Assembly: GCA_903870685.1 (NCBI GenBank)
Contig: CAIQDX010000095.1
Span: forward strand, 1 to 64,000
DNA length: 64,000 nt
Origin: an uncultured Chitinophagaceae bacterium
GTDB lineage: Bacteria > Bacteroidota > Bacteroidia > Chitinophagales > Chitinophagaceae
Reading direction: 5' to 3'
Below the pieces are notes generated by a model, which saw only the letters and a program-made list of their open reading frames with translations, ran no database searches and was not told the DNA's origin. The translations under genes were made by a program, and so were the position numbers. The stretch's first letter is position 1. Every line of letters starts with the position of its first letter. This document shows, piece after piece, positions 1-64,000 of the stretch.

Positions 1-43
1 AATCCAAAGCAAAAATTTTTAGTGAACAATATTTGTATTATAA

Positions 44-66
44 AAGGCCGATTCTTTATCGGCCTT
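44..66 (-). terminator. Hairpin terminator downstream of ssb
   Basis: A perfect 9-bp stem (AAGGCCGAT / ATCGGCCTT) closes a 5-nt loop, 39 bp past the ssb stop codon. The T-run after the stem on the minus strand is short and interrupted, so termination efficiency is uncertain, but no other structure lies between ssb and the window edge. Confidence 0.6.
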
Positions 67-105
67 CAATATACTTTGCAAAAATATCTTTTTTATTCAA
101 CTTTA

Positions 106-534
106 TCAGAAAGGTAAACTTTCGCCCGGATCAACGATTGGTGGCACATCATCGCCAAAGCCTTCAATCGGATCAGTTGTACCATGGGCGCCATGTCCAT
201 CACCTCGTTTTTCTAACATAATTAAATTATCCCCAACTACTTCGGTCGCAAATTTTTTATTGCCTTCTTTATCTTCCCAACTGCGTGTACGCAATCTTCC
301 TTCCACATAAATCAAACTTCCTTTATGCAAATATTTCTGAGCCAATTCTGCGAGTCCGCGCCATAAAACAACTGTGTGCCATTCGGTTTGCGAAATTAAT
401 TTTCCGGTACGATCCTTATACGTTTCGGTTGTTGCCAACGGAAATTTTGCCACACCAATATTGCCTTCCAAAAAATCAATATGCGGGTCTTTTCCCAAAT
501 TACCAATAAGCATAACTCTGTTAACGCCTCTCAT
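106..534 (-). CDS. ssb: Single-stranded DNA-binding protein
   Basis: This gene encodes a 142-residue single-stranded DNA-binding protein used in replication, repair and recombination. The OB-fold starts right at the N-terminus (VMLIGNLGKDP) and includes the typical WHTVVLW and YVEGRLRTRSW strands. A short flexible linker follows, ending in the acidic tip DPGESLPF, the kind of tail through which SSB recruits partner proteins. I start it at the ATG at 534. The open frame extends nine codons further to a TTG at 561, but the ATG gives MRGVNRVMLIGN, which matches how SSBs of this phylum usually begin. It is transcribed away from the arsenic operon and separated from it by a terminator and a REP-like repeat. 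The length is normal for an SSB and the identification is secure. Confidence 0.95.
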   Translation of the reverse strand: MRGVNRVMLIGNLGKDPHIDFLEGNIGVAKFPLATTETYKDRTGKLISQTEWHTVVLWRGLAELAQKYLHKGSLIYVEGRLRTRSWEDKEGNKKFATEVVGDNLIMLEKRGDGHGAHGTTDPIEGFGDDVPPIVDPGESLPF

Positions 535-652
535 ACTTGAAGATTTTAGTTCATCTGTCAAAATAGATAATCTTAAAGTTAGCTTTTTTTATAAAAAAAA
601 CGAATTAATAAAATAATTTTTGGGACAAGCATCAGAATCACTATGAAGCTGC

Positions 653-674
653 GGTTGCGTCGCACTCTTCAACA
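653..674 (+). repeat. REP-like repeat, single arm (TTGAAG variant)
   Basis: The core TTGCGTCGCAC is followed by TCTTCAACA. It contains the 9-bp palindrome TGCGTCGCA and is one of seven intergenic loci of the same family in this window. It lies between ssb and the arsenic operon terminator. Confidence 0.75.
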
Positions 675-724
675 TGATTAACTTTTCTGAGCTTTTTTTT
701 ACCACATAGTAATATAGTTAAAGA

Positions 725-756
725 AAAGAGCACATAGTTTTTTCTATGTGCTCTTT
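725..756 (-). terminator. Terminator of the arsenic operon inside a nested inverted repeat
   Basis: A 13-bp perfect stem (725-737 with 744-756) closes a loop of six T on the plus strand, 21 bp past the arsC stop. A second pair of arms, 703-716 and 763-776, surrounds it with 13 of 14 bases complementary, so the whole 74-bp unit can fold as a double hairpin. On the minus strand the inner stem is followed by TCTTTAAC. It most probably ends transcription of the ars operon. Confidence 0.8.
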
Positions 757-777
757 ATATTCTATGTTACTATGTGT

Positions 778-1182
778 TTAAACCGCAGCACCCAATTCTT
801 TCAACAGCGCTTTTATTTTTTCACCAATGAAATCTCTCACTTCATTAAATTCTTTTGGTTCCATATGTTTTGGATCGGGAATTTGCCAATCAATAAATTC
901 TTTTGCCGGCATCCACGGACAAGCATCGCCGCAACCCATTGTTACCACTGCATCAAACGGTGCAAAGGGTTTTACTTCATCTAAAGATTTACTGTCGTGT
1001 TTACTTAGATCATATCCCAATTCTTTCATCGCAGCAATCGCTTTTGGATTTACAATGCCGCTTGGTTTGCTTCCTGCGCTGTACGCTTCAATAGTATCTC
1101 CGCCATACATTTTTGCAAATGCCTGGCTCATTTGCGAACGATTAGAATTTTCGATACAAACAAAAAGAAGTTTCTTTTTCAT
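778..1182 (-). CDS. arsC: Thioredoxin-coupled arsenate reductase (LMW-PTP fold)
   Basis: This is a 134-residue cytoplasmic enzyme that reduces arsenate to arsenite. The N-terminal P-loop is C9-IENSN-R15, the CX5R motif of low-molecular-weight phosphatases. C84 and C88 in MGCGDACPW supply the cysteine pair through which thioredoxin-linked ArsC enzymes relay electrons, and IPDP holds the general-acid aspartate. The spacing C9/C84/C88 resembles the Staphylococcus pI258 enzyme, which separates it from the glutaredoxin-dependent ArsC family. It is the last gene of the ars operon, 17 bp beyond the DUF2911 gene, and is followed by a strong hairpin terminator. A decayed copy of its 5' end sits upstream at 1792-1836. 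A plain tyrosine phosphatase role is the alternative, but the operon context makes arsenate reduction much more likely. Confidence 0.93.
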   Translation of the reverse strand: MKKKLLFVCIENSNRSQMSQAFAKMYGGDTIEAYSAGSKPSGIVNPKAIAAMKELGYDLSKHDSKSLDEVKPFAPFDAVVTMGCGDACPWMPAKEFIDWQIPDPKHMEPKEFNEVRDFIGEKIKALLKELGAAV

Positions 1183-1199
1183 TATTACTGGTTATAATT

Positions 1200-1739
1200 T
1201 TATTTCATTAAAAGAGTAATATCCAATTTCTCCCAACTTAAAACTATCCCCTTTTCATTTATTGAATAAATTAATCTCTCATTAAAGCTTTTAGATTTTT
1301 TAGTACTTCCAAGACCACGCAAAACAATTTTTTCAAAATCAAGTGTTGAAGTTCCATCATGATTCATTCCTGACTGCCCGGTTTGTGAACTAAAAATTAT
1401 ACTCCAACTTTCTTCTTCGGGTATCATATATATGCTATACTTACCGGCTTTTAAAAGATTGCCATCTATCTTTACATCTTTATCAAATTCAATTTGCGTT
1501 GCATTATTTGCACCTGCTCTCCAAACTTTATGATATGGAACTAATTCACCCCAAATTTTTCTGTCTCGAACAGATGGACTTGAGTAAATAATTTTAATAG
1601 TAGCACCACTTTTTAAAATGCCTTTAGCGCTATCAAGCGGGCTTAATGGTGGTTTATTGTCTTGCGAGAATGTGAGGTTGACTAATAATAACATTACAAT
1701 TCCCAAAACAACTTTTTTGAATGATTTTAATTTAAGCAT
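1200..1739 (-). CDS. DUF2911 domain protein, exported
   Basis: This 179-residue protein begins with a clear signal peptide (hydrophobic VLGIVMLLLVNLTFS, cleavage near SQ at about residue 26). The mature part matches the DUF2911 family: IIYSSPSVRDRKIWGELVP, VWRAGANNATQIEF and KAGKYSIYMIP are its hallmark strings. The function of DUF2911 is not established. The protein is predicted to be periplasmic or cell-surface. It lies between arsN and arsC, an unusual place, and the arsC remnant directly upstream suggests the gene entered the operon by an insertion or duplication event. A role in arsenic resistance cannot be inferred from sequence. Confidence 0.85.
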   Translation of the reverse strand: MLKLKSFKKVVLGIVMLLLVNLTFSQDNKPPLSPLDSAKGILKSGATIKIIYSSPSVRDRKIWGELVPYHKVWRAGANNATQIEFDKDVKIDGNLLKAGKYSIYMIPEEESWSIIFSSQTGQSGMNHDGTSTLDFEKIVLRGLGSTKKSKSFNERLIYSINEKGIVLSWEKLDITLLMK

Positions 1740-1791
1740 GTTTTTATGTTTTTGATTTTATTTAAGATTAAATTTTTTTTAAGCATATTTG

Positions 1792-1836
1792 TTAACTCGT
1801 CTGTAAGCAATTAGAATTTTCGATACAAATAAATTT
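1792..1836 (-). pseudogene. Decayed 5' fragment of arsC
   Basis: Directly after arsN the minus strand reads KFICIENSNCLQTS then a stop, recognisable as the P-loop region of ArsC (LFVCIENSNRSQMS). Positions 1810-1829 are identical to 1141-1160 inside the intact gene. In the next 16 bases every mismatch I count is a transition. The catalytic arginine codon has become cysteine, there is no start codon, and the frame stops after the P-loop. It sits where arsC would be expected in an arsR-arsM-arsN-arsC order. Confidence 0.75.
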
Positions 1837-1854
1837 CGTTTTCGCCTTTAATTT

Positions 1855-2343
1855 TTATAATCCAATTTTTTTACTTCTTCTTTCTAATAATAAAGTATCA
1901 CGCCACACATTATTCATCTTGCCAATTTTTTCTCTATTACCGATTATTCTAAAACCGCATGCTTCATGAATTTTTATGCTTGCAATATTCTCGGGAAAGA
2001 TCCCTGCCTGCAATGTCCAGAAATTATTTTTTTCGCTTTCATCAATTAACGATTGCAATAATAATTTACCAATACCTTTTCCTCTTGCATTTGCAGAAAC
2101 ATAAACGCTTACTTCGCCAACACCTGCATAAACACAACGACCACTAACAGCAGTAATGCCTGCCCATCCTGATATTTCATCATCTTCAATGGCAACCAAC
2201 CTCGAATTTTCAACATGGGATTCATCCCACTCTTTCCAGGATGGTGCGGTAGTTTGAAAAGTAGCATTGCCGGTTGCAATACCTTCTTCATAAATTTTTT
2301 TTACTGCTTCCCAATGTTGTGGAAGCATTGGTTTTATTTCCAT
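1855..2343 (-). CDS. arsN: GNAT acetyltransferase of the ArsN / phosphinothricin type
   Basis: This is a 162-residue GNAT-fold N-acetyltransferase. The string VYAGVGEVSVYVSANARGKG with the acetyl-CoA loop RGKGIGKLLL is typical of phosphinothricin/arsinothricin acetyltransferases, which detoxify organoarsenical or phosphinate antibiotics by acetylating their amino group. I start at the ATG at 2343, ten bases past the arsM stop. A longer frame reaching 2415 would overlap arsM by 62 bp and adds a non-conserved stretch. Its place between arsM and arsC, as in many ars operons, supports ArsN over a generic acetyltransferase, but the substrate is inferred. Confidence 0.85.
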   Translation of the reverse strand: MEIKPMLPQHWEAVKKIYEEGIATGNATFQTTAPSWKEWDESHVENSRLVAIEDDEISGWAGITAVSGRCVYAGVGEVSVYVSANARGKGIGKLLLQSLIDESEKNNFWTLQAGIFPENIASIKIHEACGFRIIGNREKIGKMNNVWRDTLLLERRSKKIGL

Positions 2344-2353
2344 ATAATATTTT

Positions 2354-3205
2354 TTAACAACATCCGCTGCCAGGTGTACAACAAGATGATTTTTCTTCAC
2401 TCGGTTTTTCAGCATAAACAGTAATGCTATAAATACCCAAATTACTATTTCGTAAAGTTTCTATTTCTGCCTTGCTGATATAATTAATTAAAATATCATC
2501 CGGCACCATTATATTTTTTTCTTTTTGAATGGTAATGTTTTTAAATCCGGTTGCTTCAATTAATTCTAAATAAACTTGTTTTTGAATAGCTCCGGAAACA
2601 CAGCCTGCATACATTTCCGCAGCTTGTTTTAATTGAGTTGGCAATTCCCCTTCCAACACAATATCAGAGATGCTAAAATGCCCGCCGGGTTTTAAAACAC
2701 GGTATACTTCTTTTAATACATTGTACTTATTTGGCACCAGATTTAAAACACAATTACTAACCACAACATCGGCAACATTAGCAGTAACGGGCATTTGCTC
2801 AATATCGCCAAAACGAAATTCAACATTATTGTATCCCAATTTTTCTGCATTAGCTCTTGCTTTCGCAACCATTTGTTCTGTAAAATCAATACCAATTATT
2901 TTTCCGCTTTCGCCTGTTAAAGCTCTTGCAACAAAGCAATCGTTACCTGCACCACTGCCCAGATCAATTACGGTATTTCCTTTTTTTATTTTAGCAAATT
3001 CGGTTGGTAAGCCGCAGCCTAAACCTAAATCAGCGTCAGGATTATATCCTTTTAAATCTGAGTATTCATCACTCATTATATTATACACTTCGGCTGAACA
3101 ACCGCCTGCACCACAGCAAGAAGATTGATTAACTGTTTTATCCTGCGCAGCAATTTCGCCGTATTTCTGTTTTACTAATTCTTTTAATTCTGTTTCTGTT
3201 TTCAT
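2354..3205 (-). CDS. arsM: Arsenite S-adenosylmethionine methyltransferase
   Basis: This 283-residue enzyme methylates trivalent arsenic with S-adenosylmethionine, giving methylated and eventually volatile arsenicals. The SAM site is VIDLGSGAGNDC (residues 79-90), followed by GIDFTEQM. Cysteines C36, C64, C152 and C202 keep the spacing known from studied ArsM proteins (28 residues within the first pair, 50 within the last). Extra cysteines occur as C30-C31 and as a CC-rich tail (SSCCTPGSGCC), likely to bind As(III). It is the first enzyme gene after arsR, 20 bp downstream, and arsN follows 10 bp after its stop. Identification is firm. Confidence 0.95.
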   Translation of the reverse strand: MKTETELKELVKQKYGEIAAQDKTVNQSSCCGAGGCSAEVYNIMSDEYSDLKGYNPDADLGLGCGLPTEFAKIKKGNTVIDLGSGAGNDCFVARALTGESGKIIGIDFTEQMVAKARANAEKLGYNNVEFRFGDIEQMPVTANVADVVVSNCVLNLVPNKYNVLKEVYRVLKPGGHFSISDIVLEGELPTQLKQAAEMYAGCVSGAIQKQVYLELIEATGFKNITIQKEKNIMVPDDILINYISKAEIETLRNSNLGIYSITVYAEKPSEEKSSCCTPGSGCC

Positions 3206-3225
3206 GTTTATTGATTTAAAGATTA

Positions 3226-3594
3226 TTAAAAATTTATTTTACTTTCTTTTAGAGGTTTGGGTTCACAACATTTATTATTTTGTTGTTTCAGTTTTGTAAA
3301 AAGTGCAGCAAATTCTGCATTGATCTTTTCAAATACTTTCCAGTTAATGCAATAACAACTGCGCGGGCCATCAACCGATCCGCTGATTAGTCCGGCTTCT
3401 TTTAATTCTTTTAAATGTTGCGAGATGGTAGATTGTGCCAGTGGCAACACTTCAACAATTTCTCCGCAAATGCATTCGTTGTGCTGTGCCAATACTTTTA
3501 ATATGGCAATGCGTGCAGGATGCGACATGGCTTTTGCGAATGTTGCCAGTTCTTGTTCTTTTTTACTGAATTCTTCTTTTTTATGTTCTGCCAT
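3226..3594 (-). CDS. arsR: ArsR-family arsenic-responsive repressor
   Basis: This is a 122-residue winged-helix repressor. The recognition helix region reads [20 protein letters not shown], and [14 protein letters not shown] is the family's first helix pair. The metal-sensing motif is C41-I-C43 (ECICGEI), and additional cysteines are C80, C82, C109 and C110, which could complete an As(III) site. The start chosen is the ATG at 3594. The open frame continues to 3741, but those 49 extra codons would run through the operator palindromes and have no family match. It leads the operon and presumably represses its own promoter through the two palindromes just upstream. Confidence 0.93.
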
Positions 3595-3598
3595 TTTG

Positions 3599-3665
3599 TT
3601 AATCGTATTTGTACGATAAAGCAAAGTAAGGAAGAAAATTTCATTTATCGTATTTTTACGATAAA
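3599..3665. promoter_or_regulatory. Two ArsR-type operator palindromes upstream of arsR
   Basis: Two copies of ATCGTA-N4-TACGAT occur at 3602-3617 and 3647-3662. The second extends to a perfect 22-bp palindrome (3644-3665). The centres are 45 bp apart, on nearly the same face of the helix. They lie 8-71 bp upstream of the arsR start, the expected position for SmtB/ArsR operators. The assignment is inferred from position and symmetry. Confidence 0.8.
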
Positions 3666-3774
3666 TATTTTTTAACAATAAGGGAATCTGTTTCTCGATG
3701 AGGTCAGTAGAAAAGTATAAAATACTTTTATTTCTAAACAAATGGTCGTTTTATGAGACCAAGAATAAATCAGG

Positions 3775-4620
3775 CTATTTCGAAGTCGTAGATAATTCCC
3801 CATACCAATATGCAGCAGTAACTCCGCCATCCATTAAAAAATCGCTTCCAGTAATGAATGCTCCATCTGGTCCCATCAACAAAGCGCCAACATTCCCTAC
3901 TTCATCAGGAGTACCAGCTCGACCCACAGCAGAGATCTCAATCATTCTGCGATATCCATCACCTCGTGGCCCTGATAATTCATCTTTTGCAAGTGGTGTA
4001 ATAATAATCCCCGGACTAATTGTATTAATACGAGCACCACGTTTACCCCATCTTACTGCCTCTGCCATAACTCTTAAAGAATTTCCTCTTTTAGATAATT
4101 GATATGCATGCAATGAATCCTTCACATTAACAATTTGAAGTAAAGGAAGCGACAATAGTTCTTCAGTTGGAGTGGTCGCAAGTTCTTTATCTTGTTCTGG
4201 TGTTAATGCTGGTAAACGATGCCCCGATTGTGAAGCAATTACAACTCCAGAACCTCCTTTAGCAATTACATTTCCAAATTCCTCTAATATAAGTGCAGTG
4301 CCGTATAAATCCACTTTAAGAATAGTAGATGGTGATGCTTGCGAAGGAGAAACACCAGCAGCATGTATTAGTCCGATTATATTCCCCATTGCGGTAGCAG
4401 TTTTAATGAGAGATTGAACGGATTCTCTTGATGAAACATCAACGATAGTTGTACTTACTTCAAAACCAGCTTCGCTAAGTACTTTTGCCGCAGTAATGCT
4501 ATTTTCTTGGCGAAGGTCAGCTAAGAGTATTTGCTTTCCGATACCCACACGTCGAGCAATTGCTTGCCCAATTGAACCTGCTCCGATAACAACTATTACA
4601 TCTACAGAATTATGTTTCAT
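3775..4620 (-). CDS. Short-chain dehydrogenase/reductase
   Basis: This 281-residue enzyme is a classical SDR. The N-terminal Rossmann motif is VIGAGSIGQAIA, the active-site pair is in AYQLSKRGN (YxxxK), and INTISPG is the usual strand after the active site. LMDGGVTAAYWYG forms the C-terminal cap. The glycine motif reads GAGSIG rather than TGxxxGIG, which is slightly atypical. It is probably an NAD(P)-dependent alcohol or carbonyl oxidoreductase, and the substrate cannot be read from sequence. It follows the aldo/keto reductase gene by 6 bp, so the two are almost certainly co-transcribed and may act on related carbonyl compounds. Confidence 0.88.
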   Translation of the reverse strand: MKHNSVDVIVVIGAGSIGQAIARRVGIGKQILLADLRQENSITAAKVLSEAGFEVSTTIVDVSSRESVQSLIKTATAMGNIIGLIHAAGVSPSQASPSTILKVDLYGTALILEEFGNVIAKGGSGVVIASQSGHRLPALTPEQDKELATTPTEELLSLPLLQIVNVKDSLHAYQLSKRGNSLRVMAEAVRWGKRGARINTISPGIIITPLAKDELSGPRGDGYRRMIEISAVGRAGTPDEVGNVGALLMGPDGAFITGSDFLMDGGVTAAYWYGELSTTSK

Positions 4621-4626
4621 AAAATA

Positions 4627-5742
<1,116 letters not shown>

Positions 5743-5774
5743 ATGATTACTATTTTGTTTTTAATAATAATTTT

Positions 5775-6209
5775 TTATTGCTGCAAAACACTTGCGTGCA
5801 TTCCAAGTATTTTCCAATTATCTTCTGAATTATATCTGCTAAATACCTCTAAATAGGAAAGAATAAGTGTTACCTTATTACCAGATACAGTTACATCAAA
5901 TTTCCCTTTTCCAATAACAGTGGCAGTATTATTGGATACAGTTGCAGCATTTGTTTCAACATCAATCCTGTTATGTAAAAAATTACCGCTTTTTAATCTG
6001 TTGATATATTGTTTTTTTGTTTGGCTTTCTCCGCTGCTGCCAACTACTATAAATTTTTCATCAAATATTTTTTCGAGAGAATCTATTTTATTCTCTACTT
6101 CCCATTTAAATATCTGATTGGATAATTTGAGAATATCAGTTTCGGTTGAGCTTTGTCCATATCCGTTTAATACTAATATAAATGCGATGATTGAGAAAAT
6201 ACTTTTCAT
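5775..6209 (-). CDS. Exported NTF2-like (DUF4440-type) protein
   Basis: This small 144-residue protein has a signal peptide (MKSIFSIIAFILVLNGYGQ) and one NTF2-like α+β domain. The pattern of a long N-terminal helix (ILKLSNQIFKWEVENKIDSL), the strand FIVVGSSG and a final strand pair ending WKILGMHASV is typical of DUF4440/SnoaL-like proteins. Such domains can be enzymes or ligand-binding scaffolds, and no catalytic residue set is evident here. It lies 32 bp upstream of the exported aldo/keto reductase, so both may work in the same compartment. Its specific role is unknown. Confidence 0.8.
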   Translation of the reverse strand: MKSIFSIIAFILVLNGYGQSSTETDILKLSNQIFKWEVENKIDSLEKIFDEKFIVVGSSGESQTKKQYINRLKSGNFLHNRIDVETNAATVSNNTATVIGKGKFDVTVSGNKVTLILSYLEVFSRYNSEDNWKILGMHASVLQQ

Positions 6210-6296
6210 TATTATTTATTGTGTATAAATGATAATGTAAAATTCAATCATCAACCACATTTAAAATAACGAAAACCAAACAATGAATTACGCAAA

Positions 6297-7196
6297 TCAA
6301 ACATTCCTAAACTTGAGCGGACTTATGTTTACATGCTTTTTAAAGAAATTATTGAAATGAGTTACTTCGGTAAATCCTAATGCATACGCAATTTCAGAAA
6401 CTGACCATGCACTATGTTTCAATAAAATCTTTGCTTCTTGTAAAAAACGCTCTGCTATTAGCTGAGAAGTAGTTTTCTCTGTGGTTTCTTTTATTGCTCT
6501 GTTCAAATGATTTACATGCACATTTAATTGATTAGCATAATCAGATGCAGAACGAAGATTTATTTTTTGATGATTATCATCAATGGGGAATTGGCGTTCT
6601 AATAACTCTAAAAAAAGAGTTGAAATCCTTTGAGAAGCATGAATAGCTTTCTTGTCAAATATTGCTGATGTTTCCATTTTCAATGCAAAATGGATTAACT
6701 CAAAAACCTGACTTCTTAATACATCATATTTATGTGCATAATCTGAATTGATTTCATCAAACATACGGTCATAAATGATTTGTAATTTACTTACCTGTTC
6801 ATCAGTCAATTCAAATATATGATTGCCATTAGGCTGAAATACGGTATATTGATTTAAGTTTCCATATTGATGGAAAAAGTGCTGATTAAAAATACAATAT
6901 GCGCCCTTGCGTATATTATCCAAATGTTCCCATTTATAAGGAATTTGCGGATTGGAAAAAGATAAAGCCTGTTTCTTTACTTCAACAACTTTATCTGCAT
7001 AATGTACTTGACTGTTTCCAACAACAAGCATTATTTTAAAATAATCACGCCGTTTATATGGTATGGAAGTAGCATTGTTTCCAACAAGTGGCTCCAGTTT
7101 AAATATATTAAAATGCCCAATTTCATTTTTGAGATTATCAGGCATCCAATCAAATTTTCTTTTATAAAACTCTTCTATCGTCTCAACCTTGTTCAT
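6297..7196 (-). CDS. AraC-family transcriptional regulator
   Basis: This 299-residue protein has an N-terminal cupin-like sensing domain and a C-terminal pair of helix-turn-helix motifs. The second motif is clear: SVSEIAYALGFTEVTHFNNF followed by FKKHVNISPLKFR, the AraC signature. It is oriented with and precedes the NTF2-like, aldo/keto reductase and SDR genes (88 bp to the first), so it is the probable local regulator, although direct control is inferred. Genes of this kind in Bacteroidota often sit beside oxidoreductases. The inducer cannot be predicted. Confidence 0.9.
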   Translation of the reverse strand: MNKVETIEEFYKRKFDWMPDNLKNEIGHFNIFKLEPLVGNNATSIPYKRRDYFKIMLVVGNSQVHYADKVVEVKKQALSFSNPQIPYKWEHLDNIRKGAYCIFNQHFFHQYGNLNQYTVFQPNGNHIFELTDEQVSKLQIIYDRMFDEINSDYAHKYDVLRSQVFELIHFALKMETSAIFDKKAIHASQRISTLFLELLERQFPIDDNHQKINLRSASDYANQLNVHVNHLNRAIKETTEKTTSQLIAERFLQEAKILLKHSAWSVSEIAYALGFTEVTHFNNFFKKHVNISPLKFRNV

Positions 7197-7528
7197 AGTG
7201 GAAATTTACGAATTTCAAACAACAAAGAAATCGATATTCACTAAGGAAGAATAACGAAATTCAAATCATTCATTATCATTTTCAAACAATATCACCTTTG
7301 CATAATAAATCTCAGGCTTGGCAACTTTATAAACTAAAAGCTAAGGACTGTAACTATTGGTTGTTTTACATTTTCATAAAACGTTCTTTTTGTGAGACTC
7401 TTATTACATCAAATCAGTTTTCATCGAAATTACTTCTGTAAATGCAGCATACTCCCAAACAAACGTTTCATAAATCAAAGTCCCATTAACTCAGTATAGA
7501 ACGTTTTCCAGGAAATGTTTTAATAATA
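7197..7528. other. Non-coding stretch, nothing identified
   Basis: This is a 332-bp AT-rich intergenic region upstream of the AraC gene. I saw no convincing ORF, RNA gene or repeat family member. A hairpin at 7512-7540 (11-bp stem) overlaps the stop of the next gene but lacks a T-run on the minus strand. Confidence 0.5.
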
Positions 7529-8236
7529 CTAAAACATTTCTGCAAACAAAATACCGGCAGGCATCCATCGCAGATCCGTAACTGTTTTTGTGAGTTTATT
7601 TCTACAGGTTTCATATTCCAAAGCCATCATCAACAGCAGTAAAGACCCCGTGTTAATCGTTAGCGGAATATTTATTTCCTGTGCTGCTGTACTATTATTG
7701 ATGTAATCGACTGTTATGGAAATATGGTTGCTGTTATATACAGCAGGGTTTTTAAAATCAATAGTCGCGGCTGCTATTTTTAATGTGAATTTTTTTGTGT
7801 AAGCTGGTACAGTTATTTGTTGCTTTATATTATATGCAGGCAGTTGAATAGCGATACCTGTATCATTAACAACAGGTATCGGTATATTTATTTTAAAGCG
7901 TTCGGTCAGTTTACTTTTTTCATTAAACTCAAAACCTGCAATAAATGATAAAGCCGTGGTAGTAATAAAATCTTTATTACACAAACATGCATACACAGCT
8001 TTATTTAATTGATTGATCAAAACCCTGTTTGGTTTTAAAGGCAATACTGGCATTGCACACAATCGTATTGCTTTTGCTAATCTTGCTGCTTTGCCAAAAT
8101 TGTTTGCGCTGTTTAGCGTAGCCCTGCTCTGTTTTACCGTAGCAGGTTTAGTACGTATATAATAACCACCCTTTCGTTCATAAAATATCAAATTGGCTTT
8201 AGTACCTACAAATTTTATGTTTTGTTGCCTCCCCAT
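7529..8236 (-). CDS. Hypothetical protein, probable lineage-specific Bacteroidota family
   Basis: This 235-residue protein has no domain I recognise with certainty. The opening MGRQQNIKFVGTKANLIFY, followed by GGYYIRTK and a basic stretch (NNFGKAARLAKAIRL), recalls from memory a family of Bacteroidota hypothetical proteins that begin MARQ-x-I and share the FYxxxGGYxxR pattern. The C-terminal half alternates short hydrophobic β-like strands and may form a β-sandwich. There is no signal peptide and no predicted membrane span. The gene stands alone, with non-coding DNA on both sides. The coding pattern looks real but the function is unknown. Confidence 0.7.
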   Translation of the reverse strand: MGRQQNIKFVGTKANLIFYERKGGYYIRTKPATVKQSRATLNSANNFGKAARLAKAIRLCAMPVLPLKPNRVLINQLNKAVYACLCNKDFITTTALSFIAGFEFNEKSKLTERFKINIPIPVVNDTGIAIQLPAYNIKQQITVPAYTKKFTLKIAAATIDFKNPAVYNSNHISITVDYINNSTAAQEINIPLTINTGSLLLLMMALEYETCRNKLTKTVTDLRWMPAGILFAEMF

Positions 8237-8306
8237 TTAGCATTCTTTTCAACTATAAATATAATACAATTTATTCATGCTTTTTTATTCTCTGACTCGT
8301 ATTTTG

Positions 8307-8344
8307 TTCGTATCAAGTCCACTAATTAGTGGACTTGATACGAA
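8307..8344. repeat. Perfect 38-bp palindrome
   Basis: The left 19 bases (starting TTCGTATCAAGTCC) are the exact reverse complement of the right 19, with no spacer. The centre is TAATTA. No T-run follows on either strand, so a simple terminator is unlikely. Just to the left a CGTAT motif is repeated. It stands alone between the 235-residue hypothetical gene and the next plus-strand gene. Confidence 0.9.
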
Positions 8345-8740
8345 GAAGGTCATAACAAATCCAGATACAAACAGCCCGCTAAGCGTATGCTGAATACCAG
8401 CATATATTTTGTGTGCTTTATATTGTTTGTGGCTTATTATAAACCCATTAGCAATTATAAGATCATTCTTTACTATTTTTTGACAAAACCTTATTTTTTT
8501 GCCTCCGCTCATCTACACATTTAAGCCGTTCATCATATTGGATAAAAAAGCAGCTATATTATAAACAATTGATTTTAAATGATTTATTTGATATTTCAAT
8601 TCTAAAGTGTGCCAATTACTAAAATAAACATTGTACTATGTGTTGCATAGTACCAAATAAATCCCCATCTTTGTGTTGTCAAAGTAGAAATAGAAGCCGA
8701 AAGACAAAAAGCAAACATTAAAAAACTAAAAATAAAAATC
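8345..8740. other. Non-coding stretch with one hairpin
   Basis: This is the region upstream of the 64-residue protein. The only structure I see is an 8-bp hairpin, GTACTATG / CATAGTAC, at 8633-8653, about 90 bp before the start codon, where it could lie in a promoter or 5' UTR. A minus-strand ORF (8285-8512) crosses part of the region but is not convincing. Confidence 0.5.
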
Positions 8741-8935
8741 ATGAAAACACAAACAACTAATTTCCTTGCACAGCTCGATAAAAGCGAAATGGATAAATTA
8801 ATGCAGGAAACAAAAGAAACTATTGCAGTAAATAATGAAACTGTAAACAACAAAACTATTTTAAGTGCCGCTGATGTATGGAACATTCAACGCATGCTGA
8901 TGAGACCAAGAGTTGGTAGAAGATTTATTTATTAA
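8741..8935 (+). CDS. Small basic-tailed protein (64 aa)
   Basis: This 64-residue soluble protein is made of a hydrophilic N-terminus rich in E, T and N, then ILSAADVWNIQRMLMRPRVG and a basic end RRFIY. Small Bacteroidota proteins with a similar 'S/T-A-x-D-L/V-W-N/K-I-Q-R' box followed by basic residues are common as far as I recall, which supports a real gene. It begins with an ATG and ends shortly before a degenerate REP-like repeat. No function is known. The conserved box and the arginine-rich tail suggest binding to nucleic acid or to a protein partner, but this is speculation. Confidence 0.7.
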   Translation: MKTQTTNFLAQLDKSEMDKLMQETKETIAVNNETVNNKTILSAADVWNIQRMLMRPRVGRRFIY

Positions 8936-8954
8936 GAGTTGCACATAGAACAAA

Positions 8955-8973
8955 GCGTTGAAATGTGCGACGC
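8955..8973 (+). repeat. Degenerate REP-like repeat arm
   Basis: The sequence AGCGTTGAAATGTGCGACGC matches the GTTGAAG-TGTGCGACGC arm of the family with a few changes, and the terminal CAAC is lost. It is 20 bp downstream of the 64-residue gene. Confidence 0.5.
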
Positions 8974-9078
8974 CGGTAAAGTTGCACAAAGAACTAAATG
9001 CTGATATCAAAAATATTTATAACAGGATTTGTTTTTTAAGACATCCATTTTAAACAACAAATTTTAAAACCCCATATC

Positions 9079-9444
9079 ATGGACATTCAGAACACACAAA
9101 GTCAGATGCGGAAAGGAGTACTGGAGTTTTGTATTTTATCCATTATCCGCCAAGGGGAAGTTTATCCAAGTGATATTGTTGAGCAAATGAAAACCGCCAA
9201 CCTGCACATTTTGGAAGGTACATTGTATCCTTTACTGACAAGATTAAAAAATGCAGGATTACTAACTTATCGCTGGGTGGAAAGTAATAGTGGTCCGCCT
9301 CGAAAATATTTTGTAATGACAGACAAAGGTCTTGCATTTTATGGCGAGTTAGAACGAACATGGAATGAATTGGCAGATGCGGTACATGCACTAACCAAAC
9401 CATTGCAGGATGCTGCATCACAAGAAAATCAAAACCAACTTTAA
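9079..9444 (+). CDS. PadR-family transcriptional regulator
   Basis: This 121-residue winged-helix regulator belongs to the short PadR type. MRKGVLEFCILSIIRQGEVY, the recognition region LEGTLYPLLTRLKNAGLL and the wing GPPRKYFVMTDKG are characteristic. It lacks the long C-terminal dimerisation helix of PadR subfamily 2, which fits its length. It lies 18 bp upstream of the PspC-domain gene, an arrangement often seen in Bacteroidota, so it probably controls itself and that membrane protein. The signal it responds to is unknown. Confidence 0.92.
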   Translation: MDIQNTQSQMRKGVLEFCILSIIRQGEVYPSDIVEQMKTANLHILEGTLYPLLTRLKNAGLLTYRWVESNSGPPRKYFVMTDKGLAFYGELERTWNELADAVHALTKPLQDAASQENQNQL

Positions 9445-9462
9445 CCAAAAAATTTATCAATC

Positions 9463-11670
9463 ATGAAAAGAGTAATTAATATAAATTTCCAGGGCAGGGT
9501 GGTTCCTATTGAGGAATCGGCCTACGACTTACTCAAAAAGTATATTGATAGTTTAACTAAATTCTTCGCCAATGAAGAAGGACGTGAGGAAATTATTAAT
9601 GATATTGAAGGTCGCATTGCCGAATTATTTGGTGAAGCTTTAAAGAAAGGCAGTACCTGCGTTACAGACGATGATGTTACCAGAATTATTGACAGCATGG
9701 GAAGACCGGAAGATTTTGACGATGAAGAGAATAATGTAAAAGCTCAATTAAGCGGCGAACAAACTAAAAGTAATGCTTCATCATCTCAACAAAAATCTTC
9801 TGCAACAAATACTGATGAACCTCGTCGTTTTTATCGCGATGAAAATCATAAAGTATTAGGAGGTGTGTGTAGTGGTATTGCAAATTATTTTTCAATCGAT
9901 CCGGTAATTGTACGTGTTGTATTTTTAATAACAACATTTGGTGCAGGCTTTGGTTTCTTGGCATACATCATTTTATGGGTAGCTGCGCCAAGCAGTGCAT
10001 CAAAAGTAATTGGATCGCAACGCAAACGTTTATTTCGTGATGCAGAAGACAAAATTCTTGCAGGTGTTTGTAGTGGTTTAGCACAATACTTTAATATTAG
10101 TGTGTGGATACCAAGATTATTATTTTTAATTCCGTTCATCTCATTTGTATTTCGTTCTTCACATTGGGGATGGTGGGGCTTTCCGCACTTCTTAAGTTTA
10201 TCATTCAGTCCGGGAGCACTTTTCATCTATATCATTTTCTGGTTAGTTATTCCCGAAGCAAAAAGCACTGCCGATAAATTAGAAATGAAAGGCGAAAAAG
10301 TTGATTTGAATAATATTAAGAATACTATTCAAAGTGATATGGAAGGATTTAAAGAACGTGCCGAAAAATTTGGGACAGAAGTAAAAGAAAAAGCTCAGGA
10401 ATGGGGAAAAGAATTCAGCGAAACAGTTAGCGATAAAAGTAAACAATTCAGTAGTGAAGCAACGTCGGTTGTAAAAACTCATAGCACAGGTTTTGGCGAT
10501 ATCATTGTCTTGATCTTTAAAATATTTGCATATTTTATTTTGGGTGTTGTTTTATTTGCCTTAGTTGTAGCACTATTTTCAATTGGTGTTGTGTTCACCG
10601 GCTTATTACCTGCCAAAGAATATGTGATCACCAACGGTTGGCAAAACTTATTTGCATGGGGCACATTAATATTATTTGTGTGGGTACCGGTATTAGGCAT
10701 TGTAACATTTATTATTCGCCGCATTGCAAAAATGAAAGGTAACAGTGGTTTAATTCGCAGCTCATTTATATCATTGTGGGTATTAGGATTGATTTGTTTT
10801 ATTGGATTGATCTTATCGCTGAGAAATGATTTTCGTTACAGCAATCATGTTATTGAACAAACAGTTTCAATTGCCAATCCTAAAGTTGACAAACTTGAAA
10901 TAACAGTTCCTTCTTCAAAATATTATTCGTACAGAAGATGGTTTAAAATGGAACCATTTGCAAGATTTGATGAAGACACTGTTTATGTTCAGAATGTGAG
11001 AGTGAGAATTGTAAAATCATCGACAGATAGTTTTCAGGTAGTGATGGTAAAATTAGCAAATGGAAAAAGCAAAAATCAGGCAGATCAAATTGCATCGAAC
11101 ATCAATTATCAAATCAATCAAAAAGATAGTTTATTGATGTTAGACAAAGGAATTGCATTAACTGAAAATGAAAAATTCCGCAATCAGGAAGTTATTTTAA
11201 CCATTGCAGTACCTGTTGGCAAAAGAATTAAAGTGAATGAAAATATTGGATGGGGCAATCATAGTCATATCAATATTATGTGGGATGATGAAGACATGGG
11301 CTGGAATTTTTATGATGACCAGCAGGAAGAAAGATGGAGAAACAATGTTGAATATATTCAAACTGCTAAAGGATTAGAGAGAGTAGATAAACAAAATGAT
11401 GATGAAGATAATAACTCAAACAATTCTATCGAAGATTTCAAAAAAAGTAAAGATCAAATATTACGTGAGAAAGAACAAAAGCTGAGAGAGTTAAAAGAAA
11501 TTGATAAACAATTACAAACTCCGCAAGACAGTTCTAAATACCATTATCAACCTGATGCTCCTAAAAAGAGTGAGATAAAAAAAGTTGCACAATCTGATAA
11601 CACAAAATTTAGAAATCCTGATTCTCCATTTCGTACAAAAGATCTATTAATGTTGAAATTCTTTATATAA
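9463..11670 (+). CDS. Membrane protein with two PspC domains
   Basis: This is a 735-residue inner-membrane protein. Residues 1-90 form a soluble domain (VININFQGRVVPIEESAYDL, EGRIAELFGEALKKG) found ahead of PspC in this phylum. Two tandem PspC domains follow, at about 121-180 (RRFYRDENHKVLGGVCSGIA) and 188-267 (KRLFRDAEDKILAGVCSGLA), each ending in hydrophobic spans. A charged amphipathic linker (about 275-330) leads to three or four further membrane spans up to about residue 460. The rest is an extracytoplasmic β-rich domain and an acidic/lysine-rich coiled tail. PspC proteins take part in envelope-stress signalling, and the partner here is presumably the adjacent PadR regulator. A terminator hairpin lies 22 bp past the stop. 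Confidence 0.88.
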   Translation: MKRVININFQGRVVPIEESAYDLLKKYIDSLTKFFANEEGREEIINDIEGRIAELFGEALKKGSTCVTDDDVTRIIDSMGRPEDFDDEENNVKAQLSGEQTKSNASSSQQKSSATNTDEPRRFYRDENHKVLGGVCSGIANYFSIDPVIVRVVFLITTFGAGFGFLAYIILWVAAPSSASKVIGSQRKRLFRDAEDKILAGVCSGLAQYFNISVWIPRLLFLIPFISFVFRSSHWGWWGFPHFLSLSFSPGALFIYIIFWLVIPEAKSTADKLEMKGEKVDLNNIKNTIQSDMEGFKERAEKFGTEVKEKAQEWGKEFSETVSDKSKQFSSEATSVVKTHSTGFGDIIVLIFKIFAYFILGVVLFALVVALFSIGVVFTGLLPAKEYVITNGWQNLFAWGTLILFVWVPVLGIVTFIIRRIAKMKGNSGLIRSSFISLWVLGLICFIGLILSLRNDFRYSNHVIEQTVSIANPKVDKLEITVPSSKYYSYRRWFKMEPFARFDEDTVYVQNVRVRIVKSSTDSFQVVMVKLANGKSKNQADQIASNINYQINQKDSLLMLDKGIALTENEKFRNQEVILTIAVPVGKRIKVNENIGWGNHSHINIMWDDEDMGWNFYDDQQEERWRNNVEYIQTAKGLERVDKQNDDEDNNSNNSIEDFKKSKDQILREKEQKLRELKEIDKQLQTPQDSSKYHYQPDAPKKSEIKKVAQSDNTKFRNPDSPFRTKDLLMLKFFI

Positions 11671-11692
11671 ACTCGGTTGAAGTTGGGAGTAA

Positions 11693-11724
11693 AAGTGCCG
11701 GTATTGGTCTCAGTAACGGCACTT
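11693..11724 (+). terminator. Terminator after the PspC gene
   Basis: An 8-bp perfect stem (AAGTGCCG / CGGCACTT) with a 16-nt loop is followed by CCCTTTTT. It lies between the PspC gene and a small lipoprotein gene. Confidence 0.65.
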
Positions 11725-11746
11725 CCCTTTTTAAAAATTAAAGCTT

Positions 11747-12118
11747 ATGAAACCTAATAATAAAATGTTGATTGCGTGTTCAATCATTATTACTTTTCTT
11801 TTCTCATCTTGTTTTCGTGATAATACCAATATTTCAATTCATGATGAAAGAAATTCTTATCAGTTCTATGCATCATACAACAAAAGCAAAACAGAAAATG
11901 TGCTGCATTATTTGAATGAAAATTTAAATAATGACAATGGATATTTTTCTGATCTAAATTATATTGATGTAACAACAACTTTGCATGATGATACTAAGTT
12001 GTATATCAAAGCAACACCGGGAAGAATTAAAATAAAATTGGATAAAAGAGAAAACACAGAAGCTTCGTATAAAAGAGTGAAACATATTTGCAATGAATTG
12101 AAAGATGTTCTAAAATAA
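11747..12118 (+). CDS. Small predicted lipoprotein
   Basis: This 123-residue protein begins with a lipoprotein signal: MLIACSIIITFLF followed by the lipobox-like LFSSC, so the mature protein would begin at about C22 and be lipid-anchored. The remaining ~100 residues are hydrophilic with alternating strands and helices (YIDVTTTLHDDTKLYIKATP, a final helix with KRVKHICNELKDVLK). I recognise no domain. The gene is 10 bp upstream of another exported protein gene and follows the PspC terminator, so the two probably form their own transcript. Confidence 0.72.
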   Translation: MKPNNKMLIACSIIITFLFSSCFRDNTNISIHDERNSYQFYASYNKSKTENVLHYLNENLNNDNGYFSDLNYIDVTTTLHDDTKLYIKATPGRIKIKLDKRENTEASYKRVKHICNELKDVLK

Positions 12119-12128
12119 AATTTCTTCT

Positions 12129-12611
12129 ATGAGATTCAATCATCATTCTAAAAAAATATTTTTATTATTTATACCCCTGTTTTTTATTGTGATAGTAAAT
12201 GCACAAGAAAAAAAAGTGGCAATCACTTCGCAAAGTTTGTATGATGAGATTGCGCAAATGGACAGTACCATTTTTGCAGCTTACAACACACAAAATATAG
12301 GAGCTTTCAAAAAATTATTTACAGATGATCTCGAATGGTTTCAAGACAATGATGGTTTAATATCTTATAAAAAAGTATTTGAAAATTTTGAAAGCATGTT
12401 TAATAGAGAAAATAAATTAAAAAGAGAATTAGTAAAGGGAAGTCTGGAAGTTCATCCCATAAAAAATTATGGTGCCATCGAAATTGGAACACATCAATTC
12501 AAACATTTTGAAAATGGAAAAGAAGAAGTGTGCACTTTTAAATTTATGATGATCTGGCAAAAGAAAGATGGCGTTTGGAAAATTTCAAGAGTAATCAGTT
12601 ACGATCATTAA
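12129..12611 (+). CDS. Exported DUF4440/SnoaL-like protein
   Basis: This 160-residue protein has a signal peptide (IFLLFIPLFFIVIVNAQ) and an NTF2-like domain. LYDEIAQMDSTIFAAYNTQN, LKKLFTDDLEWFQDNDG-type spacing and the final strands FKFMMIWQKKDGVWKISRV are the DUF4440 pattern. In related proteins the domain is a periplasmic ligand-binding or enzymatic cone, but the active residues are not evident. It is distinct from the NTF2-like protein at 5775-6209, with little visible sequence similarity beyond the fold. It shares a probable transcript with the lipoprotein gene 10 bp upstream. Confidence 0.82.
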   Translation: MRFNHHSKKIFLLFIPLFFIVIVNAQEKKVAITSQSLYDEIAQMDSTIFAAYNTQNIGAFKKLFTDDLEWFQDNDGLISYKKVFENFESMFNRENKLKRELVKGSLEVHPIKNYGAIEIGTHQFKHFENGKEEVCTFKFMMIWQKKDGVWKISRVISYDH

Positions 12612-12734
12612 TATTTTTTCTTTGTTGCAAACGTTGGTTTTGGTAAATAAGCAGTAAGTGTAACAACTTGCTGCTTTTATTTTTTCAGCCATTATGTAAT
12701 GCTTATTTTTGCGCCACTTAAACAAACATCGAAA

Positions 12735-13820
12735 ATGAAAAATACAGCATTTACAGAAAAACATATTGCATTAGGCGCAAAGATGGCAGAGTTTGCAGGT
12801 TATAATATGCCCATAAGCTACAGCGGCATCAATGACGAACATGCAACCGTTAGAAATAATGCAGGCATTTTTGATGTTAGTCATATGGGTGAATTTATAT
12901 TGAAAGGAGAAAATGCATTGGATCTTATTCAACGAGTTACCAGCAATGATGCTTCTAAATTAACTGCCGGTAAAGCGCAGTATAGTTGTTTACCAAATAA
13001 TGATGGCGGAATCGTTGATGATCTGTTAGTGTATTGCGTTGAAGAAAATAAAGTTTATATGTTGGTTGTTAATGCAAGTAATATTGAAAAAGATTGGAAC
13101 TGGATATCGACATTCAATTCTAAAAATGTAGAGATGCACAACATCAGCGATAAAACTTGTTTACTTGCCATACAAGGACCAAATGCTACAAAGATTTTGC
13201 AACCATTAACCGACATAGATATTTTAAACATGAAATATTACACTTTTGCTAAAGGAAAATTTGCAGGAGTTGATAATGTTTTAATAAGTGCAACCGGTTA
13301 TACCGGAGCAGGTGGTATTGAAATTTATTTTGAAGATAAAAATGGGGATGCCGAAAAAATTTGGAATGCCATTTTTGAAATTGGCGCACCACAAGGATTA
13401 AAACCAATTGGTTTGGGTGCAAGAGATACTTTGCGTTTAGAAATGGGTTTCTGTTTATATGGAAATGATATTAACGATACCACATCTCCATTAGAAGCCG
13501 GCTTAGGTTGGATAACTAAATTCACAAAAGATTTTACCTCGAAGAATATTTTTGAAAAACAAAAAGCCGAAGGTGTAAAAAGAAAATTGGTTGGATTTGA
13601 AATGATAGATCGCGGTATTCCACGTCATGATTATTTAATTAAAGATGCTGCAGGAAATTTAATAGGAAAAGTTACCAGCGGTACACAAGCACCATCGCTG
13701 AACAAAGCTGTGGGATTAGGTTACGTGGCAACAGAACATGCAAGTTTAGATAATGAAATATTTATTGAGATACGCAATAGCTTGGTAAAAGCTAAGGTTG
13801 TAAAATTTCCTTTCGCTTAA
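12735..13820 (+). CDS. gcvT: Glycine cleavage system aminomethyltransferase (T protein)
   Basis: This 361-residue enzyme transfers the aminomethyl carbon from lipoylated H protein to tetrahydrofolate. Typical strings are [22 protein letters not shown] and [13 protein letters not shown], where the acidic and arginine residues contact folate, and a C-terminal barrel starts at RKLVGFEM. I start at the ATG at 12735 ([10 protein letters not shown]). The open frame reaches 12699, but those 12 residues do not match the family. The stop codon overlaps the ATG of the next gene by one base, so the two are translationally coupled. Other gcv genes are not in the window. Confidence 0.95.
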
Positions 13821-14203
13821 TGAAAAATAAATTTTTAGTTTTTCTTTCTTTTAGTTTTTTAATTGTTTCTTGTCACAGGAAATCTATTCCATCTGGTGAA
13901 GGGAAATTGGTTACCGAAACAGGTTATGCATCTTTTTATGCAGATAAGTTTGATGGAAGATCAACTTCGAATGGAGAAATATTTCGTCAGAATAAATTTA
14001 CAGCTGCACATAAAAAAATTGCTTTCAACACGAATGTAAAAGTTACAAATCTGACGAATAACAAATCGGTTGTTGTTAAAATAAATGATCGCGGTCCTTT
14101 TGTTCGTGGAAGAATTATTGATCTCAGCAAAGCCGCTGCCAAACAAATTGATATGATTGGTGCAGGTGTTGCAAAAGTAAAAATTCAATACAGGAAGAAA
14201 TAG
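13820..14203 (+). CDS. rlpA: RlpA-like double-psi β-barrel lipoprotein
   Basis: This 127-residue protein has a lipoprotein signal ([14 protein letters not shown]) and one double-psi β-barrel. [19 protein letters not shown] and [19 protein letters not shown] are the family's diagnostic strings, including the aspartate of NDRGPF that acts in the lytic-transglycosylase members. It probably acts on or binds peptidoglycan at the outer membrane. It lacks the SPOR domain of longer RlpA proteins, as small Bacteroidota versions often do. Its start overlaps the gcvT stop (TAATG), a metabolically odd but tight coupling. Confidence 0.9.
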
Positions 14204-14238
14204 TTTAAGAAGTTTAAAAGGTTTAAGAGGTCTAAAGT
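14202..14238. repeat. Tandem 9-10-bp repeat island (GTTTAAG type)
   Basis: Four imperfect units based on GTTTAAGA(A/G) follow directly on the rlpA stop codon. A matching island in reverse orientation occurs at 60767-60798 in front of the leuA-type gene's end. Confidence 0.65.
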
Positions 14239-14253
14239 TGGCGAATAGAATTT

Positions 14254-14279
14254 CAGAACGTACAAGTGTGCGACGCAAC
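14254..14279 (+). repeat. REP-like repeat, single arm (TACAAG variant)
   Basis: It reads CAGAACG, TACAAG, then TGTGCGACGCAAC. It lies between the convergent genes rlpA and argH. Confidence 0.75.
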
Positions 14280-14316
14280 AAAAGCCAAATAGAATTGTTG
14301 CTGCTAAGTACAAAAA

Positions 14317-15648
14317 TTATTTCAGTAAATTTTCGATAGCAGTATGCACGCTCTGAAAATCAAATACAGTAAGGTTTTGCTGCATCATGGCATTTATTTT
14401 ATCGTTGCATAAATTACCAATGCTTCCTTCGTGTGTATGGTTCACTTCAGTTGAGTAAGTAAATTTACTGGCTTCAATATCAAGTCCAATTTTTTTATAC
14501 GCATCTCTGAAAGGCACGCCCTGCAACACCAGTTTATTTACTTCTTCCACGCTGAAAATGTATTTATATTTTTCGTCGGCAACAATATTTTCTTTGATAG
14601 AAATATTGCTGAGCATCAATGCAGCCATCTGCAAACAATCTTTCAAGGTTTGAAATGCAGGAAATAAATGTTCTTTCAATAATTGAAGATCGCGATGATA
14701 ACCACTTGGCAAATTTGTTGTCATCATGGTTATTTCATTCGGTAATGCTTTTATGCTATTGCATTTTGAACGAATCAGTTCGAACACATCAGGATTTTTT
14801 TTGTGTGGCATGATGCTGCTTCCTGTTGTAAGTTCGGTTGGAAAAGAAACAAAATCAAAATTTTGATTTAAGTACAAACACATGTCCATACTTAATCTTG
14901 ACAAAGTATCGGCAACATTTGCCAATGCTTGTGCAGTTATTCTTTCGGCTTTACCTCTGCCCATCTGTGCATACACAACATTATAATTTAGATCGGCAAA
15001 ACCTAATAATTGTGTCGTTAATGTTCTATTGATAGGGAACGAAGAACCGTATCCGGCGGCACTTCCAAGCGGATTTTTATTTACAACTTTATAGGCAGAT
15101 TGTAAAGTAATAACATCGTCAACCAAACTTTCGGAATACGCACCAAACCATAAACCGAATGATGATGGCATTGCAATTTGCAAATGCGTATAGCCCGGCA
15201 ATAAATGATCTTTATGTTTTTCGCTTTGCTGAATAAGTAATTGAAAGAATGGTTGAATTTCGTTTACCAATTCCTCTAACTCATTTCTTAAAAATAATTT
15301 CACATCAACTAAAACCTGATCGTTGCGACTTCTTGCAGAGTGAATCTTTTTACCTATATCTCCAAGTTTCTCAGTCAATAAAAATTCAACTTGCGAATGA
15401 ACATCCTCCACGTTATTTTGAATGCTAAATGTTGAATTTTGAATGCTGGCGTAAATATTTTTTAATTCTTTTACTAGTAGTTTTGATTCTTTATCTGTCA
15501 ACAATCCAATGGTAGCAATCATTTTGGCGTGTGCAATATTTCCTATCACATCAAATGGTGCTAATAATAAATCAAACTCACGGTCGTTACCAACAGTAAA
15601 ATTTTCTACTGCTTTGTTTACGTCAATATCTTTTTGCCAGAGTTTCAT
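14317..15648 (-). CDS. argH: Argininosuccinate lyase
   Basis: This 443-residue enzyme splits argininosuccinate into arginine and fumarate, the last step of arginine synthesis. The fumarase-superfamily signature GSSIMPHKKNPDVFEL is intact, as are HSARSRNDQV and the TGGSL-equivalent GSAAGYGSSFPI region. An in-frame repeat at 15416-15449 encodes ASIQNSTFSIQN in the N-terminal helical domain, away from the active site. It is the last gene of the arginine operon, 10 bp after a small membrane-protein gene. No strong terminator follows; instead the 3' side carries a REP-like repeat and a tandem-repeat island. Confidence 0.96.
   Translation of the reverse strand: MKLWQKDIDVNKAVENFTVGNDREFDLLLAPFDVIGNIAHAKMIATIGLLTDKESKLLVKELKNIYASIQNSTFSIQNNVEDVHSQVEFLLTEKLGDIGKKIHSARSRNDQVLVDVKLFLRNELEELVNEIQPFFQLLIQQSEKHKDHLLPGYTHLQIAMPSSFGLWFGAYSESLVDDVITLQSAYKVVNKNPLGSAAGYGSSFPINRTLTTQLLGFADLNYNVVYAQMGRGKAERITAQALANVADTLSRLSMDMCLYLNQNFDFVSFPTELTTGSSIMPHKKNPDVFELIRSKCNSIKALPNEITMMTTNLPSGYHRDLQLLKEHLFPAFQTLKDCLQMAALMLSNISIKENIVADEKYKYIFSVEEVNKLVLQGVPFRDAYKKIGLDIEASKFTYSTEVNHTHEGSIGNLCNDKINAMMQQNLTVFDFQSVHTAIENLLK
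15416..15449 (-). repeat. In-frame ATTCAA-type repeat inside argH
   Basis: On the minus strand it reads as units of the type AGCATTCAAAATTCAACATT. The 17 bases CATTTAGCATTCAAAAT recur exactly at 17787-17803, and similar units occur in mutL. It encodes IQNSTFSIQNN without breaking the argH frame. Confidence 0.7.
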
Positions 15649-15658
15649 GGTTTAATTT

Positions 15659-15907
15659 TTATGCATCTTCTTTTTTAAAAAGATTAAATAGATCGTTCGT
15701 AATTATTATTTTCTCGCCTGATTGTAATTTTATTTTTTTTGTTCGAGGTGCAATGAACATTGTAATGCCAGCGGTTATTGCGCCCATTATACCTGCTGCA
15801 AAACGTTTTGGTTCTATTTTAGAAAAAATAAAAATTGAAAACACAATTAAATAAATTGATACAAAAAATATAAACCAAATGACTTTTACTTTTGTTTCAG
15901 GTTTCAT
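15659..15907 (-). CDS. Small two-span membrane protein
   Basis: This 82-residue protein has two predicted transmembrane helices: VIWFIFFVSIYLIVFSIFIF and AAGIMGAITAGITMFIAP. A short basic, cytoplasmic-looking tail follows (KIKLQSGEKIIITNDLFNLF). I do not recognise a family. It lies between argE (9 bp) and argH (10 bp) in the same orientation and must be co-transcribed with them. An arginine-related role is not evident; it may simply ride in the operon. Confidence 0.75.
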   Translation of the reverse strand: MKPETKVKVIWFIFFVSIYLIVFSIFIFSKIEPKRFAAGIMGAITAGITMFIAPRTKKIKLQSGEKIIITNDLFNLFKKEDA

Positions 15908-15916
15908 ACATTCTAT

Positions 15917-16990
15917 TTAATGAACAACATTATCCAGTAACTGAATATACAAATCAATTCCGTTCTTTATTTCATCAAGATAAATAAATTCATCTGCGGT
16001 ATGACTTCTTGCGCTATCGCCTGGTCCCATTTTTAATGTTGGAAAATTCATCAATGCTTTATCACTTGTTGTTGGTGAACCGTAATAAGTTCTTCCGAAT
16101 TTAATTCCTGATTGAATGATTGGATGTTCAACAGGAATAGAAGTAGAGCGTAAACGGCAACTTCTAGGAATAACATCACTCACCACATTTGCTTTAATGA
16201 TCTCTAATACTTCTTCAAAACTGTAAAGTTCATTAACGCGAACATCCACCGTAAATTTACATTCGCTTGGCACCACATTATGTTGCGATCCTGCATTGAT
16301 AATGGTAACGCTCATCTTCATTGGTCCTAACAGATCACTCACTTTATCAAACTTATAATTCATGAACCATTCAATATCTTTTACTGCTTTGTATAAAGCA
16401 TTATCACCTTCTTCTCTTGCAGCATGGCCTGGTATGCCGTGTGCGATACAATCCAATACCAGCAAGCCTTTTTCAGCAAGTGCCATATTCATCAGTGTTG
16501 GTTCGCCTACAATTCCAAAATCGATTTTCGGTAATCGGTTCAATAAAATTTCAACTCCATTGTTGCCACTTATTTCTTCTTCGGCAGTAGCTGCAATGAT
16601 GATATTATATTTTAAATTTTCTTGTTTATGATAATGTAAAAAGGTTGCTATGAGTGAAACCAAACAACCGCCTGCATCATTACTACCCAATCCAAATAAT
16701 TTCCCATCTTTCTCAATTGGCTCAAATGGATTTAATGTGTATGCTTTATTTGGTTTAACGGTATCGTGATGAGAATTTAAAACAATGGTTGGTTTGCTTG
16801 CATCAAAATATTTGTTTTTTGCCCAAATATTATTCAAGTATTGATGCGTAACAACAGCACGAGATTCTAAAAACATTTGAATGATATCAGCGGTCTCTTC
16901 TTCTTCTTTGCTTAAAGATGGTGTTGCAATTAACTTTTTTAATAAGCCAACCGCATCAGTAAATAAAATATTTAATTCTTGTTCATTCAT
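15917..16990 (-). CDS. argE: M20-family deacylase, N-acyl-ornithine/citrulline type
   Basis: This 357-residue dinuclear zinc hydrolase belongs to the ArgE/DapE/Acy1 group. Metal ligands are seen in NSHHDTV and GSNDAGG, the catalytic glutamates in AEEEISG, and a later glutamate in GEPTLMN. The C-terminal histidine is in RSHTADEF. In this operon its substrate is most likely N-acylcitrulline made by the neighbouring argF' product, which it would cleave to citrulline. Whether the acyl group is acetyl or succinyl cannot be read. Its start overlaps the argB stop by 4 bp (ATGA), so translation is coupled. Confidence 0.9.
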   Translation of the reverse strand: MNEQELNILFTDAVGLLKKLIATPSLSKEEEETADIIQMFLESRAVVTHQYLNNIWAKNKYFDASKPTIVLNSHHDTVKPNKAYTLNPFEPIEKDGKLFGLGSNDAGGCLVSLIATFLHYHKQENLKYNIIIAATAEEEISGNNGVEILLNRLPKIDFGIVGEPTLMNMALAEKGLLVLDCIAHGIPGHAAREEGDNALYKAVKDIEWFMNYKFDKVSDLLGPMKMSVTIINAGSQHNVVPSECKFTVDVRVNELYSFEEVLEIIKANVVSDVIPRSCRLRSTSIPVEHPIIQSGIKFGRTYYGSPTTSDKALMNFPTLKMGPGDSARSHTADEFIYLDEIKNGIDLYIQLLDNVVH

Positions 16991-17775
16991 TGAACGATGC
17001 TTGTGCCGGAACTACCGGAAATTAATTGATTCAATTCCTCCGCCTTACCAATGATCACTTTTGTAACACCACTTTGCAATGCCGCAAAAGCATTGTCCAG
17101 CTTGGGTATCATGCCTTCGAATATTTTTTTTCCCTCTTTCAATGTTTGATAGGATAAAGGATTTATTGTTGCGATGACAGTTGTTTCATCATGCACATCT
17201 AACAATACGCCACTTTTTTCGAATGAATAAATTAATTCAACATCATACAAAATACTTAATGCTTTTGCAGTTTCCTGTGCAATAGTATCAGCATTTGTAT
17301 TTAATAGCTGACCGTTGGTATCAACAGTTATCGGTGCCAAGACAACAGCTATATTTTGCTCTAATAAAGTTTTTAATAAAATGGAGTTAACTGCATCCAC
17401 ATCACCCACAAAACCATAATCAATACCCCCAGAGTTAGAACCTCTTTTATGAGAAACAATACAATTACCATCAGCACCACTTAATCCAATAGCATTGCAA
17501 TGCTGTGATTGTAATTTTGCAACAATATTTTTATTGATAAAACCTGCATACACCATTGTAACTATCTTCAAAGTTTCTGCATCTGTAATTCTTCTTCCAT
17601 CAATCATCTGTTGTTCAACACCTAATTGTTTTGCTAATTTGGTTGCTAATTTTCCACCACCATGAACTAATATTTTTTTTCCTTCGATTTTGGCAAATGA
17701 TTGTAAGAATGAAGAAAGTTTTATTTCATCATCAATGATATTTCCACCAATTTTTATAACGAAAAGCTTCTCCAT
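16987..17775 (-). CDS. argB: N-acetylglutamate kinase
   Basis: This 262-residue amino-acid kinase phosphorylates N-acyl-glutamate. KIGGNIIDD and VHGGGKLATKLAKQLG form the nucleotide and substrate sites, and NADTIAQETAKALS is the usual second nucleotide-binding segment. The length is at the short end for ArgB, as expected for forms lacking the N-terminal helix used in arginine feedback inhibition, so it may not be arginine-sensitive. The gene lies 10 bp after argF' and overlaps argE. Confidence 0.95.
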   Translation of the reverse strand: MEKLFVIKIGGNIIDDEIKLSSFLQSFAKIEGKKILVHGGGKLATKLAKQLGVEQQMIDGRRITDAETLKIVTMVYAGFINKNIVAKLQSQHCNAIGLSGADGNCIVSHKRGSNSGGIDYGFVGDVDAVNSILLKTLLEQNIAVVLAPITVDTNGQLLNTNADTIAQETAKALSILYDVELIYSFEKSGVLLDVHDETTVIATINPLSYQTLKEGKKIFEGMIPKLDNAFAALQSGVTKVIIGKAEELNQLISGSSGTSIVQ

Positions 17776-17785
17776 TTAACACTTA

Positions 17786-18760
17786 TCATTTAGCATTCAA
17801 AATTTCCGAAAGCACTGCTTGTGCCGCCCACACTCGATTTCCGGCCTGCTGCGTAACAATACTATTTTTACTATCTAATATTTCATCACTTAATTCTACA
17901 TTTCTTCTAACCGGTAAACAATGCATCACTTTTGCCCCGCCATTGGCTGGGTTGGTTAATTTTAATTTCTCGTTCGTTAACATCCATGAAGGATCGTTCT
18001 CATAAATTTTTCCGTAATCAGTATAAGTACTCCAGTTTTTTACATACACATAATCTGCATCTTTCAATGCTTCATCCTGATTCTTAGTTATAGTTGCACC
18101 TTTTGTAAACTGTTCAGCTAATTCATAATCTTCCGGATGAGTAATTACAAAATCAGCTTCGCCCCAAGCATTTATCCATTGGGCAAAACTATTTGCAACG
18201 CACTGTGGTAAAGGTTTTATATGCGGAGCCCAGGTTAGTACAATTTTTAGTCGTGAGTTGCGAGTCGTGAGTCGTGAGTCTTCCTGAATTGTTATAATAT
18301 CGGTTAACGATTGTAATGGATGCAATGTTGCACTTTCTAAACTCACCACAGGAACGCCAGCATATTTTATAAATTGATTGATGAACATTTCGCTGTAATC
18401 ATCATCTCTGTTATTTAAAGATGGAAATGTTCTTATTGCCAACACATCAAAATAATTTCCGAGAATTGGTGCAGCATCTTTTACATGTTCAACAGTATTG
18501 CCACTCATGATGGCACCTTCTTCAAATTCTAAAGTCCAACCTTCTTTGTCAACATTAAAAACAATGGCTTCCATTCCCAAATTACTTGCTGCAACCTGAG
18601 TGCTTAAACGTGTACGTAAACTTGGATTTAAAAATAATAATCCAATACGTTTGCCTGCTCCCAAAGCCTTATCGGCAAAGGGATTTGCCTTATACGCCAA
18701 TGCTTTTTTTACCAAAGCATTGATGTCGGGCACATCGTTTACTGAAATAAATTGTTTCAC
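17786..18760 (-). CDS. argF': N-acyl-ornithine carbamoyltransferase (SOTCase/AOTCase type)
   Basis: This 324-residue carbamoyltransferase acts on N-succinyl- or N-acetylornithine instead of free ornithine. The carbamoyl-phosphate motif is FLNPSLRTRLSTQ, not the STRTR of true ArgF. VVSLESATLHPLQSL and MHCLPVRRNVE resemble the Bacteroides succinylornithine enzyme. An in-frame heptad repeat (18249-18283) encodes DSRLTTRNSRLK just after the LTDIITIQE helix, so about ten extra residues form a surface loop. A 17-bp repeat overlaps the 3' end of the gene. It is placed between argD and argB; this enzyme means the operon makes N-acylcitrulline as an intermediate. Confidence 0.93.
   Translation of the reverse strand: MKQFISVNDVPDINALVKKALAYKANPFADKALGAGKRIGLLFLNPSLRTRLSTQVAASNLGMEAIVFNVDKEGWTLEFEEGAIMSGNTVEHVKDAAPILGNYFDVLAIRTFPSLNNRDDDYSEMFINQFIKYAGVPVVSLESATLHPLQSLTDIITIQEDSRLTTRNSRLKIVLTWAPHIKPLPQCVANSFAQWINAWGEADFVITHPEDYELAEQFTKGATITKNQDEALKDADYVYVKNWSTYTDYGKIYENDPSWMLTNEKLKLTNPANGGAKVMHCLPVRRNVELSDEILDSKNSIVTQQAGNRVWAAQAVLSEILNAK
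17787..17803. repeat. ATTCAA-type repeat at the 3' end of argF'
   Basis: CATTTAGCATTCAAAAT matches, base for base, part of the repeat in argH (reverse strand of 15416-15449). It supplies the last codons and the stop of argF'. Confidence 0.6.
18249..18283 (-). repeat. In-frame heptad repeat inside argF'
   Basis: Read on the minus strand this is ACTCACG in four near-perfect copies (one is ACTCGCA). It inserts DSRLTTRNSRL into the enzyme without a frameshift. Confidence 0.8.
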
Positions 18761-18808
18761 TGTTTTTTATATTTATGTACTTAGCTATAGAATAAATATT
18801 TAGCTTCT

Positions 18809-18889
18809 GTTGCGTCGCACACTTGTACTGTAACAAATACTTCAACTTTTTTACCACAAAGTTCAGAACGTTGAAGTGTGCGACGCAAT
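18809..18889. repeat. REP-like composite element (paired inverted arms)
   Basis: The left arm at 18809-18830 is the TACAAG variant in reverse. The right arm at 18864-18889 is the TTGAAG variant. Together they form an imperfect 81-bp inverted repeat with a 33-bp centre. The sequence following the right arm, TCGATGCCATGAAA, is shared with the composite at 32756-32827. It lies between argF' and argD. Confidence 0.8.
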
Positions 18890-18929
18890 AGTCGATGCCA
18901 TGAAAAATAAAAGCCCGTCAACAAAAAAA

Positions 18930-20090
18930 TTACGCTTCTACTTTTTGTTCTTCTTTTATTGCAGCGATCGTATCATTCAACGCATCTAAAAATTCGTCCA
19001 CTTGTTTTCTAGTAACTGCCAATGAAGGTAACAAACGAATTACGTTTGGTTTTGCTTCGCCGGTAAAAATAAAATGATCGAACAATAATTTTTTCTTCAG
19101 GTCTTTTAATTCTTCGGGAACATCAAAGCCAATCATCAAACCTTTGCCGCGAACATTTTTTATTGCATCAATTGATTTTAATTTATTGATGAGATACATG
19201 CCGCGTTGTTTTGCCATACTAATTAAATTCTCATCTTCTATTACTTCCAGCACAGCCAATGCAGCAGCACATGCCAAATGATTTCCGCCAAATGTTGTTC
19301 CCAACATTCCATGCTTTGGTTTAATGTGTGGCGCAATTAAAATGCCACCAATCGGAAATCCATTTCCCATTCCTTTTGCCATGGTATAAACATCAGCATT
19401 CACTCCTGCATAATCATGAGAAAAAAATTGTCCGCTTCTTCCGTAACCGCATTGAACACTATCGGCAATATAAACTGCATTGTATTTATCGCACAATGTT
19501 CTGATCAATTGTAAGAAAGATTCATTTGCAATATTTATTCCGCCAACACCTTGAATCCCTTCAACAATAACTGAAGAAATTTGTTTGTGATGTTTTTCAA
19601 AACATTCCTGCAAAGCCGCTTCATCATTGAATGGTAGAAAAATAACATTGTCTGTTTCATTAACCGGAGCAACTATATTTTTATTATCAGTTGCAGCAAC
19701 TGCCAATGAAGTTCTTCCATGAAAGGATTTAGAAAATGCAATAATTTTTTTCTTGTTGTTATGAAATGATGCAAGCTTCAATGCATTTTCATTTGCTTCA
19801 GCACCACTGTTGCAAAGGAATAATTGATAATCTTCTTTGCCGCTTACTTTTCCTAATTTTTCAGCTAATTCCACTTGCAATGGAATATTAATTGAGTTTG
19901 AATAGAAAGCAATTTTTTCTAATTGATCTTCAATTCTTTTCACCCAATGCGGATGTGTATGTCCGATGCTAATCACAGCATGACCGCCATACATATCTAG
20001 ATATTGCACACCATTTTCATCCCAAACATAACTGCCTTGTGCTTTAGTAATGGTGATGTTGTTAAGCGGATAAACGTCGAATAGAGTCAT
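18930..20090 (-). CDS. argD: Acetylornithine aminotransferase
   Basis: This 386-residue PLP enzyme (class III aminotransferase) converts N-acyl-glutamate semialdehyde to N-acyl-ornithine with glutamate as amino donor. SGAEANENALKLA is the phosphate-binding segment, SVIVEGIQGVGG and IADSVQCGYGRSG contain the PLP-ring contacts, and the Schiff-base lysine is in AKGMGNGFPIGG. The family would have DEVQ where this protein has DSVQ: the aspartate that contacts PLP is kept and the next residue is changed. The gene lies between the four-helix cassette and the composite repeat upstream of argF'. Assignment as argD rests on operon context. Confidence 0.93.
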   Translation of the reverse strand: MTLFDVYPLNNITITKAQGSYVWDENGVQYLDMYGGHAVISIGHTHPHWVKRIEDQLEKIAFYSNSINIPLQVELAEKLGKVSGKEDYQLFLCNSGAEANENALKLASFHNNKKKIIAFSKSFHGRTSLAVAATDNKNIVAPVNETDNVIFLPFNDEAALQECFEKHHKQISSVIVEGIQGVGGINIANESFLQLIRTLCDKYNAVYIADSVQCGYGRSGQFFSHDYAGVNADVYTMAKGMGNGFPIGGILIAPHIKPKHGMLGTTFGGNHLACAAALAVLEVIEDENLISMAKQRGMYLINKLKSIDAIKNVRGKGLMIGFDVPEELKDLKKKLLFDHFIFTGEAKPNVIRLLPSLAVTRKQVDEFLDALNDTIAAIKEEQKVEA

Positions 20091-20113
20091 AAGTTTTAAG
20101 TGATAAGTTTTAC
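20091..20113. repeat. Left flank repeat of the four-helix-bundle cassette
   Basis: AAGTTTTAAGTGATAAGTTT, repeats of the unit AAGTT(T/A)TAAG, lies directly after the argD start codon. The stop codon of the four-helix gene falls inside it. It is approximately the reverse complement of the block at 20476-20505. Confidence 0.65.
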
Positions 20114-20475
20114 GTAGTTGGCGATTTTCTTACTTTATTGATTAAAGCAATCAACATGCCTTTTACTTCATTAATAATATTATATAGTGTATGAAATTTT
20201 TCTTCCGTTAAATAATTTAAGTCTTTACTAAGTATCAAAAAGTATTCAGCTTCATTAGCAGAACCCAAAGCAATATTTAAGAAATGAGCAAACTCAGCAT
20301 TTGTGTTTTTACCGCATCCTTCCGCAATATTTGCAGGCACTGATGAGGCAGCTCGTCGTAACTGATTAGTTAAACTATACATTTCTTCTTTAGGAAAAGA
20401 CTTTGTCTCCTCATATACATTCAATGTAAAGAGTTGAGCTTTTTCCCAAACTTTTAAATCTTTATAGTTCTGCAT
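20110..20475 (-). CDS. Four-helix-bundle protein (23S rRNA intervening-sequence type)
   Basis: This 121-residue protein is all-helical and matches the four-helix-bundle family named for proteins coded by intervening sequences in 23S rRNA genes. The signature is visible as YKDLKVWEKAQLF at the N-terminus and LRRAASSVPANIAEGCGKN in the second helix. The function of these proteins is unresolved; related ones act as nucleic-acid-binding partners of reverse transcriptases in diversity-generating retroelements, and none of those is in this window. The gene interrupts argC and argD and is bounded on both sides by inverted AAGTTTTAAG-type repeats, so it looks like a small inserted cassette. Confidence 0.9.
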   Translation of the reverse strand: MQNYKDLKVWEKAQLFTLNVYEETKSFPKEEMYSLTNQLRRAASSVPANIAEGCGKNTNAEFAHFLNIALGSANEAEYFLILSKDLNYLTEEKFHTLYNIINEVKGMLIALINKVRKSPTT

Positions 20476-20505
20476 ACTTATAACTTAATACTTACAACTT
20501 AAAAC
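20476..20505. repeat. Right flank repeat of the four-helix-bundle cassette
   Basis: ACTTATAACTTAATACTTAC followed by AACTTAAAAC. Its reverse complement matches the left flank at 20091-20113. The argC stop lies inside it. Confidence 0.65.
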
Positions 20506-21479
20506 CCTGTCGCTTTAAGTTTTAAACCCATTGTTTCTTCCAATCCAAAAATTAAATTCATATTCTGCAAAGCCTGTCCTGATGCGCCTTTCAGCAGATT
20601 GTCAATTGCCGAATGAATTGCAATTTTATTTCCTTGCTTTTCAATATGAATTAAACATTTATTAGTGTTCACTACTTGTTTCAGATCGATCATTGTATCA
20701 CTAACAAAAGTAAATGCTGCATCTTTATAATACTCTTTGAAAATTTGTTTCACTTCTTCCAATGGTAATGAAGTATCAACAACCGAAGTAACATAAATAC
20801 CTCTTGTAAAATCGCCGCGCCAAGGAACAAAATGAACATGCACACCATCATTGTCCTGCAACTGAATTAAGCTTTGATGTATTTCATGAATATGCTGATG
20901 TTGTAAAGTTTTATAAGCTGAAATATTATTTGCTCTCCAGCTAAAATGTGATGTATTACTTAAACTTTGTCCGGCACCGGTGCTTCCTGTAATGCCCGTG
21001 GTATATACATCTCCGAGCACACCGGCATTTGCCAATGGCAATAATCCTAATTGAATTGCTGTTGCAAAACAACCGGGATTGGCAATATTTTTTGCTGATT
21101 GAATTGCTGTTTTATTCAACTCCGGTATTCCATATACAAACTTGCGATTACCGATTATTGAATTATCATTTAACCTGAAATCTTGTGAGAGATCAATGAT
21201 TTTTATTTTCTCGTTGATTGTATTTGCATCTAAAAATTTCTTTGCATCACCATGTCCAACACATAAAAACAAAACATCAATATCATCACTTAATTCGCTC
21301 GAAAATTTTAATTCAGTTTCACCAATTAAATCGGCATGCACATTACTTACAGGATTTCCGGCATTGCTTAAACTATTAATAAAACTAATTTCTACCTGCG
21401 GATGATTGATCAATAAACGAATCAATTCACCACCAGTATAACCTGCGCCACCAATAATTCCTACGTTTATCTTTTTCAT
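20499..21479 (-). CDS. argC: N-acetyl-gamma-glutamyl-phosphate reductase
   Basis: This 326-residue NADPH-dependent enzyme reduces the acyl-phosphate made by ArgB. The Rossmann motif is GIIGGAGYTGGELIRLL, the catalytic cysteine is in ANPGCFATAI, and HFVPWRGDFTRGIYVT is the conserved region near the active-site histidine. It is slightly shorter than many ArgC proteins but complete. It follows the cupin gene by one base and is followed by the inserted four-helix cassette whose repeat forms its last codons and stop. Confidence 0.95.
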   Translation of the reverse strand: MKKINVGIIGGAGYTGGELIRLLINHPQVEISFINSLSNAGNPVSNVHADLIGETELKFSSELSDDIDVLFLCVGHGDAKKFLDANTINEKIKIIDLSQDFRLNDNSIIGNRKFVYGIPELNKTAIQSAKNIANPGCFATAIQLGLLPLANAGVLGDVYTTGITGSTGAGQSLSNTSHFSWRANNISAYKTLQHQHIHEIHQSLIQLQDNDGVHVHFVPWRGDFTRGIYVTSVVDTSLPLEEVKQIFKEYYKDAAFTFVSDTMIDLKQVVNTNKCLIHIEKQGNKIAIHSAIDNLLKGASGQALQNMNLIFGLEETMGLKLKATGF

Positions 21480-21480
21480 T

Positions 21481-21828
21481 TTATAAATTAATTCTGTCGT
21501 TAATTGTTGAAGGTTGAGAACTTAAAATAAATTCCAGATCATCTTTTGTATTATTAATGATTCTATGTTTTGATCCAGCCTTAATATGTAACCCTTCCTG
21601 TTCTTTTACTTCAATTGTTTTGTTATCTATTTCAAAAGTTGCAATTCCTTTTAAAATAAAAAAGAATTGTTGCGATTTTTGATGATAATGTAAATCTTCT
21701 GAACTGCCCGCCGGCATTCGTTCTTGCTTAATTGATAAACTTTCATCTTCAACCAAATTCCATCCATCACATGCATTGCCCCATTGATAATGTTTCAAAG
21801 AATCATATTTCGAAACAACTTTATTCAC
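21481..21828 (-). CDS. Small cupin protein in the arginine operon
   Basis: This 115-residue single-domain cupin has motif 1 in GSSEDLHYHQKSQQFFFILKG, with two histidines and a glutamine where a glutamate often sits, and motif 2 in LHIKAGSKHRIINN. It probably binds a metal. Such proteins can be enzymes, epimerases or small sensors, and no choice is possible here. Its start overlaps the end of argG by 8 bp, and argC follows 1 bp after its stop, so it is a tightly coupled member of the operon. Confidence 0.8.
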   Translation of the reverse strand: MNKVVSKYDSLKHYQWGNACDGWNLVEDESLSIKQERMPAGSSEDLHYHQKSQQFFFILKGIATFEIDNKTIEVKEQEGLHIKAGSKHRIINNTKDDLEFILSSQPSTINDRINL

Positions 21829-23011
21829 TCTCTTTTACTTTATGAAATATTGAAACCTGATTGCCAAATATTTTACTAAAGCCTCTAACATCTTCACCGG
21901 TAAATCCTGTATGCATTTCTCCATACTTTCCAAATTTTGCACTCATCAGATCATACTTACTTTCTATTCCGATAATTTGAAAATGGTATGGTTGCAACAA
22001 AACAAATGTATCACCGGTAACTTGTTCTTGTGTGCTGATAAAAAATGCTTCAATATCTCTCATCACCGGATCTAATATTTGTCCTTCGTGTAACCAGTTG
22101 CCATAAAATAATGCTAACTGATCTTTCCAGTTTAATTGCCATTTTGTAAGCACATGTTTTTCCAAAGCATGATGCGCTTTTAATATAACCATTGGAGCAG
22201 CTGCTTCAAAACCAACACGACCTTTAATTCCAATAATAGTATCACCCACATGAATATCTCTTCCAATTCCAAAAGGGCCTGCAATTGTTTGTAAATATTG
22301 AATGGCTTCAGTTGGATGAGAAAATTGTTTATCATTAATTGCTGTCAACTCACCTTTTACAAAACTTAATTTTACTTCTTCGCTTTCGGTTTTGGTTACT
22401 TGCGTGGGCCAGGCTTCTTCGGGTAAAATTCCTTTGCTGTTTAAAGTTTCTTTACCACCAACACTTGTTCCCCATAAACCTTTGTTGATTGAATAAACTG
22501 CTTTCGCAAAATTCATATCAACACCTTTACTTTTTAAATAAGTGATTTCTTCTTCGCGACTTAATTTTAAATCACGAATTGGAGTAATTATTTCAACACC
22601 CGGAATCATGATGTGAAATATCATATCGAAACGTACCTGATCATTTCCTGCACCGGTACTTCCATGTGCTACTGCATCGGCATTTAATTTTTTTGCATGT
22701 TCGGCAATATGCAATGCCTGACTTAATCTTTCAGCACTAACGCTTAACGGATAAGTATTATTCTTCAACACATTTCCGAATATCAAATATTTGATGATGC
22801 TGTCGTAATAACCTTTTACAGCATCAACTGTTGTATGCGTTTTTACGCCCAATTTATATGCGTGTGATTCAATCTTTTTTAATTCATCTTCATTGAAACC
22901 ACCTGTGTTTACAATAATGCTATGCACTTCGTAACCTTTTTCTTCAAAATGTTTTACGCAGAATGTGGTATCTAATCCGCCACTGAATCCTAGAACTACT
23001 TTTTTTGCCAT
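21821..23011 (-). CDS. argG: Argininosuccinate synthase
   Basis: This 396-residue enzyme joins citrulline and aspartate using ATP. The PP-loop is GFSGGLDTTFC at the N-terminus, and GSTGAGNDQVRFD is the aspartate/citrulline site. It is of the Bacteroidota type, with a divergent C-terminal half. It follows the GNAT gene by 60 bp and is the first enzyme gene of the classical pathway in the operon. Confidence 0.95.
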   Translation of the reverse strand: MAKKVVLGFSGGLDTTFCVKHFEEKGYEVHSIIVNTGGFNEDELKKIESHAYKLGVKTHTTVDAVKGYYDSIIKYLIFGNVLKNNTYPLSVSAERLSQALHIAEHAKKLNADAVAHGSTGAGNDQVRFDMIFHIMIPGVEIITPIRDLKLSREEEITYLKSKGVDMNFAKAVYSINKGLWGTSVGGKETLNSKGILPEEAWPTQVTKTESEEVKLSFVKGELTAINDKQFSHPTEAIQYLQTIAGPFGIGRDIHVGDTIIGIKGRVGFEAAAPMVILKAHHALEKHVLTKWQLNWKDQLALFYGNWLHEGQILDPVMRDIEAFFISTQEQVTGDTFVLLQPYHFQIIGIESKYDLMSAKFGKYGEMHTGFTGEDVRGFSKIFGNQVSIFHKVKESE

Positions 23012-23071
23012 GACTAAAAATATTATCTGTTGAAAGAAATTATTTTAAATAGAAAACAGAAAAGCTAAAGC

Positions 23072-23752
23072 CTATTTTTGATTGGAAGAGTTTCCATTAT
23101 CTTTTTTTAAAAATGGTTTTAATAATTTCCATTGTTTAAATCGGACTAAACGTTCGAAACCTTTTTTATTTTCTTCGAAAAATTCTTTTGTTTCTTTTGG
23201 TTCGTAATGATCTTTGGGATCAAATAACATGGCCGTGCACATGCAATTTTTTCTTTCCTTACTCATCAAAATATCATAGTTCACACAACTCTTACAACCA
23301 GCCCAAAATGTTTCATCATCTGTTAATTCCGAATAAGTAACCGGCTCGTAACCCAATTCGCTGTTGATTTTCATCACAGCCAATCCGGTTGTTAAACCAA
23401 ATATTTTTGAATCGGGATACTTTTCTCGTGATAAATTAAATATTTTTTGTTTTATCTGTTTTGCAACACCGCTCTTTCTAAACTCCGGTGTAACAATCAA
23501 TCCACTATTCGCAACAAATTTTCCATGACTCCATTCTTCAATATAACAAAAGCCAACCCACTGGCCGGTATGCGTAACAGCAATAACTGCTTTGCCTTCC
23601 AGCATTTTTCCTGCAACATATTCAGGAGAGCGTTTTGCGATACCAGTTCCACGAGCCATTGCCGATGATTCCATTTCATCAGTAATACGTTTTGCATAAT
23701 GCGTATCTAAATGATCTGCTACACGAATAATGATTTGTTGTTGATTCTCCAC
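23072..23752 (-). CDS. GNAT acyltransferase heading the arginine operon
   Basis: This 226-residue protein has a GNAT fold: GQWVGFCYIEEWSHGKFVAN, the acceptor strand LIVTPEFRKSGVAKQIKQKI (the acyl-CoA loop reads RKSGVAK) and GLTTGLAVMKINSELGY. A C-terminal segment with CKSC and CMC cysteine pairs could bind metal. The start is GTG at 23752; the next ATG lies well inside the domain. No argA or argJ is present in the window, and this gene is first in the arginine operon, so it is the best candidate for the missing N-acylglutamate synthase. That role is inferred from position only. Confidence 0.8.
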   Translation of the reverse strand: MENQQQIIIRVADHLDTHYAKRITDEMESSAMARGTGIAKRSPEYVAGKMLEGKAVIAVTHTGQWVGFCYIEEWSHGKFVANSGLIVTPEFRKSGVAKQIKQKIFNLSREKYPDSKIFGLTTGLAVMKINSELGYEPVTYSELTDDETFWAGCKSCVNYDILMSKERKNCMCTAMLFDPKDHYEPKETKEFFEENKKGFERLVRFKQWKLLKPFLKKDNGNSSNQK

Positions 23753-24103
23753 TTTTTATTGCAACTATTAGGAATGATAAATTTGAGTAAATACACGATG
23801 GGCTTTTTAATTAATGGTATGCCCTTTCTTGCCGAAGATTACGGCAATAAATATTAGATACGAGGTCGTCGTAATAAATAAAGAAAGTTAGAATTACATA
23901 CGCCATTACCAATACCTGTAAATGCAGGATGGTTAGCCGATAATTGAGTATGTGTTGTTATCTTTTTCAATTGATTGTTCAAAATAAAAAGGTGAACAAA
24001 TTTTATAAGGCTGTAAAAGTATAACAGTTTACAATAAATGGGGATTTTTTTTTCTTAAATTTTATGATTGATCAAATTCTATCATTTGAATTGCTATAAA
24101 TAA
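23753..24103. other. Non-coding region upstream of the arginine operon
   Basis: This AT-rich intergenic region should contain the arginine operon promoter. Only weak structure is visible: a 6-bp hairpin TTGCCG / CGGCAA at 23829-23847. I could not identify a convincing ARG box or any leader ORF. Confidence 0.5.
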
Positions 24104-24135
24104 AAAGAGCTGTTTCATATTCGAAACAACTCTTT
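24104..24135 (-). terminator. Terminator after the outer-membrane barrel gene
   Basis: A 13-bp stem with one mismatch (24104-24116 with 24123-24135) has a 6-nt loop, and on the minus strand it is followed by TTTTTATTTATA. It lies 15 bp past the stop of the barrel gene. Confidence 0.85.
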
Positions 24136-24150
24136 ATAAATTAAAATTTT

Positions 24151-27003
24151 TTAATTCCCACCTCGGCGTCCGCCGCCACCACCACCACCAAATCCGCCGC
24201 CACCATCAAAGTGTCCGCCATCACCACCAAAACCACCCGGTGGTCTCATGCCTCTGAACATACCCGGCATTTTTTGTTGTTGTCCTGCAAAGTTGCGAAG
24301 ATTATAGGTAAAGGTTAACATGAAATATTGTTTCAACACATTTGTTCTACTATCAACAATTGTGTTTGATGTTACAGATCTCGAAACTGCAACATTTTGA
24401 TTAAATAAATCAAATACGGTTAAACGCAATTCACCTGCTTTATTTTTTAGAAATTGTTTTGCAATTGAAGGATTAACCAAAGGCACGCTGGCGTTATATC
24501 CTGCAGGACGATTACCAATATAAGTATAAGTAATATCCGATGCTAAAATCCAACCACTCTTAGTAAAAAATGTAAAATCTGTTGTTAGCGTATGAACAAA
24601 ATAATTGGAATTAAGTGTTGGATTTAATGAATTGTTTGCAATAACATAATTGGTACCTGCCGAAAAATTCATATCAAAATTATCTTTCAAATTGGTTGTC
24701 CATTTTACTGTTTCTCCCAATGTTGTATTCTTTGTAAAATTATGTTGTGGAGTAAGTAAAGTTGAATCTGTTGATACTAAAGTTTGACTTTGCGTATAAC
24801 CAATATTGGTTGAAAAACTTAGATTTGATTTTGGTTTCTTTAATGCAAAACCATAATTAAAATATCCATTTACACTATACGTTCCATTTAAATTAGTATA
24901 GGTTGTTGTTTTTGTTCCATTGACATGCTGAATGATAGAATTTTGTATATCGTTTGATGTAGCACTTGCATTCAATGTTGCAAACATAATATGCTGCGTA
25001 ACCGGATCGAAAGAAGTATATAAAATTCTTACCGAATTAATGAATTGGGGTTTAAGATCTGGATTACCCATGGAAGTATCTAATCCGCTAATCGTTTTTA
25101 ATGGTTGCAAATTTGTAACACTTGGTTGCCCTGTTCTGCCTGAATAAAATATTCTAAAATTCTCTGTCTTTTTAAAATTATAAGTAAAGTTTGCCGTAGG
25201 AGTAAGATTAATATAATTATGTGCAACAATAATATTTTTTACTGTATTCTCGCTTTTATAATCTGTGTACTGAACTCCCGTTCCAATATTAAAATTGTAT
25301 TTCGTTTGCTGCAACCTATAGCTAACTGATAATGTATTAGAACTTGCGTTGTATTTGTAACTGTTGCTGTATAAGCTATCAAACTTATCATAAAGACCTG
25401 TTACATTATTAAATTCGTAAGTATTATTTACAGAATGATTGGTGTTAGTATTATAACTATACCTGAATTCTAAGATTTGATTTTTTGCAATTGGTTCGGT
25501 ATAAGATACAGTTGGTGTAAAACTAAATGAGTGAAAAGAATCAACATAATATTGATTTAATATAGCACTGCTTGGATGTGCACCATAAAAAGAGTTTACA
25601 GCATAACTGTATCCATCACCATCATTTGCACTATTTGAAAAATTAAGATCTAAAGAAATCGTTCTAAATTTTTTCTTGAATTTATGTCTTAGTTGAATAT
25701 TTGATCCGTTTATATTATATCCACTATTATAACTACTTGAAGTATTTACAGAATTATTAATTTTCGATCCTGTTGTGCCTGCTGTAGAAGTTGATGAAGA
25801 TGAATTAGGCGTTGATGTTTGAAATGCAATATTTGGTCGTGCAACTAAAGAATTTGATGAATCGAAATTTTCTTCCAAATTGAAATTAACACGATGATTT
25901 GCTGTGTTAGAATTAGATGATGAAACACTGTTTTTAAATGTTGATGAATCTGTTGAAACTAAAGTTTGTGTTTGACTTTGTTGTTCTACATCACCTTTTA
26001 AATCATTGTAAAAATAACTGCCATATGCACTGCTATTCATTTTTCCCCAAGAAGTTTTCATATTCAACCCTGCCCCTAAAGTTGTAGTAATACCCGATCC
26101 GGTTGAACCACCACCACCTCCGCCGCCACGACCACCACCACCACCCGACATATCTTGTGGTGTGAAATTTTGTTTATTGATATTATTAGCTTGTCCGAGA
26201 GCAGATATTTGTGTGTTGCCATCAAACCTATGCAGATTAAAGCTTTCATCATAATTGCCATCAGTTCCCGCCGCGGCAACAGCTTTACCAAAATATCCTT
26301 TGCTTGTATTTTTCTTTGTGGTGATATTAATTGTTTTAACGCGATTACCATCATCGAATCCCGTGAACTTACTTTGATCGCTTAGATCATCAAACACTTG
26401 AATCTTATCAATTACATCAGGAGGTAAATTCTTTGTTGCCATTTTAGGATCATCACCAAAGAATCTTTTTCCATTTACTAAAACTCTTTGAACCGTTTCG
26501 CCTTGCGATTTAATTGCTCCGCTTTTATCTACATCCATACCCGGTATCTTTTTCAAAAGATCTTCTGCAACAGCATTTGGTTTTACTGTAAAATTTGAAG
26601 CACTGAATTCAACTGTATCTTTTTTAATTTGAACTGATGATTGTGTAACAACAACATCAGGTAATCTATCGGAAGTATAAGACAAATAAATATTACCCAA
26701 ATTAATTTCCTGATTTGCTTTTACAATTTTTATGTTTCTAAATTGATTTGAATAACTCTGAAAAGAAATGCGAACAATATAATTTCCTAAAGGAATATTT
26801 CTAACGTCAAAAGTTCCGTCTGCTTTTGCTAAACCAATCACAGATTTGGAAGAATCTTTTGCTTTTAAAATTTCAACAGATGCATCTTTAAGCGATTGCT
26901 TGCCGATACTATCAATTAATTTTCCTTTAAGTGTTCCAACAGCTTGAGCAGATAATAGTCCGCATAACAAACTTAAAACTATAGTAAGAATATTTTTTTT
27001 CAT
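24151..27003 (-). CDS. Outer-membrane β-barrel protein with glycine-rich tail
   Basis: This 950-residue protein belongs to the TonB-receptor-like outer-membrane barrels of Bacteroidota. A signal peptide (MKKNILTIVLSLLCGLLSAQ) precedes a carboxypeptidase-regulatory-like domain (about 22-105) and a plug-like segment with KKIPGMDVDKSGAIKSQGET. A long β-barrel of the OMP_b-brl_3 type then runs to about residue 905, rich in serine, asparagine and aromatic strand ends. A poly-glycine stretch in GRGGGGGGGSTGSG lies within the first third, and the C-terminus is a ~40-residue tail of G, F, R and D ending GGGGGGGRRGGN. A tail beyond the barrel is unusual. No SusD partner is adjacent, so it is not a typical sugar-uptake pair; ligand and function are unknown. 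Confidence 0.85.
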   Translation of the reverse strand: MKKNILTIVLSLLCGLLSAQAVGTLKGKLIDSIGKQSLKDASVEILKAKDSSKSVIGLAKADGTFDVRNIPLGNYIVRISFQSYSNQFRNIKIVKANQEINLGNIYLSYTSDRLPDVVVTQSSVQIKKDTVEFSASNFTVKPNAVAEDLLKKIPGMDVDKSGAIKSQGETVQRVLVNGKRFFGDDPKMATKNLPPDVIDKIQVFDDLSDQSKFTGFDDGNRVKTINITTKKNTSKGYFGKAVAAAGTDGNYDESFNLHRFDGNTQISALGQANNINKQNFTPQDMSGGGGGRGGGGGGGSTGSGITTTLGAGLNMKTSWGKMNSSAYGSYFYNDLKGDVEQQSQTQTLVSTDSSTFKNSVSSSNSNTANHRVNFNLEENFDSSNSLVARPNIAFQTSTPNSSSSTSTAGTTGSKINNSVNTSSSYNSGYNINGSNIQLRHKFKKKFRTISLDLNFSNSANDGDGYSYAVNSFYGAHPSSAILNQYYVDSFHSFSFTPTVSYTEPIAKNQILEFRYSYNTNTNHSVNNTYEFNNVTGLYDKFDSLYSNSYKYNASSNTLSVSYRLQQTKYNFNIGTGVQYTDYKSENTVKNIIVAHNYINLTPTANFTYNFKKTENFRIFYSGRTGQPSVTNLQPLKTISGLDTSMGNPDLKPQFINSVRILYTSFDPVTQHIMFATLNASATSNDIQNSIIQHVNGTKTTTYTNLNGTYSVNGYFNYGFALKKPKSNLSFSTNIGYTQSQTLVSTDSTLLTPQHNFTKNTTLGETVKWTTNLKDNFDMNFSAGTNYVIANNSLNPTLNSNYFVHTLTTDFTFFTKSGWILASDITYTYIGNRPAGYNASVPLVNPSIAKQFLKNKAGELRLTVFDLFNQNVAVSRSVTSNTIVDSRTNVLKQYFMLTFTYNLRNFAGQQQKMPGMFRGMRPPGGFGGDGGHFDGGGGFGGGGGGGRRGGN

Positions 27004-27304
27004 GATTTCGGTAGAATTATAATATCATCGGACTGCAAACTACACTAGTAATTAAAATATAATTTTAAAAAATCGGTGGGCGGTTTAGATGAATAGGCAT
27101 TAGGTCTTGTAATCGGTGTAAGTGAAAATTATTAGGGGGAATAACGATATAAAAAGGACAATTATTTTAAAAAGATGAATAAAGAACCTAGCGTACAATT
27201 GTTCGATTCTTTCCGTGAAAGAATCGAAGGCAACTACAGTTCAATTTGTATTCTCAAGTTTGGTTCAATAGTTTTATTTTTACCGCCCTACAAAAGAAAC
27301 TGAA
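27004..27304. promoter_or_regulatory. Intergenic region with a perfect hairpin ahead of mutL
   Basis: Between the divergent barrel gene and mutL. The arms TTCGATTCTTTC and GAAAGAATCGAA at 27202-27228 form a perfect 12-bp stem with a 3-nt loop. No T-run follows on the plus strand. The region probably contains both promoters; no exact Bacteroidota promoter consensus was seen. Confidence 0.55.
27175..27303 (+). CDS. Possible 42-residue leader ORF ahead of mutL
   Basis: An ATG at 27175 opens a frame of 42 codons (starting MNKEPSVQLFDSFRERIEGN) that ends with TGA one base before the TTG start codon of mutL. The perfect hairpin at 27202-27228 lies within it and dictates the LFDSFRERIEG string. It could be a translationally coupled leader peptide, or an accidental frame. 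No homology evidence is available from sequence alone. Confidence 0.3.
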   Translation: MNKEPSVQLFDSFRERIEGNYSSICILKFGSIVLFLPPYKRN

Positions 27305-29155
27305 TTGGCAGACATTATTCAATTATTACCTGATAACATTGCAAACCAGATTGCAGCCGGTGAAGTAATTCAGCGTCCGGCAAGTGCTGTAAAAGAGTTA
27401 TTGGAGAATGCGATTGATGCTGATGCCACAGAAATAAAATTAATTGTTACTGAAGCTGGAAAGAATTTAATTCAGGTGATTGATAACGGCAAAGGAATGA
27501 GCGAAACCGATGCCAGGATGGCGTTTGAGCGACATGCCACCAGCAAGATAAAAGTAATTGAAGATTTATTTAAGATAAAAACAATGGGCTTTCGCGGTGA
27601 AGCATTGGCAAGCATTGCAGCCGTTGCACAGGTAGAATTAAAAACGCGCAAAGCCGAAGATGAATTAGGAACTTTTATTGAAATCGAAAACAGCGAAGTA
27701 TTAAATCAGGAAGCTTGTGCATCGCCGCTGGGCAGCAGCATCAGCATGAAAAATTTATTTTTCAATGTTCCTGCACGAAGAAATTTTTTAAAAAGTAATG
27801 CTGCAGAAATGCGCCACATCATCGATGAATTTATTCGTGTGGCGATGGCATTTCCACAAGTATTTTTTTCTTTGACAAATAACGGACAAGAAGTTTTTCA
27901 TTTAGAAGCGGGTAATTTAAAACAACGCATCCTTCAAATTTTAGGCAATAATTATAATGCCAAGATGGTGAGCGTAAATGAAGAAACCGATTACATGAAT
28001 ATTTATGGTTTTGTTGGGAAACCTGAAACAGCAAAGAAGACAAGAGGCGATCAATATTTTTTTGTGAACAGCAGGTTTATTAAAAGTGCTTACCTCAATC
28101 ATGCAGTGAACAATGCATTTGACAGCATGATCGCGAAAGATAGTTTCCCGAGTTATGTTTTGTTTATTGATCTGGATCCATCGCAATTAGATATAAATGT
28201 TCATCCAACCAAACAGGAAATAAAATTTGAAGATGAAAAGATCGTGTATGCTTTTGTGCAAGCCGCGGTAAAACATGCGTTGGCACAGTTCAGCATTGCA
28301 CCATCATTGGATTTTACTTTGAATGCCGAGATACAAAGTTTAGATGCGGTAAGCAAACCATTCACTTCAGAAAATAAAGATGCAGCTTCATCTTCTAACT
28401 TATTTAAAACGTTCACGCAAAAAAATCAAGCGCATAAAATTGATGCGAATGAAAGAAGTGAATTAAGGCATTGGAAAAGTTTTTTTGAAAAGTCGGAAAG
28501 TCCGTTGTCCGAAAGTCCGAATGAAAGCAATTCATTTTCATCAAGATTAGAATTTGAAAAGCAAAATGTCAATACAACATTCAACATTCAGCATTCACAA
28601 TGCATTCAACTGCACAACACTTACATTATTGCTTCAACCAACAATGGATTTATTTTAGTGCATCAGCAATTAGCGCATGAAAGAATTTTATACGAACGTT
28701 ATAGTGTTGCATCGCATGGTAAACAGATGGCAACACAAAAAAATTTATTCCCTGTTACATTAGAATTAGCAACAGCCGATGCGGTTTTGTTACAAGATAT
28801 TTTGCCCGATCTTTTTGCAATCGGTTATCAGATAGAACCCTTTGGCAACAACACTTTCGTGATACAAGGCACACCGGCCGATGTGTTGCAGGGAAATGAA
28901 AAACATTCGATAGAATTATTGATAGAACAGTTTAAACATTTCAGCAGTGATATTAAATTTTCAAAAAGAGAAAAATTAATTCGTTGCATGAGCCGACAAC
29001 AAGCCATCAAAGCCGGACAAACATTAACACAAAAAGAAATGCAGAATTTGGTGGAAGAATTATTTCTATGCGACACGCCAAATATTACCGTAACAGGTTC
29101 TCCAACTTATTTAGAATTTAAAGAAGATTATTTAGATAAAATGTTTGGACGATGA
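27305..29155 (+). CDS. mutL: DNA mismatch repair protein MutL
   Basis: This 616-residue mismatch-repair protein has the GHL-ATPase motifs in order near the N-terminus: ELLENAIDADATEI, DNGKGM, AFERHATSKI and GFRGEALASI. The start is TTG at 27305, since MADIIQLLPDNIANQIAAGE is the usual MutL beginning and no ATG lies upstream in frame. The C-terminal dimerisation domain has the motif region VHQQLAHERILYER instead of DQHA(X)2E(X)4E. The later CPHGRP-type metal site is also absent (ITVTGSPTY). By sequence it may therefore lack nicking activity. Two repeat islands are coded in frame in the linker at 28491-28521 and 28577-28610. It is convergent with dacB, with 6 bp between the stops. Confidence 0.95.
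   Translation: MADIIQLLPDNIANQIAAGEVIQRPASAVKELLENAIDADATEIKLIVTEAGKNLIQVIDNGKGMSETDARMAFERHATSKIKVIEDLFKIKTMGFRGEALASIAAVAQVELKTRKAEDELGTFIEIENSEVLNQEACASPLGSSISMKNLFFNVPARRNFLKSNAAEMRHIIDEFIRVAMAFPQVFFSLTNNGQEVFHLEAGNLKQRILQILGNNYNAKMVSVNEETDYMNIYGFVGKPETAKKTRGDQYFFVNSRFIKSAYLNHAVNNAFDSMIAKDSFPSYVLFIDLDPSQLDINVHPTKQEIKFEDEKIVYAFVQAAVKHALAQFSIAPSLDFTLNAEIQSLDAVSKPFTSENKDAASSSNLFKTFTQKNQAHKIDANERSELRHWKSFFEKSESPLSESPNESNSFSSRLEFEKQNVNTTFNIQHSQCIQLHNTYIIASTNNGFILVHQQLAHERILYERYSVASHGKQMATQKNLFPVTLELATADAVLLQDILPDLFAIGYQIEPFGNNTFVIQGTPADVLQGNEKHSIELLIEQFKHFSSDIKFSKREKLIRCMSRQQAIKAGQTLTQKEMQNLVEELFLCDTPNITVTGSPTYLEFKEDYLDKMFGR
28491..28521 (+). repeat. In-frame GTCCGAAA-type repeat in mutL linker
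   Basis: The units GTCGGAAA, GTCCG, GTCCGAAA and GTCCGAA are tandem variants of one 8-bp unit and encode SESPLSESPN. They lie in the flexible linker between the ATPase and dimerisation domains. Confidence 0.6.
28577..28610 (+). repeat. In-frame ATTCAA-type repeat in mutL linker
   Basis: Repeated (A/G)CATTCA units encode FNIQHSQCIQL. The unit resembles the one in argH (15416-15449) and at the argF' end, and is read in the same frame type (ATT CAA giving IQ). Confidence 0.65.
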
Positions 29156-29161
29156 TCCGCA

Positions 29162-30562
29162 TTAATACTTCTCAATTATTTCTGTTAAAAATTTCTCAAA
29201 CGATCTTCTTATTGCTGATGCTGATGCCTGATGATTATTAACCATTACCGAAAAAATAAATGTTTTGTTTTTATTGGTGATGATGTAGCCGCTCAACGCA
29301 AGGTTATTACTTACTGTTCCTGTTTTTGCATAAATTTTTCCGACATAATTTTTATACAAACCTTTCAATGTTCCTTCATCGCCTGTTGGAAGTATGGTGG
29401 TTATTCTATTCCATGCAAATTCGTTTTTCATTTTCTCTAATAAGAAAACAAAATCTTGCGGAGAAATTAAATTGTAACGGCTTAATCCGCTGCCATCCAC
29501 CCATTTGGGTTTTTGAGGAAACTCTTTATAATCAGTTTTTAAAAGTGTATCAATAATTTTTGCATCGCTCATTAATCCTAATCTTTCATTGCTTACCATT
29601 AATAAAGTTTGTTCTGCAAAAAAATTATCGCTGCGATGCATGGTTATTTTTAAAAGAGAATCGGTTGGTTGAGAGTGAATGATTTTGGGAAGTTTATCGA
29701 ATGTATGCAATGCAACACCAATATTTATTCCTTTAATTGTATCCTTTAAAAATGAAATCATTAGCTTATTAGAAGTAATGAACGGAATTTCTTGAGATTT
29801 AAATTTTGTTTGTGATAATATTAAATTTAAAATATTATCATTTAGTGCTCTTTTGTATGAATATTTACCATCTCCATCACTTCCATCTAAATATTCTTTT
29901 GCAGCAAATTCAGTAGTTCTTATAGATGGAATTACTTCATCAGAATTCTTTGCTGCTTTTATTCTTATAACATTACCATAAATAGGGAATTCACTTCTCT
30001 CTGCCATATAATCACTGTTATAGTCATCCCATGCCCATCCAAAACCTAACCCTTTTTCCAAAAATTTAGAAGGAAACAAAGCAAATCCATTTTTTGAATT
30101 TTGTAAAAAATCATAAACGGGTTGATATTTAAAATCAGGATGCAGAAATGTTGGATCAGCATTTCCTTGAATTGCAATACTGCCAGTATTATTATCAACA
30201 TCATATCTCATTCCCACCAAACTATCTCCTAAATATTTCATAGCTGCATAACACATCAGCAGTTTAGTATTGCTTGCAGGAATAAAATATTTATCGCCTT
30301 GATAATTGTATAAATATTTTTTTTCAGCAGGATCATAAACACTGATGCCAACATGTGCAGATAAAAGATTGCTGTCCTTCAAAAGATATGTTGAAGCAAA
30401 TTGTTCAATATCATTCACAACATTATTCGAAACAACAACAGGTTTTTCTTTTTCAGTCGTTACCACATTTACAACTGGTTGTGCTGTTTTAATTAATTTT
30501 TTGTGTGCGGTACAAGCTGTAAATCCTAACAACAAAAAACAAATGGCAATATTGATTCTCAT
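29162..30562 (-). CDS. dacB: D-Ala-D-Ala carboxypeptidase/endopeptidase (PBP4, family S13)
   Basis: This 466-residue penicillin-binding protein of the S13 family is exported as a lipoprotein (lipobox LGFTAC at residue 17). The active-site S97-x-x-K100 is in IPASNTKLLMCYAAM. SGLSRYN holds the SxN motif, and AKTGTVSN is the KTG triad at the C-terminus. It cleaves the terminal D-alanine and cross-links of peptidoglycan during cell-wall remodelling. It is convergent with mutL and divergent from the M13 peptidase. Confidence 0.92.
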   Translation of the reverse strand: MRINIAICFLLLGFTACTAHKKLIKTAQPVVNVVTTEKEKPVVVSNNVVNDIEQFASTYLLKDSNLLSAHVGISVYDPAEKKYLYNYQGDKYFIPASNTKLLMCYAAMKYLGDSLVGMRYDVDNNTGSIAIQGNADPTFLHPDFKYQPVYDFLQNSKNGFALFPSKFLEKGLGFGWAWDDYNSDYMAERSEFPIYGNVIRIKAAKNSDEVIPSIRTTEFAAKEYLDGSDGDGKYSYKRALNDNILNLILSQTKFKSQEIPFITSNKLMISFLKDTIKGINIGVALHTFDKLPKIIHSQPTDSLLKITMHRSDNFFAEQTLLMVSNERLGLMSDAKIIDTLLKTDYKEFPQKPKWVDGSGLSRYNLISPQDFVFLLEKMKNEFAWNRITTILPTGDEGTLKGLYKNYVGKIYAKTGTVSNNLALSGYIITNKNKTFIFSVMVNNHQASASAIRRSFEKFLTEIIEKY

Positions 30563-30647
30563 AATTGATTGTTTATCCGTTCATCAAAGAAACTGATGTT
30601 GATTTTTAAATTTCTTACTTTTATTCATTAACACCAAAACACGAAAT

Positions 30648-32669
30648 ATGAAAATACAACTTTCAAAACTATTGCTGGTCGTTGCATTATTTTTTGCAAC
30701 AACAGCTTCAGCTCAAACAACTAAATACATCGATAAAGCCAACATGGATCTATCTGTAAAACCGGGCGATAATTTTTATCAATATGCCAACGGTGCTTGG
30801 ATAAAAAACAATCCTGTACCCGCTTCCAGAACACGTTGGGGAAGTTTTGATGAACTGCGTCAGGAAAGTTCCAAGCGTTTGCAAACATTATTAGATGATG
30901 CCACCAAAGCAACCAATCCCGATCGTAAAACAAAGATCATCGGCGACTTTTATAAAAGCGGAATGGATAGTTTAGCTATTGAAGCAAAAGGTTTTCAACC
31001 CATCAAAACCGATCTTGAAAAAATAAATAATATTTCAAGTGTTGCAGACATTATTCACGAAATAGTTTACATGCGTGTAAATGGTTTGGGCAGCCCATTG
31101 TTTGGAATGAATGTTAGCCCTGATAGAAAAAATGTGATGGTTTATATTCCTTCCATTGGTCAGGGCGGAACAAGTTTACCCGACAGAGATTATTATTTAA
31201 AAGATGATAACCGCAGCAAAAAAATTCGTGATGCATATAAATTGCATCTGCAAAAAATGTTTTCATTAGTTGGTCAAGATGCAACTACTGCTATTGCCAG
31301 TGCTGCATCGGTTTTAAAAATTGAAACTACTTTGGCTAATGCACAAATGAGTCGCATTGAAATGCGTGACCCAAATAAAACCTATCACAAATTTGCTGTG
31401 AACGATTTAAGTGCAACTACTTCAAACCTAAACTGGTCCTCGATTCTAAGCGAAGCAAAAATTAATGGTGCCGATAGTGTGTTGGCAGGTAATCCTGAAT
31501 TTTTGAAGAAAGTAAATGCCATGTTGAATGAAGTTCCATTGAATGATTGGAAAAATTATTTATGCTGGAATTTAATTAGAAGTGCTGCTCCTTATTTAAG
31601 TCATGATTTTGTTGATGCCGATTTTGAATTTAATAAAGTACAAACTGGACAAAAAGTTCCTACACCACGTTGGGAAAGAATGAGCAGTTTAATTGACAGA
31701 ATGTTGGGTGATCTGATCGGACAGATCTATGTAGAAAAATATTTCAAGCCCGAAGCAAAAGTATACATGGTTAATTTGGTGAATAACATGCAATCAACTT
31801 TTGCAGATCGTATCAAACGATTGGATTGGATGAGTGAAGCAACAAAACAAAAAGCAATAGAAAAATTAAATGCCATCGTTAAAAAAATTGCCTATCCCGA
31901 TAAATGGAGAACCTATGATGGTATAGAAATAAACGCAACTGATTTTTATAAAAACATACTCAGTTGCAGTGTTTGGTTTTATAATTTTAATGTAAATAAA
32001 ATGGGCAAACCTGTTGACAGAACTGAAATGGGAATGACACCACCAACCATCAATGCTTCTTATAATCCATCAAGCAACGATATAACTTTTCCTGCTGGAA
32101 TTTTACAATTTCCTTTCTTCGATTTTGGTGCTGATGATGCCGTAAATTATGGTGGCATCGCTGCAGTTATTGGTCATGAAATGACGCATGGTTTTGATGA
32201 TCAAGGTCGTCAATTTGATGCGGTTGGAAATTTAAAAGATTGGTGGACAAAAGAAGATGCCGATAAATTTGTTGCAAAAGCAGATGAAGTTGCAAAACAA
32301 TATGATGCTTTAACTGTACAAGATTCTATTCATGTAAAAGGTAAATTAACTTTAGGCGAAAACCTTGCAGACTTAGGCGGGCTAAGCATTGCATTCGAAG
32401 CATTTTCTAAAACCGAACAATTTAAAAAAGGAAAAAAGATCGATGGCTTCACACCTCAACAACGTTTCTTTTTAAGTTGGGCACAGGTTTGGAGAAACAA
32501 TGTTTTACCCGATGCTGAAGCACAATTAATTTTAACCGATCCGCATTCACCCGGCATTCATCGTGGCAATGCACCACTTACAAATATAGATGCATGGTAT
32601 AGTGCATTTAAAATTAAACCAACCGATAAAATGTATAAATCACCGGAAACAAGAACACATATCTGGTAA
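30648..32669 (+). CDS. M13 (neprilysin/PepO-like) metallopeptidase
   Basis: This 673-residue zinc endopeptidase has a signal peptide (LLLVVALFFATTASAQ), so it acts in the periplasm or outside. The zinc motif is HEMTH (H510-H514) in VIGHEMTHGFDDQGRQFD, and the third ligand is in LGENLADLGGLS. The substrate-positioning motif NASYNPSSNDITFPAGIL (equivalent to NAYY) and a C-terminal W are present. It probably degrades peptides under about 50 residues. A strong terminator follows 19 bp downstream. Confidence 0.93.
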   Translation: MKIQLSKLLLVVALFFATTASAQTTKYIDKANMDLSVKPGDNFYQYANGAWIKNNPVPASRTRWGSFDELRQESSKRLQTLLDDATKATNPDRKTKIIGDFYKSGMDSLAIEAKGFQPIKTDLEKINNISSVADIIHEIVYMRVNGLGSPLFGMNVSPDRKNVMVYIPSIGQGGTSLPDRDYYLKDDNRSKKIRDAYKLHLQKMFSLVGQDATTAIASAASVLKIETTLANAQMSRIEMRDPNKTYHKFAVNDLSATTSNLNWSSILSEAKINGADSVLAGNPEFLKKVNAMLNEVPLNDWKNYLCWNLIRSAAPYLSHDFVDADFEFNKVQTGQKVPTPRWERMSSLIDRMLGDLIGQIYVEKYFKPEAKVYMVNLVNNMQSTFADRIKRLDWMSEATKQKAIEKLNAIVKKIAYPDKWRTYDGIEINATDFYKNILSCSVWFYNFNVNKMGKPVDRTEMGMTPPTINASYNPSSNDITFPAGILQFPFFDFGADDAVNYGGIAAVIGHEMTHGFDDQGRQFDAVGNLKDWWTKEDADKFVAKADEVAKQYDALTVQDSIHVKGKLTLGENLADLGGLSIAFEAFSKTEQFKKGKKIDGFTPQQRFFLSWAQVWRNNVLPDAEAQLILTDPHSPGIHRGNAPLTNIDAWYSAFKIKPTDKMYKSPETRTHIW

Positions 32670-32688
32670 GCGAAAATTATTTTTCTAT

Positions 32689-32721
32689 AAAAAAGTTCAT
32701 ACAAATCGTATGAACTTTTTT
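32689..32721 (+). terminator. Terminator after the M13 peptidase gene
   Basis: A 14-bp perfect stem whose core is AGTTCATAC / GTATGAACT closes a 5-nt loop, flanked by A-run and T-run, which also fits bidirectional use. Confidence 0.9.
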
Positions 32722-32755
32722 TATGTAGCAAACTTTCGAAACAATATTCAACTTC

Positions 32756-32827
32756 GGTTGCGTCGCATACTTGTACAAGTTGTTCTTTGCTCAACAGATT
32801 TCAGAACGTTGAAGAGTGCGACGCAAC
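32756..32827. repeat. REP-like composite element (paired inverted arms)
   Basis: The left arm at 32756-32776 is the reversed TACAAG variant; the right arm at 32802-32827 is the TTGAAG variant. The flank CGATGCCATGAAA is shared with the composite at 18809-18889. It lies between the M13 peptidase and hemL. Confidence 0.8.
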
Positions 32828-32963
32828 AGGCGATGCCATGAAATGCTTCAGACAGTAATAAAAAAATAAATCAACTTCTTTAAAAAACATTGGCTTATTT
32901 AATGTGCATCTTCGTCTTACATTTGCTTCTTTAAAATTTATATTTCAACTTCATTTATACGAT

Positions 32964-34253
32964 ATGAACATTTCAAAAAGTGTTGAATTATTTTCGAGAG
33001 CACAACAATCTATTCCGGGGGGTGTAAACTCGCCGGTTCGTGCATTTAAAAGTGTTGGCGGAATTCCATTATTTATTACAAAAGCAAAAGGCAGTTATTT
33101 ATTTGATGCCGATGGAAATAAATACATCGATTTTATTGCATCGTGGGGACCAATGATTCTCGGTCATGCTTATGAACCAATCATAAAAGCAATTCAGGAA
33201 CAAGTTTTATATTCTACTTCGTATGGTGCACCAACCGAATTGGAAATTAAAATGGCGGAATTAATTAAATCGATGACCTCGAATGTTGATTTGATACGAA
33301 TGGTAAGCAGCGGCACAGAAGCCTGTATGAGTGCGGTTCGTGTGGCACGCGGTTATACCGGAAAAAATAAAATAATAAAATTCGAAGGTTGTTATCATGG
33401 TCATGCCGATTCGTTTTTAGTAAAAGCAGGAAGTGGTTTAGCAACATTAAATATTCAAACGGTGCCAGGTGTTACTGCCGGTGTTGCAAACGATACTTTG
33501 ACATGTGCATACAATGATTTAGATGCTGTAAAAAAATTAGTAGCTGAAAATAAAAATGAAATTGCTGCAATTATTACCGAACCTGTTGTTGGTAACATGG
33601 GTTGTATTTTACCCGAAGCTGGATTTTTAGAAGGACTTAGAAAAATTTGTGATGAAGAAAATATTGTTTTCATTTTTGATGAAGTGATGACGGGTTTTCG
33701 TTTGGCAAAAGGCGGTGCACAGGAAAGATTAAAAATTAATGCCGACCTAGTTACTTTCGGAAAAGTAATTGGCGGTGGTTTACCTGTTGGTGCATTTGGT
33801 GGTAAAAAACATTTGATGGAATGTGTTTCACCGTTGGGAAATGTTTATCAAGCAGGAACATTAAGTGGTAATCCAGTTGCAATGATTGCCGGTTATACTT
33901 TGCTTTCTATTTTAAATGAGCAACCAAATATTTTTAAAGAGCTCGAAGAAAAAACAATTTATTTAAAAGAAGGATTAGAAACAGTTTTAAATATCAGCGG
34001 AACACCGTTTGTTATCAATCAGCTGGGAAGTATGATCAGCCTGCATTTCAGCGATCATCCCGTTACTAATTTTGAAACTGCGGCTTCGGCAAATAATGAA
34101 TTATTTAAAAAATATTTTCATGCGATGTTAAAACGCGGTGTGTATTTGCCGCCATCGGCTTTTGAAAGTTGGTTCTTAAATAATGCACTTACACAAGAAG
34201 ATCTGGATTATACAATTAATGCAACAGCTGATAGTTTAAAAGAAATTTTATAA
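32964..34253 (+). CDS. hemL: Glutamate-1-semialdehyde 2,1-aminomutase
   Basis: This 429-residue PLP enzyme produces 5-aminolevulinate, the first committed step of tetrapyrrole synthesis by the C5 pathway. [19 protein letters not shown] and [15 protein letters not shown] give the PLP contacts, and the Schiff-base lysine is in [18 protein letters not shown] start at the ATG at 32964 ([14 protein letters not shown]); an earlier ATG at 32904 adds 20 residues with no family match. The gene ends one base before the convergent glycosyltransferase gene's stop, with no terminator between. Confidence 0.96.
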
Positions 34254-35420
34254 TTATTTTCTTTTTGCTTTATCCCACAACACCGTTGCTTTTTGTGTAA
34301 AGAAATAACGAAACATTCCTGCCAACATACAATAGTTCATGAAGCAGAAATAATAAGGGATGAATAGAATCTTTACTCTTACTTGTCTACGTTCCAATAA
34401 CCATCCTAGAAATGATAGTAAATAAAAAGCCAACTGCGCCATGCCAATAAAATGATAGAGCATGTTTGCAGTTTGTGTTACGATATATAAGTTGAGAGAA
34501 AAAACAAAGATCATTAAGAATGGAGTAATAGTCCAACGCAACACACGATGACTGATATATTGAAAGCCCAACAAAGGCATAAAAAACGGATTGAATAATT
34601 TACTTGTTCGAATCGTTGATTGGATACCACCGGCTGCAATGCGAACTTTGCGTTTATATTCTTCCTTTAAATTTTCTGAAGAAGCTTCCACTGCATATGC
34701 ATCAGGATCGTAAGCAATTTTATATCCTTTCATGGCAATCTTCATCGAGATCATAAAATCATCAAGTAAAGTATCTGTTTCAACCGGTACATATAATTCA
34801 GTTCGCACACTAAACAACTCTCCTGCTGCACCTACAACGGAATACAATTCGTAATCCCATTTTTTTAATTTCGATTCATATTTCCAGTAAAAACCTTCGC
34901 CTGCAGTTGCATCGGACGACTCTTCAATACTCACACGCTTTTCACCGGAAACCGCTCCCACCTTGGGATTGGCGTAATGACGAGAAAGTTTTAATAATGC
35001 CTCTTTATTTAAAAATGTATTGGCATCAGTAAATACAACGATCTCGGAATTTACTTCGCTCATGGCACGATGTACGGCTGCAATCTTACCACTGCGACCA
35101 TCTTTATGCATCAATTTTATTTGCGGATATCTTGCGATAATATCATCGGTGCCGTCAGTAGAACCATCTGTAATAAAAATGATTTTGAATTTATCTTGCG
35201 GATAATGAAGCGATAAAGTGTTTTGAATTTTTTCTTCTATGATTTTTTCTTCATTATAAGCAGCAACAACTAAAGTAAGTGATGGTGTAAAATGCACATC
35301 ATCAATATTTGAAGTTTTTACAAATAACCTTTTAAGTTTAACCAGAATAAATAAAACAATTCCGTAACCAACATAGGTATAAAAAATAATGAACAAGCTT
35401 ATCCAGAAAATAATATACAT
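34254..35420 (-). CDS. Membrane glycosyltransferase, family 2
   Basis: This 388-residue GT-A glycosyltransferase has one N-terminal membrane span (YIIFWISLFIIFYTYVGYGI) and two or three C-terminal spans. The nucleotide-sugar site is LVVAAYNEEKIIEEKI, and VVFTDANTF is the DxD-like motif. D in LLDDFMISM and a downstream RKVRIAAGG resemble the QxxRW end of processive enzymes, here changed. It probably extends a surface polysaccharide on the cytoplasmic face. It is the last gene of the wzx-GT-GT unit, 5 bp after the preceding GT. Confidence 0.88.
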   Translation of the reverse strand: MYIIFWISLFIIFYTYVGYGIVLFILVKLKRLFVKTSNIDDVHFTPSLTLVVAAYNEEKIIEEKIQNTLSLHYPQDKFKIIFITDGSTDGTDDIIARYPQIKLMHKDGRSGKIAAVHRAMSEVNSEIVVFTDANTFLNKEALLKLSRHYANPKVGAVSGEKRVSIEESSDATAGEGFYWKYESKLKKWDYELYSVVGAAGELFSVRTELYVPVETDTLLDDFMISMKIAMKGYKIAYDPDAYAVEASSENLKEEYKRKVRIAAGGIQSTIRTSKLFNPFFMPLLGFQYISHRVLRWTITPFLMIFVFSLNLYIVTQTANMLYHFIGMAQLAFYLLSFLGWLLERRQVRVKILFIPYYFCFMNYCMLAGMFRYFFTQKATVLWDKAKRK

Positions 35421-35425
35421 GGTTT

Positions 35426-36340
35426 TTATTTTAAAGTATAACCCAAATAAGTACTGTTAGTTTTATTAGTGATGTTCCACCAAATTGCTTTCAATAACAT
35501 GGTAATAAAATTAGTATCGCCGTCTTTAATATAAGCAATGATATTTCTAGGTGCAACGATCAATACAAAATAAAAATAGAAAACCAGCCGTTGAAATAAA
35601 CTTGCATTGCGGCGAATAAATAAAATTCGGTTGCGGTTCATAAAATATTCTTTCAGTGCACTTTTTTTTCCAACAGAAACAGATTCTTTATGATAAATTA
35701 AAGCTTCTGTGTTTATCCAAACTTCGTAACCTGCATGTTTGATATGATCGCACCAATCCATTTCTTCATAATACAAAAAGAAATTCTCTGCCATCATTCC
35801 TGCTTTATCAATTGCTTCACGTTTTATCATCATAGCAGCACCATGACCAAATCCTGTTTTGCCAATAATATTATTGTACTGACCATTATCTTTTTCAAAT
35901 TGGCCCAGTTGTTTATTTCTTGCAGTAAAATAATTCATATCGGTATAACCCACGTACTGCAGCATTTCCGGCTGATCGAAATAACGAATCTTTGGAGAGA
36001 TCATTCCCGCTTCGTGATGTGCATTTAATGTTGCCACTAATTTATCAACCAATCCTTCAGTAAATTCTGTATCGTTATTTACAAAAAAAAGATAATCGCC
36101 TTTTGAAGCTTTGATACCAACATTATTACCACCTGCAAATCCTAGATTTTTTTCACTTCTGATAAAAATAACATGAGGATATTTTTCTTTCCATTCAGGA
36201 ACAGGATTTATTTTACTGCCATTATCAACAACAATTATTTCAATGGCTGCATATTTATTTTCTTTCGCAATAGAATTCAATAATTCTTCGGTGATATGAT
36301 TGTGATTGAAGTTGACTGTTATTATTGAAACTGTTTTCAT
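35426..36340 (-). CDS. Glycosyltransferase family 2 (rhamnosyl-type)
   Basis: This 304-residue GT-A enzyme has SIITVNFNHNHITEELL at the start, NLGFAGGNNVGI and FFVNNDTEF, which is the DxD-type metal motif. GHGAAMMIKREAID follows. These strings are typical of family-2 enzymes that add rhamnose or related sugars to an oligosaccharide intermediate. A C-terminal hydrophobic stretch (LVFYFYFVLIVAP) may anchor it to the membrane. It lies 18 bp after the wzx-like gene. Its donor and linkage are unknown. Confidence 0.88.
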   Translation of the reverse strand: MKTVSIITVNFNHNHITEELLNSIAKENKYAAIEIIVVDNGSKINPVPEWKEKYPHVIFIRSEKNLGFAGGNNVGIKASKGDYLFFVNNDTEFTEGLVDKLVATLNAHHEAGMISPKIRYFDQPEMLQYVGYTDMNYFTARNKQLGQFEKDNGQYNNIIGKTGFGHGAAMMIKREAIDKAGMMAENFFLYYEEMDWCDHIKHAGYEVWINTEALIYHKESVSVGKKSALKEYFMNRNRILFIRRNASLFQRLVFYFYFVLIVAPRNIIAYIKDGDTNFITMLLKAIWWNITNKTNSTYLGYTLK

Positions 36341-36358
36341 AAACTAAAGCTTACCATT

Positions 36359-37696
36359 TTATTTTTTGAACTTTGCTATCGTTCTTCGAACTATTTGTAT
36401 AGATTCAATATATCCAACCTGAATGATTTTTCTGAAAGAATAATCCATGTATTTACTTAAGTGATAATAACCAAATAATAAACCTGCCAATAAAGTAAAC
36501 GGTGATGCAATTGCAACTCCCCAAACATTGTGAAAAATAAATATTCCGGTAAAAGCCACAGGAATATTAGCAGCTATCATCACCAAAACCTTATAAAAAT
36601 TAATTTTTTGCTGATGTAGAATATCGAGTGTTACACCGTTAAATCTATCAATTGGATATAACACCGAAAAAAACATCAACAACCGAAATATGTTAGCAGC
36701 TTCAGTTCCGGCATATTTACCTCCGCCCAATAATCCAACTGCAATATCAGCTCCTAAAAAAGCAACAATGATAATTGGAATAAATGCAAACGTTAAAACA
36801 CCGGGATATTTTCGAGAAACAAATGTTAGATGATACATGTTCTTTGTGTTGTAAGCAGTTGCCATTGCCGACATTCCGGTACCAACAAAACTGCGTAAAG
36901 GAATTTCTACAATTTCCAATAAACGTTGTGGCAAATTATAAACCGCTAAAACCGATGGACCTAACATGAATGTGATAACGAATGTATTGATGCTGCCCAA
37001 TAAATTAGAACTGATATTTGTTCCTAAACTGTATTTACCAAAATCTTTAATTTCTTTTATGGTTTCTTTTTGGCGGTGAACAAATGTTTTAATTTTAGTG
37101 TAACCTAATAATAATGCAACAGCACTTGTTAAACAATTGGTCAGAAAATTTATCAATAATAAATTATACAATGTTGCCATTTTAAAATAAGCAAGAAGCA
37201 GAATAATTAAAATCATTGAACCGCTGTTTGTTAATCGCAACCACAAAATTTTTAAGTAATCTTCTTCAGCAATTAATTTCCAAAAAGTTACATTGTAAAT
37301 GAGAGAGCTTAAAAAAGTTATACCAAACCATTTAATAGTAATGATGAGTGCTTCGTTTGTAATGTACCCGCTGAAAATAAAAAAACTTATACTTAATAAA
37401 CAAATAATTACAGTTAAAGCAATAGCCAAAAACCAAACCGACCCCAATACTTGTAAGCCTCTTTCTTTTGTTGTGCCTGCATAAAATTTTACTGTTGCAG
37501 TACTTAAAAAACCTGTACGCACTGCATCAGCTAATCCTAAAAAAGTTAAAAAGAAAAACCAGGTACCAACATCACTCTTAGTTAGAACTCTGTATAAAAT
37601 TGCAATTGTTAAAACACTAAATCCAGAAATAACTAAATTACCAACAAGTGCCAGAAAATGTTTGTTTTTAAAGCTGGAGAGATTAAATGATTTCAT
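36359..37696 (-). CDS. Polysaccharide flippase (Wzx/MATE-like)
   Basis: This 445-residue integral membrane protein has about 12-14 hydrophobic segments and the MOP/Wzx topology: basic cytoplasmic ends, and spans such as FLALVGNLVISGFSVLTIAI and IPIIIVAFLGADIAVGLLGG. It would move the lipid-linked repeat unit across the inner membrane. It is transcribed with the two glycosyltransferases that follow. No motif identifies its substrate. Confidence 0.88.
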   Translation of the reverse strand: MKSFNLSSFKNKHFLALVGNLVISGFSVLTIAILYRVLTKSDVGTWFFFLTFLGLADAVRTGFLSTATVKFYAGTTKERGLQVLGSVWFLAIALTVIICLLSISFFIFSGYITNEALIITIKWFGITFLSSLIYNVTFWKLIAEEDYLKILWLRLTNSGSMILIILLLAYFKMATLYNLLLINFLTNCLTSAVALLLGYTKIKTFVHRQKETIKEIKDFGKYSLGTNISSNLLGSINTFVITFMLGPSVLAVYNLPQRLLEIVEIPLRSFVGTGMSAMATAYNTKNMYHLTFVSRKYPGVLTFAFIPIIIVAFLGADIAVGLLGGGKYAGTEAANIFRLLMFFSVLYPIDRFNGVTLDILHQQKINFYKVLVMIAANIPVAFTGIFIFHNVWGVAIASPFTLLAGLLFGYYHLSKYMDYSFRKIIQVGYIESIQIVRRTIAKFKK

Positions 37697-37930
37697 GTTG
37701 AGGATTCTTCAAAAGGATTATAGTCTTATAAAGTTCATGAAATTTTGTGAAATTATAATGAATTATGAAAATACTTTACAAGATTTTCTTGAGCAGAGGA
37801 ACATATTTTCATTTCATCTTTCAAAAATGATATTTGACATAAAATAAAATGCAAAAAAATCTCATTTTTACTTTTATTAAAGTATTTTTAATGATTAAAA
37901 ATCGTTATTTCCTAAGTTAACCAAAACAGC

Positions 37931-39061
37931 ATGTATAATGTATTGCTTGTTTCTATAATGGGCATTTTTGATGCCACCGCAGAAATTCCCTTCATGTTTA
38001 AAAGAGCCGGATGTAAAGTGGATGTTTTTTGTGCTAGTCATGCTTGGTTGCGTTGCAATAGATTTCATGATAAATGGATCGAAACAAGTGAAGACGAACA
38101 GGAATTTAAAACCAATTTATTAAACCTCGTTGAAAAAGATCCCGATCATTACGACTGGATCGTTTTATTAGATGATGCTACCATTAAATTAATGAACGAT
38201 TCAATTCAGTCGGAAGAACTTTTTAAAAAAATATTACCTATCACTAAAATCCAGAATAGAGAAATACTCAGTTCTAAAATTGGCTTATCAACTGCATGCA
38301 AAAAATATGGAATCGATACACCCCAATTTATTAATTATTCCGAAGAACACGATATTGAATCTATTTCTCAAAAATTACATTTCCCGATTTTATTAAAACA
38401 AGATTATAGTTTTTCGGGTATGGGTATTCAATATTGTGCCAATCCGTCTTTATTACAAAATTGTTTAGATAATGTAACCAATAAAACCAATTTGGTATTA
38501 CAGGAATTTATTGAGGGAGAAGATATTGGTCTGGAAGCTTTGTTCAGAGAAGGCGAATTGATCGCTTATAATTGTGCCGAGATATTGGAATACATGTATG
38601 ATAAATTTTCTTTTACCACTCGCAGAAAATATTATCTTAACGAAGAGATAGAATCGCTGTTACGATTTTTAGGAAAGAATATTGGATTAAACGGATTTGC
38701 AAGCATTCAATATATCTATCATAAAGAAAGAAAAATTTATTACTTAGTGGAAGTAGATGCCAGAACAAATATGTGGATGGCTTTTTCAAGATTTACAAAA
38801 AATAATTTCATTGATGGAATTAAAAAAATAGTAACCGGAGATATTTATAATATCATGCAACCTGTATCAACAAAAAAAGTAGAAGTGGCTATCTTTGACA
38901 GAGATATTAGAAGGTGTATCAAACATAAAGATTACAAAGGGCTATTGCAATGGATGTTTAATTATAAAGGATACTGGAAATTTATTCCTTTTTATGATAT
39001 GAACATTTTGCGTAAAACATTAAAAAAAATGTTTTATGATTTTTCGCAAAAGGTTGGTTGA
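37931..39061 (+). CDS. ATP-grasp ligase-like protein A (surface polysaccharide locus)
   Basis: This 376-residue protein has an ATP-grasp fold of the carbamoyl-phosphate-synthase/D-Ala ligase type. FPILLKQDYSFSGMGIQYC is the nucleotide-binding loop region, VLQEFIEGEDIGLEALFREG gives the adenine contact, and LVEVDARTNMWMAFSRF has the metal-binding D/N residues. It would form a carboxylate-amine or carboxylate-thiol bond using ATP. The gene at 40209-41360 is a clear paralogue (shared AEVPF/AEIPF starts, IEGD/IEGED and F-K-G-Y-W ends). No partner or substrate is obvious. It probably modifies a sugar, for instance by adding an amino acid. Confidence 0.82.
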   Translation: MYNVLLVSIMGIFDATAEIPFMFKRAGCKVDVFCASHAWLRCNRFHDKWIETSEDEQEFKTNLLNLVEKDPDHYDWIVLLDDATIKLMNDSIQSEELFKKILPITKIQNREILSSKIGLSTACKKYGIDTPQFINYSEEHDIESISQKLHFPILLKQDYSFSGMGIQYCANPSLLQNCLDNVTNKTNLVLQEFIEGEDIGLEALFREGELIAYNCAEILEYMYDKFSFTTRRKYYLNEEIESLLRFLGKNIGLNGFASIQYIYHKERKIYYLVEVDARTNMWMAFSRFTKNNFIDGIKKIVTGDIYNIMQPVSTKKVEVAIFDRDIRRCIKHKDYKGLLQWMFNYKGYWKFIPFYDMNILRKTLKKMFYDFSQKVG

Positions 39062-39089
39062 CATATTTTGAAAACGATTAGAATTTTTT

Positions 39090-40199
39090 ATGAATAAGAT
39101 CATAAGTCAAAGAATTAAGTTCTTGAACTTTCTTTGCATGTTTTTATTAGTGTTTATTCACGGATATAACTTGCAGGACGATCATTTGTTTACTAATTCG
39201 ATCGTTACTGAACCCTTAACCCCAACTAGTTTTACAGAATATTTTTTAGCCAATGGTTTATTTCGTTTCCGAATCCCGTTATTGATGGCGATTTCAGGGT
39301 ACCTGTTAGCTTACAAAGACCAAACACCTTATTTTGAATTACTTAGAAAAAGATTCAGAACACTTGTCATTCCTTATGTTTTAGTAAGCGCAATCAGTAT
39401 TCTTTTTTTATTCTTGGCAGAACAAACCTTTTTTAAGACCGGTGCAGAAGGATTATGGGGAAAACGAGTAATCGATTTTGGTGTGAAAGATTATTTATAT
39501 CGTCTGTTTATTTCGCCAATACCTTTTCAGTTATGGTATTTAAGAATACTTTTCTTGTTTGTTATTTTATATCCTGTAATAAAATATTGCCTAACTAATT
39601 TTCCACTCGTTTTTTTATTAAGCCTTTTTATTCTAAGAATGTCATTCAATAATTTTCATGGTACTCATATTTTTTATTTTTCTTTTGGCGCATTTTTGCA
39701 GTTGAATAAAATAGAAATTACCAATTCTCCAAAATATTTATCCATAAAAGCTTTGGCAATATTTTTTGTAAGTATTGTTTTTATTAAAACGCTTATTGCA
39801 TTTAAAGGTTACTCCTATTTGGGAAATGCAACTTTTTATATTTTACAAATGATGTACACCATACATGGAGTGATCTCATTAGTTGTAGTATGGTTTGGAC
39901 TTGATAAATTGGCTACTTATTTTATGAATAAAGATTGGTTTCATAAAATCGTTGGCTCGTCATTTTTTATTTATGCTTTTCATGAACCATTGATGGTGAT
40001 GCTTATTGATCCTTATCTTAAATATCTCAGTTTTCTTCCTGCTGCAAGAATGATCGGGTTCTTAACCTTACCAATCTTTGTTTTAGCATTTTGCATTTTA
40101 ATGGATGCATTAGTTGCGAAAACTATTCCATCTCTTTATAATTTATTAACCGGAAATAGAGGAACAGTAAAAGAACTTGCAACACCTGCAAATAAATAA
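39090..40199 (+). CDS. Acyltransferase-3 family membrane protein
   Basis: This 369-residue integral membrane protein has about ten spans. The first contains FLNFLCMFLLVFIHGYN, with the essential histidine of acyltransferase-3 enzymes, and RIPLLMAISGYLLAYKD follows. Such enzymes O-acetylate or otherwise acylate surface polysaccharides from the periplasmic side. It lies 28 bp after ATP-grasp A on the plus strand and faces ATP-grasp B with 9 bp between the stop codons. Confidence 0.88.
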   Translation: MNKIISQRIKFLNFLCMFLLVFIHGYNLQDDHLFTNSIVTEPLTPTSFTEYFLANGLFRFRIPLLMAISGYLLAYKDQTPYFELLRKRFRTLVIPYVLVSAISILFLFLAEQTFFKTGAEGLWGKRVIDFGVKDYLYRLFISPIPFQLWYLRILFLFVILYPVIKYCLTNFPLVFLLSLFILRMSFNNFHGTHIFYFSFGAFLQLNKIEITNSPKYLSIKALAIFFVSIVFIKTLIAFKGYSYLGNATFYILQMMYTIHGVISLVVVWFGLDKLATYFMNKDWFHKIVGSSFFIYAFHEPLMVMLIDPYLKYLSFLPAARMIGFLTLPIFVLAFCILMDALVAKTIPSLYNLLTGNRGTVKELATPANK

Positions 40200-40208
40200 A
40201 CTAGTTGG

Positions 40209-41360
40209 TTATTTATTTTTTCCTACAATCTTATTCCATTTGTACATAAAAACTTCATTCCATATTCCATTAAAAATTCTTTTAGAAAGTTTTTTATCGT
40301 AGCAAGGAAGAAAACGCCAATAACCTTTAAAATTAAATACCCAACGGAAGATTCCTTTTATTTCGTTTTTCCATAAAGCTCTGCGAATATCTTTATCAAA
40401 CAAGGCCACTTCAATAAATGGTTGTTTCATTGGCATATCCTTATAACCATTTACATAATCGCCGCTAACAATTCTCTTCACACCGTCAGAAAAATCGCGA
40501 CCAATAAATCTTCCGTAAGCGGTCCATGAGTTAGGTCTTGTATCCACTTCAATCAAATAATATTTATCTTTTTTTGCATCGTGCATGTAAGCAATATTTG
40601 CAAAACCGTTCAGACCAAGGGTCTTACCTAGGTGAATGAGTAATGGTTTTATTGCTGTGTTATCGTAATAACTTCTTCTGGTTGAATAAGTGAATTTGTC
40701 TTTATCGTATTCAACAATTTTTGAAGTGTTATAAACCAATAATTCACCCTGATAAAATAAAGCTTCAACAGGTATTTCATCACCCTCAATATATTCCTGA
40801 ATCAAAACATTTTGATTCTCGGGAATTTTATGAAGATTAGTTAAGAACTCTTCATAACTATAACTTACAAACATGCCCACACCACCCCAACTAAAATCTA
40901 ATTTATTGATGACAGGAAAATTGAGTTTTGATTTTATTCTTTCCAGATCATCTTTACCATTGTATGTTGTATAACCCGGAGCATCGATGCCTGTTGATTC
41001 ACAAAAATCGGCTAAACCATCTTTAGAACTTAGCATGTGTCTGTGTTCGATCTTTATTATCGGCAACATTTTTACAAATACATTTTCTTCATGCACTTCT
41101 TCATTCATAAATTTAATCAAAGGCTCATCACCCAATATCACCCATTGATATTCGCCAGATTTTACTAATTCATTTAATTTGTCTTTGTAAACAATCTTAT
41201 CTGCACTACTTTCTATCCATTTGTCGTAATAACTATTCGATAAAAGCCAAGATTTTGGAGAACAATAAACATCAACAGTTGCACCACCGTTTTTTAAAAC
41301 AAAAGGAACTTCAGCTAATGTATTCCAGTTGTCGAAACAGGCTACTAATACTTTGAACAT
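40209..41360 (-). CDS. ATP-grasp ligase-like protein B (surface polysaccharide locus)
   Basis: This 383-residue ATP-grasp protein is paralogous to the one at 37931-39061: VLVACFDNWNTLAEVPFVL corresponds to VLLVSIMGIFDATAEIPFMF, and FPVINKLDFSWGGVGMFVSY, IQEYIEGDEIPVEALFYQG and IEVDTRPNSWTAYGRFIG match the nucleotide and metal regions. It ends the long minus-strand export and transferase operon, 39 bp after the GT8 gene. As with its paralogue, the acceptor is unknown. Two copies in one locus suggest two successive or alternative modifications. Confidence 0.82.
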   Translation of the reverse strand: MFKVLVACFDNWNTLAEVPFVLKNGGATVDVYCSPKSWLLSNSYYDKWIESSADKIVYKDKLNELVKSGEYQWVILGDEPLIKFMNEEVHEENVFVKMLPIIKIEHRHMLSSKDGLADFCESTGIDAPGYTTYNGKDDLERIKSKLNFPVINKLDFSWGGVGMFVSYSYEEFLTNLHKIPENQNVLIQEYIEGDEIPVEALFYQGELLVYNTSKIVEYDKDKFTYSTRRSYYDNTAIKPLLIHLGKTLGLNGFANIAYMHDAKKDKYYLIEVDTRPNSWTAYGRFIGRDFSDGVKRIVSGDYVNGYKDMPMKQPFIEVALFDKDIRRALWKNEIKGIFRWVFNFKGYWRFLPCYDKKLSKRIFNGIWNEVFMYKWNKIVGKNK

Positions 41361-41399
41361 AAAATAAGATTTTGGATTAAAGGAAATTATTGCAGTCGA

Positions 41400-42281
41400 T
41401 CAGTTTTTATTGATGAACTTATTAAAAATGTTTTTCAGTTTTTTGATATATCGTTTTGATTCACCAATTGGTTTAAAATTTTTCCATTCCGTTTGATTCA
41501 AATAATGATAAAATATTTTTTTAAATTCTTCACTGTAATTGTAAGATTGATAAATAGGCTTGCGCTCTACAAAATGTATCAGCAAAGGCTTTTCAGTTGT
41601 ATCGATTGTTGAGAAATGATTCCACAACGGACTTAATTCCAACCATTGATTTGCCAACACCACATTCAATCCATATTGATCGGGATAGTTTGCAAATTTT
41701 TTATTGTTATCAATGCATTTAATAATTTTTTCAGTTACGTTTTGTTCGCGCCACTTTTTTAAATTCATCAATAATAATCCTGTATTAAAATATCGTGTAG
41801 TGCCGGGCAATTCTAATTCTTTGTAATTCATTACGCCACCCCAAGAGTTATCGAATGTTATAATTCGCGGATCTAAAACTGCAGCAATCACTTTATCGCT
41901 CATATCATTTTCAAAAATGGTTGTTACATCGCCCAACACAATCATATCAACATCCAAATACAAAACATATTCTATTTCTTGCGGAATAAAATAAGGAATG
42001 AACAAACGCATGTAAATATTCAAAGGATAAGAACTTCTGTCTAATGGCAATTCCATTCCCTTGGGAATTACTTCTTCCATCTTTTGCCAATGCAATGTTG
42101 TGATGTTTGTATTTATTGAACGTTGCAGTTTCTTTTTAGAACTATCACTAACTGCATCTTCAATAATGTAAATATTTATTTGCTGATCTTTCCTGATATT
42201 ATCTTCAATAGATTTTATTAATGCAGCTAATAAGATCAGATAATGATTATCGCTAGCGACAACTATTGTTAATGGTTTCAT
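41400..42281 (-). CDS. Glycosyltransferase family 8
   Basis: This 293-residue GT-A enzyme has the family-8 signature YLDVDMIVLGD (the DxD metal motif) and, later, YFNTGLLLMNLKKWRE with YPDQYGLNVVL, typical of LPS glucosyl/galactosyltransferases. It transfers a hexose from UDP-sugar to an oligosaccharide. It follows the GT4-type gene by 5 bp. The length is normal, and no membrane span is evident. Confidence 0.9.
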   Translation of the reverse strand: MKPLTIVVASDNHYLILLAALIKSIEDNIRKDQQINIYIIEDAVSDSSKKKLQRSINTNITTLHWQKMEEVIPKGMELPLDRSSYPLNIYMRLFIPYFIPQEIEYVLYLDVDMIVLGDVTTIFENDMSDKVIAAVLDPRIITFDNSWGGVMNYKELELPGTTRYFNTGLLLMNLKKWREQNVTEKIIKCIDNNKKFANYPDQYGLNVVLANQWLELSPLWNHFSTIDTTEKPLLIHFVERKPIYQSYNYSEEFKKIFYHYLNQTEWKNFKPIGESKRYIKKLKNIFNKFINKN

Positions 42282-42286
42282 AGATA

Positions 42287-43501
42287 TTATTTTGTGGCAG
42301 TAAACAATTCTATTGCCTTATAAATTTCATTTACACTGTTTTCCCAACTGTGAGAGGAAGCAAATTTTTTTCTTTCTTCTTTCAACACTTCATTATCATC
42401 TTTCAATGCTTTCTTGATCAATTCAACATATTCTTCTTTTGATTCTGCGAGATAAGTATGATCGCTGAAAATACTCATCGCTTCTGTTTTTGTTGCAACA
42501 ACAGGTTTACCAACAGCTAAATATTCATCAATCTTTCTTGGATAATTTCCAATGGTTACCTGACTAACAATTTGTGGATTGATGCAAACATCAAATGCGT
42601 TGATATATGATGGCAATTGAACGGGGTCTTTTGAACCGATGAAAAAAACATTTTTAATTTGATGAAGACTACTTCTTTTAAACTCATTATCCTCCGGTCC
42701 AACCAGAACAATACTCCAATCAGGATTTGATTCAGCGATATGGGCAATAACATTCAGATCCAATCTTAAACTTTGCAACGCACCAACATAACCAATGACG
42801 GGATGATGAATTGATGAAATATCTTTAGGAATACTTTTGTCTGTAATGTTCATGAAAATATCCAACTCGCAACCCTGACCAACATAATAAGAATGCAGAT
42901 TAAATTTTTTACAATAATTAGCCAAGTAAGTTGAATTGGCAACACAGATATCACTCTTTGCAATTAATTCCGGTTCTAATTTTTCGCCATGCAATTTCCA
43001 GTAATCAACCGCTAACATATAATCTCTCGAATAATAAATACTAATGTCAGGCCTTAATAATTCTTTCAGATAAAAACATCTGAACATGTCATTATCATTA
43101 AAGAGAATGATATTTTTAAATTGAAGTTCATTGATTGCTTTTTTAATGGAAGATGCAAAGCGTTTGTTATTGCTTTTATTTATTAATTCGAAAACAAATT
43201 GATTTTTTATCCAGTTGATGGATTCTATCATTTTATCAGGAAATAAATTCCATAAATTATTTTTTATTATTTCGATGCCATTTTGTTTTCCATTAATTAC
43301 AGCTAAACGCTTTTGTACTTTGGGTTCTGTTTTGTGTTTATATAATGTAATTCTGTCGAGTGGCGAATTAACATATAATACTCTGTTATGCTTACTTAAT
43401 TCTTCGGCAATATTTTTACAGTTACTTCCAATTTCAATATCCCATGGCTGTTGACCAACAATAATAATATCCCTTCCTGTAATTAAATTATTTGTTTTCA
43501 T
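42287..43501 (-). CDS. Glycosyltransferase of the GT-B fold (family 4/1-like)
   Basis: This 404-residue protein has two Rossmann-like halves. The C-terminal half has VIGYVGALQSLRLDLNVIAH, ADFNPDWSIVLVGPED-type spacing, NVFFIGSKDPVQLPSYINAF and the acidic E of GKPVVATKTEAM. It probably transfers a sugar retaining its configuration, as family-4 enzymes do. Its start overlaps the end of the ligase-like gene by 14 bp. I could not assign the donor. Confidence 0.87.
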   Translation of the reverse strand: MKTNNLITGRDIIIVGQQPWDIEIGSNCKNIAEELSKHNRVLYVNSPLDRITLYKHKTEPKVQKRLAVINGKQNGIEIIKNNLWNLFPDKMIESINWIKNQFVFELINKSNNKRFASSIKKAINELQFKNIILFNDNDMFRCFYLKELLRPDISIYYSRDYMLAVDYWKLHGEKLEPELIAKSDICVANSTYLANYCKKFNLHSYYVGQGCELDIFMNITDKSIPKDISSIHHPVIGYVGALQSLRLDLNVIAHIAESNPDWSIVLVGPEDNEFKRSSLHQIKNVFFIGSKDPVQLPSYINAFDVCINPQIVSQVTIGNYPRKIDEYLAVGKPVVATKTEAMSIFSDHTYLAESKEEYVELIKKALKDDNEVLKEERKKFASSHSWENSVNEIYKAIELFTATK

Positions 43502-44993
43502 TGGTTATTAGATTTTGTTCCTGATCTAATCGATATGTAACATTCATCAATGCAATAGACAAATAGAAATATACATTCGATGGAAATTGAACCAACGCTT
43601 CTTGCGGAAAATTTGCAATATTAAAAGTAAATACAATTAAAACTCCGGCAAGACAATATGATTTCAATTCAGGATCTCGAATACGATAATAGTTATTAAT
43701 TCCTGTCTTCAAAATGACAAACATCATGATACAAAAAATAGTTAATCCTATCCATCCCAATTCAACAGTTACACGAACATAGCCGCTATCTGGTGGAAAA
43801 TTGGCGAGATAAGAATTAGGTGCAAACTTCTTTCCCCATTCGCCGGTTGCGCCTAAACCTCCTCCTATTGGATGCGCCCAAACATAAGGTTTGATGCGGG
43901 CTTGATTCATCTTACGTAGTTTGTAAGATGCATCATCATTTGGTCTGAATGCACTTTGAAAACGTAAAATATTTTGATTGGATGTTGGCATAAAAATCAA
44001 ACCCACAACAAAAACACCCGCAACAATTACAAATATTAATATCTTCTTACTATAATTTAGAATGGCATATAAAACCAAAGCTGCAGGAATTAATGGAAAC
44101 GCTCCTCTTGTTCCAGAAAAAAGCATGGCCATTAAAATAATCGGAATGCAAATTATTAATATGGTTTTTTTAAAAGCTTTTAATGGACCGGTAAGTAACG
44201 CAATACATAAAAGTGTTACCACAACCATATTGTATGCAAATGTTACCGGATCGGAGAAGATGGAAAACTTTCGCCAATGTCCTGCAATAAATAATAATAA
44301 AGGCATGCCGGGTGAATGAATATATGCTTCTTCGAAAGGAAAAAAGCCAATGTATTCTTGTTTAATCGCATAAACGGCACCTATTAAAGAAAGAAATATC
44401 CACCACTTAAAAATAAGTTTTAAAAAAGCTTTGCTACGAATATTATACACGTAAATAAAATAGCTCAAGGCAACAAATGCAACCGAACGAACCGTGTAAA
44501 CCCAGGACTGTCTTGACTCTGCAGCCGGGTTAGCTACTTCAATAAAATTGTAAATGATCCAAACCAAAATCCAAACACTAACAGGTCCGGCTACTATAGC
44601 CCATTGTGGTTTTCTTTTTTGTTGAATATAAAATCCAAGAATAAATATTACCAACATACCATCCATCAATGTACCTAAAGGAAATGTAACACCTAATCGC
44701 AACAAGAACATGATGGCATATGCCAAAGTGATATAGACTAAAATTCCAAACTGCGGATTTATTATTAATGCAACAACCGAAGGAATAGCAATGATCACAA
44801 TTGTAAGAAGTACCGCAAAAACAAATCCATATTGCGCAACAGCAAATGCAGATAAGATTGCAAAAGCAGCAAACAAAATAAAACCCAAAGGATTAATTAA
44901 TTTTTCAATCAAAAACAATCTTCTTAACTCACTAACAAAAGTTTGCCATTTGGTTATTTGTTTTGGTTGAAGATATATTTGAAGATTTTCCAC
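43488..44993 (-). CDS. O-antigen ligase / Wzy-type polymerase family protein
   Basis: This 501-residue integral membrane protein has about 11-12 spans and a periplasmic loop containing SGTRGAFPLIPAALV and then ARIKPYVWAHPIGGGLGATG. This is the WaaL/Wzy pattern, in which SxxRG and an HxxGxG segment are conserved. It would join repeat units into polymer, or ligate polymer to an acceptor; sequence does not separate the two. The start is GTG at 44993, directly after the stop of a 47-residue gene. Confidence 0.87.
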   Translation of the reverse strand: MENLQIYLQPKQITKWQTFVSELRRLFLIEKLINPLGFILFAAFAILSAFAVAQYGFVFAVLLTIVIIAIPSVVALIINPQFGILVYITLAYAIMFLLRLGVTFPLGTLMDGMLVIFILGFYIQQKRKPQWAIVAGPVSVWILVWIIYNFIEVANPAAESRQSWVYTVRSVAFVALSYFIYVYNIRSKAFLKLIFKWWIFLSLIGAVYAIKQEYIGFFPFEEAYIHSPGMPLLLFIAGHWRKFSIFSDPVTFAYNMVVVTLLCIALLTGPLKAFKKTILIICIPIILMAMLFSGTRGAFPLIPAALVLYAILNYSKKILIFVIVAGVFVVGLIFMPTSNQNILRFQSAFRPNDDASYKLRKMNQARIKPYVWAHPIGGGLGATGEWGKKFAPNSYLANFPPDSGYVRVTVELGWIGLTIFCIMMFVILKTGINNYYRIRDPELKSYCLAGVLIVFTFNIANFPQEALVQFPSNVYFYLSIALMNVTYRLDQEQNLITNENK

Positions 44994-45137
44994 TTATGGC
45001 ACAAGCATTTTAATAAAGAAAAAAACAAGTATCACTATTACAAAACCAATAGCAACTTTTCTGGTAACTGCATTTATTCGAAATTGCAGTTCGGCTTTGG
45101 TTTCTGTAACAAACTTTATGGATGGATCTGTTCTCAT
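44994..45137 (-). CDS. 47-residue single-span membrane protein
   Basis: This ORF lies in the 146-bp gap between the glycosyltransferase gene and the ligase-like gene. It starts at ATG 45137, 3 bp past the previous stop, and its TAA is followed directly by the GTG start of the ligase-like gene. The protein is a hydrophilic half (MRTDPSIKFVTETKAELQF) followed by one transmembrane helix (VAIGFVIVILVFFFIKM). Placement without any spare base makes a real, translationally coupled gene likely. It could be a helper of the polymerase or co-polymerase. No family is recognised. Confidence 0.65.
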   Translation of the reverse strand: MRTDPSIKFVTETKAELQFRINAVTRKVAIGFVIVILVFFFIKMLVP

Positions 45138-45139
45138 AA

Positions 45140-46330
45140 TTATTCTTTCACTTCATCTAATTTTTTATCGTGATAATGTTGTGTAGCAACTGAATGTTTA
45201 TTTGCGTTTCTAACTTTCATCAACGAAAGAATTTGATAAAAAATAAATTTTGGTATGCCACCGAGTGATTGGTAAATACGTTTATCAGTATCTGAATTTA
45301 ATAACGCAATAAAAAAACCGGCAGTAAAAAGAATAAATCCAATTAACCATGTCAATGCAATAATCGGATCGATAAAAATATTTGCGCACATTAAAAGAAA
45401 TGAAAGAATCAGAAATATAAATAATGGTGGACGAAGTAATATAAAGCCAAATACAAATTGATTCCAGTTGAAATTAAAAATTCCTTTTGCAACTAATACA
45501 AAACCAAATTTGAAATATCTAAACCAGGTATTAATCCATCGGGCTCTTTGTTTAACTAATTGATCGGAACGAGAAGTTTTTTCGTCGTACACGATCGCGT
45601 CTTTTGTAAAAGCAATTCTATATTTTCTTGATAAAATCTCTTTCTGTAACACTTTATCAAAACCTGCGCCGGTAATATCTAAATGTTCCAGACATTTTCG
45701 ATACAAATCAACTGTGAAGGCCATTCCCGAACCGGCTAACGTTGCTGACGAACCAACAGCAAATAGTATTTGTCCATCAAAATAATGATAATACACATCT
45801 CTCGCAGCATCAACACAGGCAACGGTTGTGTCTAAATTTTTTGCTTTTCGTTCGCCTTGTACTGCTTCAAAACCTGCATCAAAATATGGATTGAGTTTTT
45901 TGAGATAAGATGGCTCAACTAAATTATCACTATCAATGATCGTCAATCGATCATGATTTCTTTTGAAACGATGAATAGCATAAAAATGAGAACGCGTATT
46001 ACTTCCCAAAGTATTTTCGGGACGCAAAACAATTACTTTTTCATCATCGAATTTTAAATTACTTACATCGCATTTATCGGCAACAATATAGATCAGATAA
46101 TTTTTGTAATCCAATTTCAACAACGAATCGATAACCGGTGGCAGTGTATGTGTTTGTTCGTATGCCGTAACAATAATTGCATAATCGGCTTCATCGGAAG
46201 AAATGTTTTTGCTGATCGAATTTTCTTTTTTTAAAAGATAAATCAGATAAAGAAAAAAAGGAAATACCAGATTATATCCAATCAATAATTGAAAGATAAT
46301 CCATACGATATTGGCTAAAGAGGTAATCAT
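45140..46330 (-). CDS. Membrane glycosyltransferase family 2
   Basis: This 396-residue GT-A enzyme has an N-terminal span (IVWIIFQLLIGYNLVFPFFL) and three C-terminal spans. YAIIVTAYEQTHTLPPVIDS is the donor-site start, TIIDSDNLVEPSYL the DxD motif, and VKQRARWINTWFRYFKFG is a QRxRW-type box, which is associated with processive synthases. It could be a synthase-like enzyme making a β-linked backbone, or a standard transferase. It lies 6 bp after the Wzc-like gene. Confidence 0.88.
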   Translation of the reverse strand: MITSLANIVWIIFQLLIGYNLVFPFFLYLIYLLKKENSISKNISSDEADYAIIVTAYEQTHTLPPVIDSLLKLDYKNYLIYIVADKCDVSNLKFDDEKVIVLRPENTLGSNTRSHFYAIHRFKRNHDRLTIIDSDNLVEPSYLKKLNPYFDAGFEAVQGERKAKNLDTTVACVDAARDVYYHYFDGQILFAVGSSATLAGSGMAFTVDLYRKCLEHLDITGAGFDKVLQKEILSRKYRIAFTKDAIVYDEKTSRSDQLVKQRARWINTWFRYFKFGFVLVAKGIFNFNWNQFVFGFILLRPPLFIFLILSFLLMCANIFIDPIIALTWLIGFILFTAGFFIALLNSDTDKRIYQSLGGIPKFIFYQILSLMKVRNANKHSVATQHYHDKKLDEVKE

Positions 46331-46336
46331 AAAAAT

Positions 46337-48520
46337 TTATTTTTTTCTAAACCACCCTTGTTTCTTTGGCTTATGTTTTCTATTCCCAACTTTATTTAAA
46401 ACCCATCCAATAAATTTATCGTCCAAACCTTTCAAATAATTTACTTCGTCATTTTTAGCCGGTGTTATTGTTTGATTAGCTGAAAAAACAGTAACCAGCT
46501 TATCTCCAAATGCCACCCACTCCTTTGATCTGTTCATTGTTTCTAAAGCAGCCATTTCGATGATGATGACATCGAAAACTTTTTCCAATGCATTTATTTT
46601 TTCACGAATATTTTTTTCATCACTTAATTCTAATAAAGAAACATCACCACCTTTTGTACCAAGAGTGCTGATCTTATTTCCGGTAACAATTTCTTTTACC
46701 GAAATTTTATCATTCAAATAATCTTCTAAAAATAAATCAGATTGATAGGTAGAAGTAATTACGGGATCGCCAAAGTTTCCATCAATCAACAAAACTTTTT
46801 TATTGATGACAGAAAAAGCATAAGCCAAACTTAAAGCTGTGATTGTTTTTCCTTCGAAAGGTTTTATACTGGTAACCAATAAAGTTTTACCATTCTTCAT
46901 CTCATTTTCAATTTCGAATCTGGTGGATCGTAATAAATTTCTAAACTCAATTTTAGTTTTATCATTTTCTTCGGTCCATACATTTTGCAAATCGATCACT
47001 GATGTTTTGATGAAAGGAAGAAAACCTAATACAGGCAAATTTGTTTTATCGGCTAATTCTTTTGAAACATGAATCGAATCGTCGAGATAAAATAAAACAA
47101 ACATTACCACCATACAAAACACAAAACTTAACATGCCTGCTAAAACTATCATCAATGATTTTTTTGATGGCTGTGCACCACCTGGCATTGCTAATTCTAT
47201 TTGTCGTAAACGAACTGAGAAGCTTGATTCCAGACTTGTTTGATTGAATTTCTTTAATATTTCAATATACTCTTTACTGGCAATATCAATTTCGGTTTCG
47301 TAAGATTGAATAACTGCTTCGTGTGGTACTAATCGATCGAATTTTTCATTCAATTTTACTAATTCAGACTTTAAAGTATTTACACTATTCTTTGCCAACT
47401 CGAGTTGAACTTCCAAATTTAATTTTTGCATTACCAAGCTCTCTTTTGCTGCTAATGGATTAAGTATATACTTATCTGTTGACTGATTAATTTGTGAAGT
47501 AAGCAAAGTTTGCAAAGAATCAATTTTACTTTTATATCGCACATCATAATTGCTCTTTACATATTCTTGTGATAATTGTTTTAAATTATCTTTTGTATTA
47601 ACTATTTCCTGATTGATTTTTGTAAGCGTACTTTCTAAATATCTTCTATCCTGTTCATTAAATTTCTTGTCGATACTTTCCAAAGCTCCCTGATCCGCAA
47701 TGATATCTTTATCGGTCATTTCCTTTTTGGTTTCAAAATCTGAGATCTGACCATATAAACTTTTTGCTTGTTCGTTTAAATTTAAAACACGGTTAGTTAT
47801 TTTATAATTTTTTAGATCTTGCATTTGTCCATTCATCACACCGCGTTTCATTTTCATCAAACTATCTAAAAAATTAACCGCTTTCATTTGATTTTCTCTC
47901 ACCAAAAAAGAATAATAAACTATAAATTCCTGACAAAGCGTATTAATTACAGAAGCAGAAAGTAATGGAGAATCAGATTCAAATTCTAGATCAATAAAAT
48001 CGCTGTTATTTGCCCGATAAATAGTTAATTTTTTTCGAAGAGATTGATCATCATAACCCATTGAAGAAATTAGATCGTTTAACCCTTTTTGATCATCATC
48101 CCATAAAGAAAGAGGTTCTCTGGATTTATATTTTTGTTCAAATACTTCTATTGCATGTTTCTTTGAATCTTTATTCAAATAACCCAATAACTTACTTGGT
48201 TTTCGATATGGATTTTTATCGGTAAGATCATGAATGATTAATTGATATGAAACCTGATCAAAAATTTTTTTCAACTGCATCATTTGAATAAGATTGCTGA
48301 ACTCCTGATTGATCTTATTCTCACCGGCATCGGCAGATTGATTATTAATCAATTCTTGTTGCGATTGATCAACCAATCCGGTTGCAACTCTTCCTTTAGA
48401 AGTATAAGAGTCGGGCATTTTACGAACCAGAAAATAGGTTAACACGATCGCAATAAGTGGTACTGCAATAAGTGTAAACTTTTGCCGACCTAACAGTTTT
48501 AAAAAATTAGACATTTCCAT
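46337..48520 (-). CDS. Wzc-like chain-length/co-polymerase protein with decayed kinase domain
   Basis: This 727-residue inner-membrane protein has a Wzz-type first span (FTLIAVPLIAIVLTYFLVRK), a long periplasmic coiled-coil region (about 60-440), a second span (MIVLAGMLSFVFCMVVMFVL) and a cytoplasmic BY-kinase-like domain. The kinase site is altered: Walker A reads KPFEGKT near residue 550, Walker A' reads LLIDGNFGDP, and Walker B reads DVIIIEMAAL where DTPP is normal. The C-terminal tail ends KKQGWFRKK, without a tyrosine cluster. It may therefore regulate chain length without tyrosine kinase activity. Its ATG overlaps the stop of the TolC-like gene by one base. Confidence 0.87.
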   Translation of the reverse strand: MEMSNFLKLLGRQKFTLIAVPLIAIVLTYFLVRKMPDSYTSKGRVATGLVDQSQQELINNQSADAGENKINQEFSNLIQMMQLKKIFDQVSYQLIIHDLTDKNPYRKPSKLLGYLNKDSKKHAIEVFEQKYKSREPLSLWDDDQKGLNDLISSMGYDDQSLRKKLTIYRANNSDFIDLEFESDSPLLSASVINTLCQEFIVYYSFLVRENQMKAVNFLDSLMKMKRGVMNGQMQDLKNYKITNRVLNLNEQAKSLYGQISDFETKKEMTDKDIIADQGALESIDKKFNEQDRRYLESTLTKINQEIVNTKDNLKQLSQEYVKSNYDVRYKSKIDSLQTLLTSQINQSTDKYILNPLAAKESLVMQKLNLEVQLELAKNSVNTLKSELVKLNEKFDRLVPHEAVIQSYETEIDIASKEYIEILKKFNQTSLESSFSVRLRQIELAMPGGAQPSKKSLMIVLAGMLSFVFCMVVMFVLFYLDDSIHVSKELADKTNLPVLGFLPFIKTSVIDLQNVWTEENDKTKIEFRNLLRSTRFEIENEMKNGKTLLVTSIKPFEGKTITALSLAYAFSVINKKVLLIDGNFGDPVITSTYQSDLFLEDYLNDKISVKEIVTGNKISTLGTKGGDVSLLELSDEKNIREKINALEKVFDVIIIEMAALETMNRSKEWVAFGDKLVTVFSANQTITPAKNDEVNYLKGLDDKFIGWVLNKVGNRKHKPKKQGWFRKK

Positions 48521-49194
48521 TAGTGAATATCTTCAAGTTTTTTATCAATTAATTCTTCGATTGTACTCTTTGCCACTAAAACCAATCCTTCTGCCGCAAT
48601 AATATTTTGTTTAGAAGAAGAAACATTAAGTAACGCCTTTGTATAGTTTTCGAAATTTTCTTCTCCTTTTTCAAACTTATATTTTACCTGTCTGTACACT
48701 GCTTCAACATCCAACGACATTAATGATAGCACTCGTAAAGAAATTAACGACTGAATATATTTATAGTATCTCGCTTTTACTTCGGCTTCAATATTTAAAA
48801 GTGCTTGTTCTTTATTCAATATTGAAATTTTTATTTCCTCTTTTGCCTGTTTAATATTATGCGGTTTAACAACAACATTTCCAACATTAAAAAAGAAGCC
48901 AACCTGATAACCGGATAATGTTGGACTTGATAATGATGTTGCGTTTGTTGGGCTATACGACATAGAAAATGTAAGAAGATCGAACCAACCCAATTTTGCT
49001 TTTTTTAAATTATCATTAGCAGTTATAATTCTGTGATCGTAAGTTTTTATGTTAGGGTATCTTGCTTTTGCAGTATCAATTAATTTTTGAAGAAATTTAT
49101 AATCCACTTCGGGCAACATTGATTCCTGTGCATTTGAAATATACATCACAGAAATAAAAAAAATAGTTAGCAGATGCTTTAATTTCACAGGCAT
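48520..49194 (-). CDS. Half-length TolC-family outer-membrane protein
   Basis: This 224-residue protein starts at ATG 49194 with a signal peptide (LLTIFFISVMYISNAQ); an upstream ATG at 49239 would weaken it. The mature part matches one TolC-type repeat: DNLKKAKLGWFDLLTFSMSY, a strand pair with SSPTLSGYQVGFFFNVG, then long helices (KQAKEEIKISILNKEQALLN). A TolC protomer usually has two such repeats in about 430-480 residues. It sits immediately ahead of the co-polymerase gene where a Wza-type export protein would be expected. It heads the operon, 254 bp from the divergent acetyltransferase gene. Confidence 0.8.
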   Translation of the reverse strand: MPVKLKHLLTIFFISVMYISNAQESMLPEVDYKFLQKLIDTAKARYPNIKTYDHRIITANDNLKKAKLGWFDLLTFSMSYSPTNATSLSSPTLSGYQVGFFFNVGNVVVKPHNIKQAKEEIKISILNKEQALLNIEAEVKARYYKYIQSLISLRVLSLMSLDVEAVYRQVKYKFEKGEENFENYTKALLNVSSSKQNIIAAEGLVLVAKSTIEELIDKKLEDIH

Positions 49195-49447
49195 TATTGG
49201 AAGTATTTTCAATAATAAAATTTTGCCAATTGCTGGCATGGATTTTATGTTTTGGTTAATATGTAATTCGATTTTTTATTAAAATCAATTACTATTCTGA
49301 TTTCTCTGTTTTAAAGGTAATAAAAAGAAATGTTTTATTCTAATATTCTATGGCTTTTATGATTAAAATCAGTAATGAAATTTATTCGTCAAAATAAGAT
49401 GCTTTGCTAGCAAAAAAAAATTAACTTTAAATGTATAATCCAATATT

Positions 49448-50062
49448 ATGTCTTTAAAAGATTCTATTAAAAGTAATCCCCGAATAAAAAAATTTGTTCA
49501 TTGGTTGTTAGTGCCTTCAAACGAAGCCAGGCCAAGGCTTTGGGTAAAATGGTTTGTAAATCCTTTCATTCATAAAAAAGGAAAAGGCGCTAAAATAAGG
49601 TGCAGAACAAGGGTTGACGTATTGCCATTTAATCAATTTATTTTAGGCGATCATTCTACCATCGAAGATTTCAGTACTATTAATAATGGAGTTGGCGATG
49701 TTATCATCGGACATCATACTTTAATAGGTATGGGCAACACTATTATTGGTCCAATTACAATTGGCAACAATGTGATTTTTGCGCAAAATATTGTTGCAAG
49801 CGCATTAAATCATGAGTATCGCGATATTAATATTCCTATCCTAGAACAAAAAATTTTAACTGCAGCAATTGTTATTGAAGATGAATGTTGGATTGCCGCC
49901 AATGCTGTAATTACTTCGGGTGTAACTATTGGTAAACATAGTGTGGTTGCGGCGGCTGCATTAGTTACAAAAAATATCCCGCCTTATTCTGTTGCTGTTG
50001 GCAACCCTGCAAAAGTGATTAAACAATATGACTTTGAAAAAAAGGAATGGGTAAGAGTATAA
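49448..50062 (+). CDS. Left-handed β-helix acetyltransferase
   Basis: This 204-residue hexapeptide-repeat protein contains the repeats STIEDFSTINNGVGDVIIGH, LIGMGNTIIGPITIGNNV and CWIAANAVITSGVTIGKHSV, ending VAVGNPAKVIKQYD. The catalytic histidine is probably in ASALNHEYRD. It acetylates a sugar or amine with acetyl-CoA and is likely to decorate the surface polysaccharide. It is a lone plus-strand gene between the operon and the regulator at 50094. Confidence 0.9.
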   Translation: MSLKDSIKSNPRIKKFVHWLLVPSNEARPRLWVKWFVNPFIHKKGKGAKIRCRTRVDVLPFNQFILGDHSTIEDFSTINNGVGDVIIGHHTLIGMGNTIIGPITIGNNVIFAQNIVASALNHEYRDINIPILEQKILTAAIVIEDECWIAANAVITSGVTIGKHSVVAAAALVTKNIPPYSVAVGNPAKVIKQYDFEKKEWVRV

Positions 50063-50093
50063 ATTAATTTAAGTAAAGTTGAATTGCAAATTT

Positions 50094-50720
50094 TTACACG
50101 AGTTTATGCTCAATTGCATATTTAATTAATTCGGTATTCGTGTGCATGTGCATTTTTTCAAGTATTCTTGCTCTATAAGTACTGATTGTATTAACACTCA
50201 ACGAAAGTGATTCGGCCATTTCAGAAATACTTTTACCTAAAGCAATAAATTTCATTACTTCAAATTCTCTGTTCGATAAACTTTCATGAGGTGCTTTATC
50301 GAGATTGTCGCCATAAGCATCAGCAAGTAATTCTGAAATTTCTGGAGTGATGTATCTTTTACCACGAAGAATATATTCAACTGCTTTTATTAATTCATCC
50401 GGAGCACTGTCTTTTGTAAGATAACCCGAAGCACCAGCCTTAATGGCACGTACCGCATATTCTTCGGCTGAATGAACACTCAAAACAAGTAATGGTGTTT
50501 TAGGTGCAAAATCTTTTACTTCTTTAATAATTTCAATGCCCGATCTTCCCGGCATAGTGATATCAGAAATAATAACAGAATAAGTTTCTTTAGAAACTTT
50601 CTTTAATAGATCAACAGCATCTACAACCTCATCAATTTGTGCATGAGGATATTCTTCTGTTAAAATCAATCTCAATCCTTTTCTTACAACACTGTGATCA
50701 TCTGCAATTAAAATTTTCAT
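50094..50720 (-). CDS. NarL/LuxR-type response regulator
   Basis: This 208-residue regulator has a receiver domain with ADDHSVVRKGL, the phospho-aspartate D53 in VIISDITMPG and TKDSAPDELI at its end. The LuxR helix-turn-helix (about 143-205) contains LSNREFEVMKFIALGKSISE. It lies 104 bp from the sugar-transferase gene on the same strand. Control of the polysaccharide genes by it is inferred from position. Confidence 0.93.
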   Translation of the reverse strand: MKILIADDHSVVRKGLRLILTEEYPHAQIDEVVDAVDLLKKVSKETYSVIISDITMPGRSGIEIIKEVKDFAPKTPLLVLSVHSAEEYAVRAIKAGASGYLTKDSAPDELIKAVEYILRGKRYITPEISELLADAYGDNLDKAPHESLSNREFEVMKFIALGKSISEMAESLSLSVNTISTYRARILEKMHMHTNTELIKYAIEHKLV

Positions 50721-50824
50721 AGACTATTTTTTATTCAAACCAAAGGTTGAAGTTATAATAAATATAAAAGTGTTATAGAATAATTATATGAGTAAAAGGT
50801 TTTAATCCTTTTAATGATACAAAA

Positions 50825-52033
50825 TCAAACACTTTCTTTTTGAAACAATGCGGGGATTGTTTTTAAAATTAATTTTATATCGTTTATAAAACTGTGATTT
50901 TTTGCATACACATTATCTAACATTAATCTTTCGTCTTCACTCATTTCACCTTTGCCTCGTTTTTCAACTTGCCATAAACCGGTAATACCTGCAGGTGCCA
51001 TAAAACGTAAAGAATATTTATCGGTAGTTAATTTTTCGGCTTCATATAAAGGCAATGGTCGATTGCCAACAATACTCATATCGCCAATAATCACATTCCA
51101 TAATTGTGGCAACTCATCAATACTGGTATTGCGTATAAACTTACCCACTTTGGTTATTCGGGGATCGTCTTTTAATTTAATAAAAGCCGAACCCTTATTC
51201 TTTTTTGAATAATTAAATTCTTTTTCGCACCATTGAATATTATCCGCATAAATCGGAAACTGACATTTTGATCCGGCTCTTTTACAGTCATCACATAAAA
51301 AAATCCCATCATCATTTACTTCTTCTTCTGGCAAATTATCTTTTTTGGCTTCAGCATATTGATTCAAATGTTTCAAATCTTTTAATCGTTTATCTGCATC
51401 TGCAAACATGGAACGAAATTTAAAAAATTTAAACACTCGATAACCTGTTCCTACACGTAACGAATAATAAAATGCCGGCCCTTTTGATTCAAATTTTATT
51501 AAGATATAAACAATTATAAACAGAGGCGATAAACAGAGTAAAGCGAGCCCGGCAAAGAATAAATCAAATAGGCGTTTTATTAAAGGGGTCTTATATGGCT
51601 TATAAATATTGCCTTTTCTTTTATTATTAATCTCGCCCCAGTATTCAATTAAAAAATTGATTCTTGTTTGCAATTTTATAATGCTGAGAGGATTCACAAA
51701 TATTTCAGCGATACCTGCTTTCAAAGCAATCTTAGAAATATTTTCATTAAAATGATTGCAAATCAAAAAAAATGGAATCTCTTCTTTAATTTTTTTCTGA
51801 ATATTTTCTAATAATGAAACCCCGCCGGGTGCCATCACTTCGCTTTGTGAAATAATTGCAGCTACGGTAAATTTTTGTTTCTCTAACTGATTAAAAAAAG
51901 ATAAACCATTTTGAAAAGAGCGAATCTGTCGTCCCTTAAAATCAATATTCAAGAATAATGAATGAACGACTTCGGTGCAATTTATTAAAGCAATTATTTG
52001 TGAATTATTATCGGATAAATTCTTGTTGTTCAT
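50825..52033 (-). CDS. Undecaprenyl-phosphate sugar transferase fused to a degenerate receiver
   Basis: This 402-residue initiating transferase starts chain building by placing the first sugar-phosphate on the lipid carrier. Residues 12-128 look like a receiver domain (QIIALINCTEVVHSLF, then FTVAAIISQSEVMAPGGVSL) but the phosphate-accepting aspartate has become S62 or a neighbour, and the lysine near the end reads FVNPLS instead of VKPF, so phosphorylation is unlikely. From residue 150 the PglC/WcaJ-type catalytic part follows, with KRLFDLFFAGLALLCLSP as membrane segment, KFRSMF, then DELPQLWNVIIGDMSIVGNR. A loop between them has cysteines C247, C250, C257 and C269, a possible zinc site. Confidence 0.88.
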   Translation of the reverse strand: MNNKNLSDNNSQIIALINCTEVVHSLFLNIDFKGRQIRSFQNGLSFFNQLEKQKFTVAAIISQSEVMAPGGVSLLENIQKKIKEEIPFFLICNHFNENISKIALKAGIAEIFVNPLSIIKLQTRINFLIEYWGEINNKRKGNIYKPYKTPLIKRLFDLFFAGLALLCLSPLFIIVYILIKFESKGPAFYYSLRVGTGYRVFKFFKFRSMFADADKRLKDLKHLNQYAEAKKDNLPEEEVNDDGIFLCDDCKRAGSKCQFPIYADNIQWCEKEFNYSKKNKGSAFIKLKDDPRITKVGKFIRNTSIDELPQLWNVIIGDMSIVGNRPLPLYEAEKLTTDKYSLRFMAPAGITGLWQVEKRGKGEMSEDERLMLDNVYAKNHSFINDIKLILKTIPALFQKESV

Positions 52034-52053
52034 AGTGATAGGATTATAAAAAA

Positions 52054-52449
52054 TTATTTGCCAATTCTTCTCAAAATCACTCGTATCCTAGCTTCCAGCT
52101 CTCTCGGATTAAATGGTTTTACAACATAATCATCAGCACCTGCATTCAAACATTTAATGCGCATTTCAGAACTATCCTCGCCGGATAAAATCATAATTGG
52201 AATAGAATTAAAAAAATCACTCGCTTTAATTTGAGCAATTAATTCAAGTCCATTTAACTTGGGTACATTCAAATCGGAGATAACTAAGTCGGGCATATTG
52301 CCATCTTGCAAAAAGGATAATGCATCAACACCATTGTGGCAAATTACTGCATCGAAAATGCCATTTAAATATTCGTTCAATATGGTTTGCATGTAAACAT
52401 CGTCTTCCACTACAAGAATTTTGGAGCGATTAGAATTGGAGAAACTCAT
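52054..52449 (-). CDS. Single-domain response regulator
   Basis: This 131-residue CheY-like receiver has VVEDDVYM at the start, phospho-aspartate D59 in LVISDLNVPKLNG and DDYVVKPFNPRELEARIRV with the conserved lysine. There is no output domain. It lies 20 bp upstream of the receiver-fused sugar transferase and is divergent (266 bp) from the hybrid kinase. It is a plausible phospho-target of that kinase, which is inferred from position only. Confidence 0.93.
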   Translation of the reverse strand: MSFSNSNRSKILVVEDDVYMQTILNEYLNGIFDAVICHNGVDALSFLQDGNMPDLVISDLNVPKLNGLELIAQIKASDFFNSIPIMILSGEDSSEMRIKCLNAGADDYVVKPFNPRELEARIRVILRRIGK

Positions 52450-52715
52450 AGCACTTTTTTTGGTTTATAATAGAATATGGTCTGTAATTTACTTATTTTT
52501 CACTTTAATTACAATTATATTCCAATTTTCTTCTAGAAAATTCGATATGAAAACACCAAGATTTTTCTAAAAAAACTTTACCTTGTTACTAACAAATTTT
52601 TATTATATACCGAACAATGTTATGACATCTAGTGCTTCAATAAGTTACAGTTAAATTCGTACTTTGCTTTATCTAAAAAATATTTAATGAAAAACCTTCC
52701 ATAGTTTAATTTCTT

Positions 52716-55700
52716 ATGAATAGCTCAACCTTCTCTTTTGATAATAATCGGTTTAACAAATTCTTTCCTTTCTTCATTCTCATAGATGAAAAATTGAAAA
52801 TTAAAGAGATTGGTAACTCTTTGAGAAAACTTCATCCCGATTTAAAAACTAAAAACTTTTCATTACAATTCAAAGTAAAAAATCTTGACCTTTCAATAAC
52901 TGATTTCAGATCTCTTCAAACCTTGATCGATCAACTATTAATCATCGAATCATTAAACAGTCCTAAAATTAATTTAAGAGGTCAGTTTGAATTTTTAGAA
53001 GAAGCAAATCAAGTTTTATTTGTTGGATCTCCAGTTTTTGGCTCATTAGAAGAAGCAGAAGTGCTGAATTTAAAAGCAACAGATTTTGCAATTCACGACC
53101 CTTATTCAGATATCTTACAAAATTTAAAAATTCAGGAAATTGTAAATGAGGATGTAAAAAAATTATTAAAGACCTTAAATTATCAACGAGATGAATTAAA
53201 ACGTTTGTCACTTATCTCACAAGAAACGATCAATGGTGTTGTTATAACAGATGCAAAAGAAAAAATTCAATGGGTTAATAAAGCTTTCGAAAAAATATCG
53301 GGATATACATTAAATGAAGTTGTTGGAAAAGTTCCGGGTACATTTTTACAAGGGAAAGATACTGACCCTGAAACTGTAAACTATTTACGTCAAAGAATAG
53401 AAAATGGGCAACCGTTTGAATGCGAAATTATAAACTATTCGAAAGAAGGGAAGCCTTACTGGATAAAAATTTCAGGTCAGCCATTATTTGACAAGGATGG
53501 GAAATTATCTCAATTTTTTGCATTAGAAGAAGATATTACCAATCGCAAAACCAATGAAGAATTATTAAAGAAAGCAGAAGAAAGATGGCAGTTTGCATTA
53601 GAAGGTGCAGGCGATGGCGTTTGGGAATTTAATTTCTTATCCGGCGAAATTTATTTTTCTAACGGCTATAAAAAAATGCTTGGATATAATGATGAAAATT
53701 TTAAAAACGATGTTTTTGAATGGTTAAGTAAAGTTCATCCCGATGATTTAGAAATTATTAAAGCAACTGATAAAGAATATGAGAAAGGAAAGATCAGTCA
53801 TCATAAAAGAGAATATAGAATAAAAAACATTGAAGAAAGATATTTATGGGTATTAGATCGTGGTATGGTTATTAGTCGTAATGTTGAAGGCAAGCCACTT
53901 CGCATCATAGGTATTCATACAAATATTACAGAGAGAAAAGAAATTGAAGAAAAACTTCTTTTAAACGAAAAACGATACCGCGATTTATTTAATTATAGCC
54001 AGGCATTTATTTGTACGCATGATTTAACCGGAACGATTTTAAGTGTTAATCCGGCTCTTTGCGAAAAACTGGGTTACAAAAGTGAAGAAATGGTTGGTAA
54101 AAGATTGCAAGATTTTATCCCTCCAAATGATGTCGAAAAATTTCAACCAAATTACTTAAATAAAATAATTGCAGATGAAAAAATAAACGGTTTGTTTAGA
54201 GTAATTCAAAAAAATGGCAATAAATTATTTCTACTTTATCAAAATTATAAAGTGAAAGAAGAAGGATTGGAAGCATATGTAATTGGATTTTCGCAGGATA
54301 TTACCGACCGTGTTAAAGCCGAAAACGAATTATTGCTAGCCAAAAAATTAACGGACGAAGCATCTCGGGCAAAAGAAATTTTTCTGGCAAATATGAGCCA
54401 CGAAATAAGAACGCCTATGAGTGGAATACTTGGCGTAGCTGGCTTATTGGCCAAAACAAATTTAGACAGACAACAAAAAAATTACGCTAAACTCATTACC
54501 GAATCGGCAAATAATCTATTGGTAATTGTAAATGAAGTTTTAGATATTGAAAAGATTGCTTCGGGCAAATTTGATTTCGAAAACGTTCATTTTAAAATAT
54601 CAGAAAAGATAACAACCACTATTCAATCTTTTCAATATAAAGCCGAAGAAAAAGGATTGAATCTTCATTTTAAAAATACACTCCCTAATGATTTAATTGT
54701 TCAGGGAGATCCTTATAGATTAAGTCAGATTCTAAATAATTTATTAAGTAATGCAATCAAGTTTACACAGGAAGGAAAAATAATTGTAACAGCTAACATA
54801 CAAAAACAGGAAGACGATAAAACGTTCATTAATTTTCTGGTAAAAGATACCGGAATAGGTATTCCTAACGACAGGCTTTCAATCATCTTCGATCCATTTA
54901 TACAAGCATCAAGTGATATAACAAGAAAATATGGTGGCACCGGATTAGGACTTTCCATCTGCAAAAATTTAGTTGAAATGCAAGGAGGAAAAATATCAGT
55001 AACAAGCGAAGAACATGTTGGCACCACATTCGCTTTCACTATTCCATATACAATTGGTTCTATTGAATTATTAACCGAAGATGTAAAGGTTGAAGTAAAC
55101 TATAATTCAATTGGAAAAAAGAAAATTTTAGTTGCTGAAGATGTTGAGTTAAATCAATTTTTAGCAAAACATATTCTTGAAGGCTGGGGTTTTTCGGTTG
55201 ATATTGCCATCAACGGCAAAGAAGCCGTTGCCTGTGCCGAACAAAAACATTATGACCTTATTTTAATGGATATACAAATGCCCGAAATGGATGGCATTAC
55301 TGCAACTGAAAAAATAAGAAAACTAAAAGGTGAGGTATCTTCCATTCCTATCGTTGCACTTACTGCCAATGCTTTGAAAGGCGATGACAATCGTTATTTA
55401 AAAGCCGGTATGAATGATTATATCACTAAACCTTATACCGAAGAAAGGTTGTTTAAAGTGATAAGTAAATTTTTAAAGCCTGCACCAAAAGATATTTCAA
55501 ATAAAAAAGAAGTTATGTCAGAAGAAATTTTAATTCAAGAAGCTCAGCCAAACAAAAAGCTCTATGATCTTACAATGGTAAATCTTATTGGAAAAGATAA
55601 TCCCGATTTTGCAAAAAAAATGGTGAAATTATTTTTAGATACCATTCCATCAGAAATGCAAAAGTTAGAAGAAGCTTCAATAAATGAAGAACGCACGAAA

Positions 55701-55898
55701 ATTAGTTTTATCGCACATAAAATGAAATCCACTATTGACAGTATGGGCATTGCATCAATTGCTGACGCAATTCGAAAATTAGAATTGAAAGGAGAGGTTT
55801 CTGAAACACATGAATCGATTCTACAAATGACAAATGAAGTAAAGACTGTTTTAGGAAAAGTAATAAATCAATTGCATCAAGATTTCAAGGATATTTAA
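52716..55898 (+). CDS. Hybrid histidine kinase with HNOBA-like N-terminus
   Basis: This 1060-residue soluble kinase has no membrane span. Residues about 1-150 resemble the HNOBA domain of soluble guanylate cyclases, with LRGQFEFLEEANQVLFVGSP and LKATDFAIHDPYSDILQN as the clearest strings. A short coiled linker leads to three PAS domains (about 165-285, 285-410, 415-540). The phosphoacceptor is H562 in MSHEIRTPMSGILG, followed by HATPase motifs (NNLLSNAIKFT, DTGIGIP, GGTGLGLSICKNLVEM). A receiver follows with D852 in LILMDIQMPEMDG, and a C-terminal Hpt domain has H1001 in IAHKMKSTIDSMG. It could feed the local response regulators by phosphorelay. No HNOB/H-NOX gene is in the window. Confidence 0.9.
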   Translation: MNSSTFSFDNNRFNKFFPFFILIDEKLKIKEIGNSLRKLHPDLKTKNFSLQFKVKNLDLSITDFRSLQTLIDQLLIIESLNSPKINLRGQFEFLEEANQVLFVGSPVFGSLEEAEVLNLKATDFAIHDPYSDILQNLKIQEIVNEDVKKLLKTLNYQRDELKRLSLISQETINGVVITDAKEKIQWVNKAFEKISGYTLNEVVGKVPGTFLQGKDTDPETVNYLRQRIENGQPFECEIINYSKEGKPYWIKISGQPLFDKDGKLSQFFALEEDITNRKTNEELLKKAEERWQFALEGAGDGVWEFNFLSGEIYFSNGYKKMLGYNDENFKNDVFEWLSKVHPDDLEIIKATDKEYEKGKISHHKREYRIKNIEERYLWVLDRGMVISRNVEGKPLRIIGIHTNITERKEIEEKLLLNEKRYRDLFNYSQAFICTHDLTGTILSVNPALCEKLGYKSEEMVGKRLQDFIPPNDVEKFQPNYLNKIIADEKINGLFRVIQKNGNKLFLLYQNYKVKEEGLEAYVIGFSQDITDRVKAENELLLAKKLTDEASRAKEIFLANMSHEIRTPMSGILGVAGLLAKTNLDRQQKNYAKLITESANNLLVIVNEVLDIEKIASGKFDFENVHFKISEKITTTIQSFQYKAEEKGLNLHFKNTLPNDLIVQGDPYRLSQILNNLLSNAIKFTQEGKIIVTANIQKQEDDKTFINFLVKDTGIGIPNDRLSIIFDPFIQASSDITRKYGGTGLGLSICKNLVEMQGGKISVTSEEHVGTTFAFTIPYTIGSIELLTEDVKVEVNYNSIGKKKILVAEDVELNQFLAKHILEGWGFSVDIAINGKEAVACAEQKHYDLILMDIQMPEMDGITATEKIRKLKGEVSSIPIVALTANALKGDDNRYLKAGMNDYITKPYTEERLFKVISKFLKPAPKDISNKKEVMSEEILIQEAQPNKKLYDLTMVNLIGKDNPDFAKKMVKLFLDTIPSEMQKLEEASINEERTKISFIAHKMKSTIDSMGIASIADAIRKLELKGEVSETHESILQMTNEVKTVLGKVINQLHQDFKDI

Positions 55899-56738
55899 TT
55901 AAAGATCGGCTCTTATTTCACCTTGTTTTCTAGAAAAGATTTTTTTAATTCGGGTGATCGTCGCTTTAATAATACCTCCATCGATTTGAATTCTTCTGTC
56001 CGAAGTCCAAACCAATGCTTTTGTTGATGTAACAAAAAACAATTTTCCTTTTAACTGATCACGAAGTTTTAAAGCCAAATAACCATCTTCATTAGTTCCG
56101 GGAGGATGATTATATCCATCAACGCTCAAACCTTGTTCGCGTCTATATCCTGAATTAAAACCATAAACATTTACAGCTTCGTCTTTTAAATGCTTATTTA
56201 TTTTTCGCATGAAATCTGCAAAATATTCATAGAAAAAATAAACACCCCTTCCCGTGCTTCCAATTGGAATAAAAGAAAATCTGCCATACACCGAAACAAC
56301 ATTTTCATTTTTAACTAATGGCTTAATCATTTCTTCAATCCAATCTTTTGGGTAAATCGAATCTGCATCTGCATTTAAAATGTATTTGCCTTTTGCTGCA
56401 GCTAAGCCTCCATTTCGGGCTGCAGTAATTCCCTGTTTTGTTTCTCTCACACAACGAACACCGGTAGCTAAAACTATTGCTTCGGTATTATCTTTCGAGT
56501 TATTATTTACAACAACAATCTCAACAGATTTGGTTGTAACATTATTACACAACGAAAATAAAGTTTGAATTATATTTTTCTCTTCGTTATATGCTGGAAT
56601 CACAACTGAGACTTCTGGTGTATCAGAACCTTTTGATAAAGTTGCATAGGCTTCGCGGATTTGCTGAAAAGTATTATCAGATGAATAGTCAATATTCCAA
56701 CTTTTCAGAATATAAGAGGGGATGGATATCGGTCTCAT
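55899..56738 (-). CDS. Glycosyltransferase family 2
   Basis: This 279-residue GT-A enzyme has VSVVIPAYNEEKNIIQTLF at the donor site, AARNGGLAAAKGKYILNADA with ADSIYP as the metal motif, and PPGTNEDGYLALKLRDQLKG near the acceptor site, where the ED pair may be the base. No membrane span is obvious. It ends one base before the convergent hybrid-kinase gene's stop and is divergent from the large OmpA gene. It probably belongs to the polysaccharide locus although it stands apart. Confidence 0.88.
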   Translation of the reverse strand: MRPISIPSYILKSWNIDYSSDNTFQQIREAYATLSKGSDTPEVSVVIPAYNEEKNIIQTLFSLCNNVTTKSVEIVVVNNNSKDNTEAIVLATGVRCVRETKQGITAARNGGLAAAKGKYILNADADSIYPKDWIEEMIKPLVKNENVVSVYGRFSFIPIGSTGRGVYFFYEYFADFMRKINKHLKDEAVNVYGFNSGYRREQGLSVDGYNHPPGTNEDGYLALKLRDQLKGKLFFVTSTKALVWTSDRRIQIDGGIIKATITRIKKIFSRKQGEIRADL

Positions 56739-56890
56739 GAAATGGATTATAGAATAAAGTTCGCATATATTGTTGATAAAATAAAAAGGATATTTTAATT
56801 CATTTTAAATTGAAAAGAAGAGACGATACTATATCAGAATGAATAGAAATTTTTACTTAAAAAAGTTAAAGATTTTGTTATTCAAGGATG

Positions 56891-56933
56891 TTGTAGTATT
56901 TTTTTGAATAAAATGTCAATTAAAATACTACAA
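56891..56933. promoter_or_regulatory. 12-bp inverted repeat upstream of the OmpA-family gene
   Basis: TTGTAGTATTTT and AAAATACTACAA form a perfect 12-bp inverted repeat with a 19-nt spacer, 78 bp before the start codon. A TAATCTTG sequence (similar to the Bacteroidota TAnnTTTG box) lies at about 56954-56961 downstream of it. It could be an operator or a leader hairpin. Confidence 0.5.
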
Positions 56934-57010
56934 ACAATTGGTGATTAGTGCCATAATCTTGTAAATTGCTTTAGGATTGGCCCTTTATGGTGTTTCTGAA
57001 TTCTAATTAT

Positions 57011-59539
57011 ATGAGCAAAATTCTAATAAAAACTATTCTTGTAAGTATACGATTTCTTCTATTTTGTTGTTTTATTTTGCATAGTCTCAACTTAAATGCA
57101 CAGTTCAAAAAAAATCTCAGCAAGAGTCCCGACAAAAAATTTGCTAAACAAAACTATTCTGAAGCTGCAAAAGAATACATCAAGGTATTATCGCTTGATC
57201 AAAAAAATGATAGTATCATAGTTGATTTCGTGCCACCTAATCATAAACATGCTAAGCGACCAACTAATGCAGATCCTGCATATTTAACTTATCAATTAGC
57301 TGAATCTTTCAGGCTCGATCATAATTACAGGAATGCGCAATTGATGTACGAAAAATGCCTCGACTTTAAAACCAATGATTACCCATTAACGCGTTTTTGG
57401 TATGCAGTGTGTTTAAAAGCAAATAACCTACCCGAGAATGCAATCGAGCAATTCAATATCTTTTTATTGAAACACAGAACTAACGATGAATTTACAAAAC
57501 AGGCTAGATTAGAGTTGGTTGCTGCAAATAAAATGATCGAACAAAAGAAACGTCCAATAAAAACAACTGTAACAAAACTACCACCACCATTTAATTTAGC
57601 TGATAATAGTTTTGGATTGAATAAATTGAACGACAATGAAATAATTTTCAGCAGCGGTAGAGCTGATACAGTTAAAAGAAGAAAAATTTTATATCCGCTA
57701 AAACTTTATACAGGTAATCTCGAAAAAAATACTATTACAAGAATTGAAACTAATTCAAAGAAATTAGATGTGGCTGCTTCGTCAATTTCCGGTGATGGAT
57801 TAACATTATATTTTACTTCATGGGTTGCTAAAAATATCAATGCGATTTATTACTCAACAAGAGCAAGCACTTCAGCCAATTGGTCATCGCCAATATTAAT
57901 GGATTATCCTGTTAATGAAAAAGGCTTTGGTTCAAAACATCCGTTCATCACTAAAGATGGAAGTCTATTATTATTTGCTTCAGATAGGCCTGGAAGTTTT
58001 GGAAAATTTGATATCTGGATGGTGAAGATGGTAAAAGGAAAACCTGTTGGTCAGGCAATAAATCTGGGTCGTTCAATAAATACCTCCGGAGAAGAGGCAT
58101 CTCCATTTTATGATGAAGTGCATCAGGTATTATATTTCAGTTCCGACAGTAAAGTTGGATTTGGAGGATTGGATATTTACAGAGACTCTGGTGATATTAA
58201 AACAAACAAATGGAAAGGCAATGAAAATCTTGGCTTCCCAATCAATTCTTCAAGAGATGAATTGTATTACAGCAGATATGCAAGTTCCGACACTATTTAT
58301 TTTAGTTCGAACCGTGAAAGCAGTTCTAACATTTTAAATTTATATGCTGCTGTTGAAGTTCCTGTTGCTGTTGAAACGACTGCCGGAGAAACTGCTGATA
58401 CTGTTGTATTAAAACCCAAAGTTGATACAGTTGTTCCTGTTGTTACGGCACCAAAAATAAAAGCACCTAAAATAGATTCTACTGAAATAGAATTTAAACG
58501 TGTACTGGATTCTATAAATGAATCAACCGTTTCAAGGTTTGCTACTCTTTACGATTTAAATAGCTCGGATGTTAGAGATGCAGATGTTGATATTTTAAAT
58601 AAAGTAATAACAATACTTAAAAATAATCCTGACCTTAATATTCTCGTTGCATCATTTGGTGATTGTAAAGGTTCTGTTGGTGCGAATCTTAGAATATCAA
58701 GGGCAAGATCAAGATCATTAAGAGCATATTTAAGAAAGAATGGTATTCATCCTTCAAGGATAAATATTAATTTCTTTGGTAAACGACATAACGTGATGCC
58801 TTGTAAAGATGATAGTTCTTACGACGCTGCAAAACAAATCACAAACCGTCGTTCGGATATTATCATTACAAAAGAAAAAAATCCAAAATGGCGTCCATCA
58901 GGAAAAGAAGTTAATGTCAAAGATTTAATTAGCAGAATCAGAAATGGTAAAGAAATAACAGAGACTGATGAACAAGAATTATCAAGAAGAGATAAAAGAA
59001 GATTAAGCCGTGCTAAAAAAGAACGCACCAAGAAAAATAAATTGATCTCTGATTTAAACAGCACTTCAAATGATGGTTACGACCATTTGAATAATATTAA
59101 ATTATCGAAAGAAGTTGAAGATAATTTTATTGTAATGGATTCTCTTGAAAAGATTAGGAAGACCGGAACTGTTAGCGAAATGCTGAAAAGAATTCCGAAA
59201 GAACCTATTTATTTAACTACTAACTCCGATTCTGTTAAAATAGAATTGTACGATAATGGTGTGTTTGATTATGACAGCATTTCTGTTATTTATAACAAGA
59301 AAATTGTTGTACATAATCAATTGCTGGAAGTTAGCAAATCAATCAGTTTTTATGTTAAGATTGATAAAGATGAAAGCAAAAATGTAATGGTATTTTTTGC
59401 TGAAAACCTTGGTCTGATTCCACCAAACTCAGCGCTGATGGTTATTACAGACGGTGAAGGTAAACGTACCGAAGTAAGTGTTACAAACGATCTGGAACAT
59501 AACACTATAATTTATTTCATAAAGGGAAAGAAAAAGTAA
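57011..59539 (+). CDS. Large PD40/OmpA-family outer-membrane-associated protein
   Basis: This 842-residue exported protein starts at ATG 57011 with signal peptide FLLFCCFILHSLNLNAQ; a further ATG at 56987 adds eight residues. TPR-like helices at about 35-165 are followed by PD40/WD40-like strand repeats (FSSGRADTVKR, LYFTSWVAKN, LLFASDRPGSFGKFDIWMVK, LYFSSDSKVGFGGLDIYRDS). The OmpA-type peptidoglycan-binding domain has ILVASFGDCKGSVGANLRIS and NRRSDIII. About 230 residues after it, mostly charged and then β-like, are an extension not seen in typical OmpA proteins. The architecture recalls PorE of the type IX secretion machinery, but that is only a resemblance. Confidence 0.87.
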   Translation: MSKILIKTILVSIRFLLFCCFILHSLNLNAQFKKNLSKSPDKKFAKQNYSEAAKEYIKVLSLDQKNDSIIVDFVPPNHKHAKRPTNADPAYLTYQLAESFRLDHNYRNAQLMYEKCLDFKTNDYPLTRFWYAVCLKANNLPENAIEQFNIFLLKHRTNDEFTKQARLELVAANKMIEQKKRPIKTTVTKLPPPFNLADNSFGLNKLNDNEIIFSSGRADTVKRRKILYPLKLYTGNLEKNTITRIETNSKKLDVAASSISGDGLTLYFTSWVAKNINAIYYSTRASTSANWSSPILMDYPVNEKGFGSKHPFITKDGSLLLFASDRPGSFGKFDIWMVKMVKGKPVGQAINLGRSINTSGEEASPFYDEVHQVLYFSSDSKVGFGGLDIYRDSGDIKTNKWKGNENLGFPINSSRDELYYSRYASSDTIYFSSNRESSSNILNLYAAVEVPVAVETTAGETADTVVLKPKVDTVVPVVTAPKIKAPKIDSTEIEFKRVLDSINESTVSRFATLYDLNSSDVRDADVDILNKVITILKNNPDLNILVASFGDCKGSVGANLRISRARSRSLRAYLRKNGIHPSRININFFGKRHNVMPCKDDSSYDAAKQITNRRSDIIITKEKNPKWRPSGKEVNVKDLISRIRNGKEITETDEQELSRRDKRRLSRAKKERTKKNKLISDLNSTSNDGYDHLNNIKLSKEVEDNFIVMDSLEKIRKTGTVSEMLKRIPKEPIYLTTNSDSVKIELYDNGVFDYDSISVIYNKKIVVHNQLLEVSKSISFYVKIDKDESKNVMVFFAENLGLIPPNSALMVITDGEGKRTEVSVTNDLEHNTIIYFIKGKKK

Positions 59540-59558
59540 AAGTCATATTTCTTAAATA

Positions 59559-59597
59559 AAAAAACTCATGTTGAATTAAAATCAACATGAGTTTTTT
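59559..59597 (+). terminator. Strong terminator, possibly bidirectional
   Basis: A 16-bp perfect stem (core ACTCATGTTGA / TCAACATGAGT) closes a 7-nt loop, with A-run and T-run outside. It ends the OmpA-family transcript and may also serve leuB on the other strand, 84 bp away. Confidence 0.93.
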
Positions 59598-59618
59598 ATT
59601 TGATGAACAATGTTATGC

Positions 59619-59640
59619 AGTACAAGAGTGCGACGCAACA
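59619..59640 (+). repeat. REP-like repeat, single arm (TACAAG variant)
   Basis: It reads AGTACAAGAG then TGCGACGCAACA. It lies between the terminator and leuB. Confidence 0.75.
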
Positions 59641-59680
59641 GTTGATAACATTAAAATCTGTAGCCGGCAACAAAAATATT

Positions 59681-60754
59681 TTATAATAATTTCAATACTT
59701 CTTCGCCCATTGCATTTGTACCGAGAATTTTTTCTGTTGGCGTATTTGCATCTGCAATATCGCGTGTTCTGAAACCTTGTTTTAAAACTGCATCAACAGC
59801 ATTGATGATTGCTTCTGATTCTTCTTTCAGTCCGAAAGAAATATCTAATAACAACGCTGCAGATAAAATAGATGCCAGAGGATTCGCAACTCCTTTGCCG
59901 GTAATATCGTGAGCCGAACCATGAATCGGTTCGTAAACTCCGGTGCCATCACCAATGGATGCAGAGGCTAACATGCCCATGCTACCTGCAATTTGTGATG
60001 CTTCATCAGTTAAAATATCACCGAATAAATTGGCAGTAACTACAACATCAAAACGTCGCGGATCTTTAATTAATAACATAGCAGTTGCATCAACAAACTG
60101 ATGTTCTATTTCAACATCGGGATATTCCAATGCAATTTTTTGAATAACTTCTCTCCACAATCTTGATGTTTCTAAAACATTTGCTTTATCAACTGAGCAT
60201 AATTTTTTTCTTCTTGTTCTTGCAGCATCAAATGCTTTGCGTGCAATTCTTTCTACTTCGTAACGACTATATTCTGCAACATCAAAAGCAGTATCACCAT
60301 TATTTTTTCTTCCTTTCTCACCAAAATAAATATCGCCTGTTAATTCTCGAAAAAATAAAATATCAGCGCCTTTTAAAATTTCAGGTTTAATACTTGATGC
60401 ACTTAATAGTTCATCAAATAATTTTATTGGGCGAATGTTTGCATACAAGCCCAACTCCTTTCTCATCTTCAATAAACCTTGTTCAGGTCGAACTTTTGCA
60501 GAAGGATCGTTATCATATTTTGGATGACCAACAGCGCCAAATAAAACCGCATCCGATTTTTTCATCTTTGCCAAAGATTCATCTGGCAAAGGATTTCCTG
60601 TTGCTTCAATGGCAACATGACCAATCAATGCTTCATCATAAATAAATTCATGATTAAACTTTTTTGCAATCGCATCTAATACTTTTTTACCAACTGTTGT
60701 AACTTCTTGTCCAATCCCATCACCGGGAACTATGAGAATATTTTTTGTTGCCAT
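59681..60754 (-). CDS. leuB: 3-isopropylmalate dehydrogenase
   Basis: This 357-residue NAD-dependent enzyme oxidises and decarboxylates 3-isopropylmalate in leucine synthesis. GDGIGQEVTTVGKKVLDAI is the N-terminal signature, FFRELTGDIYFGEKG the family's central string with the catalytic tyrosine, DEASQIAGSMGMLASASIG the cofactor/metal part, and EPIHGSAHDITGKG follows. It is the last gene of the leu operon, 42 bp after the LeuA-type gene. Confidence 0.96.
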   Translation of the reverse strand: MATKNILIVPGDGIGQEVTTVGKKVLDAIAKKFNHEFIYDEALIGHVAIEATGNPLPDESLAKMKKSDAVLFGAVGHPKYDNDPSAKVRPEQGLLKMRKELGLYANIRPIKLFDELLSASSIKPEILKGADILFFRELTGDIYFGEKGRKNNGDTAFDVAEYSRYEVERIARKAFDAARTRRKKLCSVDKANVLETSRLWREVIQKIALEYPDVEIEHQFVDATAMLLIKDPRRFDVVVTANLFGDILTDEASQIAGSMGMLASASIGDGTGVYEPIHGSAHDITGKGVANPLASILSAALLLDISFGLKEESEAIINAVDAVLKQGFRTRDIADANTPTEKILGTNAMGEEVLKLL

Positions 60755-60766
60755 ATTTATATCTAT

Positions 60767-60798
60767 AACTTTTTAAACTTCTTGAACCCTTTAAACTT
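60767..60798. repeat. Tandem 9-bp repeat island (GTTTAAG type, reverse)
   Basis: Reverse complement of GTTTAAGA-type units, related to the island at 14202-14238. It fills the gap between leuB and the LeuA-type gene and supplies the latter's stop codon. Confidence 0.6.
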
Positions 60799-62320
60799 AT
60801 ATTAAATTCAACATTTTCTCTGTTGCCTTAATTGCAGCAACAGTTTGATCACTGTCTAAACCGCGTGTTTTAAATTCTTTGTCGTTATACAACCAGGTAA
60901 TAATTGTTTCGCACAACGCATCAGATTTACCACCCGGTGGAATACGAACTGCATAATCGGTTAATACCGGCAATTCAATTTTTTTATGTTTATAGATTTT
61001 TTTTAGCGCATTTACAAATGCATCATACTGACCATCGCCTTGTGCATGTTCTTCAAATAATTCTCCATCAATACTGATGTTTAAAGTAACTGAAGGGCGC
61101 AAATTTTTTGAATGAGTTAGCACATAATTTTTTATCTGAACTTTTTCAACAATATTGTTGCTGTCTAAAATATCAGAAATAATATACGGCAGATCGGATT
61201 GTGTAACCGTTTCTTTTCTGTCGCCTAATTCAATGATTCGTTGAGTAACTTTTTTTAAATCATCATCCGCTAATTGAATACCTAAAGCAAGTAAGTTATT
61301 TTCGATGTTTGCTTTGCCACTCATTTTTCCCAAAGCATATTTTCTTTGGCGGCCAAAGCGTTCGGGCATTAATTCGTTGAAGTATAAATTATTTTTTTTG
61401 TCGCCGTCAGCATGAATACCTGCAGTTTGAGTAAATACATTTTCGCCAACAACTGGTTTGTTTACAGATATTCCGAAACCGGAAAATGTTTCCACTAATT
61501 TACTTACGCTGTATAAAGATTTTTCAACAACAGAAGTTTTTACATCTTTCACATAATCATTTAACACGGCTATAGTGCTTGCCAGTGGCGCATTTCCGGC
61601 ACGTTCACCCATTCCGTTCACAGTAAGATGCAAACCTTTTATTCCTACTTTCACGGCTTCCAAAACATTGGCAATACTTAGATCGTAATCGTTGTGAGCA
61701 TGAAAATCGAAATGAATATTTGGATAACGTTTTATAATTGAAGAAAGGTATTCTTTCACTTCACTTGGAATTAAAATACCTAAAGTATCAGGCAATAAAA
61801 TTCTTTTTATCGGTTGTGTTGCTAGAAAATCTAAATACTGAAAAACATATTCAGGAGAATTGCGCATTCCGTTACTCCAGTCTTCTAAATAAACATTGCA
61901 ATCAATATTATTTTTTTGTGCTAACGCAATTACTTCACCAACTTCTTTAAAATGTTGCTCAGGAGTTTTCTTTAATTGATGCGTTAAATGATTCATCGAG
62001 CCTTTGGTCAACAAATTCATCACTCTTGCTCCTGCATCCAGCATCCATTCAATGGAAGTTTTTCCATCAACAAAAGTCAGCACTTCGATTTTATCAATAA
62101 AACCATTTGCTTTTGCCCAATCAGTAATTTTTTTTACTGCTTGAAATTCACCTTCCGAAACACGAGCCGATGCAATTTCAATTCTATCAACTTTTACTTC
62201 AGTCAATAATAATTGTGCGATCGTTAATTTCTCTGATGCAGAAAAAGATACACCACTTGTTTGTTCGCCATCGCGAAGTGTGGTATCCATTATTTCAATA
62301 TGGCGTTTGTGTTGAGTCAT
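60797..62320 (-). CDS. 2-isopropylmalate/citramalate synthase family enzyme
   Basis: This 507-residue enzyme is a DRE-TIM condensing enzyme with a LeuA-type regulatory domain. IMDTTLRDGEQTSGVSF is the metal/substrate site, FDFHAHNDYDLSIANVLEAV holds the HxH motif, and GLHLTVNGMGERAGNAPL follows. The C-terminal part from about residue 385 is the feedback-regulatory dimer domain. It either makes 2-isopropylmalate (LeuA) or (R)-citramalate (CimA). Leucine operons of this phylum often have both, and this one lies between leuD and leuB, so citramalate synthase is a serious possibility. I leave the symbol open. Confidence 0.9.
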   Translation of the reverse strand: MTQHKRHIEIMDTTLRDGEQTSGVSFSASEKLTIAQLLLTEVKVDRIEIASARVSEGEFQAVKKITDWAKANGFIDKIEVLTFVDGKTSIEWMLDAGARVMNLLTKGSMNHLTHQLKKTPEQHFKEVGEVIALAQKNNIDCNVYLEDWSNGMRNSPEYVFQYLDFLATQPIKRILLPDTLGILIPSEVKEYLSSIIKRYPNIHFDFHAHNDYDLSIANVLEAVKVGIKGLHLTVNGMGERAGNAPLASTIAVLNDYVKDVKTSVVEKSLYSVSKLVETFSGFGISVNKPVVGENVFTQTAGIHADGDKKNNLYFNELMPERFGRQRKYALGKMSGKANIENNLLALGIQLADDDLKKVTQRIIELGDRKETVTQSDLPYIISDILDSNNIVEKVQIKNYVLTHSKNLRPSVTLNISIDGELFEEHAQGDGQYDAFVNALKKIYKHKKIELPVLTDYAVRIPPGGKSDALCETIITWLYNDKEFKTRGLDSDQTVAAIKATEKMLNLI

Positions 62321-62362
62321 TTTATTTTTATTAAACCAGCTTTTGTATTTCTATCAAACTTC

Positions 62363-62384
62363 AGTTGCGTCGCACTCTTCAACG
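62363..62384 (+). repeat. REP-like repeat, single arm (TTGAAG variant, reverse)
   Basis: AGTTGCGTCGCACTCTTCAACG, written in two halves AGTTGCGTCGCAC and TCTTCAACG. It lies between the LeuA-type gene and leuD. Confidence 0.75.
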
Positions 62385-62403
62385 CTTTATTCTTTACTGA
62401 AAA

Positions 62404-63000
62404 TTAATATGCACTGTTTGCAGTAAAAGTTTTTATTTCATCTTTCATTGCTTGTAAATAATCAATATCATCAAAACCATTTGTCATGTTATGTTTTTTA
62501 TAACCATTAATAACAAACGATTCTTTTTCGCCCGATGCTAAAATCGAAATTGTTTGTTCGGGCAAATTAATTTCTAATTCAGCTTTTGGATCAGCTTCAA
62601 TTGCTTTAAAAATTTTATCTAAAAACTCGGGACTAACTGTTACCGGTAAGATACCAATGTTTAATGCATTGCCTTTAAAAATATCAGCAAAAAAACTTGA
62701 TACCACTGCACGAAAACCATAATCGTAAATTGCCCAGGCAGCATGTTCACGAGAACTACCGCTACCAAAATTTTTTCCGCCAACTAAAATCTTTCCCGAA
62801 TAAATTGGATTATTTAAAACAAAATCTTTTTTAGGAGAATCATCATTATTATAACGCCAGTCTCTGAAAAGATTATCGCCAAAATTCTTACGCTCGGTCG
62901 CTTTCAAGAAACGTGCAGGAATGATTTGATCGGTATCAACATTCTCAATAGGCAAAGGAACTGCTGAACTTTTTAATATTGTGAATTTATCGTAAGCCAT
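62404..63000 (-). CDS. leuD: 3-isopropylmalate dehydratase small subunit
   Basis: This 198-residue swivelling-domain subunit pairs with LeuC to isomerise 2-isopropylmalate to 3-isopropylmalate. The signature NFGSGSSREHAAWAIYDYGF is intact, and VDTDQIIPARFLK at the N-terminus is typical. It follows leuC by 36 bp. The same complex can also serve citramalate. Confidence 0.96.
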   Translation of the reverse strand: MAYDKFTILKSSAVPLPIENVDTDQIIPARFLKATERKNFGDNLFRDWRYNNDDSPKKDFVLNNPIYSGKILVGGKNFGSGSSREHAAWAIYDYGFRAVVSSFFADIFKGNALNIGILPVTVSPEFLDKIFKAIEADPKAELEINLPEQTISILASGEKESFVINGYKKHNMTNGFDDIDYLQAMKDEIKTFTANSAY

Positions 63001-63008
63001 GATTTCAA

Positions 63009-63039
63009 TTATTAATTTTTAATTATGAATTATTAATTA
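63009..63039. repeat. AATTATTAATT-type tandem repeat between leuC and leuD
   Basis: ATTATTAATTTTTAATTATG followed by AATTATTAATT. The leuC stop codon lies in it. It is AT-rich, so chance is harder to exclude than for the other islands. Confidence 0.45.
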
Positions 63040-64000
63040 TAGTAAATCTCTCGGATCGGTTACAACACCTGTAACTGCTGCTGCTGCTGCAACTAAAGGA
63101 CTTGCCAATAAAGTTCTTGCACCTGGTCCTTGACGACCTTCGAAATTTCTGTTACTTGTACTAACTGCATATTTACCTGCAGGAATTTTATCATCGTTCA
63201 TTGCCAAACATGCGCTGCATCCCGGTTGACGTAATGAAAAACCTGCTTCATTTAAAATATCTAAAATACCTTCTTCTTTAATTTGACTTTCTACAATATG
63301 CGAACCGGGCACTAACCATGCAGTAATATTATCGGCTTTCTTTCTTCCTTTAACTATGGTTGCAAATGCACGAAAATCTTCAATGCGACCATTGGTGCAA
63401 CTTCCTAAAAAAACATAGTCAACTTTTTTGCCAATTATTTTTTCATCTTCAGCAAAACCCATGTAAGCCAAAGATTTTTTATAAGAAGCACCGCCATCTT
63501 TCACAGCAGTTGATAAAGGAATATTTTTAGTAATACCTGTTCCCAATCCGGGATTGGTACCGTAAGTAATTTGCGGATCAATATCATCGGCACTAAAACT
63601 TAATTCTGCATCAAACTCAGCGTCAGCATCTGTTTTCAAGGTTTTCCAATAAACTAATGCTTTATCCCAAGCATCGCCCTTCGGTGATTTTTCTCTTCCT
63701 TTTAAATAATTAAAAGTTGTTTCATCAGGAGCGATCATTCCGCCACGTGCTCCCATTTCGATTGATAAATTACAAACAGTCATTCTTCCTTCCATACTCA
63801 TGTTTTCAAAAACTTCACCTGCAAATTCAATAAAATATCCGGTAGCACCACTTGCCGAAATTTGAGAAAGAATATATAACGGAACATCTTTTGCAACAAC
63901 ACCCTTTCCTAATTTTCCATTGATGGTGATGCGCATTTTTTTAGGCTTTGGTTGCATGATACATTGCGATGATAAAACCATTTCTACTTCACTTGTACCA
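63037..64000 (-). CDS. leuC: 3-isopropylmalate dehydratase large subunit (5'-truncated by window edge)
   Basis: The visible 321 codons (the outermost codon is incomplete at the window edge) are the C-terminal two-thirds of LeuC. The frame is open to the window end, where [13 protein letters not shown] continues upstream, so the true start lies beyond 64000. The first internal methionine at 63981 is not the start. Iron-sulfur ligands are in [11 protein letters not shown] and [11 protein letters not shown], and [11 protein letters not shown] is the usual C-terminal substrate loop. It is the first leu gene visible, and others may lie outside the window. Confidence 0.95.

Follow-up and report, generated by a model that had tools for sequence, protein, structure and literature searches.

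The window examined here, i.e., the whole stretch of 64,000 nucleotides that was analysed, contains what we read as a Wzx/Wzy-type exopolysaccharide cluster whose outer-membrane translocon would be a single-repeat TolC protein and not an OPX protein; judged from the genes, a probability of about 0.8 was assigned to this reading. OPX proteins are regarded as the standard exit of Wzx/Wzy systems. The genetic side is firm: a conserved Wzx/Wzy-type cluster carries a single-repeat TolC protein, hereafter termed half-TolC, in the place of Wza.

Gene Arrangement of the Locus

The genes of the locus are collected in Table 1. By Pfam, the window was found to hold the Wzx/Wzy-dependent set of an initiating transferase, Wzx, Wzy, and a co-polymerase. 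The stop codon of half-TolC overlaps the start codon of the Wzc-like gene (TAATG), and the downstream order is half-TolC, Wzc-like co-polymerase, family 2 glycosyltransferase, Wzy-like polymerase, and more glycosyltransferases. Upstream of half-TolC lies a hexapeptide-transferase gene on the opposite strand, and the same side holds a response-regulator-like gene (assigned by eye), the initiating sugar transferase, and the single-domain receiver. An initial annotation had described a 224-residue protein with one TolC-type repeat overlapping the start of the Wzc-like gene, which was confirmed by the open reading frame and the Pfam OEP match. It had also listed Wzx-like, Wzy-like, and Wzc-like proteins and the absence of OPX, and these assignments held when examined with Pfam; a PF02563 search found no OPX on the window's contig (C95).

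Table 1. Genes of the locus in the window, with the frequency of their homologues in 51 loci having long flanks.
Gene product	Position	Strand	Basis	Long-flank loci
Half-size TolC with one OEP repeat, 224 aa	48520..49194	-	Pfam OEP, AF2 model, Foldseek	51/51
Wzc-like co-polymerase, 727 aa, without tyrosine-rich tail	46337..48520	-	Pfam, AF2 model, tail and Walker comparison	51/51
Family 2 glycosyltransferase (GT2)	45140..46330	-	Pfam Glyco_tranf_2_3, E 2.3e-38	51/51
Wzy-like polymerase (Wzy_C / O-antigen ligase domain)	43488..44993	-	Pfam Wzy_C, E 3.4e-12	50/51
Group 1 glycosyltransferase (GT4)	42287..43501	-	Pfam	44/51
Wzx-like flippase	36359..37696	-	Pfam Polysacc_synt_3, E 3.3e-11	34/51
Initiating sugar-phosphate transferase	50825..52033	-	Pfam Bac_transf, E 4.1e-57	30/51
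Single-domain response regulator (receiver), adjoins initiating transferase	52054..52449	-	Pfam Response_reg, E 9.7e-26	29/51

Half-Size TolC Protein

The half-TolC frame lies on the minus strand and has its end at 48520. Its length of 224 residues is counted from the ATG at 49194; with the in-frame ATG further upstream, at 49239, the protein would have 239 residues. A signal peptide was recognized by eye (...SNAQ). The OEP profile (PF02321) matched the protein once, over profile positions 1–186 of 187 (E 2.8e-19), so that half-TolC has one repeat, in contrast to the two tandem repeats per chain of the outer-membrane factor (TolC) family. No match to Poly_export (PF02563) was obtained, and OEP was the sole Pfam match at E 0.01. 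The 119 distinct complete homologues collected from the fetched loci comprise 219–307 residues (median 238), and a lipobox-like stretch was detected in two of them. Truncation or pseudogene formation was ruled out by this conserved length. A broken half-TolC was also considered for genome G023, where a TAG lies inside the match, and was dismissed when locus L060 showed a complete 238-residue frame beside an 812-residue Wzc.

A profile of 21 half-TolC proteins was run over 99 genomes, i.e., the window's own and 98 relatives. This gave 30 matches in frames of 227–283 residues (69.7–300.3 bits), one each in 30 genomes, and the next 16 matches were frames of 423–464 residues scoring at most 62.1 bits. 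The gap in both score and frame length sets half-TolC apart from full-length TolC. Together with the conserved length of the homologues, it leaves practically no room for the idea that half-TolC is a truncated remnant of full-length TolC, although one observation agrees with such an origin. Eleven stretches were fetched for full-length TolC, and among the ten that yielded a scored protein the second repeat scored better against half-TolC in six and the first in four; the preference for the second repeat was clear in four of the ten (51–60 bits versus at most 13). An OEP search of the window's genome gave one match in a half-size frame, located on C95, and 23 others in frames of at least 370 residues. 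A second half-size partner forming a hetero-oligomer was accordingly rejected for this genome, as half-TolC is its only half-size OEP frame.

The AF2 model of the half-TolC monomer (mean pLDDT 89.4, pTM 0.70) exhibited the TolC-type repeat fold of long helices and a β-hairpin. It is composed of helices 32–45 and 47–73, strands 74–81 and 95–102, a 72-residue helix (104–175), and helix 181–216; confidence is lowest around the hairpin (pLDDT 57–78). A Foldseek search with this model returned VceC, OprM, and TolC among its matches. By title, ranks 1–39 were outer-membrane efflux channels, apart from chains belonging to efflux complexes and P. aeruginosa entries that are called just “a membrane protein”. 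All 28 matches at E ≤0.001 were efflux channels by title, with TM scores of 0.54–0.66 by query and 0.28–0.37 by target; the low target values are expected for a protein that corresponds to half of a chain. A second aligner placed half-TolC on residues 1–192 of TolC or 244–439 of CusC. HlyD chains headed its list (Z 11.3 and 11.1), and several unrelated long-helix proteins scored about as high as TolC chains (Z 9–11), so that this list lends weak support and the Foldseek result is the better evidence.

Wzc-Like Co-Polymerase

In Pfam, the Wzc-like protein matched CbiA above the cut-off, and AAA_31 and Wzz below their cut-offs. Its AF2 model (mean pLDDT 82.6, pTM 0.43) matched whole Wzc chains in Foldseek, with 9r64 (the Wza-Wzc complex) and 7nhr as the best entries (E 1.2e-22), though the fit gave a large rmsd over the long arms. 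The model and Foldseek together revealed a Wzz-type N-terminal part, for which the Pfam match stays below the cut-off, periplasmic helical arms, and a cytoplasmic P-loop domain. The tyrosine-rich C-terminal tail was absent: all 113 half-TolC-linked Wzc proteins have 0–3 tyrosines in their last 40 residues, versus at least four in 17 of 20 OPX-only Wzc proteins (the remaining three contain 0, 1, and 3). We also compared the Walker A, A', and B residues, which we take to be those of the active Wzc kinase. The Walker A lysine is kept in 112 of 113 half-TolC-linked proteins, the second aspartate of Walker A' is replaced by asparagine in 100 of 113, and the aspartate of Walker B is replaced by glutamate in 85 of 113 and retained in 24 of 113. 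The OPX-linked proteins have aspartate at the Walker A' position in 18 of 20 and at the Walker B position in 19 of 20. The two sets of 113 differ slightly, since the linkage limit was 6 kb for the tyrosine tail and 8 kb for the Walker motifs. In a tree of 94 Wzc rows, for which half-TolC rows were sampled and all OPX and unassigned rows kept, a single branch with an SH-aLRT of 100 parted all 20 OPX-linked proteins from every half-TolC-linked one; the OPX side also holds two unassigned proteins. Lacking the tail and carrying altered Walker A' and B motifs, the partner is probably not driven in its assembly by the classical Wzc tyrosine phosphorylation cycle.

Linkage of Half-TolC and Wzc in Relatives

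A second profile, made from 16 Wzc proteins whose genes lie close to half-TolC, was run over the same 99 genomes. At the cut-off, 29 genomes have both half-TolC and Wzc, one has half-TolC alone, none has Wzc alone, and 69 have neither. In the one exception (G023), a lower-scoring Wzc of 154 bits adjoins half-TolC. Fisher's test on these counts gave 3e-24, a value to be read with the relatedness of the genomes and the origin of the profile in mind, as the genomes in all counts given here are related and not independent, and a profile made from Wzc proteins near half-TolC renders the co-occurrence partly circular. Cleaner evidence is provided by the eight of the 30 half-TolC genomes from which neither profile had drawn a sequence (G006, G013, G023, G025, G032, G039, G042, and G058), where Wzc was detected at the cut-off in seven and in the same stretch as half-TolC in all eight. 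Overall, 26 of the 30 half-TolC genomes have Wzc within the fetched stretch. Among the other four, the contig of G049 ends 64 bp past half-TolC, and half-TolC and Wzc lie on separate contigs in G070, G072, and G076, as they do in G238.

The Wzc profile was further used to scan one genome per species, which gave 441 relatives, and the best 80 of the 441 were fetched. Half-TolC was located directly upstream of Wzc in 78 of these 80 loci; in the remaining two, a contig end coincides with the start of the locus or lies 300 bp from it. This set was drawn by one peptide pattern and therefore leans to close relatives, and L062, L064, L072, and L134 are apparently contigs already used in building the query. 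Four of the 78 half-TolC genes are cut at a contig start (L077, L083, L104, and L124), Wzc is split into two frames in L084, and L063 seems to be the latter portion of the G001 gene, which is split and has its half-TolC on another contig. The 80 stretches vary in length, and 46 of them have at least 9 kb on both sides. In 95 of the 96 cases in which Wzc follows on the same strand, the two genes overlap or are no more than 20 bp apart. These genomes show the half-TolC gene to overlap or adjoin the co-polymerase gene and, as far as gene content can tell, to be inherited together with it.

Neighbours were clustered from the frames between 6 kb upstream and 8 kb downstream of Wzc in 51 long-flank loci. 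Besides the families counted in Table 1, an acetyltransferase-like family was present in 29 loci, and no other unlabelled family exceeds 14 of the 51, so that no universal adaptor is seen in the neighbourhoods. Two gene orders were observed: half-TolC either immediately precedes Wzc, which is the order of the window, or follows Wzy at some kilobases from Wzc. In the latter order, the two large upstream proteins that were scanned (L041 and L043) are adhesin-like and have a type IX sorting tail. Since OEP is the domain of efflux channels, half-TolC could belong to a pump for efflux or type I secretion and be a mere neighbour of the polysaccharide genes. We regard this as very improbable, given the scarcity of any further recurrent family, the overlap or close spacing with Wzc, and the co-occurrence of half-TolC with the same type of Wzc even where they are unlinked (G070, G072, and G076).

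OPX Proteins at the Locus and Elsewhere

OPX proteins were sought by phmmer with three OPX seeds, and none was detected in any of the 80 stretches fetched with the Wzc-like protein. The same search was positive in 20 of 20 non-seed control loci, which were chosen among short OPX, and in the seed locus L027. Outside the 80, one locus (L042 of G033) has an OPX frame that begins 0.6 kb past half-TolC. In the window's genome, the PF02563 search revealed two OPX proteins on other contigs: a 260-residue one on C130, next to a 793-residue Wzc whose tail is rich in tyrosine, and an 838-residue one on C80, next to a 360-residue protein that matches GNVR weakly and under the cut-off. OPX was found in 93 of the 99 genomes and was missing in two of the 69 that lack half-TolC. 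The carriers without it are G001 and G003, with estimated completeness of 99% (730 contigs) and 98% (380 contigs), as well as G049 (79% complete) and G057 (86%). The presence of OPX elsewhere speaks against a clean replacement at the level of the genome, not at the level of the locus.

These data also bear on a second explanation, in which half-TolC is an accessory of the co-polymerase, for instance a scaffold or plug in the periplasm, and the actual exit is formed by an OPX protein whose gene lies elsewhere. Among the 30 carriers of the 99-genome set, 26 do have an OPX protein, as do all 27 isolate genomes searched that have the cluster (2–8 each); two are present in the window's genome, and L042 has half-TolC and OPX side by side. 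Such proteins may help in trans, which is a point against half-TolC as the translocon. We nevertheless hold the accessory role to be unlikely, because the nearly complete though fragmented G001 and G003 have the half-TolC/Wzc pair with no OPX seen, and because, among the matches listed, just long OPX frames (815–859 residues) occur in G070 and G098 and in the genomes that contain L065 and L120, the last two having frames of 815–847 residues. Besides, the β-hairpin expected of an outer-membrane barrel is kept in the AF2 model. The initial annotation had named a Wza homologue serving this locus from elsewhere in the genome as a case that would overturn its proposal; homologues do exist there, but each of the two stands beside another co-polymerase-like gene, and service to this locus is unlikely.

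Distribution in Bacteroidota

At E 1e-18, half-TolC was detected in at least 18 of 198 genomes drawn over the phylum, and the families concerned fall both within the window's class and outside it. This is a lower bound, since OEP proteins scoring below the cut-off were also found upstream of Wzc. Fifteen phylum-wide loci were newly fetched, and 14 have Wzc in the same stretch; in the other (L173 of G238), half-TolC occurs with Wzx and Wzy, and Wzc is on another contig. The Wzc profile matched 44 of the 198 genomes at E 1e-35, a number that includes other kinds of Wzc, which the profile also reaches at the phylum level. All 13 genomes scoring at least 484 bits carry half-TolC. Those scoring 284–316 bits (G103, G180, and G108) have an OEP protein of 248–307 residues upstream, below the half-TolC cut-off. 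Among the 28 genomes below 284 bits, six were looked at: G165 and G229 have half-TolC, G185 has a 227-residue OEP protein upstream, L191 (G276) has OPX, and L192 and L193 are without an assignable partner. This low-scoring tier (28 of 198) is not evidence for the half-TolC/Wzc pair. The genera having the cluster include Mucilaginibacter, Pedobacter, and Sediminibacterium. As many Bacteroidota have half-TolC where bacteria of other groups have a Wza-type channel, their polymer may exit by a different pore.

Proposed Export Route

With half-TolC as the translocon, Wzy would polymerise lipid-linked repeats, the Wzc ring would set the polymer length and gate the passage, and the chain would leave via the half-TolC channel. 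Having one β-hairpin and long helices per chain, half-TolC would be expected to form a TolC-like barrel as a homo-oligomer. No adaptor would be needed, the helical tip of the oligomer binding directly to the arms that the Wzc-like ring extends into the periplasm. By simple arithmetic, one hairpin per chain means that six copies would reproduce the 12-stranded barrel, whereas eight copies would match an octameric Wzc ring such as that described for E. coli in the accessible text of PMC12881504. We lean somewhat toward a further type of exit, in which single-repeat TolC forms a homo-oligomeric ring, perhaps an octamer whose 16-stranded barrel is matched to octameric Wzc, and operates without OPX, adaptor, and tyrosine phosphorylation, and which is widespread in Bacteroidota.

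If this is true, a phylum-wide lineage has swapped OPX for a single-repeat TolC, and the exit part of such systems is exchangeable. A natural single-repeat TolC would also become available for structural work, and a likely export gene would be named for the exopolysaccharides of Mucilaginibacter, Pedobacter, and Sediminibacterium. The Wzc branch without the tyrosine tail further lets one ask what the tail is for.

Comparison with Known Systems

The open-access literature, surveyed by titles and the first parts of abstracts and with most subscription papers and preprints outside its scope, gave no half-size TolC and no TolC in a Wzy system. The TolC of Sinorhizobium meliloti is a full-length protein encoded outside the exo cluster. 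According to the accessible text of PMC2912261, the supernatant of an S. meliloti tolC mutant was without succinoglycan and galactoglucan; for succinoglycan, its authors favoured disturbance of the envelope as the more probable cause, and they explained the galactoglucan result by a secreted protein. OPX classes with β-barrel partners were described in PMC9603273, i.e., the outer-membrane part of polysaccharide export is varied; that paper concerns OPX proteins, and TolC, efflux, Bacteroidetes, and Mucilaginibacter were not found in its accessible text. For Mucilaginibacter pedocola, PMC6260751 proposed export via an ABC transporter, a co-polymerase, and OPX, with TolC absent from the accessible text; the genome of this species has the half-TolC cluster (L108).

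Half-TolC resembles the TolC/OprM factors in its OEP domain and, as predicted, in the helix-hairpin-helix repeat with a 72-residue helix. It differs from them in having one repeat per chain instead of two and in its genetic partner, which is a polysaccharide co-polymerase with no recurrent adaptor family in the neighbourhoods. The initial annotation had suggested that export through a half-size TolC would differ from known Wzy-dependent systems, and the gene content argues for this view. In E. coli, Wza and Wzc dock directly to form a 360-Å channel with C8 symmetry, as given in the accessible part of PMC12881504. The present cluster is similar to the E. coli Wza-Wzc system in its initiating transferase, Wzx, Wzy, and co-polymerase of the Wzc fold, and in the outer-membrane gene that directly precedes the co-polymerase gene. 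It differs in that this outer-membrane gene encodes a single-repeat TolC and not an OPX protein, and in that its Wzc partner has no tyrosine tail and altered Walker A' and B motifs.

Gene Content of the Cluster and Related Loci

Features located in the window and in the fetched genome stretches (L)
Feature	Location	Remark
ATP-grasp-like protein	window 37931-39061	strand opposite to 40209-41360; weak Pfam match
ATP-grasp-like protein	window 40209-41360	strand opposite to 37931-39061; weak Pfam match
Initiating sugar transferase	window 50825-52033	
Stand-alone receiver	window 52054-52449	
Adhesin-like protein	L041 15364-19998	directly before Wzc gene
Adhesin-like protein	L043 2-4093	directly before Wzc gene
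ORF with Por_Secre_tail	L175 5616-9635	
OPX gene, 281 aa	L042 11215-12060	
NRPS-like protein, 879 aa	L108 18375-21014	AMP-binding, carrier, thioesterase
AcrB-type pump/OEP fusion, 1454 aa	L051 6080-10444	contig C57

The initiating sugar transferase of the window is extended at its N-terminus by approximately 150 residues, which match a response regulator weakly (PorX model, E 0.0018). The transferase gene adjoins that of the stand-alone receiver. Among the 51 long-flank loci whose neighboring ORFs were clustered into families, the transferase recurs in 30 and the receiver in 29. Two ATP-grasp-like proteins are also encoded inside this cluster. In Mucilaginibacter pedocola (L108), the cluster ends with a single-module NRPS-like protein, and an ORF of comparable size occupies the corresponding position in L141.

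Where the half-TolC gene follows Wzy, some kilobases from Wzc, a very large adhesin-like protein was encoded immediately ahead of the latter in both loci scanned. The domain scan of these two proteins detected fn3 with PA14 or laminin-G, plus Por_Secre_tail, and they are possibly matrix proteins secreted by the type IX system.

Elsewhere in the window's own genome, an AcrB-type pump is fused to two OEP repeats, combining pump and TolC in a single chain. L042 was the only fetched locus found in which an OPX gene adjoins half-TolC and its Wzc, an arrangement that could represent an intermediate or a joint system.
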